From a filamentous cyanobacterium Phorm 6 (GTDB taxonomy: Bacteria > Cyanobacteriota > Cyanobacteriia > Cyanobacteriales > Microcoleaceae), in assembly GCA_003003725.1 (NCBI GenBank), contig PVWI01000019.1:1-38943 (forward strand): DNA of 38,943 bases, in the 5' to 3' direction. The notes under the pieces are model-generated. The model was not told the origin of the DNA. It worked only from the letters and a program-made list of their open reading frames with translations, and did not search any database. The position numbers and the translations under genes are program-made. Of the stretch, positions 1 to 38,943 are shown piece after piece (position 1 is the stretch's first letter; every line of letters begins with the position of its first letter).

Positions 1-121
1 GGTATTTTATTCATGAGTATAACGCCAGTTTATCTATCAATTAAAACCCTAGATATTCCTTGCTATGCAGGACTACCTAATTCCCATACAACCGTATTCG
101 ATCTAATCAACTATTGAACTT

Positions 122-898
122 TTAAACCAAAGAACCGCCGCCATCAATCCAGACTTCAGTACCCGTGATAAAACTAGAGGTATCGGATACCAGAAATAAC
201 ACTAATTTCGCGATATCTAGGCTAGAACCAGCGATATTATCAGTCAAAGGAATCATATCTTGAATGCAATCGCGGTCAACTGGAATGCGATCCAGATGGC
301 GCTTAACGGTGCTTTGATCGATCGCAGTCAGCACGCCGCCCGGACAGATAACATTGACTCTGATGTGACTCGTAGAAAGTTCTAGCGCCAGCATTTTTGC
401 TAAAGCTACTTGAGCAGCTTTGCTGCAAGCGTAAGCTGTGGCGCCAACTTTTTTGAAGCTTCTGGTGCCATTAATCGATGATGTAATGACGATGGAACCT
501 CCTTGTTTCTTGAGATAAGGAACAGCATACTTAACAGTCAAAAAGGTTCCGGTGAGGTTGGTGTTAATTGTCCGATCCCACTCATCGGGTTCTATCTCTT
601 CTACGGGCGACCAGATGCCGTTAATCCCCGCATTGGCGAACACAATATCAATTCTTTGATATTTGTCAAAAATTGTTTCAAATGCCTGCTGCATATGCTC
701 ATAATCAGCCACATCTGCGGCAATCGCCAGCCCGCAACCTCCTTCACTGATTAACTGGCGGACTGTTTCTTGTGCTGTTTCTAAAGTGCGATCGATAATC
801 GCAACTTTTGCGCCTTCCTGGGCCATTAACATTGCTGTTGCACGACCAATTCCCGACCCGCCGCCGGTAATAACGGCAACTTTTTCTGCAAGTTTCAT
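122..898 (-). CDS. SDR family NAD(P)-dependent oxidoreductase
   Basis: Classical short-chain dehydrogenase/reductase of 258 residues, the usual family length. The Rossmann cofactor loop TGGGSGIG lies at residues 11-18, and an aspartate follows strand beta-2 (IID, about residue 36), which in this family usually favours NAD over NADP. NAG is at residues 89-91, the catalytic serine is in TSS (139-141), and the YxxxK pair is Tyr156/Lys160. The C-terminus WIDGGGSLV is the typical SDR ending. There is no signal peptide or membrane segment, so a soluble cytoplasmic enzyme is expected. The substrate cannot be deduced: these enzymes act on sugars, steroids, acyl-ACP and many others. The ATG start sits directly before the Rossmann strand. 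The gene stands alone, in the same direction as the amylase but separated from it by about 190 bases that hold a palindrome. Confidence 0.93.
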   Translation of the reverse strand: MKLAEKVAVITGGGSGIGRATAMLMAQEGAKVAIIDRTLETAQETVRQLISEGGCGLAIAADVADYEHMQQAFETIFDKYQRIDIVFANAGINGIWSPVEEIEPDEWDRTINTNLTGTFLTVKYAVPYLKKQGGSIVITSSINGTRSFKKVGATAYACSKAAQVALAKMLALELSTSHIRVNVICPGGVLTAIDQSTVKRHLDRIPVDRDCIQDMIPLTDNIAGSSLDIAKLVLFLVSDTSSFITGTEVWIDGGGSLV

Positions 899-1036
899 AT
901 GTTTTTTATGTAATTTTTTTGGAGCGATGCCTATAAATATAAGTAGAGAGAGATAGGACTGAAGTCATCACTACGAATAGGCTTGAGTTATCAAAAATAG
1001 CTAAGTAAAAATTTGTTTGATGCGATAATTGTAGCG

Positions 1037-1061
1037 GTAAGGTGCGCGTAGCGCACCCTAC
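1037..1061. repeat. Short palindrome, GTAGGGTGCG family
   Basis: The arms GGTGCGC (1041-1047) and GCGCACC (1051-1057) pair around a GTA loop. The stem extends outward to GTA/TAC with one mismatch. It resembles the longer GTAGGGTGCGTCGC hairpins at 37311-37475 and a degenerate trace near 9160-9180, so it is probably one of a dispersed family. It lies between the amylase stop and the SDR start. Confidence 0.6.
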
Positions 1062-1091
1062 TTTAGACAGAGGATTCCGTCAAGATTACGG

Positions 1092-2576
1092 TCATGCTTC
1101 CTGCTGCGGAACCCAGACAGAAACTGAACCGGCGTTACACCTAAAATCTGCCCAACCATCGTCATTTGTTACGATGGGTTCTTTGACGTGTTCCATGATG
1201 TCAATATAAGTTCGATTGGGCTGTCCGACTTCCATAAACTTAGTGCCATCGCCTCCATTACTTAGTACCACAGCCATGCCACCAGGGTGTTCTTCGTTTC
1301 CTAGTCGCGTCCAGCCAATTGTGTTAGCGTGGTCGAAGTAATCGTATTGATTACCGTAGGAATAGGTTTGGCGGGCAAACAGCAATTTATCCAGAATCCA
1401 CTGATGTTTGTCTAACCAAATCTCGTATTCATTGCCATCGTTTGCTGTATCTTTATAGTGATCGCCGTAATAATCCGGGTAAAAAATACAGGGATATCCT
1501 TCACGCCGCAGCAGGATTAAAGCGTAGGCAAGGGGTTTAAACCAAGACTCGACAACTGATTCTAAAGATTGTAAGGGTTGAGAATCGTGGTTGTCAACCA
1601 AAGTAACGGCTAGAGTTGGTTGCTGTTGAACGAGGGTGCCGTCAAAAATTGTTCGCAAGTCGTAGCTGTTGCCGGCTTTGCTAGCAGCGTGGAAGTTATA
1701 GTGGAGGGGCGCATCAAATAAGGATACTTTACCATCCGTTGCTTCGATGAAGTAATGCAAAGCTTCCACTTCATAAGACCAATATTCGCCGACGGCAAAT
1801 AGGTCGCGTTTGGCATAGTTGCGGACGTGTTCCAGCCACTCTTGGAAAAATCCTGCTGCTACGTGTTTGGCCGCATCAAAACGAAAGCCGTCAACGTTTG
1901 TTGTATCTACGTACCACTCACCCCAGTATTTTAATTCCCCGGTGACTTCTGGGTTATCCATATCTAAGTCGCAACCCATGAGGTAGTCAAAATTGCCTTT
2001 TTCTAGGTCTACTCCTTGATCGAATTCTTTGCCTTTTAGCAGGTAAACGGCATGGGTTTCTGTGTCGTAAACGTTGTAATCAATGGCATCGAAATGCCAC
2101 CAATGCCACTCCATGCTGGAATATTTTTTGCCGCGGCCTGGGAAAGTAAAATGCGTCCAAGCTTTGATTTTTTGATATTCGCCTACGGTGTCATTGCGGT
2201 TGTCTGGATTGAAGGGTGTGGCTTCGGCTTCTTCTTCGGCATCGGCACCTAATTTGTGGTTGAATACAACATCGGCATAAATCCGAATTCCTGCATCTTG
2301 TGCAGCTTTGATTGCGCGCAAATACTCATCTTTTGTACCGTATTTAGTGCGTACCGACCCTTTTTGGTCGAATTCGCCTAAATCGAACAAGTCGTAGACG
2401 CCATAGCCTACATCCATACCGCCGGCCGTTCCTTTATAGGCGGGTGGCAACCACAGGGATGTTACACCAATTTTTGCTAAATCTTTTGCAGATTCTGCTA
2501 GCTGATTCCAGAGGTTCCCATCAGCGGGGTTGTACCAGTGGAAATACTGCATCATGACGCCATTGACTTCAGACAT
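1092..2576 (-). CDS. Alpha-amylase, glycoside hydrolase family 13 (cytoplasmic type)
   Basis: Endo-acting alpha-1,4-glucan hydrolase of 494 residues, resembling the Bacillus licheniformis/E. coli AmyS-AmyA subgroup (GH13_5). Visible features are the N-terminal strand MMQYFHWY, conserved region I VVFNH (His107), region II GFRFDAAKH with nucleophile Asp234, region III VGEYW with acid/base Glu264, and region IV LVDNHDSQ with Asp331. All three catalytic carboxylates are intact. The typical B-domain insertion lies between residues 108 and 205. There is no signal peptide, so it should act inside the cell, probably in turnover of glycogen or maltodextrin. The ATG is preceded by a strong GGAG ribosome-binding site about 11 bases upstream, which supports this start. 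It is transcribed alone; the 167 bases upstream contain no other gene. Confidence 0.96.
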   Translation of the reverse strand: MSEVNGVMMQYFHWYNPADGNLWNQLAESAKDLAKIGVTSLWLPPAYKGTAGGMDVGYGVYDLFDLGEFDQKGSVRTKYGTKDEYLRAIKAAQDAGIRIYADVVFNHKLGADAEEEAEATPFNPDNRNDTVGEYQKIKAWTHFTFPGRGKKYSSMEWHWWHFDAIDYNVYDTETHAVYLLKGKEFDQGVDLEKGNFDYLMGCDLDMDNPEVTGELKYWGEWYVDTTNVDGFRFDAAKHVAAGFFQEWLEHVRNYAKRDLFAVGEYWSYEVEALHYFIEATDGKVSLFDAPLHYNFHAASKAGNSYDLRTIFDGTLVQQQPTLAVTLVDNHDSQPLQSLESVVESWFKPLAYALILLRREGYPCIFYPDYYGDHYKDTANDGNEYEIWLDKHQWILDKLLFARQTYSYGNQYDYFDHANTIGWTRLGNEEHPGGMAVVLSNGGDGTKFMEVGQPNRTYIDIMEHVKEPIVTNDDGWADFRCNAGSVSVWVPQQEA

Positions 2577-2743
2577 AAATTTAGTTTCTCCTGTTTGGTA
2601 AAATTGCGATCGACATTTATGTTCGTAGCTTGCTAGTTTACGTATGTCTGCAATCTATAGTCAACAAATATCATAAAAGATGGGGTCGATAGAAACAATC
2701 TATCAACAGATGGATTGACAAAAGAATGTAAATTTGATAAAAA

Positions 2744-3547
2744 TTACTTCAGGTAGAACGGAGATTGGGGATCGGCTGGTAGTGCTGCGGCAACTCGCTC
2801 AACTCTGGTATTCCAAGTACCGTCGATCGCCAATTCGAGCAATCTAAATCCGGGCCCGATGGTGTCGAGGACAATCGGATGGCTTTTGGGTAACAGTTGG
2901 ATGCAGGTACTGGGTGTCCCCAAGTAAGAAACTGATCCCCGCTGTTGGTGGAATTCTTGGTGAATGTGGCCGCAGAGGACGATTTTGATTTGAGGATGTC
3001 GATCGACAATTGCCAAGAATTCATCGGCATTGTGCAGCATCATTCCATCCATGATTTTACTGCCGATCGGCAATGGATGATGATGCAAAGCAATGATAAC
3101 GGCTCGATCGCCCGTTTGTTGCAATTGAGAGTCCAGCCAATCAAAACTCTCTGGGGAAAGCCGCCCGCCGTCGCATCCGGCTTCCACACTCGAAAGCAAG
3201 AGAAATTGCCAGTTTCCTAGATTCCACGATTTTTCTGGGAAAATAGGCGGCCGATCTAATATTTGCTGCATTACCGACAAGTTGTCGTGATTTCCCGGTA
3301 TCCAGTAAGCAGGGATATTTAGCGGGGAAATCAGGGAGGCGAGGATTTCGTAGGATTCCGGTGTTTCGTCTTGAGACAAGTCGCCTGTCAGCAGCAGTAA
3401 GTCGGGCGGGGGCTGGATCTCTTGCAGGCGTTCGATCACCTTTTGGAGAGTGTGGGCGGTTGAAAGGCCTTTCCAAGTTCGATCGAACTCTGCAAACAAG
3501 TGAGTGTCGGTGATTTGGGCGACAAGTAGGGGAGAAACTGGTGTCAT
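2744..3547 (-). CDS. cpdA: CpdA/Icc-like metallophosphoesterase (3',5'-cyclic-AMP phosphodiesterase family)
   Basis: Calcineurin-like phosphoesterase with all five metal-binding blocks: DTH near the N-terminus (ITDTHLF), GDLSQD, GNHD, HHHPLP and GHIH. Order and spacing match class III cyclic-nucleotide phosphodiesterases (CpdA/Icc), which hydrolyse cAMP using a dinuclear metal site in the cytoplasm. Cyanobacteria use cAMP signalling, so the role is plausible, but related enzymes act on other phosphodiesters. The reading frame is open up to a GTG at 3640. I prefer the ATG at 3547 because it lies about ten residues before the first catalytic strand, as in the family. The 31 extra residues are low-complexity and unlike a known domain. 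Neither start has a clear ribosome-binding site. Confidence 0.85.
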   Translation of the reverse strand: MTPVSPLLVAQITDTHLFAEFDRTWKGLSTAHTLQKVIERLQEIQPPPDLLLLTGDLSQDETPESYEILASLISPLNIPAYWIPGNHDNLSVMQQILDRPPIFPEKSWNLGNWQFLLLSSVEAGCDGGRLSPESFDWLDSQLQQTGDRAVIIALHHHPLPIGSKIMDGMMLHNADEFLAIVDRHPQIKIVLCGHIHQEFHQQRGSVSYLGTPSTCIQLLPKSHPIVLDTIGPGFRLLELAIDGTWNTRVERVAAALPADPQSPFYLK

Positions 3548-3681
3548 GGATGGTGTTGCGGGCGAAGCGGAGGCGATCGAGCTATTTCTAATGTAGCCTG
3601 GGATGGGGTTTTGGGGATATGCGAACAAAGGGTGATTCACGATCGAGATAGCTTCGCTTCACAAAAGTTATGACAAATATG

Positions 3682-3709
3682 TTGAAATAATCGAGATTTG
3701 GTGTACTAT
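3682..3709 (+). promoter_or_regulatory. Probable promoter of tRNA-Cys
   Basis: TTGAAA (3682-3687) and TACTAT (3704-3709) are separated by 16 bases. This places transcription start about 20 bases before the mature tRNA 5' end. Prediction from consensus only. Confidence 0.45.
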
Positions 3710-3736
3710 AAAAAAACGTCAAATTTCAGACGTAAC

Positions 3737-3807
<71 letters not shown>

Positions 3808-3810
3808 TTT

Positions 3811-4007
3811 TTAATTTTTATGAGATGTGGCTAAAATGTCGTTTGGGCGATCGAGAAGGTTAACAGGATATATGTAGAGCGCTGAAGTCCACTGCGAAAA
3901 TCTTCTTGACTTCTAGCTCAATATTCGAAATTATGACGAATTTCCGTCATTACAGCCAACGAAACCCAACGAAAAAATCAGGGTTTGAAACTGTAACTTA
4001 ATTTATG
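3811..4007. other. Intergenic sequence without recognised gene
   Basis: Between the tRNA and the transposable element I see no credible ORF. One short palindrome, ATGACG/CGTCAT, lies around 3934-3951. Confidence 0.5.
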
Positions 4008-4198
4008 GACAAAGCTACCCATCCTTTACTATTTGGGTAGCTTTATCCGCGCCATTCGTTGCGATCGCATCACCCCAGACTATTTGCCCCTAGTTCAATT
4101 TGTTTTTGACTCTTAGTGCCATTTGATTGCAGATGCCGGCGTCTTGCGTCAGAGGAATCTGCGTTTGGACTTATTATAAATTTTTTTTACCTGCCATC

Positions 4199-4226
4199 TT
4201 GACGCTCGCAGGAAGTCGTATATAAT
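4199..4226 (+). promoter_or_regulatory. Consensus-like promoter of tnpB
   Basis: TTGACG (4199-4204), a 16-base spacer and a perfect TATAAT (4221-4226), 22 bases before the tnpB ATG. This is the best-matching sigma-70-type promoter I noticed in the window. Confidence 0.6.
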
Positions 4227-4248
4227 ACCAAGCAGAATACATTTACTC

Positions 4249-5484
4249 ATGTCGAGTCAAGTGCAGCTAGTAGAAAAACACGTAATTAACAGACAGCATA
4301 GATTTTGGAATGAGTGCGACCACTTAGCATTACAATCAAAACATCTATACAATTCTGCTAACTACGTCCAGCGCCAATACTTTTTTGAAACCAACAAGTA
4401 TTACAACTCCATCAATATTTATAACCAGACTAAGAACTTAGAAGCTTATCGGTATCTACCAACAAAAGTTAGCAAACAAATTGTTCGTAGAGTTGCTGAG
4501 AGTTGGAAAGGATGGTTAGCTGCACTTAAAGATTGGTCAAAACACCCTGAAAAATATCTGGGCAAACCGAAAATACCAGGATACAAGCATAAAGAGCATG
4601 GCAGAAATGTTGTAATTTATCCGATAGATGCAATATCAAAACCTGCTTTGACTAAAGGGAATGTTAAACTGTCTCAGACTAATATTGAGTTGGCTACTCA
4701 AGCTAAAAATGTAGACCAAGTAAGGATTGTCCCCAAGCTTGACCATTATGTTATTGAAGTTGTTTACACAGTTAATGACATACCCTTATCCCACGGGAAA
4801 TATCTGGCTGGTGTAGACCTTGGTTTAAACAATTTGATGGCTATAACATCCAATCATCCGGGCATCAAGCCGCTGTTGATTAATGGTAGACCTTTGAAAA
4901 GTATTAACCAATTCTTCAATAAACGGGTAGCCGCAGCACAATCAATCGAAGCTAGCAGACAGATTAAGGAACTTAACAGTAAGCGAAATAGAAGAATTGA
5001 CAACTATCTTCATACTGCGAGTCGTCGTGTAATAGATTGGTGTCAATTGAACGAGATTGGTCAGTTAATTATCGGCAAGAACCCAGGATGGAAACAGTCC
5101 ATCAACATTGGTAAAAAAAACAATCAAGCATTTACCAATATTCCCCATACCAAACTGATTAATTTGTTGACATATAAAGCACAATTAGCAGGGATTGCAG
5201 TCACCTTAACTGAGGAAAGTTACACGTCAAAAGCGAGTGCTTTAGATGGTGATAATTTACCGACTTATAGCAAAAATACAGAGATCAAGTCTGTTTTTAG
5301 TGGTAAACGTGTTCAGCGTGGTTTATATAGAGCTTCCACTGGTCAAATAATCAATGCTGATACTAATGGCAGCATAAATATAGCTAGAAAAGTAATTCCC
5401 GACTTCATGAAGGGAATAGAGGGATTGCCGTTTATTCCTGTATTTTTAGGACTGTGGACTAAGATTATAAACGTAGATGTCTAA
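4249..5484 (+). CDS. tnpB: TnpB family RNA-guided nuclease/transposase accessory protein, zinc finger lacking
   Basis: 411-residue protein of the OrfB/TnpB family. The RuvC-like triad is visible: Asp190 in GVDLGLNN, Glu322/323 in TEESYTSKAS, and Asp371 in NADTNGSINIAR. The usual CxxC...CxxC zinc ribbon between the second and third motifs is absent; that segment reads SALDGDNLPTYSKN...FSGKRVQRGLYR. This variant occurs in one IS1341-like TnpB branch, so loss of zinc binding is probably ancestral rather than a defect. TnpB proteins use a guide RNA from the element's 3' end to cut DNA at the donor or target site. Here that RNA would overlap the gene end and the hairpin at 5490-5505. There is no internal stop or frameshift, so the gene may be active. 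The ATG follows a good promoter. Confidence 0.88.
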   Translation: MSSQVQLVEKHVINRQHRFWNECDHLALQSKHLYNSANYVQRQYFFETNKYYNSINIYNQTKNLEAYRYLPTKVSKQIVRRVAESWKGWLAALKDWSKHPEKYLGKPKIPGYKHKEHGRNVVIYPIDAISKPALTKGNVKLSQTNIELATQAKNVDQVRIVPKLDHYVIEVVYTVNDIPLSHGKYLAGVDLGLNNLMAITSNHPGIKPLLINGRPLKSINQFFNKRVAAAQSIEASRQIKELNSKRNRRIDNYLHTASRRVIDWCQLNEIGQLIIGKNPGWKQSINIGKKNNQAFTNIPHTKLINLLTYKAQLAGIAVTLTEESYTSKASALDGDNLPTYSKNTEIKSVFSGKRVQRGLYRASTGQIINADTNGSINIARKVIPDFMKGIEGLPFIPVFLGLWTKIINVDV

Positions 5485-5518
5485 CATTGGCTACCTATGG
5501 GTAGCTTTGTCTAGGTTT

Positions 5519-5728
5519 CTACGAGCGGTTTGATATCGTTTCCCATTGCATCGGAATAATGAGCCGAAATTTGGACTCGCTTATCATTCCGGCGCAGCCG
5601 GAATTGATATAACCCCATTTTTCGGAGAGTAAGAAAAGAGCGGTATCATAACCCTTTTCAGCATCAAAGCTAAGAACCACTGAATAAAAATTCAGATTTT
5701 CATCAGTATTTTTGTTTGAGTTACCCAA
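5519..5728 (-). CDS. Small ORF of unknown function, partly built from a dispersed repeat
   Basis: A 69-codon frame starting with TTG inside the end of the upstream antitoxin-like remnant (TTGGGTAA overlap). The first half (about 35 residues) matches nothing I recognise. The second half, from GYINSGC onward, is simply a translation of the 76-bp hairpin repeat at 5538-5613. It may be a toxin fragment whose 3' end was replaced by the repeat, or it may not be a gene at all. Confidence 0.25.
   Translation of the reverse strand: MGNSNKNTDENLNFYSVVLSFDAEKGYDTALFLLSEKWGYINSGCAGMISESKFRLIIPMQWETISNRS
5538..5613. repeat. Dispersed hairpin repeat, copy 1 (76 bp)
   Basis: Shares most positions with 32756-32893, from GTTTCC through GCCGAAATT to GAATTGATATAAC. 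The core is an 8-bp stem, ATTCCGGC (5586-5593) and GCCGGAAT (5597-5604), with a GCA loop. The other copy has two base-pair changes in the stem, both compensated on the opposite arm. Confidence 0.75.
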
Positions 5729-5940
5729 CAGAAGTCAGCTTATCTACTGTTACATCTTTTTGGGCTTTATTAAAAGCTTCAATAAAACCAGGATTTTTCA
5801 ATAATTCCATCGTAGCTTCATTGCTTTCACGTTCTGCTAAATAAGCTAAAAAATTAGCCGCAACGAGTAGTCTTTCAGGAGATCAGCGATTTATGAATTA
5901 CTTGAGGTTCTGACGGACTTCTTGAGTTTTCATAGTTCAT
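5721..5940 (-). pseudogene. Frameshifted antitoxin-like small gene
   Basis: Two frames on the minus strand make one plausible protein. ATG at 5940 opens MNYENSRSPSEPQVIHKSLIS and ends at a TGA (5877-5875). In the next frame the reading continues as PERLLVAANFLAYLAERESN...VDKLTSVG and stops at 5721. Restoring two bases near 5877, giving TCTCCT instead of TCCT, joins the halves smoothly into a protein of about 73 residues. Its size and acidic helical character resemble cyanobacterial antitoxins, but I do not recognise the family. The simplest reading is decay by a 2-base deletion; a base-calling error is possible. Confidence 0.5.
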
Positions 5941-6105
5941 AGCTATTGAAAATTATGGGAGGTACCTGTTTAATTATACCAGATAGTCTGGAATTCACCA
6001 AAGTCCGATCGCCAATAACGACAAAACCTTCACCAAAAAAAACCAAACACTTGACAACTAAACACCTAAAAAGTTAACTATTTAATAGATCACACCATTG
6101 CACCA

Positions 6106-8073
6106 ATGATTTCATACCTAATCTCATTCTCCTGGGGCATTTGCCTGCTACTATCCCTCACAGGCTGGGGAAAAGTCCTCAACCACATCCTTTTTCCCAA
6201 CCAGCTAATTGACTGGGGACAAAAAGCCGCTTGGGGTCTAGCCTTTAGCCTGATCATTGGCGGTGTACTAAACGCAACTTGGGCTATCTCACCAACCACA
6301 ATTTTAATTTTTGTAGGTTTAGGACTCATTTATTGTCTAGTAGATTTAGTAAATCATAGACAATCAATCGTCACCAATCTTTTACAGGTATTTCAAGAAA
6401 CTCGCAAAGATAAAATCATCTTAGTAGGCGTTGCTACAGTCGGTCTACTGATTTTAATTCAATACGCGGGATGGGTTTATACAGGCAGAGTCAACTTTGC
6501 GAACATGGTTTATGCTGACGGGTTTAATACCAGCGATGATTATCACGCTTACTTAGTATTTCCCCACAAAATGCTGCAACTTGGTTCGATGGGGCTAGAG
6601 CCTTTTAGCGAACGAAGAATAGTATCTTTGGGAGGGCAGTCATTTATCCATACATTGATTTTAAGCGTACTTTCAGACACTAATTTAAACCTGATCGACC
6701 CCGGTTTGTCCATGATAATTACTGTCGGACTAATCATTGGATTTTTTCGGGAAAATAAAGCCTCAACCAAACGGATTATATTCACTATTTTATTCTTGCT
6801 TTTGATTGCCGTCCCTAAAGCTAACACTACAAGTGTCATGCTGCCAGTAGCTTTATTTGTAAGTTTGTTTAGGACGCTTGATAGTAAGGAAATAGAACGC
6901 AACTCTTGGATTTCAAATGCTTGTATTATCGCTTTAATCTCCGCAGCACTTTGTACTTTAAAATCTTCCTTAATTCCCGCCTCTGCAATTGTGTTTACAG
7001 TTAGCTACATTTGCTATTTTATGAGTTCAAATACCAAACTCAAAGTTGTATGGGAATTCGGGCTAGCGACAGTATTAGTCGGAATATTTCTCCTACCTTG
7101 GATGATTTCTTTGTATCAATCGTCAGGTAGTTTACTGTATCCTATTTTGGGAAAGGGTTATCACGCCTCCGCCTACGGCATTACATTCAAATCAGGTTCG
7201 ACACTATTGGGTACTGCTAAAACTGCGATCGCATCTTTCCGAGGCATTTACGTTTTTATACTGATATTGCTCGGCTGTTTGAGCTTGAGCATCCGACCTC
7301 TGAGGTTTGGCAATTTACCCGAAGAACGCTCGTTCTCGAACCGCCAAGCAGTTGTATCTATAACAATTGCAGCGCTATTGGCAACAGTTGCAGTAGGCGT
7401 ATTGACCGAAAATGCTGACCCTTTTCGCTATTCATTTTCTCACCTCTTCCCGGGAATTATCATATTAATTATGGTCGCCATGACTGATACGGGAACGTTG
7501 AATAAAAACGGGGTTGCTAACTTTTTTATTGCGGCTGTATTTTGTTCGGGCCTCGCAATCAGTTACGATTGGGATATTACCAAGAATACTTATTCAGCTT
7601 ATGTGAAAAATATTCAATTTGGCATGACAAATCCATCGTTAGTTTCAGCTAAGCAAAAATCACAGTATGCAGCACTACAACAGTCAATTCCAGAGGCAGA
7701 AATAGTTTTAACAAGATTAGATGCACCGTTTATCCTCGACTTCAAACGCAATCAAATTTTTGTGGCTGACTGGCCGGGGGGAGCGAGTTTGCCGCCCGGT
7801 ATGCCTGCATTCAAAGGCCCTGAAGCTTTGGCAAACTATTTAGTTTCAAAATCTATTAGATATGTAGCTTATTCGTCTTGGAGTCTCAATCATCCCGGAG
7901 ATGTAGATACTTCAGGGCCTGGATTGTCATCTTGGTTTCGACTGCAAGCACAACTTTCTCACGATTTTCGGGATAATGTGCAGCAACTTGCAAAAAGTAG
8001 AAAGAAGCTTTATGAAGACGGAGAAAATTTTGTGCTGGATTTGGGAACTAAAGCCGTATCTATAAGTTTGTAG
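6106..8073 (+). CDS. Polytopic membrane protein, GT-C glycosyltransferase-like
   Basis: 655-residue integral membrane protein with roughly a dozen hydrophobic segments. They begin at residues 4-25 and include clusters near 40-75, 100-120, 195-215, 225-245, 265-290, 295-345, 380-400 and 425-470. A hydrophilic loop, YADGFNTSDDYHAYLVFPHKM, follows the early helices, and a soluble C-terminal domain of about 150 residues ends the protein. This layout fits GT-C type, lipid-linked sugar transferases and the membrane proteins named after LIC_10190, but no diagnostic motif proves activity. Neighbouring methyltransferase, GT2 and transporter genes suggest assembly of cell-surface glycan. The stop codon TAG lies inside the first palindrome of the repeat block at 8067, so the present C-terminus touches inserted repeat DNA. 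Confidence 0.6.
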   Translation: MISYLISFSWGICLLLSLTGWGKVLNHILFPNQLIDWGQKAAWGLAFSLIIGGVLNATWAISPTTILIFVGLGLIYCLVDLVNHRQSIVTNLLQVFQETRKDKIILVGVATVGLLILIQYAGWVYTGRVNFANMVYADGFNTSDDYHAYLVFPHKMLQLGSMGLEPFSERRIVSLGGQSFIHTLILSVLSDTNLNLIDPGLSMIITVGLIIGFFRENKASTKRIIFTILFLLLIAVPKANTTSVMLPVALFVSLFRTLDSKEIERNSWISNACIIALISAALCTLKSSLIPASAIVFTVSYICYFMSSNTKLKVVWEFGLATVLVGIFLLPWMISLYQSSGSLLYPILGKGYHASAYGITFKSGSTLLGTAKTAIASFRGIYVFILILLGCLSLSIRPLRFGNLPEERSFSNRQAVVSITIAALLATVAVGVLTENADPFRYSFSHLFPGIIILIMVAMTDTGTLNKNGVANFFIAAVFCSGLAISYDWDITKNTYSAYVKNIQFGMTNPSLVSAKQKSQYAALQQSIPEAEIVLTRLDAPFILDFKRNQIFVADWPGGASLPPGMPAFKGPEALANYLVSKSIRYVAYSSWSLNHPGDVDTSGPGLSSWFRLQAQLSHDFRDNVQQLAKSRKKLYEDGENFVLDLGTKAVSISL

Positions 8074-8217
8074 TGAGGACTTTAGTCCTCAGATTGTTGA
8101 AGGACTAAAGTCCGAACGATCAAACCAGTTTTATTTTGCCATAAGTTTGATCGTTCGGACTTTAGTTCTCAGATTGTTGAAGGACTAAAGTCCTTGCTAC
8201 AAACCAGTTTTATTTTG
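8067..8217. repeat. Tandem GGACTTTAGTCC palindromes between convergent genes
   Basis: Two related units each contain GGACTTTAGT, then CAGATTGTTGAAGGACTAAA, then AAACCAGTTTTATTTTG. A larger inverted pair, CGAACGATCAAAC and GTTTGATCGTTCG, spans the two units. The block lies between convergent genes and may terminate both. The same family occurs at 13567-13713 and 18897-18945. Confidence 0.8.
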
Positions 8218-8280
8218 TTAGTTTACTTGGGTGGATGAGAGTCTGTGCAGTAGTTGTTGTAACTGCCGAGTCTTATTTTA

Positions 8281-8961
8281 TCAAATGGGGTTTTTCACAT
8301 AAAAGAGCAGATTAGATATCAAACCGAGCAGCCGAAAATGTCTGGTAGAAACTTCAGCATCTGCTGGTAGCATCTTTAATACTTCTTTTTCGGATAGAAG
8401 GTTGAGGTTCTCTTCTTTGGCGAAAAACTGCTTGCCGAGCAATCTCAGGATAGCTCGAAACCAGGAGGCTGGAAGCCAGTGAATTAAAGGCACAGCAGTA
8501 TGGAATTCTACGGGATACCAGCGGTTGGGCGTGGTGATGCAGCAAGTTTTGCCGACGCGACAAAGTTCTCGAACAAAAGCTTTTTGCTGTTGGCGGTTGC
8601 CGACGTGTTCGATTACGGCAAAACTCACGACTAAATCAAAACTTTTGTCGGGAAATGGTAAGCTTGAACCATCAGAACGGACGTATTTTAAACCGGGATA
8701 TTCTTCTTCTAAAAATGCAGCATCTTCCATGCCAACTGCGGTGATTTTGTCGGGATGTGGATAGAGTTTTTCAAAGAAGTTGCAATCTTCGCGGCGGTCG
8801 GAAGTGACTCCTACATCGAGCACTGTTGTATCGGCGTTTGGATTGGCTAAGGACATGAGTAAATTAAACATTTTTTGGCGAGCATACCAAGATAGTCTAG
8901 TTGCGAAACCGCCTAATTTGGGGCCAATATACTCGCTAGATTTGTCTTCAGTTACTGTCAT
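8281..8961 (-). CDS. Class I SAM-dependent methyltransferase
   Basis: 226-residue methyltransferase of the UbiE/MT11 type. Motif I is VLDVGVTSD (about 49-57). The acidic SAM-ribose region is near KITAVGMED, the post-motif block is RSDGSSLPFPDKSFDLVVSFAVIEH, and the conserved proline-containing segment TTPNRWYPVEFH follows. The motif I glycine pattern is reduced (DVGVTSD rather than DxGxGxG), but the SAM fold is clear. The acceptor is unknown. It sits between a GT-C-like membrane protein and a GT2 glycosyltransferase, so methylation of a sugar or lipid-linked glycan is a reasonable inference. The ATG start (TGACAGT before it) has no strong ribosome-binding site. Confidence 0.85.
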   Translation of the reverse strand: MTVTEDKSSEYIGPKLGGFATRLSWYARQKMFNLLMSLANPNADTTVLDVGVTSDRREDCNFFEKLYPHPDKITAVGMEDAAFLEEEYPGLKYVRSDGSSLPFPDKSFDLVVSFAVIEHVGNRQQQKAFVRELCRVGKTCCITTPNRWYPVEFHTAVPLIHWLPASWFRAILRLLGKQFFAKEENLNLLSEKEVLKMLPADAEVSTRHFRLLGLISNLLFYVKNPI

Positions 8962-9314
8962 AGATTTGAAATTTTATATTGGGACGGAATGATATCTGTT
9001 CCGGCTAATTAGCTGTGATGAAAGTGTTAGTAGTCATTTCTTGAAACTTTTTAGGGATGAAGTCTTGACTACAAACTTAGCTCTAATTAGTTGATCGGAC
9101 TCGATCGCACAAAACAACAATCTAACATAGCCAGGACTTACCCGCCAACTCTATTTGTAGGGCTAGCAATGCGCACCTTACACAATTGGTAGTGTGAAAA
9201 TTAAAAGTTTGCGTCCAGGAGTGACAGCTTGATTGGCAGTGGCAATTTTCTTGGCCTATACAGCAATTGTGATACTTTGCTGTAGCTGGTAGAATGTGAA
9301 TTTATGTGATTTTA
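8962..9314. other. Intergenic sequence, no gene seen
   Basis: No ORF with a plausible product. A worn copy of the GTAGGGTGCG palindrome family is recognisable near 9160-9180 (TAGGGCTAGC...GCGCACCTTAC). Otherwise I see nothing. Confidence 0.4.
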
Positions 9315-10493
9315 TTACCTACGTTTTAAGCTCAGGACGCTGAGAAAAAAGCTGGATAAAATCATCTGCAAGCCGACAGTCAGGCAAGTGAGCGAGGGAA
9401 TTACCAGACGTAAAGTTTTGGAAGGATCGAGGGTACCGAAAGCAGTTTCACTCCAGATAGTTAATGACAGGAATGAGCCAACTGTTCCAATTAACATGAG
9501 TATGACTCCCACAATCAATCCTGTTTCTAGGGTAACATAGCGAAATATTTTGTTGAGTTTGGGGTCTTCGGGCAGCAGTTTCTCGCTGATGGCGAAAACT
9601 TTGGTGAAGAAAGCGAAAGTTACTGCTTGAAAACCGACGATAATTGCGATCGCAGCATACAGCAGCGTATGTATATCAAAGCTGATACTCCCAATTTTTT
9701 GAGTACCCGGCAACAGCCAAATGCCAACAATTAGACCCAAAATCATCAGGGCTGCACCGGGATACAGAAATAGCCACCGGGGACTGTAAAGCAGCAAAAA
9801 TCGGAGGTGTCGCCAGCCATCTCGCCAAGTTCGCAGGTGCGGCGGGCGGCTGCGCCCGTCGGGAGACAGTACGGTTGGGACTTCAGTGATCCCTAACTTG
9901 TACAGAGATGCTTTGACGACCATTTCGCTAGCAAATTCCATCCCGGTTGTTTGCAAGTCTAGTTTCAAAATTGAGTCTCTCCTGAAACCGCGCAAACCGC
10001 AGTGAAAGTCGCCGGCGGGACTTGAGAAAAATAATCGCCCAACCCATGTCAGCACCGGATTTCCTAAATATTTGTGCAGCGGTGGCATTGCTCCCGGTTT
10101 GATGCCGCCTTGAAAGCGGTTTCCCATAACTAATTCGCAGCCTCCCCGCAATTTTTCGACAAAGGCGCTGAGGTTGGAAAAGTCGTAGCTGTCGTCAGCG
10201 TCACCCATGATAATATAGACTCCGCGCGCCGCTACGATGCCTCCCATCAGGGCGCTGCCGTAGCCTTTGGCCGCTACGGGTACGACTCTGGCCCCCAATC
10301 TGGTAGCGATATCTTGGGAACCATCAGTGCTGCCGTTGTCTGCTATGATGACCTCGCCGGCAATATCAAGTTCGCCCAGGGACTTCTGTGCTTTCTCGAT
10401 GCAGATTTCTAAAGTTTCTGCTTCGTTGAGGCAGGGCATGAGTATGGAGAGTTCGAGAGTGTATTCGCCGCTGGTGTTTGTCTGTTCTGCCAT
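9315..10493 (-). CDS. Family 2 glycosyltransferase with C-terminal membrane anchor (DPM/GtrB-like)
   Basis: 392 residues. The N-terminal GT-A domain (about 15-235) begins LSILMPCLNEAETLE and carries ADNGSTDGS and the metal/nucleotide motif GDADDSYDF near residue 100. The acceptor-side segment is FRRDSILKL. After residue 235 come four hydrophobic helices: WLFLYPGAALMILGLIVG, a second near 270-295, a third near 320-345 and a fourth near 365-388. Such enzymes transfer a sugar from a nucleotide donor to polyprenyl phosphate at the inner face of the plasma membrane. The divergently placed small EamA-like transporter fits a role in flipping or presenting such a carrier. The donor sugar is unknown. 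The ATG at 10493 leaves a 156-base divergent spacer to the transporter. Confidence 0.9.
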   Translation of the reverse strand: MAEQTNTSGEYTLELSILMPCLNEAETLEICIEKAQKSLGELDIAGEVIIADNGSTDGSQDIATRLGARVVPVAAKGYGSALMGGIVAARGVYIIMGDADDSYDFSNLSAFVEKLRGGCELVMGNRFQGGIKPGAMPPLHKYLGNPVLTWVGRLFFSSPAGDFHCGLRGFRRDSILKLDLQTTGMEFASEMVVKASLYKLGITEVPTVLSPDGRSRPPHLRTWRDGWRHLRFLLLYSPRWLFLYPGAALMILGLIVGIWLLPGTQKIGSISFDIHTLLYAAIAIIVGFQAVTFAFFTKVFAISEKLLPEDPKLNKIFRYVTLETGLIVGVILMLIGTVGSFLSLTIWSETAFGTLDPSKTLRLVIPSLTCLTVGLQMILSSFFLSVLSLKRR

Positions 10494-10649
10494 GTGTTTG
10501 CTTCACTCTCGATCGCGATCGACAATATTTACTTTTCCAGTATGTCTGCTTAAAATATTAGTGGTGAAGAAAACTCAACAAAAATTAACTAAAGGTTTTC
10601 TGCTTTTAGGTGACAGCAATTCTTGATGGTAATATAGGTTAGTCAATTT

Positions 10650-11042
10650 ATGAGTAGAAGCGTTTTTCTAGTTTTACTCGCTGCTATTTTGTGCAGTGTG
10701 GTGGGTCAATTCAGTCTGAAAGCAGGAGCTAAAATCTTAGGGCCAATTGGGGCTGCTAATTTAGTAGAAAAAGTTATGGCAATGGCAACTCAGCCTTTGA
10801 TAGTTGGAGGTCTGTGTTTGTATGCAGTTTCTTCGATCGGCTTTATCGTCGTTTTGTCTCGCGCCAACATTAGCATAGTCTCACCCTTACTGTCAATTAG
10901 TTATTTGTTTACTGTTTTGGGTGGCAAAATTGTATTTGGCGAGCCTTTGCCACCATTGCGGTTGGTAGGCGTCGGACTAATTATGACGGGAGTAATTTTT
11001 GTACTCAAGGGTCAAGCTGGGGGAGTGAGTGGAGGAAACTAA
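10650..11042 (+). CDS. Small EamA/SMR-like membrane transporter (4 TM)
   Basis: 130 residues forming four predicted helices: 5-30, 50-70, 75-95 and 100-120. This is half the size of a standard ten-helix EamA protein and fits the ArnE/ArnF and SMR-like half transporters, which work as dimers. The ending GVGLIMTGVIFVLKGQ is typical. Some relatives flip undecaprenyl-phosphate-linked aminosugar, others export small molecules. Divergence from a GT2 gene argues for the lipid-carrier role, but this is inference. The next gene starts 3 bases after its stop, so the two are almost surely one operon. Confidence 0.8.
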   Translation: MSRSVFLVLLAAILCSVVGQFSLKAGAKILGPIGAANLVEKVMAMATQPLIVGGLCLYAVSSIGFIVVLSRANISIVSPLLSISYLFTVLGGKIVFGEPLPPLRLVGVGLIMTGVIFVLKGQAGGVSGGN

Positions 11043-11045
11043 CCG

Positions 11046-11930
11046 ATGTTTAATTTTGCAGATTCTGTGAACTCAGGTCGATTATTGATAAATCGCACGG
11101 CAATTCTGGCTACCATGCACCAAAAAGAACGGGTGATGGCTCCGATTTTGGAACAGGAATTAGGCGTGAAAATCCTAGTACCTGCGGATTTAGACACAGA
11201 CTATTTCGGCACGTTCACCAGAGAAGTTAAACGCTTGGGGAGTCAAATAGAAGCGGCTCGCCAGAAAGCAGAAAAAGCTCTGAAAATTGCGGGCGAAACT
11301 CTGGCTTTTGCCAGCGAAGGTACTTTCGGGCCTCATCCGGCAATGCCATATCTGCCAGTTAATCGAGAAGTTGTAATGTTATTAGATGTAGCCAACAATC
11401 TAGAACTAATTGGCGAATCTTTGTCTGTGGGAACTAATTATAGTCACCAGTTAGTTTGCAGTATAGAAGAAGCAGAAATGTTTGCGAAAAAAGCTGGATT
11501 TCCCGAACACGGACTGGTGGTTATAGCGGGGGATGTTGCCACAGGTAAGGGCGAAATTCTCAAGGGGATTGCGACAGAAAAACAACTTTTTGACGCTGTG
11601 ACAGCAGGTTTGAAAAAGTCGTCAACAAATCGAGTTCACATCGAAACAGATATGCGGGCGATGTACAATCCAACTCGGATGAAAAATATCGAAAATGCAA
11701 CTCTGGATTTAGTTAAAAAATTTCACCAATTTTGTCCCGAGTGCGGTTGGCCGGGATTTGAAGTTGCCGAAAGGAAAATAGGGTTGCCCTGCGGACTTTG
11801 CTATTTTCCGACTCAGCTAGTCCGATCGCAAATTTATCAATGCAAAAACTGCGATTATACTAAGGAAGAACTATTTCCAGAAGGTCGAGAAACGGCTGAG
11901 CCTGGGCTGTGCCAATATTGTAACCCTTAA
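11046..11930 (+). CDS. DUF6671-type protein with C-terminal zinc ribbons
   Basis: 294 residues, soluble, of unknown biochemical role. The N-terminal half includes ILATMHQKERVMAPILEQELG and FASEGTFGPHPAMPYLP, which look like a conserved alpha/beta domain. Near residues 200-220 is the block HIETDMRAMYNPTRMKNI. The C-terminus has four cysteine pairs, CPEC, CGLC, CKNC and CQYC, arranged as two zinc ribbons. I assign DUF6671 from memory of the overall pattern. The start is 3 bases after the transporter stop, which implies co-transcription, but I cannot link the function to the glycan genes nearby. Confidence 0.7.
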   Translation: MFNFADSVNSGRLLINRTAILATMHQKERVMAPILEQELGVKILVPADLDTDYFGTFTREVKRLGSQIEAARQKAEKALKIAGETLAFASEGTFGPHPAMPYLPVNREVVMLLDVANNLELIGESLSVGTNYSHQLVCSIEEAEMFAKKAGFPEHGLVVIAGDVATGKGEILKGIATEKQLFDAVTAGLKKSSTNRVHIETDMRAMYNPTRMKNIENATLDLVKKFHQFCPECGWPGFEVAERKIGLPCGLCYFPTQLVRSQIYQCKNCDYTKEELFPEGRETAEPGLCQYCNP

Positions 11931-12083
11931 AAAAATAGGCGAAAACCATTCCATTAATTTTATGGCCTGCTTGCTTCTTTTTACCCTGAGTCCGTCGAAG
12001 GGTCTTATTCCTCTAGCTATGGTTGCACAAAACTCGTAAAATTTGTCACAATATTATTGAGAGTTCCCTAATTAAAATCACTA

Positions 12084-13559
12084 ATGATAGCCCTAGAAAC
12101 AGAACGAAACTGGAAACCCGTTATTAAAGAATTTGAGGCTGTAGTCGGCAAAAACGGCGTGGTAAAGCGCCGCGAAGAATTGATTGTCTACGAGTGCGAC
12201 GGGCTAGCCAGCTACCGCCAGCGGCCAGCTTTGGTGGTATTACCGCGAACTACCGAGGAAGTGGCAAATGTGGTCAAAATATGCGATCGTAATTCCATTC
12301 CCTGGGTAGCCAGAGGTGCGGGTACAGGGCTTTCCGGCGGCGCTTTGCCTGTAGAAAATTGCGTGCTGATTGTCACCGCCCTGATGCGAAAAATTCTGAA
12401 AGTAGACTTAGAAAATCAACAAGTAGTTGTGCAACCAGGAGTAATTAATAACTGGGTAACGCAAGCAGTTAGCGGCGCAGGTTTCTACTACGCACCCGAT
12501 CCTTCCAGTCAAATTATTTGTTCGATTGGCGGCAACGTTGCCGAAAATTCTGGCGGCGTTCACTGCCTTAAATATGGAGTAACAACCAATCACGTTTTAG
12601 GATTAAAATTGGTACTTCCTGACGGTTCAATTGTCGATGTCGGCGGCGAAATTCCCGAAATGCCTGGTTACGATTTAACTGGTGTATTTGTCGGTTCCGA
12701 AGGCACTTTAGGAATCGCTACAGAAGTGACTCTGCGAATTCTGAAAGCGCCGGAATCGATTTGTGTTCTGTTGGCGGATTTTCCCAGCATTGAAGCAGCG
12801 GGCGAATCGGTTTCCGATATTATCAGCGCTGGCATTATTCCCGGCGGCATGGAAATCATGGACAACATCAGCATCAATGCTGTGGAAGATGTAGTAGCAA
12901 CTGGTTGTTATCCTCGCGATGCGGCGGCAATTCTGCTCGTAGAAATCGACGGTTTAGAAGTGGAAGTTGCCACAAACAAACAGCGAATAGCCGATATTTG
13001 CAAGCAAAATGGAGCGCGTAATATCACGACTGCTCACGATCCAGAAACGCGGATGAAAATTTGGAAAGGGCGGAAAGCTGCTTTTGCGGCGGCGGGTCAT
13101 CTCAGCCCGGATTATTACGTGCAAGATGGTGTAATTCCGCGCACGCAAATGGCTTATGTTTTGAAAGAAATTGAGGGTTTGAGCGAGAAATACGGCTACC
13201 GGATTGCGAATGTATTTCACGCGGGAGATGGGAATTTGCACCCACTGATTTTGTATGATAACTCGGTAAAAGGTGCACTGGAAAAGGTGGAAGAATTGGG
13301 CGGGGAAATTTTGAGACTTTGTGTGAAAGTCGGCGGTAGTCTTTCGGGGGAACATGGTATCGGTGCTGATAAGAAGTGTTTTATGCCGGATATGTTTTCG
13401 GAGGTAGATTTGGAGACGATGCAGTGGGTACGGGAGGTGTTTAATCCGAAAGGTTTGGCGAATCCTGGGAAGATGTTTCCGACGCCGAAGACTTGCGGGG
13501 AAGCGGCGAGGGCTAAGGTTGAAACTATGAAGAAGTTGGAGGGTGCGGAGGTTTTTTAA
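12084..13559 (+). CDS. glcD: Glycolate oxidase/dehydrogenase FAD subunit GlcD
   Basis: 491-residue FAD-linked oxidase of the GlcD/D-lactate dehydrogenase family. In cyanobacteria it oxidises photorespiratory glycolate to glyoxylate. The FAD-binding PCMH domain covers roughly 50-230, with RGAGTGLSGGALP, IGGNVAENSGGVHCLKYG and FVGSEGTLGIATEVTLRI. The C-terminal oxidase domain carries NVFHAGDGNLHPLILYD and GEHGIGADKK, the metal/substrate histidine motifs. Length and motifs are complete. D-lactate or other 2-hydroxy acids are possible alternative substrates. GlcE and GlcF partners are not in the window, as expected for cyanobacterial GlcD1. The ATG at 12084 is followed by MIALETERNWKP, a normal start for this group. 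A palindrome block follows the stop directly. Confidence 0.93.
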   Translation: MIALETERNWKPVIKEFEAVVGKNGVVKRREELIVYECDGLASYRQRPALVVLPRTTEEVANVVKICDRNSIPWVARGAGTGLSGGALPVENCVLIVTALMRKILKVDLENQQVVVQPGVINNWVTQAVSGAGFYYAPDPSSQIICSIGGNVAENSGGVHCLKYGVTTNHVLGLKLVLPDGSIVDVGGEIPEMPGYDLTGVFVGSEGTLGIATEVTLRILKAPESICVLLADFPSIEAAGESVSDIISAGIIPGGMEIMDNISINAVEDVVATGCYPRDAAAILLVEIDGLEVEVATNKQRIADICKQNGARNITTAHDPETRMKIWKGRKAAFAAAGHLSPDYYVQDGVIPRTQMAYVLKEIEGLSEKYGYRIANVFHAGDGNLHPLILYDNSVKGALEKVEELGGEILRLCVKVGGSLSGEHGIGADKKCFMPDMFSEVDLETMQWVREVFNPKGLANPGKMFPTPKTCGEAARAKVETMKKLEGAEVF

Positions 13560-13566
13560 TTCCCCA

Positions 13567-13713
13567 GTTTGTAGTGAGGACTTCAGTCCTTTCTTATATT
13601 TTCATGAAGAAGGACTAAAGTCCTCACTACAAACAATAAGCTCCCGTTTGTAGTGAGGACTTCAGTCCTTTCTTATATTTTCATGAAGAAGGACTAAAGT
13701 CCTCACTACAAAC
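13567..13713. repeat. Two identical 68-bp palindromic units (GGACTTCAGTCC family)
   Basis: Units 13567-13634 and 13646-13713 are identical base for base, spaced by 11 bases. Each begins GTTTGTAGTGAGGACTTCAG and ends with its near-complement, forming a long stem with a TTATATTTTCATG loop region. They fill the gap between the convergent glcD and histidine kinase genes. Identity suggests a recent duplication. Confidence 0.9.
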
Positions 13714-13718
13714 AATTT

Positions 13719-15561
13719 TTATTGTGGGTAACTACACGAATGTGCGATCGGGATTTTGATAGTAAATTCCGTGCCCTTGCCCAATTCCGAAGTACAATAT
13801 AATTCGCCTTTGTGTCTTTCTACAATAATTTGATAGCTAATTGACAAACCCATTCCCGTGCCTTTGCCAATGGGTTTGGTAGTAAAAAAGGTATCGAATA
13901 TACGCTGGTTGACTTCCTCAGTTATTCCCGGCCCGTTGTCGGCAATTTTGATTTCTACAAAATTGTCTACTACTTTCGTGCAAATCCTAATCTGGCTGGG
14001 ATGATCTCGCATTTCTTGAGAACTTTGCCTACTGTTCGCATCATCTAAAGCATCGATCGCATTGCTGAGAATATTCATAAAAACTTGATTGATCGGGCCG
14101 GCAAAACACTCAACAGGCGGCAAATTCCCGTATTCTTTTACAATTTGAATTTGCGGCTTTTCTCCGTTTCCTTTCAAACGGTGATTGAGAATTAGCAGCG
14201 TGCTGTCAATACCTTCGTGGAGGTTAACGGGTTTCATTTGTGAATCGTCGTGCCTCGAAAAGTTTCGCAGCGACTGAACAATCTCGCAAATCCGCTCCAC
14301 ACCCACGCTCATTGAAGACAGTATTCTAGGTAAATCTTCAGCTAAAAAATCGAGATCATTGTCTTCTCTTTCCTGTTGAATTTCCTCGACTGGATTGGGA
14401 TAGTGCTGTTCGTACAGTTCGAGGTGGTGAAACAAGTCTTGAGTATAATCTTTGAGATGAGTGAGATTGCCGTGAATGAAGCTGACGGGGTTGTTGATTT
14501 CGTGAGCGACACCGGCAATTAGCAATCCTAAACTAGACATTTTTTCGCTCTGAACTAATTGGGAATGAGTGGATTTGAGTTCCTCAAGTGCTGCTGCTAG
14601 TTGAGCTGCTTGTTCTCTGCTTTGTGCTTCGGAATTATGCAATGCTTCTTCGGCTTGTTTGCTGTCGGTGATGTCTCTCTGTACGCCAATAAAATGAGTT
14701 AATTTGCCAGTTAGATCGCGCACGGGAGATATTGAGAAACAATTCCAGAAAGTGGTTCCGTCTTTGCGGTAATTCTTTAATATTACCTTGCATTCGCTCT
14801 TTGTTTTTCCCGAGAATTTCCTCCCGCCGATAACCTGTCATGCTTTCAAATGCGGGATTGCAATAAATAATTGGATGTTCTGGGTGAGTGGCGTCAGAAA
14901 TCGTCACTCCGGTGCTAGTAGCTGCTATAGCTCGATCGTACAACCAAAGCATTTCTTCTGCCCGCTTGCGATCGGTAATATCCCGCAGCGTAGCTAAATA
15001 AGCCATTTCTCCCTCCCATTCCGTTTCCACCACCCGCATTTCTACTACAGCATTTGCTTTGTGCTTGCGAATTGCTTCAACTTCTGTTTGCACTACGCGA
15101 GTTCCGGCTGATTCTGTTTCTCCAACTTGGAGAATAATATCGCTGTCTATCTCAATATCGCAAGCTGAACCTTCTACTACCAAATCGCCAAAAAATTCTC
15201 GACCTAAAAGTTCGTCTGCTTTGCAGTTAAACAGCGCTTCTGCTGACGGATTAGCAAAACAAACAAGTCCTAGCTTGTTGACGATTGTGATGCCGTCTGC
15301 ATTTTTTTCAATCGCATTCTGAAACCGAGATTCGCTAGCTTTCAAATCCTTTTGTAGCTGTTCTATTGCTCGCTCCATCTCCTGCATTTCGCACAAACTA
15401 AGACTATAAGCTTCTGCAATATTGACCTCTGTCGAATTATCGGCTAATTGTTGGCGCATCTGTGGGTTTTTTGTGATCGGGGTCATATTTTTAGCAATTT
15501 TTGGCTGGCTACTACTAATATTAATAAGCTTTTTTTCTGAATCGGCTTCTTGAAAAAACAT
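13719..15561 (-). pseudogene. PAS-domain sensor histidine kinase broken by an out-of-frame deletion
   Basis: Two overlapping frames. The 5' frame (15561 to 14635, 308 codons) holds a coiled-coil start, PAS 1 (FQNAIEKNADGITIVNK...), its PAC end LRDITDRKRAEE, and the first half of PAS 2 up to GYRREEILGKN. It then runs on out of frame. The 3' frame gives ECKVILKNYRKDGTTFWN...RDITDSKQAEEAL, the second half of PAS 2. A coiled coil follows, then HisKA with the H-box GVAHEINNPVSF, and HATPase motifs N (NILSNAIDAL), G1 (DNGPGI) and G2 (GKGTGMGLSIS). Between the halves about 20-25 residues normally found in PAS 2 are missing. A GTG at 14723 could start a short kinase, but its sensor would be lost. Interpretation: decayed or recently damaged sensor kinase. 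Confidence 0.8.
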
Positions 15562-15863
15562 ATTTAAACCCTACCAAATTTTTTTTGAGATTAAGTTGTG
15601 GCGATGACCCAATTTTCTGGAAAATTTATGGAGAGAACAATTTACAATACAAATGCTAACACATGACTTTTAGAATTCATCCTAAAAAATTGTTAAAATT
15701 TGAGAGCAATTCTCAGGAAATTACTGCCCAGTATAAATTATTAGAGGATTTTTCCACCAAAATACGCTGTGAGGCAAGTCAGCTCATCTTGACATAAAAA
15801 ATAATTATAATTACCAATTACCCAATCATCTCCCTATCGGCAGATTTGAGATAGAATATAACC

Positions 15864-16020
15864 CAATACGGTTCAGTTAAAAATATTTATTCCTCGGAGA
15901 TCCCCCTCGCATCCCCCTTAAGAAGGGGAGTAGGGGTTGACTTTGAGTAAGTTCTTGTCCCACCCCCTACTCCCCTTTTTTAGGGGGCTAGGGGGGATCA
16001 AGCTTAACTGAACCGTATTG
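15864..16020. mobile_element. MITE, 157 bp, with 17-bp TIRs and 10-bp target duplication
   Basis: The terminal inverted repeats CAATACGGTTCAGTTAA (15864-15880) and its exact complement (16004-16020) bound the element. GAATATAACC occurs immediately outside on both sides (15854-15863 and 16021-16030), a perfect 10-bp target-site duplication. The interior core (15899-15999) is itself palindromic, with C-rich and G-rich arms beginning GATCCCCC. There is no coding capacity. It lies 41 bases before the purH ATG, so it may have displaced or supplied promoter sequence. Confidence 0.9.
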
Positions 16021-16061
16021 GAATATAACCTGTCTATTTTTACGATCGCAACTTCAAACCA

Positions 16062-17603
16062 ATGGCACGTCTAGCACTTTTGAGCGTATCCAATAAAGCC
16101 GGGCTAATCGACTTAGCGCGCAGTCTAGTAGAAGAATTTGAATTTGACATAATTAGCAGCGGCGGCACAGCAGCAGCCCTCAAAGAAGCGGGAATCCCAG
16201 TCACAAAAGTTGCGGAATATACTGGTTCTCCCGAAATTTTGGGAGGGCGAGTCAAAACACTTCATCCGCGCATCCACGGAGGTATTTTAGCGCGCCGTGA
16301 TGTAGCGGAAGACCTCGCAGATTTAACCGCAAATCAAATTCGGGCGATCGATTTAGTTGTTGTCAATTTGTATCCATTTGAACAGACAATTGCCAAACCA
16401 GGAGTTACTCTAGCAGACGCAATTGAGCAGATAGATATCGGCGGGCCGGCAATGCTGAGAGCATCCGCAAAAAACCACGCTCATTTGACAGTTTTATGCA
16501 ATCCCGACCAATACAATACTTATTTAGAAGAATTGCGACAAAACGGCGGCGAAGCATCCTTAAAATTCCGGCAAGAGCGCGCGCTAGAAACATTTGAACA
16601 TACAGCAAACTACGATCGCGCGATCGCCAATTATCTCAGCAGCCAATCCGCAGCATCGAAGCTACCGCAGGAGTTTAGCGTATCAGGAACCGAGTTGCAA
16701 ACACTCCGCTACGGCGAAAATCCCCATCAAGCCGCCACCTGGTATCAAAGCGGAACTACACCGACAGGCTGGACGACTAGCACCATCCTGCAAGGCAAAG
16801 AATTGAGCTACAATAATTTAGTAGATTTAGAAGCAGCAAGACGGTTAATTGTAGAATTTCCAGAGACTCCCGCTGCCGCTATTCTGAAACATACAAATCC
16901 TTGTGGTACAGCCTTGGGAACAACTATTTCCGAAGCCTATCAAAAAGCTTTTGACACCGATTCAGTCTCAGCTTTCGGCGGAATTGTCGCCCTCAATCGC
17001 CCGATTGATGCTGCTACTGCAACGATCTTAACTAAAACATTTTTAGAATGTATTGTCGCGCCGGGGTGCGAACCGGAAGCGGAAGAAATCATCAAGAAAA
17101 AGGCGAAAGTTCGAGTATTAATTTTGCCAGACTTGACTCAAGGGCCAGCGCAAACTGTTAAAATCATTGCAGGTGGTTTGCTGGTACAAGACTCGGATAA
17201 TGTAGTAGAAGAAACTAGCAAATGGCGCGCAGTTACTGACAAACAGCCGACTGCTGATGAGTGGGAAGAGTTGCTGTTTGCTTGGAAAGTAGCGAAACAC
17301 GTTAAATCTAATGCGATCGTTGTAACGCGCGATCGCACTACAATCGGTGTCGGCGCCGGACAAATGAACCGCGTGGGATCGGTTAAACTAGCGTTGGAAC
17401 AAGCAGGAAACAAGAGTAAAGGAGCTATTTTGGCTAGCGACGGTTTCTTCCCCTTCGACGATTCGGTAAAAACGGCGGCTGAGGCGGGAATAAGTGCGAT
17501 CGTCCAACCGGGAGGTAGTATGCGCGATAAAGATTCGATCGAAGCAGCCAACCAACTCGGAATCACAATGATGTTTACCGATATCCGCCACTTCTTGCAT
17601 TAG
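16062..17603 (+). CDS. purH: Bifunctional AICAR transformylase / IMP cyclohydrolase PurH
   Basis: 513 residues, the normal length. The protein catalyses the last two steps of de novo purine synthesis: formylation of AICAR with 10-formyl-THF, then ring closure to IMP. The N-terminal MGS-like cyclohydrolase domain (about 1-195) contains LLSVSNKAGLIDLA, SSGGTA and GGRVKTLHPRIHGGIL. The AICARFT domain follows with LRYGENPHQAATW, KHTNPCG with the catalytic Lys-His pair, KHVKSNAIV, and the C-terminal GFFPFDDSV and QPGGSMRD. All key motifs are intact. It stands alone, with MITE-like elements both upstream and downstream. The ATG has no strong SD, which is common in cyanobacteria. Confidence 0.98.
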   Translation: MARLALLSVSNKAGLIDLARSLVEEFEFDIISSGGTAAALKEAGIPVTKVAEYTGSPEILGGRVKTLHPRIHGGILARRDVAEDLADLTANQIRAIDLVVVNLYPFEQTIAKPGVTLADAIEQIDIGGPAMLRASAKNHAHLTVLCNPDQYNTYLEELRQNGGEASLKFRQERALETFEHTANYDRAIANYLSSQSAASKLPQEFSVSGTELQTLRYGENPHQAATWYQSGTTPTGWTTSTILQGKELSYNNLVDLEAARRLIVEFPETPAAAILKHTNPCGTALGTTISEAYQKAFDTDSVSAFGGIVALNRPIDAATATILTKTFLECIVAPGCEPEAEEIIKKKAKVRVLILPDLTQGPAQTVKIIAGGLLVQDSDNVVEETSKWRAVTDKQPTADEWEELLFAWKVAKHVKSNAIVVTRDRTTIGVGAGQMNRVGSVKLALEQAGNKSKGAILASDGFFPFDDSVKTAAEAGISAIVQPGGSMRDKDSIEAANQLGITMMFTDIRHFLH

Positions 17604-17617
17604 GAACCATACCCTAC

Positions 17618-17854
17618 GGTAGGGACACAACACTGTTCATTGGTGTCAACTTAAGCCTGAAACCCTGATAAATGTCGCTTTTAGGCAAAGTCTAGATCCC
17701 CCTAAATCCCCCTTAAGAAGGGGGACTTTGAGAAGACTCCTGTCCCCCCCTTCTTAAGGGGGGCTAGGGGGGATCGAGGCCTAATCGTCAAACAGCAGAC
17801 CGGTATTACGTTTGACGTTAAGTTGACACTAATGAACACTGTTGTGTCCCTACC
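17618..17854. mobile_element. MITE-like element, about 237 bp, with 37-bp imperfect TIRs
   Basis: The left end GGTAGGGACACAACACTGTT... (17618-17654) matches the complement of 17818-17854 with only two mismatches over 37 bases. The internal core 17695-17775 begins GATCCCCC and ends GGGGGGATC, and closely resembles the core of the element at 15864-16020, although the terminal repeats are unrelated. No target duplication is evident. It begins 14 bases after the purH stop, and its right end reaches to 37 bases before the oxygenase ATG. Confidence 0.8.
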
Positions 17855-17891
17855 AAATCGCGTCCTTCCCGAATTGTGTCTAGAAAAAATT

Positions 17892-18830
17892 ATGACTTAC
17901 ACTGAACAACCAATTAAACCGCAAGACATAAAAGTCAAAATCCTGCTGACTGGCGGACATCAGTGCACCATCATCCTCAAATCAGATACACCATTATTGC
18001 ACAGTCTTGTCAAGACATTAGTCGATCGCACTCAAGCAACAGTAGGTTTTTCCACCTTATTTCAAATCCCCATAGACGACGGGCGTTCTAGCCTTTCCTT
18101 TCCCGCAGAACACCTAGTCGGATTAGTCACCGAGCCCCCAATTTACTTACAGCAACTGCAACCGCAGCAGCTAGCAACTCCCTTAGAAATTTCCTTAGAA
18201 ATTCCCTTAGAAATTCCCGCTGCCGCGCCTGTAAATGACGACTTAATATCTCGCTACGCCCAAATAGATAACTTTTTGACACCAGCCGAAAAGAACAAAC
18301 TAATCAAATATGTTTTAGGAAAGGAATCAGAATTTGTGAGTACCAGCACCTCAACAAATGCCGAAGATTACCGCCGTTCTATGGTACTTCACTCATTCCC
18401 CGAATTTTCAACACTGATGGTAAATCGGATTAAAGGAATTCTCCCCGACGTGCTGCGGAAATTAAATATCCCATCATTTCCGCTTGGTGATATAGAATCT
18501 CAGCTAACCACGCACAATGACAACAACTTTTATAAACTTCACAACGACAGCGGCTCGCCCGATACTGCTAGCAGATTTTTTACTTACGTTTACTATTTCT
18601 ATCGAGAACCCAAGGCTTTTTCCGGTGGCGAATTGCTGATTTATGATAGCAAAGTCGAGAACAATTTTTATGTCGCAGATGAGACATTCAGAACTGTTGA
18701 GCCTCGGAATAATAGCATTGTATTTTTCCTGAGTCGCTATATGCACGAAGTTTTGACAGTTAGCTGTCCCTCGAAAGCTTTTGCTGATAGTCGTTGTACT
18801 ATTAATGGCTGGGTGCGTAAAGCTGATTGA
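17892..18830 (+). CDS. 2-oxoglutarate/Fe(II)-dependent oxygenase, prolyl 4-hydroxylase-like
   Basis: 312 residues from the chosen ATG. The C-terminal half (about 125-310) is a P4H-type double-stranded beta-helix domain. The iron ligands are His217 and Asp219 in KLHND and His285 in YMHEV, and the 2-oxoglutarate-binding Arg301 is in FADSRCTINGW. The segment FSGGELLIYD is typical of the family. Such enzymes hydroxylate proline or other residues using O2. The N-terminal 110 residues are unassigned and end in a threefold LEIS/LEIP repeat (98-109). The frame is open to a TTG at 17823, but those 23 codons are encoded by the terminal repeat of the MITE-like element, so I place the start at 17892. The substrate is unknown. 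Confidence 0.82.
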   Translation: MTYTEQPIKPQDIKVKILLTGGHQCTIILKSDTPLLHSLVKTLVDRTQATVGFSTLFQIPIDDGRSSLSFPAEHLVGLVTEPPIYLQQLQPQQLATPLEISLEIPLEIPAAAPVNDDLISRYAQIDNFLTPAEKNKLIKYVLGKESEFVSTSTSTNAEDYRRSMVLHSFPEFSTLMVNRIKGILPDVLRKLNIPSFPLGDIESQLTTHNDNNFYKLHNDSGSPDTASRFFTYVYYFYREPKAFSGGELLIYDSKVENNFYVADETFRTVEPRNNSIVFFLSRYMHEVLTVSCPSKAFADSRCTINGWVRKAD

Positions 18831-18896
18831 AAAGAGATTTGTGGGTGAATTTCTCTCATCTCCGGTGGATTGACCGCACCGCAATAAGCAAAGTTC

Positions 18897-18945
18897 GTAG
18901 TGCGGACTTCAGTCCGGCTTAGTTGCGGACTGAAGTCCGCACTAC
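18897..18945. repeat. Perfect 20-bp palindrome of the GGACTTCAGTCC family
   Basis: GTAGTGCGGACTTCAGTCCG (18897-18916) pairs fully with 18926-18945 around a 9-base loop. It lies between the convergent oxygenase and ankyrin genes and may terminate one or both. Confidence 0.85.
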
Positions 18946-19031
18946 AAACCGTTTTACTCGTTACCAGCGTCAGCGCCTGGTAACGCAAATCCCGAAGTTA
19001 TTCCTCCTCCCAAACGAGGTAAAACAAGTTC

Positions 19032-19053
19032 AATCTAAAATCTAAAATCTAAA
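19032..19053. repeat. Heptamer tandem repeat (STRR)
   Basis: AATCTAA/ATCTAAA repeated about three times with a period of exactly 7 bases, the form of cyanobacterial short tandemly repeated sequences. It lies just after the end of the ankyrin gene. Confidence 0.8.
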
Positions 19054-19066
19054 ATCTAAAATCGTA

Positions 19067-20548
19067 TTACTCCTGTGCTCCTGCATTTTTTAGCAATTTG
19101 ACCACAGTGGAATAACCTTTAGACTCAGCCAGCATTAAAGCTGTATAATTGCCCGGATTTTTGTGATTTAATTCTGCACCAGCAGCGATTAAAATCTTGA
19201 CTAAATCAGCATAACCCCGATGTGCGGCCCACATGACAGCAGTTGCGCCAGAATCATCCAGCAAGTTGACATCTGCACCTTTTTCGACTAATAATTGGAC
19301 GATCGCCAAATAACCCCGATCGCACGCCTTCATCAAAGCCGTTTTCCCCAAATCCGCAGGTACATTCGGATCGGTACCAACCTCAAGCAAAGCTTTCACC
19401 GTCTCAGTATGTCCGTGAAAAACCGCCAGTGTCAAAGCCGTTTCCCCAAAGTTTTTAGCATTCAGGAAATCAGAGCGATTCGAGTTGACTTTTTGCAACA
19501 AAGCTGATACGATCGCACTATGACCGTGAACAGCCGCCACCAGCAAAGGCGTATCGCCCAACCGATTTCTCGAACCGACACTAGCGCCTCGGTTTAAGAG
19601 CAATTCCACCACATCTTCGCAGCCTTCAACCACCGCAAAATTCAACGCAGTTTCATCATCTTTATCCTTAGCGTTGATATCTGCACCAGCATCGAGTAAG
19701 ATAAGGGCGATCGCGAAATTACCCCCAGCAGCCGCCGCCATCAAAGCCGTCCCCCCATCTCCACTTTTCACATTCGGATTAGCACCCGCACCAAGCAAAG
19801 CCCGCACTACTTCAATATTGCCAAAATCCGCAGCTAAAGTTAAAGCAGTTTCACCCTCTTTGTCACAAATTTCGACATCAGCACCCGCAGCCAACAGCAC
19901 CTCGACAACAGCCAAATTGCCCGTCGTCGCAACCTGCATCAAAGCAGTTTTGCTCTCTAGATTTTTAAGATTAGCATCCGCAGCGCGATCGAGCAAAATT
20001 CGGACAATTTCAGCGCTACCTTGACTAATAGCTAAAAACAGCATAGAATTGTCAGCAATAGCACCCGCATCAGCCAAAGCTTGAACAACAGCTTCGTGAC
20101 CGGATAAAGCCGCTATTTTCAGAGCAGAATCTCCATCTTTATCTCGGACATTCACATCAGCTTTAGCATCAAGTAACAGTCGCACAACATTGATATCGCC
20201 TTTCAGAGAAGCCGCCATTAAAGCCGTACTTCCATCATCATTTTTAGCATCAACATCAGCACCCGCAGCCAACAACAGCCGCATAACATCAGCTTGTTTG
20301 TGAGCGGCGGCCAGCATCAAAGCCGTCAGCCCAAAACGCCTGCTCGCGAGGTTGACATTAGCGTCATTGTTTAGTAGAATACGCACGATTTCCGTATAGC
20401 CCTTTTGGGCCGCAAACATCAAAGCCGTTGTCCCCTCAGAGTCTTTGGCATTAGCGTCAACGCCTTTAGCGAGTAAAGCTTGGACGTGAATAATATTGCC
20501 AGTCTTGGCGGCTTGAATCAATACAGCGTCTTGTTTAGTGGCAGGCAT
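19067..20548 (-). CDS. Ankyrin-repeat protein, about 14 repeats
   Basis: 493 residues consisting almost wholly of 33-residue ankyrin repeats, with recurrent signatures such as GxTALMxAA, AxxxGxxEIVRxLLxAGADVNxK. There is no signal peptide, membrane helix or additional catalytic domain. It should form a long cytoplasmic solenoid that binds other proteins; partners are unknown. The repeats differ enough to exclude a recent internal expansion. A smaller relative lies at 35484-35960. The start MPATKQDAVLIQAAKTGN enters the first repeat directly. The gene is monocistronic, convergent with the oxygenase and divergent from the structured RNA-like segment. Confidence 0.95.
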   Translation of the reverse strand: MPATKQDAVLIQAAKTGNIIHVQALLAKGVDANAKDSEGTTALMFAAQKGYTEIVRILLNNDANVNLASRRFGLTALMLAAAHKQADVMRLLLAAGADVDAKNDDGSTALMAASLKGDINVVRLLLDAKADVNVRDKDGDSALKIAALSGHEAVVQALADAGAIADNSMLFLAISQGSAEIVRILLDRAADANLKNLESKTALMQVATTGNLAVVEVLLAAGADVEICDKEGETALTLAADFGNIEVVRALLGAGANPNVKSGDGGTALMAAAAGGNFAIALILLDAGADINAKDKDDETALNFAVVEGCEDVVELLLNRGASVGSRNRLGDTPLLVAAVHGHSAIVSALLQKVNSNRSDFLNAKNFGETALTLAVFHGHTETVKALLEVGTDPNVPADLGKTALMKACDRGYLAIVQLLVEKGADVNLLDDSGATAVMWAAHRGYADLVKILIAAGAELNHKNPGNYTALMLAESKGYSTVVKLLKNAGAQE

Positions 20549-20649
20549 AAATAGTCTCTCATCCCGTATATTTTTACCGTCGCACGAGACTGACTTAGTG
20601 GTATACTAATTTTTATGAAGTATGTTTGCTAATCCTCAGAACACTGTCA

Positions 20650-20990
20650 GTAACTCAGCTCTAAAGAGACTGAGCTTGTAAGAAATTGCAAGCTGTACTG
20701 ACCAGTCTAAGCCTTAACTGGCTACGTCCCCCACCGGTCACGACACCCTGGGATACGAAGCCAGTCCCCTGCTCTGTCGCTGGTAGTTAAATAGTCTTAA
20801 AGTCACTGAGACAGTGCTACCAGCATAACAAGCCTTTATAACATTGACGAGGCTAACATTACCCGAAAGGGACTCGGAGACAACCATATCTCCACGGAGG
20901 GGCAACCATACCCCTCCACCCCGAAAGGGGGGGTTCAAGGCGATTGAAATCGCCGGGTCGTTTCCCTCTCAGCACTAAAGTGACTGAGTT
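20650..20990 (+). ncRNA. Highly structured RNA, candidate orphan HEARO/omega RNA (IscB-type guide RNA) without IscB
   Basis: At least ten hairpins can be drawn over about 340 bases. Examples are CTCAG/CTGAG at 20654-20674; an 8-bp stem with a GAAA loop at 20674-20693; GCTGGTAG (20779-20786) with CTACCAGC (20817-20824), enclosing CACTG/CAGTG; CCC-GAAA-GGG at 20862-20871; two neighbours with the identical loop CAACCATA (20876-20893 and 20896-20917); CCCC-GAAA-GGGG at 20919-20930; and GGCGAT/ATCGCC at 20939-20954. A second CTCAG hairpin is at 20968-20988. GNRA loops read correctly only on the plus strand, which fixes orientation. Length, multi-stem form and the segment CTGGGATACGAAGCCAGTCC recall HEARO RNAs found upstream of IscB nucleases. 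No HNH ORF follows. The family name is from memory and unverified; the folding is directly visible. Confidence 0.5.
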
Positions 20991-21013
20991 TCCCACATAC
21001 CGTATTTCTTTTT

Positions 21014-21484
21014 ATGAACGTCGAAATTCCGGAGTCAGTAAAAGTTTGGAGCCAATTCTTCCACCCAGTTTTAATGTGGGTATTGCTGGCAATCTCATTT
21101 TATGCTTTGTATCTGGGCGTTCAAATCCGGCGCACCAGAAGTGCCGAAGGCGAGGCCAAAAAAGAATTAATTAAGGGCAAATTCAACATTAAACACCACC
21201 AGATGGGATCTTTGCTGCTAGCCTTGATGGTAACGGGGGCGATCGGCGGAATGGCTGTCACCTACATCAACAACGGCAAACTATTTGTGGGAGCCCACTT
21301 GCTAGCCGGCTTGGGAATGACCGCAATAATTGCCATTTCAGCCTCGCTGACTCCTTTGATGCAAAAAGGTAACAATGTTGCCAGATACACTCACATCTTT
21401 CTGAATGTGGGGCTCTTAGGGCTGTTTGGCTGGCAAGCGGTAACAGGCGTGGAAATCGTGCAGAGAATTATCAGTAAAATGTGA
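21014..21484 (+). CDS. DUF4079 family membrane protein
   Basis: 156-residue membrane protein common to cyanobacteria and plastid-related lineages, function unknown. Four hydrophobic segments are visible: about 17-36, 66-85, 90-112 and 125-145. A basic cytoplasmic loop, RRTRSAEGEAKKELIKGKFNIKHHQMGS, precedes the second; its paired His residues (KHHQMG) may bind haem or metal, as in cytochrome b561-like folds, but this is inference. The frame contains no earlier ATG. Its start lies only about 25 bases after the structured RNA-like element, so that element occupies its 5' leader or promoter region. Confidence 0.85.
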   Translation: MNVEIPESVKVWSQFFHPVLMWVLLAISFYALYLGVQIRRTRSAEGEAKKELIKGKFNIKHHQMGSLLLALMVTGAIGGMAVTYINNGKLFVGAHLLAGLGMTAIIAISASLTPLMQKGNNVARYTHIFLNVGLLGLFGWQAVTGVEIVQRIISKM

Positions 21485-21590
21485 TAATTTGGTAAGATTG
21501 CTAATCACTAATTGCCCAAGGTAATTAGTGATTAGTAATTCAATTTTTATCTTAAATGACAATCAGCCAAAAAATCTTAATGCAGAGTCT

Positions 21591-21788
21591 ATGTCTACTT
21601 ACAGCACGGTACTAACTCAGGTTCTAAAACTTGCATCAGATGAGCAAATGCGACTCGTCTCTGAATTGTTTGCACGGTCAACGATTCTATCACCCAAACG
21701 CAGTATTTTAGAATTGTCAGGTTTGGGTAAGGAAATTTTGCATGAGATTGATGCCGGAGAATATGTGAATCAGGAAAGAGATTCATGA
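21591..21788 (+). CDS. Antitoxin-like small protein, MSTYS family (copy 1)
   Basis: 65 residues starting MSTYSTVLTQVLKL. The first 20 residues and the leader CAATCAGCCAAAAAATCT resemble those of the genes at 22172, 23153 and 23800. The C-terminal part, SILELSGLGKEILHEIDAGEYVNQERDS, is that of a VapB-like antitoxin normally followed by a PIN-domain toxin. No PIN gene follows; only a 22-codon ORF is open after it. It is an orphan antitoxin or the survivor of a module. I chose the internal ATG at 21591 because of alignment with the paralogues. Confidence 0.65.
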   Translation: MSTYSTVLTQVLKLASDEQMRLVSELFARSTILSPKRSILELSGLGKEILHEIDAGEYVNQERDS

Positions 21789-21867
21789 AATGGATAGCTC
21801 AGCTACAGAAGCAACCGTACTAAACTTGCTATTATTTATTGATAATCCCAGATACTAGGAGATTAAG

Positions 21868-22092
21868 ATGCAAGTCAAAGACATGACAGTTGAGCAACTG
21901 CGGGACTTAATTCGGCATACCGTTGAACAGTGTTTAGAAGAATATTTTGGCGATCCTGATTCTGGTTTAGAAGTTAAGGAAGAAGTCAGGCATAAATTGT
22001 TGGAGTCAATCAAGATAAAACAAGCCGGAGAAAATAGCATCGAACCTGGGGAAGTTTATCAAAAACTTGGCATGAAAGCGATCGCACTTTAG
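21868..22092 (+). CDS. Small acidic protein, probable orphan antitoxin
   Basis: 74 residues, mostly helical: MQVKDMTVEQLRDLIRHTVE, then EEYFGDPDSGLEVKEEV. The pattern, a GDPDxGLE box followed by a helix and a GEVYQKLG end, is shared with many cyanobacterial antitoxin-like ORFs preceding RelE/ParE toxins, but no toxin follows here. A GGAG ribosome site lies close before the ATG. The last five codons (KAIAL) are encoded by the HIP1-containing repeat starting at 22078, so the original C-terminus may have been replaced. Confidence 0.55.
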   Translation: MQVKDMTVEQLRDLIRHTVEQCLEEYFGDPDSGLEVKEEVRHKLLESIKIKQAGENSIEPGEVYQKLGMKAIAL

Positions 22093-22115
22093 GAAGATAA
22101 GGGCGATCGCACTTC
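22078..22115. repeat. Paired-HIP1 repeat, copy 1
   Basis: Two GCGATCGC octamers (22078-22085 and 22103-22110) separated by ACTTTAGGAAGATAAGG. Nearly the same unit occurs at 24293-24330. The two octamers can pair with each other as a hairpin. Confidence 0.7.
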
Positions 22116-22132
22116 CTTCGATCCTAAATTGC

Positions 22133-22138
22133 TATAAT
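22133..22138 (+). promoter_or_regulatory. Probable -10 box for the 22172 antitoxin
   Basis: TATAAT 33 bases before the ATG. The same spacing recurs before 23153 and 23800, so the leader is conserved. No clear -35 box is seen. Confidence 0.4.
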
Positions 22139-22171
22139 AACAATCAGCCAAAAAATCTCAACATAAAGCCT

Positions 22172-22426
22172 ATGTCTACTTATAGCGAGGTACTGAGTCA
22201 GGCTCAAAGTCTCACTCCTGACGAGCAACAGCAGCTTTTAGAAGTATTGTCAGCATTGATGCGCGATCGGGTAAGAAACCAAACTCAGGGTAAACGATCG
22301 GAAATTGATGCAGCACTGATTGAAATGGCACAAGATCCAGAGTATCAAGCTCAAGTGCTACAGATGGAGGCTGAGTTTGCGGTAGCGAGTTGGGAAGCGT
22401 TGCAATTGGGAGAATCTCCTGTATGA
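22172..22426 (+). CDS. Antitoxin of a MazEF-like module (MSTYS family, copy 2)
   Basis: 84 residues: MSTYSEVLSQAQSLTPDEQQ, a hydrophobic helix LLEVLSALM, then a charged C-terminal region that would wrap the toxin. Its stop overlaps the ATG of a MazF/PemK-like ORF by ATGA, the typical antitoxin-toxin coupling. The head is almost identical in DNA and protein to that of 23153, but the tails differ. The toxin is truncated, so the pair may no longer be addictive. Confidence 0.75.
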   Translation: MSTYSEVLSQAQSLTPDEQQQLLEVLSALMRDRVRNQTQGKRSEIDAALIEMAQDPEYQAQVLQMEAEFAVASWEALQLGESPV

Positions 22427-22554
22427 ACCGGGGAGAAGTCTATGATGCTCGACTTGAACCTGTTGAGGGTTCTGAACAAGGAGGAACCCGTCCTATTATC
22501 ATCGTTAGTCGAGCTACAATCAATAGACACCGCGCCTTTGATTTACTTTATTGA
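22423..22554 (+). pseudogene. Truncated MazF/PemK-family toxin
   Basis: The 43-codon ORF begins MNRGEVYDARLEPVEGSEQG and continues GTRPIIIVSRATIN. This is the conserved N-terminal strand and RP-x-IIVS block of MazF endoribonucleases, which are normally about 110 residues. After RHRAFDLLY it stops; the beta-barrel remainder is missing and not visible downstream. The ATGA overlap with the antitoxin stop is preserved. It was too short for a standard 60-codon ORF cut-off. Confidence 0.75.
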
Positions 22555-22565
22555 GCAAAATCCAA

Positions 22566-22571
22566 TATAAT
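22566..22571 (+). promoter_or_regulatory. Probable -10 box for the 22623 module
   Basis: TATAAT 51 bases before the antitoxin ATG, followed by AACAAGCAAAAAAAATC, which resembles the leaders of the MSTYS genes. Confidence 0.3.
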
Positions 22572-22622
22572 AAGTAACAAGCAAAAAAAATCAACAAAAT
22601 TCAGTGTAAGTTAAGATAGCCT

Positions 22623-22823
22623 ATGTTGACTATTGAACAGATAGAAAATGCAATTCTCCAACTTCCGCCCAACAAGATTGGAGAGTTGTTAGAGTGGTTT
22701 CTAAATTTGGATTACCAACGATGGGATGTTCAGTTAGAGAAAGATATTGCTGAGGGGAAACTCGATGCTTTAGCAGCAGAGGCGATCGCAGATTTTGACA
22801 GTGGTAACTATCGAGCAATTTGA
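22623..22823 (+). CDS. Antitoxin of a RelBE/HigBA-like pair
   Basis: 66 residues: MLTIEQIENAILQLPPNKIGELLEWF, followed by VQLEKDIAEGKLDALAAEAIADFDSGNYRAI. The second half (LEKDIxxGKLDxLxxEAxxDFxxG) is a recurrent antitoxin C-terminus in cyanobacteria, found before RelE/ParE toxins. Its TGA overlaps the toxin ATG by one base, showing translational coupling. It should bind and neutralise the next gene's product and repress the operon. Confidence 0.8.
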   Translation: MLTIEQIENAILQLPPNKIGELLEWFLNLDYQRWDVQLEKDIAEGKLDALAAEAIADFDSGNYRAI

Positions 22824-23077
22824 TGCACTATACTACTCGAAAATTTTGGGATTGTTACAATGCTTTGCCATCAAATGTACAAGCTACAGCAGATCAATGT
22901 TATGAGTTGCTGAAGGCAGATCCGTCTCATCCTTCTCTGCATTTTAAGAAGGTTGGTAACTATTGGTCTGTAAGGGCTGGACAAGCTTATCGGGCGTTGG
23001 GTGTTGAAATTAAAACAGGTATTTTGTGGTTTTGGATTGGTACACACGCAGAGTACGATCGGCTGATTGGTAAATAA
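22823..23077 (+). CDS. RelE/HigB-like toxin
   Basis: 84 residues with the RelE-fold pattern: helix FWDCYNALPSNVQATADQCYELL, then strands LHFKKVGNYWSVRAGQAYRALGV, and the terminal strand ILWFWIGTHAEYDRLIGK. The final His-x-x-Tyr resembles the active ends of HigB/RelE-type ribosome-dependent mRNA endonucleases. Full length. The ATG at 22823 overlaps the antitoxin TGA; a TTG one codon earlier is also possible. The pair looks complete and functional. Confidence 0.82.
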   Translation: MHYTTRKFWDCYNALPSNVQATADQCYELLKADPSHPSLHFKKVGNYWSVRAGQAYRALGVEIKTGILWFWIGTHAEYDRLIGK

Positions 23078-23112
23078 TGCTGAGTTACAGAAGTCATAGC
23101 CAGAAATTGCTA

Positions 23113-23118
23113 TATAAT
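23113..23118 (+). promoter_or_regulatory. Probable -10 box for the 23153 antitoxin
   Basis: TATAAT 34 bases before the ATG, within the leader shared with the 22172 gene. Confidence 0.35.
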
Positions 23119-23152
23119 AGTAAGAGGAGTCAAAAATCTCAATATAAAGCCT

Positions 23153-23383
23153 ATGTCTACTTACAGCGAGGTATTGAGTCAGGCTCAAAGTCTCACTCCT
23201 GACGAGCAACAGCAGCTTTTAGAAGTATTATCAGCATTGATGCGCGATCGGGTAACAACCCAAACTCAGGGTAGCAGTGAAAGATTGCCGAGGAAAAATC
23301 TAAAGAGATGGCGAGGTTTTTTACCGTATCGTGTGGATGCTTTGGAATTCCAGTTGCAACTTAGAGCAGAATGGGATGAGTAA
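23153..23383 (+). CDS. Chimeric antitoxin-like ORF (MSTYS family, copy 3)
   Basis: 76 residues. The first 34 residues, MSTYSEVLSQAQSLTPDEQQ to LMRDRV, are identical to the 22172 protein. After about residue 40 the sequences diverge completely; here the tail is SSERLPRKNLKRWRGF...LQLRAEWDE. The leader DNA is also nearly identical. No toxin gene follows in the 73 bases before the next ORF. It is probably a duplicated head joined to a different tail. Confidence 0.6.
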   Translation: MSTYSEVLSQAQSLTPDEQQQLLEVLSALMRDRVTTQTQGSSERLPRKNLKRWRGFLPYRVDALEFQLQLRAEWDE

Positions 23384-23420
23384 GAGAGGAAAGAAAAGGG
23401 GCGAGCCAGTCATCAAGGGT

Positions 23421-23426
23421 TATAAT
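23421..23426 (+). promoter_or_regulatory. Probable -10 box for the 23457 gene
   Basis: TATAAT 36 bases before the ATG. Consensus only. Confidence 0.3.
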
Positions 23427-23456
23427 GGTAAAAATAGAGAATAGTGGATATTAGCT

Positions 23457-23720
23457 ATGCAGCAAATATTTGAGGCTATATTGAAGGGAAACCTTTTAGA
23501 ATGGGCTAATGAGGTTCCAAAACAGGGCGATCGCCCTGTCAGAGTTTACGTTACTTTACAAGAAGAGCGATCGACTTTAAGTGCTGAGTTCCGCCGTCAG
23601 AGAATAGTTGAAATATTGGAAAAGATTGCAGCAAGTAATGTCTTTGCTGAGATTAGCGATCCGGTGGAATGGCAGCGAGAATTGCGTCAAGATCGTCCAC
23701 TTCCAGGTAGGGATGAATAA
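23457..23720 (+). CDS. Small antitoxin-like protein of unknown partner
   Basis: 87 residues starting MQQIFEAILKGNLLEWANEV, then a beta-rich stretch RPVRVYVTLQEE, then FAEISDPVEWQRELRQDRPLPGRDE. The end (DPxxWQRxxRxDRPLPGR) is a recurrent antitoxin C-terminus in cyanobacteria that usually precedes a PIN-domain toxin. No toxin gene follows: the next 80 bases lead to another antitoxin head. It is therefore probably an orphan. Confidence 0.6.
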   Translation: MQQIFEAILKGNLLEWANEVPKQGDRPVRVYVTLQEERSTLSAEFRRQRIVEILEKIAASNVFAEISDPVEWQRELRQDRPLPGRDE

Positions 23721-23760
23721 TGATAAGGTCGATCGCTTTTCCCAGAACTTTAAATTTAGA

Positions 23761-23766
23761 TATAAT
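23761..23766 (+). promoter_or_regulatory. Probable -10 box for the 23800-24290 module
   Basis: TATAAT 39 bases before the ATG and followed by AACAAGCAAAAACTC, which resembles the other leaders. Confidence 0.4.
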
Positions 23767-23799
23767 AGAGAACAAGCAAAAACTCTTACAACCAAGTCT

Positions 23800-24042
23800 A
23801 TGTTTACTTATAGCAATGTATTGAATCAAGTTAAAAGCCTCACGATTGCAGACCAACTGCGGTTATTAGAAGACTTGAAAAAAATGATTCAGTTACGGGA
23901 AGAAGTTGCAGAAGATGATGAAGTAATTTCAGCAGAAGAAATAGCAGAGAGTGAAGCTGCTTGGCAAGATTATCAGGCAAAGCGCGATCGGGGGATATCA
24001 TCCCAAGAACTCAAATTGAAGCTATTTGGAGAAAATAATTGA
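23800..24042 (+). CDS. Antitoxin of a RelBE/ParDE-like pair (MFTYS, copy 4 of the head family)
   Basis: 80 residues: MFTYSNVLNQVKSLTIADQL, then RLLEDLKKMIQLREEV and an acidic tail EDDEVISAEEIAESEAAWQDY. The N-terminus is a diverged version of the MSTYS head in the three upstream genes, and the leader is similar. A longer open frame exists from 23608, but it overlaps the previous gene; the promoter at 23761 and alignment with paralogues support 23800. Its stop overlaps the toxin start (TTGA). Confidence 0.75.
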   Translation: MFTYSNVLNQVKSLTIADQLRLLEDLKKMIQLREEVAEDDEVISAEEIAESEAAWQDYQAKRDRGISSQELKLKLFGENN

Positions 24043-24290
24043 CTGACTACATTCTCCTGAAAGCAGCAGAACGCTATTTATTGCGAATGCAACCGGATGA
24101 CCAAGTACGAATTGTCAAAGCTTTAGATACTTTAGTAAGTGACGATAGAGGGCTTGACATTAAGCAACTTAAAGGTCGTCCTGAATTAAGGCTGCGAGTG
24201 GGTAAATATCGGATACTTTTTGTAGAAGACAGGGAAAACCAAGTATATGTTGTGACTGTGATTAATTCTAGGGGAGATGTTTACAAATAA
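24039..24290 (+). CDS. RelE/ParE-family toxin
   Basis: 83 residues with the complete RelE/ParE pattern: helices LLKAAERYLLRMQPDDQVRI, then IKQLKGRPELRLRVGKYRIL, and the final strands VYVVTVINSRGDVYK. LRVGKYRILF is the hallmark segment. The start is TTG at 24039, overlapping the antitoxin TGA; no ATG is available nearby. TTG should keep toxin synthesis below antitoxin synthesis. The pair looks intact. Confidence 0.87.
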   Translation: MTDYILLKAAERYLLRMQPDDQVRIVKALDTLVSDDRGLDIKQLKGRPELRLRVGKYRILFVEDRENQVYVVTVINSRGDVYK

Positions 24291-24292
24291 GA

Positions 24293-24330
24293 GCGATCGC
24301 GCTTTGGGAAGATAAGGGCGATCGCCTGTG
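24293..24330. repeat. Paired-HIP1 repeat, copy 2
   Basis: GCGATCGC at 24293-24300 and 24318-24325, separated by GCTTTGGGAAGATAAGG. Matches the unit at 22078-22115. It lies between the convergent toxin and HicB genes and can form a hairpin. Confidence 0.7.
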
Positions 24331-24342
24331 ATTCTATTTCAA

Positions 24343-24549
24343 CTACGCAAACATCGATCGACCTTTCGGTTGTGAAATAGGGCGACACAGTGCGTTAGCC
24401 GTTTCTATCCACTCCTGCATAATAATTTCTATATTCTCCAATGATTCCTGATAAGTTTCACCATCAGCCGCACATCCCGGTAATTCAGGCACTTCTGCAA
24501 TAAATGCCTGGTCTTCCTCACTCCAGTAAATGATGACTTCATACTTCAT
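24343..24549 (-). CDS. HicB-family antitoxin-like protein (solitary)
   Basis: 68 residues with the HicB partial RNase H-like fold: MKYEVIIYWSEEDQAFIAEV, PELPGCAADGETYQESLENI, then a helix EIIMQEWIETA. The usual C-terminal DNA-binding domain is absent, as in the short HicB group. HicA, normally the adjacent gene, is not present on either side. I place the start at the ATG at 24549; six earlier codons are less typical. Confidence 0.8.
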   Translation of the reverse strand: MKYEVIIYWSEEDQAFIAEVPELPGCAADGETYQESLENIEIIMQEWIETANALCRPISQPKGRSMFA

Positions 24550-24651
24550 TAGGGAATTTGACCTCACTTAAAAATGTCGATCGCACTTCGGGGAAAGTTG
24601 AGGGACTGAGAAAAGGGAGAAACGATCGTCACTTTGACAGGTGGAATCTCC

Positions 24652-25491
24652 TTAAAACCCAAAGGCTAAAGCATCCATCATATATTTACTTCTCTCACGT
24701 CCCACTTCTAAATATATTTCCAATAATTCCTCGTAAGCAGTAGCTCCGCCTACAATATTCCAAAATTCATCCCCAATAACTACAGCTTCATCAAAAGGCA
24801 AATAATTTCTTGCCTGAGACCACTTATAAACAGCTTTTGTTACACCATAGGGATTATAAGGCATCGCATAGTAAGCTTGCAATTGCGGACGCTTTGCACC
24901 CCGCAGTAAATGAAACCTCAACAGACGCTGGATAACTTCTAAGCATTGACCTTTATTGGGCTTAGGAGCTTTGATCTCAAATAAGTATTCTGTTCCGTTA
25001 TTAGCAAAAATACAAAGGTCAGCGCGTACAGTTTTTGTGACTAAATCATCGGATCGTCTAGCATTCAACACTGCTGTTATCATCTGCTCAAAAGATGGTT
25101 TAGCTTGTCCTCTGTTAACCATAGATTCATAATATTCTTTCTGGCGGCCGGCTTCTTCAAAAGCTGCAATACTGACTTCCGCTGTGATATCATACCCTCG
25201 ACGTGCATCCTGATGATGTTCTAGGGCAATTAACTTAGCGCATTCTTCAAGAGAGTTTCCTAATCTGGTACTTAAACCTCGCTCAAATTGATTGATGCGG
25301 ATTAATTCTGTTGGAATTAACGCGGCTTGAAAAGGTTTTAATTCTCCATTAGTTGAACTGCGCGACAGATACTCTATTCCAGTTGTGGATTTGTGAATAA
25401 TCCGACCTTTATATTCATCTACAATACCTTGAATAAAACCTTCGAGATATCCTTTAATTATTTGTCGTTGTTTTGTGGTAATAGCTGCCAT
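24652..25491 (-). CDS. Type II restriction endonuclease, TdeIII family
   Basis: 279 residues. The fold and phrases (GYLEGFIQGIVDEY near the start, ADLCIF followed by YLFEIKAPKPNKGQ) match the TdeIII/MjaII endonuclease family as I remember it. Asp158, Glu172 and Lys174 form the PD-(D/E)xK-type catalytic set. Characterised members cut GGNCC; whether this one does is inferred. The gene starts 14 bases after the methyltransferase stop in the same direction, so the pair is an operon with methylase first, the usual safe order. It is full length and apparently intact. It borders the toxin-antitoxin cluster. Confidence 0.82.
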   Translation of the reverse strand: MAAITTKQRQIIKGYLEGFIQGIVDEYKGRIIHKSTTGIEYLSRSSTNGELKPFQAALIPTELIRINQFERGLSTRLGNSLEECAKLIALEHHQDARRGYDITAEVSIAAFEEAGRQKEYYESMVNRGQAKPSFEQMITAVLNARRSDDLVTKTVRADLCIFANNGTEYLFEIKAPKPNKGQCLEVIQRLLRFHLLRGAKRPQLQAYYAMPYNPYGVTKAVYKWSQARNYLPFDEAVVIGDEFWNIVGGATAYEELLEIYLEVGRERSKYMMDALAFGF

Positions 25492-25505
25492 ATTTTAAGT
25501 CACAA

Positions 25506-26876
25506 TTACAAAATGATTTCTAGCAATACTTTGGCTAAATGGTAAACCACAGGAATTGACACAGCATTACCCAATTGATGTTTCGCTGTAGTTTCATTTT
25601 CAGAAATTTTGAACCATTCGGGAAATCCTTGCAATTTTGCGTAATCCTGTGCAGTTAGAGGTTGAAAGTTTTTCTTTTCATAAATCTCCCTAATAAATGT
25701 TTGTTTATATGCTAAGGGTTCTTGACATTGAATCGAGATTGTTGCCACAAAGTCTCTAGTTCCAGTTGCAGTTAAAGTGGCGATCGCATCGGCATGAGGT
25801 AAGAAAATTTTAGAAATGCCATTAATACCTGAAGAAATTTTTGAATTTACAAAATCATAGCCTTTCTCATCTACATTTCGCAAAATTTCTTTGTCAACTA
25901 AGTTGTCAATTTCTGTTTGTTTCAACTCAGGAATTAGTGTTGCTAACACTTTAAATCCCAAAGGATTACCGTCCTTTTCTCCATAAATATTTTTTCTCCG
26001 ATTTTTCATAATCGTTTGACAAATTGTTTTTTCCCTGCTAGTTGTTTCGATTAAATCCCAAGAATGGATTGCAGTATGTCCATCTCTAATATCAGTAAAC
26101 AAGAAAAAGTCATTTAATTCATCTAGCTTTTGAAATCTGCCTCTGGAACCGGGTATTTTACCATCAAATAAAACGGTTGGCGAAAATTTTTGCTTCCTAA
26201 GATTGCTACGCTGAATCCCTGGTATCACATCATAAAGCTTGATCGTGTCCTCGATTGGTTTAGGAAATGTGAATCCCCAGCATCTTTCTAGATCGTTCCT
26301 AATACCAACAATAAACAATCTATCTCTATCTTGTGGCAATCCAAAATCATAGGAATTTAGGACTTCGTATTTGACAACATAACCAGATGATGTTAAATTA
26401 TTAATTATATATTTCAAGCTTTCAAAATTTCTTGGTTCGGTCAAGCCTTTGACATTTTCAAATATAAAAGCTTTGGGACGATTAGCTGTTACTACCCTAA
26501 ATACATCTGTCCATAACTTGCCTCTTGGGTCGTCCAAACCTTGTAATTTACCTGCAATCGACCAAGGTTGACAGGGAACACCACCCACTAATACATCTAT
26601 CGCAAAAGGAAATTGACTTAGATTAGTAATATCTCCTAAATATACTTCATCTGAGTTGGCATCTTTAATAAAATTATCTCGATAAACTTGAATGGCTTTT
26701 TTATCAATTTCTGAATAGCCTAAACATTTACATCCTAATTCTTCTAAAGGAATTCTAAAGCCACCAATTCCAGCAAATAAGTCTACGAACGTTAATTGCG
26801 ATCGGGCAGTTTCAATAGAATTTGGATTGAATAGATCGAATAATTCAAGTTGTTGAGCATACATAGTTGAATTCAT
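25506..26876 (-). CDS. DNA (cytosine-5) methyltransferase, partner of the TdeIII-like enzyme
   Basis: 456 residues from the chosen ATG. The C5-methyltransferase motifs are in canonical order: I FVDLFAGIGGFR (30-41), IV GGVPCQPWS with catalytic Cys102, VI FENVKG (Glu140), VIII QDRDRLFIVGIR, a variable target-recognition region, IX YAKLQGFP, and X QLGNAVSIPV. It methylates cytosine in the sequence cut by its partner, thereby protecting the chromosome. An upstream ATG at 26942 in the same frame would add 22 residues that read through the palindrome at 26917-26938, so it is unlikely. Together with the next gene it forms a complete R-M system. Confidence 0.94.
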   Translation of the reverse strand: MNSTMYAQQLELFDLFNPNSIETARSQLTFVDLFAGIGGFRIPLEELGCKCLGYSEIDKKAIQVYRDNFIKDANSDEVYLGDITNLSQFPFAIDVLVGGVPCQPWSIAGKLQGLDDPRGKLWTDVFRVVTANRPKAFIFENVKGLTEPRNFESLKYIINNLTSSGYVVKYEVLNSYDFGLPQDRDRLFIVGIRNDLERCWGFTFPKPIEDTIKLYDVIPGIQRSNLRKQKFSPTVLFDGKIPGSRGRFQKLDELNDFFLFTDIRDGHTAIHSWDLIETTSREKTICQTIMKNRRKNIYGEKDGNPLGFKVLATLIPELKQTEIDNLVDKEILRNVDEKGYDFVNSKISSGINGISKIFLPHADAIATLTATGTRDFVATISIQCQEPLAYKQTFIREIYEKKNFQPLTAQDYAKLQGFPEWFKISENETTAKHQLGNAVSIPVVYHLAKVLLEIIL

Positions 26877-26916
26877 TTTTGTTTTGGATGAAGTTAGACA
26901 TAACATAGCGGATTTG

Positions 26917-26939
26917 GGCAGGCTTTTGGGCCTGCCCCA
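26917..26939. repeat. Palindrome between chlH end and the methylase start
   Basis: GGGCAGGC and GCCTGCCC pair with a TTTTGG loop. It lies just after chlH on the minus strand. No T-run follows, so it is not a classical terminator. Confidence 0.6.
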
Positions 26940-26946
26940 CACTATT

Positions 26947-29900
26947 TTACTCTACCCCCTCAATCCGGTCTTCCACCTCCTGATACAACTCACGCAACCT
27001 GTCCAAATTACTCTCCGAAGTCTCCCAATAACCCCGGCCATTCACCTCAAGCAAAGTGCTCACAATCTTGCGGAATGAGTGAGGATTCAGATTCAGCAAA
27101 CGCTTCTGCATCTCCTCATCTTGGATAAACGTACCGTTCACATCCTCATACACCCAATTATCCACCGCACCCGCAGTCGCACTCCATCCAGTCGTATTCA
27201 CCAGACGCTTAGAAATCTCCCGCACGCCCTCATAACCGTGCGATAACATCCCCTCGTACCACTTCGGATTCAGCAGCTTAGTCCGCGAATCTAAACGCAC
27301 GGTTTCTGATAGCGTCCGCACCTGCGCGTTGGCTGTTGTGGTATCAGCAACAAAGGATGTTGGTTTCTTGCCGTCGGCGCGCAAACTGCCGATCAATTTA
27401 GTCGGATCGGAATCGAAATAGTGCGACACGTCGGTTAGCGAAATCTCCGCAGAATCTAAGTTTTGGAAGGTGACATCAGCAGTTTTTAAGGATGACTCAA
27501 AAATCTGCCTGTCTTGTTCCATAGTTCCCGGATTGTCGGAAGAAAAGGCGAAGGATTTGCGGGTTAAGTACATTTCCTGCAACTCGGCTTCGCTTTCCCA
27601 GGTGCTGTTTTCTACCGCCAAGTTGACGTTAGATGAATAGGAACCGGAAGCATTGGAAAAGACGCGGGTTGCTGCTTGCCGCAGGTTGATTCCCATTTCT
27701 TCGGCTTGCTTCAGGGCGTGTTTGCGGACGAAGTTCATTTCTAAGGGTTCGTCGGCTTCTGCTGCCATTTTCACGGCCCTGTCTAACAAGTTCATTTGAT
27801 TGATGAACAAGTCGCGGAATACGCCGGAACAGTTAATTACTACGTCGATTCGAGGGCGGCCCAACTCTTCTAAAGAAAGCAATTCGAGTTTGTTGACTCG
27901 GCCCAAAGCATCGGGAACTGGCTTGACTCCAACCATCCACATTACTTGGGCGAGGGATTCGCCGTAAGTCTTGATGTTGTCGGTTCCCCAGAGCACAACG
28001 GCGATGGTTTCGGGATAGTTGCCGTCGTTATCGGTGCGCTGTCTTTCTAATAAGCGATCGACTACAACCTTAGCAGACTTGATTGCCCCTGTTGTGGGGA
28101 TTGACTGCGGGTCTAAAGCGTGCATATTCTTGCCAGTGGGCAAAACATCCGGGTTGCGAATCGGATCGCCACCGGGGCCCGGTAGAACGTATTCGCCTTC
28201 TAGGGCGCGCAACAAAGCGCCTAATTCGTTGTCAGCGCAAACTTGTTTCAAGCAGAATTCCAGATACTCAAACAGCGGTTTAATCGGTTCTGGATCGACA
28301 TTTTTGTAACCCGCGGCGTGCAGCGATTCAATCCAAGGTGTTTTCTTGCCCATGTTGAAGAAATTCAACTTGGAAACCAAGGAAACTCGGCCTTCAGCGT
28401 CGGTTTGTTCCTTCACCAAAGCGCTGACGGCATCGCGACAGGCTAGGGTGATGCTTTGCAGCAATTCGACATCGACTAAAATGCCTTTGTCGCTGTTGGT
28501 GTAAACGTCTTCGATATCGCGTCCCAGACTGTTGGCGATAATTCGCGGTAAGCTTAACAGGTTGTCTTCTTCCCGGTCTAAATTGGCGATATTTACCAAA
28601 GTTGCGATCGCCTCTTCAGCAGTTGGCGGCTTCCCGATAATATGCAAACCACAAGGTAACAACCGCGATTCAATCTCCATCAACTTGCGGTAAACCAAGC
28701 CAACTAAATTGTCCCGTTCCTCCGCAGTCATGCCCGCAGCAACGCCTCTTTCCTGTTCGGGAGGTAGGGCGATATCCTTGTCTAAATTGACCAAACGGCA
28801 TTTTTCAACGATCGCATCCACAATCGGCACACCCCGGCCCGTACCCTTCAAAGTTTGATAGGAAGCAATTAACTCGCTGAGTTCCTGCAAACCTTTGTAC
28901 AACCCAGCATTTTCCGCCGGAGGAGTCAAGTAAGAAATTGTTTCAGCATAACTACGACGCTTAGCAATTGTTGCCTCGCTGGGATTGTTGGCGGCGTAAT
29001 AATAGAGGTTAGGAATCTTGCCGATCAAACTGTCGGGATAACAATCGATAGACATTCCCATCTGCTTACCAGGCATGAATTCTAGGGAACCATGAGTGCC
29101 GAAGTGCAGCACCGCATCCGCACCCCAAATGCGCTCCAAATATGTGTAGTAAGCAGCAAAACCGTGGTGGGGACTTGCAGAACGAGAGAATAACAACCGC
29201 ATCGGATCGCCTTCGTATCCAAAAGTAGGTTGCACTCCGATAAACACGTTACCGAAATGTTTGCCGAAAATCAGCAAATTTTGTCCGTCGCTGTTCAAAT
29301 GTCCGGGAGGCGGGCCCCAGTTTTCTTGCAAACGTTCCGAGTAAGGAGTGAATTCTTCGTATTCAGCTACGGACATCCGGTAAGCAACATTCAATTCTGG
29401 ACTTTGGTATTGGGCTGTTGCGTCGTGGATGACTTCTTGCATCAGTTTTTCTGCGGATTCAGGCAGTTCTGGCAAGTCGTAACCGTTGCCTTTTAAGGCT
29501 TTCAATACTTCGTAAATTGAGCCGAAAACGTCGAGGTAAGCGGCTGTTCCGACGTTGCCTTTGTCGGGTGGGAAACTGAAGACTGTGATCGCAACTTTCT
29601 TGTCTAATTTTGGTTTGCGACGCAGCATTGCCCACTTCATGGCGCGCTGGGAAATCGTCTCAACTCGGTCTTGTAGGGCGATCGCCTTACCAGTTGCGCC
29701 ATCTCTTCCCGACAAAATAATCGGTTCGATCGCACCATCCAACTCAGGAATCGCAACCTGCAAAGCAACTTGAATCGGGTGCAAACCCAAATCGCTATTT
29801 TCCCACTCTTCCGTCGTTTGGAAAACCAGCGGCAAAGCCACCATGTAAGGGCAGTTGAGCTTTTTCAAAGTCTCGATCGCCTTCGGGTGATCTTGTTTCG

Positions 29901-30942
29901 CCGGCCCGCCCACCAACGCAAAACCAGTCAGAGAAACCACCGCATCTACGATCGGCAGCGGTGCCAAACCCTTGGGCCCAACTTCCAAGAAAAAGGTTTC
30001 CACCGGTTTCGAGAAGTCCAAACCGCCGGCAAAAATCGGTATCACCCGCGCGCCCATTGCCTCGAATTCCTGCACAATTGCGACGTAGTGCGCGTCATCT
30101 CCGGTGACTAAGTGAGTGCGCTGCAACACTAAACCGATGCAGAGTGCCAGGGGATCTTTGAGGTCTGAGGAAATATCTGTGCGGGCATTATACCAGTTCA
30201 GATATCCTTTGACATCATCAAACATGGACGGTGCCAAAGGATGCCAAATCCCCATGTCCTGGTAGACAACGGGCTCTTGAAAAGTTAGCTGTTCCTGGCC
30301 TTTGAAGACATATTTTTGTGACAGCATCAGCAAGAAGTTTTCCAAATTTTCTTGGGAACCGCCCAGCCAATACTGGAAACTTAGCATGAAGTTGCGGGCA
30401 TCTTGCGCTTTGTCGATCGGCAAATATTTCAGCACTTTCGGCAAAGTTTGCAGCAGTTTCAGCATTCCGTCTTGGAAGGAACTACCGGACTTTTCCTTCC
30501 GTTTTTTCATGAATTCGCCGATCGCGCTTTTGCTTTGTCCCAACTGCGCCATCGAGAAAGTGCCCATTTTATTGAGTCGCATCACCCCAGGCATCGACGG
30601 GAAGACAACGGCGACATCCAAGCTGTCGCGCAGCGGTTCCACAGCCGCTACCACTTTTTCAGCCAAATCTTCAATGAAAATTAGAGAAGCAATAAATACG
30701 TTGGCATCCGCGACATCCCGCTTGAAGGCCTCGTAATTTTCCGGGCTGCGGAGTTCTTCGATCAGGTAGCCGCTGATTTCTATTGCCAGATTGGGATTTT
30801 TCTTATTTATCGCTCGAACCGCTGCGGACAGGGCGCTTTGATACTGCGGTTCTAGTACGACATAGACCACCTTCATGAGCGATCGGCCCTGCAAGTTTTC
30901 CGGCACGATGTGGCGAACGGTGGGCTTGACGTGAGTGAACAT
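26947..30942 (-). CDS. chlH: Magnesium chelatase subunit H (ChlH)
   Basis: 1331 residues, the normal size for cyanobacterial/plant ChlH. It binds protoporphyrin IX and, with ChlI and ChlD, inserts Mg2+ as the first committed step of chlorophyll synthesis. The N-terminal domain (about 1-190, DUF3479 type) starts [20 protein letters not shown]. The CobN/Mg-chelatase domain fills the rest, with [48 protein letters not shown], and the C-terminal [16 protein letters not shown] and [16 protein letters not shown]. No truncation or stop. The ATG is preceded by AAGGAG, a strong ribosome site. It stands alone; ChlI/ChlD are not here. Cobaltochelatase CobN is excluded by the chlorophyll-type N-terminus. 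Confidence 0.98.
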
Positions 30943-31597
30943 CCGGTTAGGCTCCTTTAAGATGCTGTTTTCGGCAATCGGGAATTTTTTTATCCCATAA
31001 GCATTTTTACCAGAAAACGTTGGCCATTAGGCGATTTGATCCTACCAATTACACAATTCGACAAATTTATTGCAATTTTTCGTTACATTATTTGACAAAT
31101 TCGTTGAGCAACTACTCCAAATTTTCTTTACAAAAATTTACTTGACATAAATCGTCTAGTATGAATGCGATAAAACAATCAAAAAAAATAAACTATCAAC
31201 CAATATTTAACAAAAACGCTCCTGAGAAAAGTTTTTAAGTTTGTATAACTGATTAAACAGGCGATCGAGCAATTAATTAACCACAAAAATGCCTAATTTC
31301 CGAACGTTAAACTATTCCTTCAGTAGGATGACTAAGGTAAATAAATGAGTGTATAAATATATAGGTATGTTATTGCGAAGGAAGCGAAGTGAAGCAAAAA
31401 AATTGCAGAGGTTATGAGCTTTACATTCTGTTACATTGCAATGTAGATTTCCGCATACTTATTTAGAAAATTAGCTATTTTTGGCGGGAACTTAAAACGG
31501 TTTTAGAAACTCTGTATTGTCTAAGTTCGCGATGGCGATCGTAGGTCAAGTTAGTTGCTTTTAATTGTCAAACTCATCAAAACCATAGGAAAAAAAC
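30943..31597. other. AT-rich divergent regulatory region, 655 bp
   Basis: Separates chlH (minus) from the first surface-protein gene (plus). No ORF. A TTGACA box is at 31142-31147, but no well-placed -10 follows, so I do not call a promoter. GTTACATTG occurs in two nearby places (around 31430). Long 5' regions before chlH and secreted proteins are expected to hold regulatory sites, which I cannot define. Confidence 0.4.
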
Positions 31598-32584
31598 ATG
31601 GCTAACTACGCAATTTTCGACGAAAAATACTACCTCTCACAATATCCTTGGATTCAGCCGGCCATTGATGCAGGAATCGTCAAATCCGGTAGAGAACACT
31701 TTGAAAAATTCGGGCGAGAAGGCGGCTTAACTAAAGTCTCGCGTTATTTTGACGAAAATGCTTACCTTGCTGGCAACACAGACCTCGCACCCTTTGTCCG
31801 CACAGTAAATCCCAACGCATCTTTTGCAACCGGCCTCGATCACTTTATTCAGTTCGGTTACGATGAAGGAACCCGCCGCACCAACGTATCGCCCGAATAC
31901 AACGAAAGCTTTTATTTAGCAAACAATTCAGAACTACAACCATTTGTTCAGAACGGAACTTTCAAATCTGGCTATCAGCATTTCGTTCAATTTGGAGCAA
32001 AAGAAGGTCGTTTTGGAACTTCGTTTTTTGAACCGGAATACTTAAAGAAAAACCCGGATATCGTGCCGTTTGTCAACTCTGGAAACTTGAAAACCGGTCG
32101 GGAACATTACTTCAACTTTGGGAAAAATGAGCCAAGCCGTTCGGCGACTTTTGTCGGCAGCCGCAGCAACGATGTTCTCACTGGTGTTGGCGTGGGGAAT
32201 ACCGAACTTGTGGGAGTAGAAGTAGGTATCACTCCCAATGGCAATCGGCAGTATGAAAGCTTCGGCACCAATGAGTTCGATGTCCTGACTGGCAGCCCGG
32301 GAGTTGATACATTCGTCCTCGGAGTTCCTGCTACAGCCGGGAATGTCACTGCGACACCGCTGTATCTGGGTAATGGTCAAGCTACGATTCGCAACTTCAA
32401 CGCAGTAGACGATTTGATCCAACTGCAAGGAAATTCTTTGAGCGACGGCTACAACCTGACTCCTGTTGGTAACAATTTGTCAATCCAGCGTTTTGGAGAT
32501 GTGCTGGGCGTGATTGAAGGAGGAGGAAGCTTGAATTTGAGTTTCATCCAATCTAATGGTAACGGTACTTTTGCGATCGGATAG
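31598..32584 (+). CDS. Repeat protein with RTX-like C-terminus, paralogue 1 (probably secreted)
   Basis: 328 residues. Four repeats of about 45 residues fill 1-190. Each has the pattern FDExYYLxxxPxxxxxxxxG, then a segment ending GxxHFxxFGxxEGR; repeat 4 is FFEPEYLKKNPDIVPFVNSG. After SNDVLTG the C-terminal domain has EFDVLTGSPGVDTFVLG and ATIRNFNAVDDLIQLQG, close to cyanobacterial hemolysin-type Ca2+-binding tails. There is no signal peptide or membrane helix, so export by a type I system through the C-terminus is a plausible inference; no exporter genes are nearby. It is the first of three tandem copies. The ribosome site AGGAAAAAA precedes the ATG. Confidence 0.7.
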   Translation: MANYAIFDEKYYLSQYPWIQPAIDAGIVKSGREHFEKFGREGGLTKVSRYFDENAYLAGNTDLAPFVRTVNPNASFATGLDHFIQFGYDEGTRRTNVSPEYNESFYLANNSELQPFVQNGTFKSGYQHFVQFGAKEGRFGTSFFEPEYLKKNPDIVPFVNSGNLKTGREHYFNFGKNEPSRSATFVGSRSNDVLTGVGVGNTELVGVEVGITPNGNRQYESFGTNEFDVLTGSPGVDTFVLGVPATAGNVTATPLYLGNGQATIRNFNAVDDLIQLQGNSLSDGYNLTPVGNNLSIQRFGDVLGVIEGGGSLNLSFIQSNGNGTFAIG

Positions 32585-32637
32585 TCATTAGTCATTGGTC
32601 ATCAGTCATCAGTCATTAGTCATTGGTCATTAGTCAA
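32582..32637. repeat. Heptamer tandem repeat (TCATTAG/TCATTGG)
   Basis: About eight tandem variants of TCATTAG, TCATTGG and TCATCAG with a 7-base period, starting at the stop codon of the first paralogue. A shorter version begins at the same place after paralogue 2 (34202-34225). Confidence 0.85.
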
Positions 32638-32670
32638 TACTGATGATTGATGACTTTTGAGTTTTGGTGG

Positions 32671-32706
32671 GCGATCGTCTTATTCAAAAAGGGCGATCGC
32701 GCTTTT
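32671..32706 (+). terminator. Possible rho-independent terminator of paralogue 1
   Basis: GCGATCG (32671-32677) and CGATCGC (32694-32700) form a stem with a 16-base loop, followed by GCTTTTTT. HIP1-derived stem; the long loop makes it weak. Confidence 0.4.
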
Positions 32707-32755
32707 TTATGCTGCAATTAAAACTATTAGAGGTAATCTAATAATAATTAATATT

Positions 32756-32893
32756 GTTTCCGGTTACATCGGTATTATTAGCCGAAATTAGGAGACGGCA
32801 GTGCCGTGTCCCTACAGTTAATCGGGGTAGGGACACGGCACTGCCGTCTCCTCCTCCGTTTTATCATTCTGGTGCAACCAGAATTGATATAAC
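32756..32893. repeat. Dispersed hairpin repeat, copy 2, interrupted by a 63-bp perfect palindrome
   Basis: Homologous to 5538-5613 on both sides: GTTTCC, CATCGG, AGCCGAAATT, then TTATCATT to GATATAAC. The core stem is ATTCTGGT (32866-32873) with ACCAGAAT (32877-32884). Between the halves lies 32790-32852, a 26-bp perfect stem starting AGGAGACGGCAGTGCCGTGT with an 11-base loop. One repeat has apparently inserted in another. Confidence 0.8.
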
Positions 32894-33193
32894 TTGACTG
32901 TACAAGCAAAAACAGCAAGCAATAATTTATCCAAATTCGATTAATGGCGCGCAGCGAGCCGAAGTAATAAAGATTAGTCATCGGATCGTATAAATAGCTC
33001 TGAAGAGATACTTTTGCCAGCAATAAACAGTGTAAAATTGTATGTAGCGCTGCTCCTGAGTGAGTTTGGTCAAATGCGAGCAATTAAAAGTGATCAATTA
33101 CCCATTACCGGAAATACATCACCGCCCTTGAGAAAGGCTATAGTAGCAGCGATTATATTCCATGTTTAAACAACTAATTTTAGGCAAAAAACC
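32894..33193. other. Intergenic sequence, nothing recognised
   Basis: No plausible gene or palindrome seen in the 300 bases before the second paralogue. Confidence 0.4.
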
Positions 33194-34204
33194 ATGACAA
33201 ACTACGCAATTTTCGATGAAAAATACTACCTCTCACAATATCCTTGGATTCAGCCGGCCATTGATGCAGGAGTCATCAAATCCGGTAGAGAACACTTTGA
33301 AAAATTCGGGCGAGAAGGCGGCTTAACTAAAGTCTCGCGTTATTTTGACGAAGCTACTTACCTTCTACAAAATCCAGACCTCGAATCCTTCGTCCGCACA
33401 GTCAACCCAAGCGCACCCTTTGCCACCGGCCTCGATCAATTTATCCAGTTCGGTTACGATGAAGGAGCCTTCGTATTCCGGCGCACCAAAGTATCGCCCG
33501 AATACAAGGAAGACTTTTATTTAGCAAGCAACTCAGAACTAGACCCGTTTATTCGGAAGGGGACTTTCAAATCTGGGTATCAGCATTTCATTCAATTTGG
33601 GGCAAAAGAAGGTCGTTTTGGAACTTCGTTTTTTGAACCGGAATACTTAAAGAAAAACCCGGATATCGTGCCGTTTGTCAACTCAGGCGCATTGAAAACA
33701 GGTCGGGATCACTACTTCAATTTCGGGAAAAACGAACCGAACCGTTCTGCAACTTTTGTCGGCACCCGCGGCAACGATAACGATAGCGATAGGGATGTTA
33801 TCACTGGTCTTGGCGTGGGGAATATCGAACAAATTGGAGTAGAAGTAGGTATCGATCGCAATGGCAACCGGCAGTATGAAAGCTTCGGCATCAATGAGTT
33901 CGATTTCCTGTATGGCGGCCCGGGAATTGATACATTCGTCCTCGGAGTTCCAGCAGCAGCCCAGAATTCATCCGCGATATCGCTGTATTTGAGTAACGGT
34001 CAAGCTACGATTCGCAACTTCAACGCAGCAGACGATTTGATTCAACTGCAAGGAACTTCTTTAGACAGCTACAGCCTAACTCCTGTGGGTAACAATTTGT
34101 CAATCCAGCGTTTTGGAGATGTGCTGGGCGTGATTGAAGGAGGAGCAGGTTTGAATCTGGTATTCCAACAATCTAATGGTAATGGTACTTTCGCGATCGG
34201 ATAG
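33194..34204 (+). CDS. Repeat protein with RTX-like C-terminus, paralogue 2
   Basis: 336 residues with the same four-repeat N-terminal region and RTX-like tail as paralogue 1. Long stretches are identical, for example FFEPEYLKKNPDIVPFVNSG and the end NNLSIQRFGDVLGVIEGG. Differences are two small insertions: AFVFR near residue 93 and an aspartate-rich GNDNDSDRDV near residue 195 that could add a calcium site. The coding DNA is also very similar, so the duplication is fairly recent. It has its own upstream region (609 bases), so it may be regulated separately. Confidence 0.7.
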   Translation: MTNYAIFDEKYYLSQYPWIQPAIDAGVIKSGREHFEKFGREGGLTKVSRYFDEATYLLQNPDLESFVRTVNPSAPFATGLDQFIQFGYDEGAFVFRRTKVSPEYKEDFYLASNSELDPFIRKGTFKSGYQHFIQFGAKEGRFGTSFFEPEYLKKNPDIVPFVNSGALKTGRDHYFNFGKNEPNRSATFVGTRGNDNDSDRDVITGLGVGNIEQIGVEVGIDRNGNRQYESFGINEFDFLYGGPGIDTFVLGVPAAAQNSSAISLYLSNGQATIRNFNAADDLIQLQGTSLDSYSLTPVGNNLSIQRFGDVLGVIEGGAGLNLVFQQSNGNGTFAIG

Positions 34205-34309
34205 TCATTAGTCATTGGTCATTAGGTAACGCCGATGATTCATGACTTTTTTATCTGGAAAACTAATGAGTATTCAAGCTCAAAATCATCCAAACATCAG
34301 GAGTAAAAC

Positions 34310-35377
34310 ATGGCTAATTACGCAATTTTCGACGAACAATACTACCTCGCTTCATATCCTTGGGTCAAACCAGCCATTGATGCCGGAGTTATCAAATCCG
34401 GCAGAGAACACTTTGAAAAATTTGGTCAAGCTGGTGGTCTCACAAAAATATCCCGGTATTTTGACGAATCTACTTACCTTGACGGCAACCGAGACATCGC
34501 ACCCTTTGTCCGCACTCCTAACAACCCAAACGCTCCTTTTGCGACCGGACTAGACCACTTTATCCAACAAGGTTACGAACAGGGTCGCACGCGCGTATCG
34601 CCGGATTATGACGAAGCGTTTTACATAGCAAATAACCGAGATTTGCAGCCGTTTATTCAGAACGGAACTTTCAAATCAGGCTACCAGCAATTCATTCAAT
34701 TCGGGGTAAAAGAAGGTCGTTTTGGAACTTCATTTTTTGAAACCGAATACTTACAGAAAAACCCCGATATTGTGCCATTTGTCAACTCTGGAACCTTGAA
34801 AACTGGTCGGGAACACTACTTCAATTTTGGGAAAAACGAGCCAAGCCGGTCTGCGACTTTTGTCGGAAGTTCTGGGAATGACATCCTCACCGGTTCCGGG
34901 GTGGGGAAAGTTGAATTAATTGCAGTTGAAGTAGGTTTAGCTACAGGTAATGGCTTTGGAAGCAGTCGAGTTTATGAAAGTGATGGCAGTAATGAATTCG
35001 ATATTCTCATTGGCGGTAGCGGCCGCGATACATTTGCGCTTGGTAAGGAGAACATAACCCGTAGGGGATCGCTACTAGGATCGACACAGTTTTATATCGG
35101 GCCGGGTTTTGCTACAATTCGGAACTTTAATCAAGGTCAGGATACTATTCAGCTAGCAGGATCTTTCACACTATCAAATTCTTACTTAGATATATTCTCG
35201 GTGTTTCCCATTAACAATGGTCGAGATTTAGCTATCCAAACGAAGGGCTTTAGAAACGCTATAAATGGAGTGCTATCAACCAGTAACTTTGATACGATCG
35301 CTGTTATTGAAGGCGGCGGAAATCTGACATTGAATCAATTACCATCATCTCCAGATTTTACATTTTCACTTGGATAG
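34310..35377 (+). CDS. Repeat protein with RTX-like C-terminus, paralogue 3
   Basis: 355 residues, the most diverged of the three. The N-terminal repeats remain close to the others (DEQYYLASYPWVKPAIDAGV). The C-terminal domain is longer and altered: EFDILIGGSGRDTFALGKEN, a lengthened loop, then ATIRNFNQGQDTIQLAG and a tail with FDTIAVIEGGGNLTL. Only 105 bases separate it from paralogue 2, so the two may share a transcript. The ATG follows AGGAGTAAAAC, a good ribosome site. The function is not known to me; cell surface, matrix or adhesion are possible. Confidence 0.7.
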   Translation: MANYAIFDEQYYLASYPWVKPAIDAGVIKSGREHFEKFGQAGGLTKISRYFDESTYLDGNRDIAPFVRTPNNPNAPFATGLDHFIQQGYEQGRTRVSPDYDEAFYIANNRDLQPFIQNGTFKSGYQQFIQFGVKEGRFGTSFFETEYLQKNPDIVPFVNSGTLKTGREHYFNFGKNEPSRSATFVGSSGNDILTGSGVGKVELIAVEVGLATGNGFGSSRVYESDGSNEFDILIGGSGRDTFALGKENITRRGSLLGSTQFYIGPGFATIRNFNQGQDTIQLAGSFTLSNSYLDIFSVFPINNGRDLAIQTKGFRNAINGVLSTSNFDTIAVIEGGGNLTLNQLPSSPDFTFSLG

Positions 35378-35447
35378 AAATCTCGAAGATATTCAGGATT
35401 TGCCCGATCGCGGCTGGGGAGTGCGATAATTAATTGTAGCATCCAGA

Positions 35448-35474
35448 AACCGGGTTTCTCGAATAAACCCGGTT
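35448..35474. repeat. AACCGGGTTT hairpin between convergent genes
   Basis: AACCGGGTTT (35448-35457) and AAACCCGGTT (35465-35474) form a perfect 10-bp stem with a 7-base loop, between paralogue 3 and the small ankyrin gene. May act as a terminator in either direction, but T-runs are weak. Confidence 0.65.
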
Positions 35475-35483
35475 GTTAAGTCT

Positions 35484-35960
35484 TTAATGGCGATCGCGCG
35501 CCAGCTTCAAAACCTCAACGACATCTTGATGATGTTCCGAAGATGCCCAAATTAACGCAGTCCAAGTATTATTATCTTTCGCCTTGATATCAGCTCCTTT
35601 ATCGAGTAATAATTGCACAACATCAGTGCGCCCGCTACCCGCCGCACTCATCAAAGCAGTCAAACCAAAAGTAGTTTTAGCATTCACATCCGCCCCAGCT
35701 TCCAGCAAAAGCTGTACAATCTCGCTATGTCCAGCAGCAGCGGCACTCATTAACGGTGTCCAACCGTCATTATCCTGACTGTTAGCATCCGCGCCTGCTG
35801 CGAGGATTTTTTTGACAATTTCAGCATTGCCAGCCTCAGCCGCAGCCGTCAAAGCCGTCGCGCCTTCGTTATCTTTGGCGTTGATATCTGCGCGTTGTTC
35901 GATCGCACTTTCCACAGCCACAACATCACCCATCTTGACGGCATCAATTAAATCTGTCAT
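35484..35960 (-). CDS. Small ankyrin-repeat protein
   Basis: 158 residues with about four complete ankyrin repeats: GATALTAAAEAGNAEIVKKI, GWTPLMSAAAAGHSEIVQLL, GLTALMSAAGSGRTDVVQLL and TWTALIWASSEHHQDVVEVL. No signal peptide or membrane helix; a cytoplasmic binding protein is expected, partner unknown. I place the start at the ATG at 35960 because GGGAGAA lies 6 bases upstream. An in-frame ATG at 35984 would add eight residues (MKGYKGEF) without better support. It is divergent from the LpxB-like gene, sharing a 36-base spacer. Confidence 0.93.
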   Translation of the reverse strand: MTDLIDAVKMGDVVAVESAIEQRADINAKDNEGATALTAAAEAGNAEIVKKILAAGADANSQDNDGWTPLMSAAAAGHSEIVQLLLEAGADVNAKTTFGLTALMSAAGSGRTDVVQLLLDKGADIKAKDNNTWTALIWASSEHHQDVVEVLKLARDRH

Positions 35961-35996
35961 AAATTCTCCCTTGTATCCTTTCAAATATTAAATCCT

Positions 35997-37289
35997 ATGA
36001 CAGTCGATATTTTAATCCTCTCCAACGGCCCCGGAGAATTAGCAACTTGGGTGCGTCCCGCCGTGCAAGCATTGCGCCAGCAATTGGCAAACAGGGGCAC
36101 AGAAGCCCGAATTTCGGTAGTGCTGTCCCCCTGTCCGCACGCCACGGGGAAAGAAGCAGAAATCGCATCTTCCTATCCAGAAGTTGACAGAGTGCAAGCA
36201 CCGGAGCATTTTTTTTCATTCCTATTATCTGGCAAAACTGCCCAAAATTGGGATTGGCACGAAACCGGAGTTGTTTTATTTTTAGGTGGCGACCAATTTT
36301 TTACGGTTGTTATTGGCAAAAGGCTAAAATATCGCACTGTTACTTATGCGGAATGGGACGCGCGGTGGTATCGCTGGATTGATAAGTTTGGGGCGATGAA
36401 ACCGGAAGTTTTTGCTAAAATTCCCCAAAAATATGCTAGTAAATTTGCAGTTGTGGGAGATTTGATTGCCGAAGTAGCCGATCGCAAATCGACTGATTTA
36501 CCTTGTTTCCTGGCTCTGCATGGAAACGCATATCCAGAGGCTTCGCCTGCTCCCAAAATAGAATTAATTGGATTGTTACCGGGTTCTAAGGCGGCGAAAT
36601 TAGCTTTAGGTGTACCGTTATGCTTGGCGATCGCCCAATCCATCCACCGCATCCGACCTCAAACACGCTTTGTAATTCCGGTTGCGCCTACCATAGATGT
36701 GCAAACTATAGCACGTTTTGCTGACCCGGAACAAAATCCCTGCTTACATTTATTTGACAGCGCCAGCGCAGAACTACATTTAACAGAATCACCGTTTTTG
36801 CTGACAGCAAATGGCTTAAAAATAGAACTTTGGACTGAGACTCCAGCTTATAATTTACTATCAGAATGCAGTTTGTGTTTGACTACTGTGGGGGCGAATA
36901 CTGCTGAATTGGGTTCGTTAGCTGTACCGATGATTGTGTTGATTCCGACGCAGCAATTGGATGCGATGAAAGCTTGGGATGGTTTGCCGGGATTGCTGGC
37001 AAATTTGCCGTTAGTCGGTTCTGTTTTTGCGACGGCGATTAATTGGGCCATCTTGCAATTGGGGAAGGGAAAACTTTATGCTTGGCCGAATATTTGGGCA
37101 CAGGAAGAGATTGTGCCGGAGTTAATCGGGCGGCTGGAACCGGATGCTGTGGCGGATTTGGCGATCGACTATTTGAGCCATCCTGATAAATTAGCACGAA
37201 TGGGCGATCGTTTGCGTGCGGTTCGAGGAGAATCGGGGGCGGCGAAAAAAATTGCTGAATTGGTTTGTCAAGAAATTGAGGTGCAATAA
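35997..37289 (+). CDS. Lipid-A-disaccharide synthase-related protein (LpxB-like)
   Basis: 430 residues, resembling LpxB-type GT-B glycosyltransferases but of the divergent cyanobacterial branch usually named lipid-A-disaccharide synthase-related. The N-terminus ILILSNGPGELATWVRPAVQAL is a nucleotide-sugar-type Rossmann start. The middle contains VVLFLGGDQFFTVVIGKRLK and LIGLLPGSKAAKLALGVPLC, the LPGSK motif of LpxB/MurG-like enzymes. The C-terminal part has CSLCLTTVGANTAELGSLAVPMIVLIPTQQLD, the donor-binding region. The real substrate is unknown, and typical LpxB is normally encoded elsewhere in these genomes. ATG with no strong SD. Confidence 0.8.
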   Translation: MTVDILILSNGPGELATWVRPAVQALRQQLANRGTEARISVVLSPCPHATGKEAEIASSYPEVDRVQAPEHFFSFLLSGKTAQNWDWHETGVVLFLGGDQFFTVVIGKRLKYRTVTYAEWDARWYRWIDKFGAMKPEVFAKIPQKYASKFAVVGDLIAEVADRKSTDLPCFLALHGNAYPEASPAPKIELIGLLPGSKAAKLALGVPLCLAIAQSIHRIRPQTRFVIPVAPTIDVQTIARFADPEQNPCLHLFDSASAELHLTESPFLLTANGLKIELWTETPAYNLLSECSLCLTTVGANTAELGSLAVPMIVLIPTQQLDAMKAWDGLPGLLANLPLVGSVFATAINWAILQLGKGKLYAWPNIWAQEEIVPELIGRLEPDAVADLAIDYLSHPDKLARMGDRLRAVRGESGAAKKIAELVCQEIEVQ

Positions 37290-37298
37290 TCAATAAAA

Positions 37299-37478
37299 CC
37301 TTGTAAATATCGTAGGGTGCGTCGCTATCAAGCATCTCCAAATAAACTCGAAAATTTTGCAGCGACGCACCTTACAAAAATAGCTTAACCTTGTAAATAT
37401 TGTAGGGTGCGTCGCTATCAAGCATCTCCAAATAAACTCGAAAATTTGGCAGCGACGCACCTTACAAAAATAGTTTAA
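37299..37478. repeat. Two tandem 90-bp units, each containing a GTAGGGTGCGTCGC hairpin
   Basis: 37299-37388 and 37389-37478 differ at only a few bases. In each, GTAGGGTGCGTCGCT pairs with AGCGACGCACCTTAC around a loop of about 35 bases. The second unit's end overlaps the stop of the Pmp3-like gene. This is the gap between convergent genes. Confidence 0.9.
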
Positions 37479-37645
37479 CCTCGATCGTGCTTAGCAATCA
37501 CCCAAATGGCGTGGATCATACCCGGAAACCAGAAAAAACAGGTTAGAACCAAGTTGATCCAAAAATCAGTACCGATCCCGACAGTCAAAAATACGCCCAG
37601 AGGGGGAATAAAAACGGCGGCGAGTATGCGAACTAAATTGTTCAT
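37475..37645 (-). CDS. YqaE/Pmp3 family small membrane protein
   Basis: 56 residues, too short for a normal ORF cut-off. MNNLVRILAAVFIPPLGVFL, then the polar turn TVGIGTDFWINL, then a second helix VLTCFFWFPGMIHAIWVIA and the tail KHDRG. This is the complete Pmp3/YqaE (UPF0057) pattern: two membrane helices with PPLGVFL in the first and FPGxIHAxW in the second. Members are stress-induced and affect membrane potential or salt tolerance in plants and yeast; the bacterial role is unclear. The stop overlaps the second 90-bp repeat unit. The gene lies just after speE in the opposite reading sequence on the same strand, 40 bases downstream of its stop. Confidence 0.92.
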   Translation of the reverse strand: MNNLVRILAAVFIPPLGVFLTVGIGTDFWINLVLTCFFWFPGMIHAIWVIAKHDRG

Positions 37646-37685
37646 CTCAAGTTACTCCAAACGACTTTTCTCTTTCAGTTTAGCT

Positions 37686-38630
37686 TCACTGACTGACAGA
37701 ACCTTTCCCGAAAAACTTAGGCGGTGCTGCCATAGTGTAAACTTCGGTTTCCTCGGCAATTACCCGGCGCAAGTGACCAGGAACCTGCATCAACCCCAAC
37801 AGTGTAATCCCGTCCAACATCCGCAACCCGCCAGTTGTTTTTTCGGCGAGTATTTTGTCGGTAATTTCTGGTTCTGGCCGCGTGTTTATTTCCTGGCTGG
37901 AAGCTATGGCAAAACCCCAAGGAGCTCCGTAGGTAGAAATAAAGCTGGTGCAGGATTGAACGTTGGGAAATACTGATTTTAGGGTGTTGACAATGCGGGC
38001 GTGCATTTTCATTTCTGCTGGAGAAACGGGGCCCGCTTGTACTACAAAATATCCGTTAGGCGACAGTATCTTGCGAACTTTCTCAAAATACTCCTTGGTA
38101 AACAACTGGAAAGATGGGCCTTCTTCAATGGGATCTGACAAGTCAGAAATGACAATATCCCAATCGCTGTCGGTATTGTCTAAATAATCCAAAGCATCGC
38201 CGATTACTACTTCGCAGCGGGGGTCGTCAAAGGCATTTTGGTGCATTTCTGGCAGGTGTTCGCGGCAGGCTTCTACTACTTCGCCGTCAATGTCGATCAT
38301 CACGACTTTTTCAACTGTTTTCCAGCGCAGCACTTCTCTAATTGTAGCTCCTTCTCCGCCGCCGAGCACGAGCACTTTTTTGGGCGAACCGTGAGCAATC
38401 ATGGCTGGGTGCACGAGGGGTTCGTGGTACAGAAACTCGTCGCCTGTACAAGATTGCCATTTGCCGTCCAAAACTAAGCCTTTGCCGTAGGTGCCGGTTT
38501 GAACGACGTACATTTCCTGGTAGGCCGTTTTCTTGTAAGCGAGCACGCTGATGATACCGTGAACGTAAATATCCCAGGGGGTAATGTACTCGCTCATCCA
38601 AAAGTCTGCACGAACTTCGCTACCTGACAT
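37686..38630 (-). CDS. speE: Spermidine synthase (polyamine aminopropyltransferase)
   Basis: 314 residues. SpeE transfers an aminopropyl group from decarboxylated SAM to putrescine. Visible motifs: the N-terminal beta domain with EYITPWDIYVHGI, the substrate gate GKGLVLDGKWQSCTGDEFLYHEPLVHPAM, the dcSAM-binding VLVLGGGEGATIREVL (87-101), MIDIDGEVVEACREHLP, GDALDYL, and catalytic Asp in ISDLSDP. The C-terminus continues about 40 residues beyond the core and is cyanobacteria-like. The frame has a TTG just before the ATG at 38630; the ATG is preferred. A later ATG at residue 12 is also possible. Related thermospermine synthases cannot be excluded. The Pmp3-like gene lies 40 bases downstream on the same strand. 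Confidence 0.93.
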   Translation of the reverse strand: MSGSEVRADFWMSEYITPWDIYVHGIISVLAYKKTAYQEMYVVQTGTYGKGLVLDGKWQSCTGDEFLYHEPLVHPAMIAHGSPKKVLVLGGGEGATIREVLRWKTVEKVVMIDIDGEVVEACREHLPEMHQNAFDDPRCEVVIGDALDYLDNTDSDWDIVISDLSDPIEEGPSFQLFTKEYFEKVRKILSPNGYFVVQAGPVSPAEMKMHARIVNTLKSVFPNVQSCTSFISTYGAPWGFAIASSQEINTRPEPEITDKILAEKTTGGLRMLDGITLLGLMQVPGHLRRVIAEETEVYTMAAPPKFFGKGSVSQ

Positions 38631-38833
38631 CAATTATTCTCCAAATATAAACTGCTGTGTCGATGTTGTCACAAGTAGTAGTTCTTAGCACACAATGGTG
38701 CGGGTGTGTAAGTGCGATCGACACATTGGAGTGAGATTTCTCAGCAATGGTATAGTATGATTGCGTTCTGGGACATAGCGATTGGCTTTTTACTTGAGAT
38801 TGCTTGTGGGCGATCGCCCTGTCGATGTCCTTA

Positions 38834-38866
38834 ACAGTTGACAGTTGACAGTTGACAGTTGACAGT
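38834..38866. repeat. Heptamer tandem repeat ACAGTTG
   Basis: ACAGTTG four times plus a partial copy, period 7 bases. A third STRR type in the window. Confidence 0.9.
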
Positions 38867-38869
38867 GAA

Positions 38870-38936
38870 GTTTTTAGGCAGGGGATTTAAGCCCCTGCCT
38901 AAAAACAATCCACCTAAAGGTGGGGGCTTAAATCCC
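38870..38936. repeat. Palindromic repeat at the window end
   Basis: TTTTTAGGCAGGGG (38871-38884) pairs with CCCCTGCCTAAAAA (38892-38905); the flanking G38870/C38906 also pair. A second related arm, GGGGGCTTAAATCCCC, follows. The element may continue past the end of the window. Confidence 0.75.
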
Positions 38937-38943
38937 CTATGCT

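What the first reader, a model, noticed from the sequence alone, without database searches (positions are those of the whole stretch)
4008..5511. Solo TnpB element with matching end hairpins and a zinc-finger-less, catalytically complete TnpB
The RuvC residues D190, E322/323 and D371 are present, but the CxxC ribbon is replaced by a TSKASALDGD...FSGKRV segment. No tnpA is present. Both ends carry the same 15-base sequence in inverted orientation, each in a hairpin. This combination suggests either trans-mobilisation or a retained nuclease function.
Basis: partly seen in the sequence, partly recalled or inferred. Interest (0 to 1): 0.6.

Follow-up and report, generated by a model that had tools for sequence, protein, structure and literature searches.

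The report
Transposase-less TnpB element, still jumping
A small cyanobacterial jumping element has no transposase of its own but keeps what looks like an RNA-guided DNA cutter with a rearranged active site; its ends match those of a serine-recombinase transposon, which probably moves it.

Summary
The finding is real, but its borders and class change. The element is window 3985-5529 (1545 bp), inserted after GGGT without target duplication. Its only gene is tnpB (4249-5484). It is neither unique nor decaying: 29 genus genomes hold 27 left-end and 31 right-end pattern matches; 23 of 23 left flanks and 27 of 29 right flanks read are distinct. One empty site of this copy and 18 empty alleles of another, 15 exactly GGGT, were read. 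dN/dS is 0.06-0.27.

The ends match IS607 elements that encode a serine transposase, and relatives of this TnpB sit beside IS607 TnpA. No matching Y1 element was seen among 56 of 177 Y1 hits.

TnpB has Gly at the usual RuvC-II Glu position; the invariant Glu is E323, the Fanzor-like 'alternative' place (55 of 55). CxxC is missing in 54 of 55. A covarying RNA covers the tnpB 3' end and right end.

Best reading: an IS607-type element without transposase, moved in trans, with a working guided TnpB. Nuclease activity and the acting transposase are inferred.

The parts
3981..3984 (+). GGGT target, 5' of the left end; inferred transposon-associated motif (TAM)
   Evidence: GGGT in 27 of 27 left-end pattern matches (the pattern contains GGGT, up to 3 mismatches allowed); 15 of 18 empty alleles of another copy read GGGT; empty site of this copy in G024
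3985..5529 (+). whole element, 1545 bp
   Evidence: copies diverge before GGGT and after CGGT; empty site L119
4007..4048 (+). left-end palindrome (hairpin), probable transposase-binding motif; TTGGGTAGCTTT in its 3' arm lies 48 nt inside the left border
   Evidence: same spacing in IS607 elements of G003
4008..4021 (+). 14-base motif, reverse complement of 5498-5511
4199..4226 (+). promoter-like TTGACG-16-TATAAT (11 of 12) ahead of tnpB
   Evidence: 6 sites found, 6.0 expected by shuffles; this is the best-scoring one
4249..5484 (+). tnpB, 411 aa, DLG / relocated-Glu, no zinc ribbon
4816..4818 (+). codon of D190 (RuvC-I)
   Evidence: 55 of 55
5074..5076 (+). codon of G276, the canonical RuvC-II Glu position
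   Evidence: Gly in 55 of 55
5215..5217 (+). codon of E323, alternative RuvC-II Glu
   Evidence: Glu in 55 of 55; follows model strand 317-322
5359..5361 (+). codon of D371 (RuvC-III)
   Evidence: 55 of 55
5395..5529 (+). predicted omega/re-RNA scaffold, overlapping the tnpB 3' end
   Evidence: 24 sequences, 96.7% of cells paired, 11 of 35 pairs with two-sided changes
5472..5523 (+). right-end hairpin (last helices of the RNA)
5498..5511 (+). 14-base motif TGGGTAGCTTTGTC
5526..5529 (+). CGGT, right terminus
   Evidence: 30 of 31 right-end matches end CGGT (G023 ends CGCC)
5530..5549 (+). guide encoded by the right flank (20 nt assumed)
   Evidence: matches the empty site in G024 next to GGGT with 1 mismatch

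Best explanation
This is a transposase-less element with IS607-type ends. An IS607-family serine transposase (TnpA_S) encoded elsewhere recognises motifs inside the two ends and inserts the element conservatively at GGGT, by exchange over the GG shared by target and both termini, without duplication. The element's only gene, tnpB, encodes an RNA-guided nuclease of the relocated-glutamate (Ealt, D-phi-G) type with no zinc ribbon, whose active site is D190, E323 and D371. The 3' end of the tnpB mRNA folds into the guide RNA scaffold (about 5395-5529) and the flanking DNA (5530 on) supplies the guide. After excision TnpB would cut the restored GGGT-guide site, and repair from a filled copy would put the element back. 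Shown by sequence: borders, precise insertion, multiple copies, selection on TnpB, invariant residues, RNA covariation, likeness of the ends to IS607. Inferred: which transposase acts, that TnpB cuts, and the role of the cut.
For: Ends and target: GGGT before 27 of 27 left ends, CGGT at 30 of 31 right ends. Empty site of this copy; 18 empty alleles of the G011 copy, 15 GGGT. Left end against TnpA_S-encoding IS607 elements of the genus, ungapped, register set by eye on shared bases: 37/60 (G016), 35/60 (G023), 32/60 (G003), 31/60 (G001), 0 of 20000 letter shuffles each. Right end 44/70 to G003, 0 of 20000, best of 1937 offsets. In G003 the 48-nt (left) and 32-nt (right) motif spacings equal the window's. 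TnpA_S directly upstream of the same TnpB clade in L024 (78% TnpB identity), L039 and L058, and annotated on a Nostoc plasmid. Ends on GG, insertion at (G)GG, no duplication and internal inverted repeats are described for IS607 (passages of PMC6188088); TAM GGG for an IS607 TnpB, and the Ealt class (passages of PMC10711439). TnpB: invariant D190/E323/D371; dN/dS 0.058-0.265 in 12 pairs; Cas12f/TnpB fold, Z up to 22.2. RNA. Copy number: 13 left and 14 right ends in G005.
Against: No transposase with these ends was found in a carrier genome: the nearest TnpA_S to the G003 type is 58% (G009), 56% (G000, G011) and 46% (G005, G024), and G020 has none. L024, the one relative with both a close TnpB and TnpA_S, shows no long match to the window's ends. 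Two of six TnpA_S left ends (G004 17/60, G007 19/60) are at shuffle level ungapped. The bases before the G016 and G023 left ends read GGGG and GGGC, not GGGT. The gapped left-end pattern is only weakly specific (39 matches, 19 for the reversed control). For 80 letters of the left end, 5 of 20000 shuffles reach the G003 score. GGGT on the left and CGGT at the right end could also be written as IS200/IS605 cleavage sites. The right-end match may partly reflect a common guide-RNA 3' end. Distances in the modelled active site were not measured.
Confidence: 0.7

Rival explanations
1. An IS200/IS605-type (IS1341-like) element whose subterminal hairpins are recognised by a Y1 TnpA acting in trans on single strands.
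For: Both ends form significant hairpins. The genome has two Y1 genes, one in an IS605 with tnpB at C184. GGGT/CGGT can be read as left and right cleavage sites. Y1 hits lie within 3 kb of tnpB in 3 of 80 related loci (L082, L089, L053).
Against: Y1 loci of the genus: 31 compared by BLAST, longest match 14 nt; 56 of 177 hits (overlapping set) scanned by motif, 53 oriented, with only short chance-like pieces (CTGTAAC in 2, GCGGT-type in 21); boundary sequences printed for 29 of the 53 and unlike these. The two hairpins differ in size. End motif and spacing match IS607 instead. In the 24 loci with closest TnpB (76% or more), 0 have a Y1 hit and 1 has TnpA_S (two of the 24, L017 and L054, hold little upstream DNA).
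Confidence: 0.17
2. A decaying relic: a tnpA-deleted copy carried along passively.
For: No tnpA; some copies are broken or internally deleted (G018:C7, G009:C35, the G020 copy), and 28 of 82 related loci failed the unbroken-frame filter (contig ends included).
Against: Intact frame here, dN/dS 0.058-0.265, 27 distinct guides among 29 right flanks and 23 distinct left flanks, one empty site here and 18 empty alleles elsewhere.
Confidence: 0.04
3. TnpB is a nuclease-dead, RNA-guided DNA-binding protein (regulator-like) because the RuvC-II glutamate is lost at the canonical place.
For: G276 in 55 of 55; no zinc ribbon; no biochemistry of a ribbon-less member was seen in my paper searches.
Against: E323 invariant in 55 of 55 at the position used by Fanzor-type enzymes; D190 and D371 invariant; a mobile, multi-copy element rather than a domesticated gene.
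Confidence: 0.09

Closest known systems
IS607 family (serine TnpA plus TnpB), e.g. the G003 element of the same genus
   Same: GGGT target (4 of 4 G003 copies), end motif at the same spacing, right end ...GAGCGGT, tnpB before the right end
   Different: no tnpA in the window element; its TnpB is of another clade (G003 carries a canonical-Glu, CxxC TnpB)
IS1341-type elements (TnpB-only)
   Same: only tnpB between recognisable ends
   Different: here there is direct evidence of movement and a pointer to an IS607 transposase; PMC9956272 (passages) calls it unclear whether IS1341 elements are autonomous or decayed, and favours independent evolution
Ealt D-phi-G TnpB clade and pro-Fanzors/Fanzors (PMC10711439, passages)
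   Same: relocated RuvC-II glutamate; cyanobacteria; IS607 link
   Different: DLG instead of DPG at RuvC-I; no zinc finger
ISDra2 and ISFba1 TnpB, Cas12f (solved structures)
   Same: fold over about residues 3-385: Z 20.5 (8h1j), 20.4 (8iaz), 22.2 (8dzj)
   Different: canonical Glu in ISDra2 (E278) and ISFba1 (E290), zinc finger in ISDra2; for Cas12f both are recalled

Membership tests
RNA-guided TnpB (NF040570) | curated profile score | tested here: met
   156.9 bits against cut-off 100
RNA-guided TnpB (NF040570) | RuvC D-E-D residues | tested here: met
   D190, E323, D371 each 55 of 55; Glu at the alternative position
RNA-guided TnpB (NF040570) | canonical RuvC-II Glu and CxxC zinc ribbon (typical, not universal, features) | tested here: not met
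   G276 in 55 of 55; CxxC in 1 of 55
RNA-guided TnpB (NF040570) | structured RNA at the 3' end | tested here: met
   35 pairs in 24 sequences, 96.7% of cells paired, 11 two-sided pairs, 0 of 500 shuffles; structure derived from the same alignment; no transcript data
RNA-guided TnpB (NF040570) | guided DNA cleavage | not testable with these tools
   needs biochemistry
IS607 | encodes a serine-recombinase TnpA | tested here: not met
   only tnpB lies between the ends; no remnant of the L024 TnpA found
IS607 | insertion at GG without target duplication | tested here: met
IS607 | end motifs shared with TnpA_S-encoding elements | tested here: met
   4 of 6 left ends ungapped above all shuffles, 2 of 6 at shuffle level; right end to G003
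IS200/IS605 | Y1 TnpA in the element | tested here: not met
   none between the ends
IS200/IS605 | a Y1 element elsewhere with matching ends | tested here: inconclusive
   none seen, but only 56 of 177 Y1 hits were examined and ends printed for 29
IS200/IS605 | subterminal hairpins | tested here: met
   but the two hairpins are unlike in size
IS1341-type (TnpB-only) | tnpB alone between ends | tested here: met
Fanzor / pro-Fanzor | DPG at RuvC-I together with Ealt | tested here: not met
   DLG in the window protein; Ealt met

The most novel reading that the evidence does not exclude
A long-lived satellite class: tnpA-less elements that borrow the ends of an IS607 serine transposase and carry exchangeable TnpBs (the relocated-Glu, ribbon-less type here; a canonical zinc-ribbon type in L297 and L184 with like ends). 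They have spread across several cyanobacterial genera, with a related lone TnpB on a plasmid, with TnpB homing supplying the persistence that the missing transposase cannot.
Probability: 0.45. Interest if true: 0.65.

Novelty: new variant of a known kind. Interest (0 to 1): 0.5.

Why it matters
A 2023 survey (PMC9956272, passages) says it is unclear whether TnpB-only elements are autonomous or decayed. This family gives a testable case: precise insertions with empty alleles, defined ends, and a class of transposase that should move them. The TnpB is a compact (411 aa) nuclease candidate with a relocated catalytic Glu, no zinc ribbon and a predicted GGGT TAM, useful for asking what the ribbon does and how the Fanzor-type active site arose.

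Tried and rejected
Rfam: no family at its gathering score in window 3900-5700 (three sub-threshold hits), and only a tRNA in L024, L267, L271 and L039. A Y1 partner in trans: none seen, on a part of the hits only (56 of 177). A matching TnpA_S inside the carrier genomes: not found (not every locus was read); the own-genome TnpA_S at C136 has another upstream sequence and no TnpB-like ORF by motif next to it, and the second own-genome hit (C152) was not read. A tnpA remnant inside the window element: none against the L024 TnpA. Tree of 55 TnpBs: loci with TnpA_S are scattered and not clustered beyond shuffles (3 changes, 500 of 500 shuffles as low), so it gives no dated loss of tnpA. Self-targeting: in five copies of the dispersed repeat next to the element (three of the own genome) the best ungapped guide match has at least 3 mismatches and no GGGT, against 1 mismatch with GGGT at the empty site; the whole genome was not scanned. 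The structure search gives no residue-level superposition. Literature: the listings of searches (at most 20 titles and abstract starts each) showed no paper on a zinc-ribbon-less Ealt TnpB or on trans-mobilised IS607 TnpB-only elements; the library is open-licence only, and a 2023 PNAS classification of TnpB and Cas12 that I recall, and that may cover this clade, was not seen.

Full report
Observation. The window (contig C209 of a 6.6 Mb genome; closest named relatives are Microcoleus) has a TnpB gene at 4249-5484 (411 aa) scoring 156.9 bits to NF040570 (cut-off 100). The 14-base motif at 4008-4021 returns as its exact reverse complement at 5498-5511, and both ends fold as hairpins with z of -4.16 and -4.29.

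Borders. Ends of the fetched copies show different flanks up to GGGT on the left and after ...GAGCGGT on the right; one distant right end (L142) deviates. In the window the element is therefore 3985-5529, 1545 bp. A genus search (29 genomes) found 27 left-end matches in 8 genomes and 31 right-end matches in 13 genomes, with no match of the reversed control patterns. Right ends: 30 of the 31 had a locus, 29 gave a flank by the script's pattern, and 27 of their first 15 bases differ. Left ends: 23 of the 27 were read (four with less similar ends, L177, L183, L184 and L191, were left out beforehand) and gave 23 different flanks (the script's left-end pattern contains GGGT). At least one of the 27 (L184) belongs to an element with another TnpB. 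Genome G005 holds 13 left and 14 right ends, its left ends all within 300 bases of a contig end, as expected of a collapsed multi-copy repeat. The own genome holds a second right end at the end of contig C463 with another flank.

Empty sites. Genome G024 holds the window's site unoccupied: left flank, GGGT, right flank. For the copy in genome G011, 18 genomes with both flanks close to the junction were read (G009 and G021, with a shorter left-flank hit, were not): 15 have exactly GGGT between the flanks, the others GGGC, GGGGG and GGGG. Insertion is thus precise and without duplication.

Protein. From 82 loci (80 and two own-genome paralogues), 54 had an unbroken frame from query residue 70 or earlier to 375 or later and were aligned with the window protein; 28 were left out. 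D190, G276, E323 and D371 are invariant in 55 of 55; E322 in 46 of 55; CxxC occurs only in L087. In L087 the same Glu column stands six residues before the first Cys of CxxC, which is the Ealt place defined in PMC10711439 (passages). In the AlphaFold model (pLDDT 84.1, pTM 0.62, 40 sequences) E323 follows strand 317-322. PMC11423790 (passages) puts the catalytic Glu between the fifth strand and the TNB domain, though it says so for Fanzor, TnpB and Cas12a alike. VIA-align gives Z 22.2 to AsCas12f (8dzj), 20.5 to ISDra2 TnpB (8h1j), 20.4 to ISFba1 TnpB (8iaz) and 18.8 to mimivirus Fanzor2 (9b0l), rmsd 4.5-5.3 over 335-354 residues. Twelve pairwise comparisons with intact relatives give dN/dS of 0.058-0.265.

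RNA. Of 26 right-end sequences collected (L021 had no GAGCGGT, L120 was a duplicate) two short ones were left out, and 24 were aligned. Of the 37 pairs that RNAalifold predicts I counted 35, without the two outermost: 96.7% of cells are paired, 11 pairs have two-sided changes (shuffled mean 5.3, 0 of 500), and sliding the partners drops pairing to 34-46%. The structure comes from the same alignment, which favours it in the sliding control. Three helices (5395-5417, 5420-5439, 5440-5468) lie inside the tnpB coding sequence; the first two have two and three pairs with two-sided changes, the third one. The window RNA folds at z -3.07 (2 of 200 shuffles as stable). This is the layout of a TnpB guide RNA overlapping the gene, followed at 5530 by the flank-encoded guide. 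That guide matches the empty site next to GGGT with one mismatch; five other copies of the dispersed repeat in which it lies have at least 3 mismatches and no GGGT. Silent divergence is low in codons 370-410 (0.316) but about as low in codons 165-205 (0.324), so that measure alone is weak.

Which transposase. Among the 80 related loci, an intact IS607 serine transposase stands directly before tnpB in L024 (TnpB 78% identical), L039 and L058, and fragments in L057, L035 and L064; Y1 hits occur in L082, L089 and L053. A Nostoc plasmid has an annotated IS607 transposase overlapping a 48%-identical TnpB, and another Nostoc plasmid carries an 82%-identical TnpB without an annotated transposase nearby. 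The 24 loci with the closest TnpB (76% or more) hold one TnpA_S (L024) and no Y1; L017 and L054 hold little upstream DNA. IS607 elements of G003 with TnpA_S (four copies, all after GGGT; the exact right-end string in two) end in TGGGTAGCTTTGGGTAAGTTTTATAGAGCGGT; the window ends in TGGGTAGCTTTGTCTAGGTTTCTACGAGCGGT, of equal length. The left ends share TTGGGTARCT 48 nt from the border. Ungapped left-end identities, register set by eye: 37/60 (G016), 35/60 (G023), 32/60 (G003), 31/60 (G001), none reached in 20000 shuffles; G004 (17/60) and G007 (19/60) are at shuffle level; the bases before the left end read GGGG in G016 and GGGC in G023. Over 70 and 80 letters the G003 left end scores 33 (0 of 20000) and 35 (5 of 20000) and ranks 4th of 1926 offsets; the right end scores 44/70 (0 of 20000) and ranks first of 1937. 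A gapped pattern for this left end is weakly specific: 39 matches against 19 for its reversed control. Y1 elements: 31 loci by BLAST, 56 of 177 hits by motif, ends printed for 29 of 53 oriented ones; none shares the ends. Two further elements (L297, L184) have like ends and no TnpA_S hit but a canonical-Glu, CxxC TnpB, so such ends travel with more than one TnpB.

Mechanism. Shown: a defined, precise, repeatedly inserted element with one gene under selection and a covarying RNA. Inferred: an IS607 TnpA_S in trans inserts it by exchange over GG (as described for IS607, PMC6188088, passages), and TnpB with the relocated Glu cuts the restored site so that the element is copied back. The weak point is that no TnpA_S with these ends was found in a carrier genome (best 58% in G009, 56% in G000 and G011, 46% in G005 and G024, none in G020), so the acting enzyme is unnamed. 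Draft assemblies can lose such repeats, but that is an excuse and not evidence.

Novelty. TnpB-only elements, IS607 and Ealt TnpBs are all known. The combination (IS607-type ends, no transposase, ribbon-less Ealt TnpB, clear mobility) did not show in the listings of my paper searches; the library is incomplete.

Noticed in passing
window 5533-5614: The right flank of the element belongs to a short dispersed repeat seen at many places in the genus and in the own genome; the element sits at its edge.
   Followed up: partly
L297 (G021:C36) and L184 (G011:C60): Elements with like ends and no TnpA_S hit that carry a canonical-Glu, CxxC TnpB of 364 aa.
   Followed up: partly
G000:C483:13348-14559 and G000:C21:8169-9350 (L006, L007): Two further intact own-genome TnpBs (53% and 49% identical) with the same relocated Glu and no CxxC.
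   Followed up: partly
G000:C184:34393-36070 (L134): An IS605 of the own genome with tnpB and Y1 tnpA in divergent orientation; tnpB is split over two frames.
   Followed up: no
L135, L217, L222, L227, L230: A 203-aa Y1-like protein occurs in five carrier genomes (G000, G006, G011, G020, G024); it may be a REP-associated transposase (label recalled, not tested). Non-carriers were not compared.
   Followed up: no
window 3737-3807: tRNA-Cys gene 177 bases left of the element.
   Followed up: no
window 5725-5930, minus strand: A small reading frame with stops inside, downstream of the element; DNA over about 5660-5995 has matches of 77-90% in many genus genomes.
   Followed up: no
G018:C7 (L121) and G009:C35 (L141): Internally deleted, shorter derivatives of the element.
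   Followed up: no
L064, L066, L070, L073, L076, L079, L080, L084, L087: Relatives of this TnpB clade in Lokiarchaeota bins, one of them (L087) with a CxxC motif.
   Followed up: no
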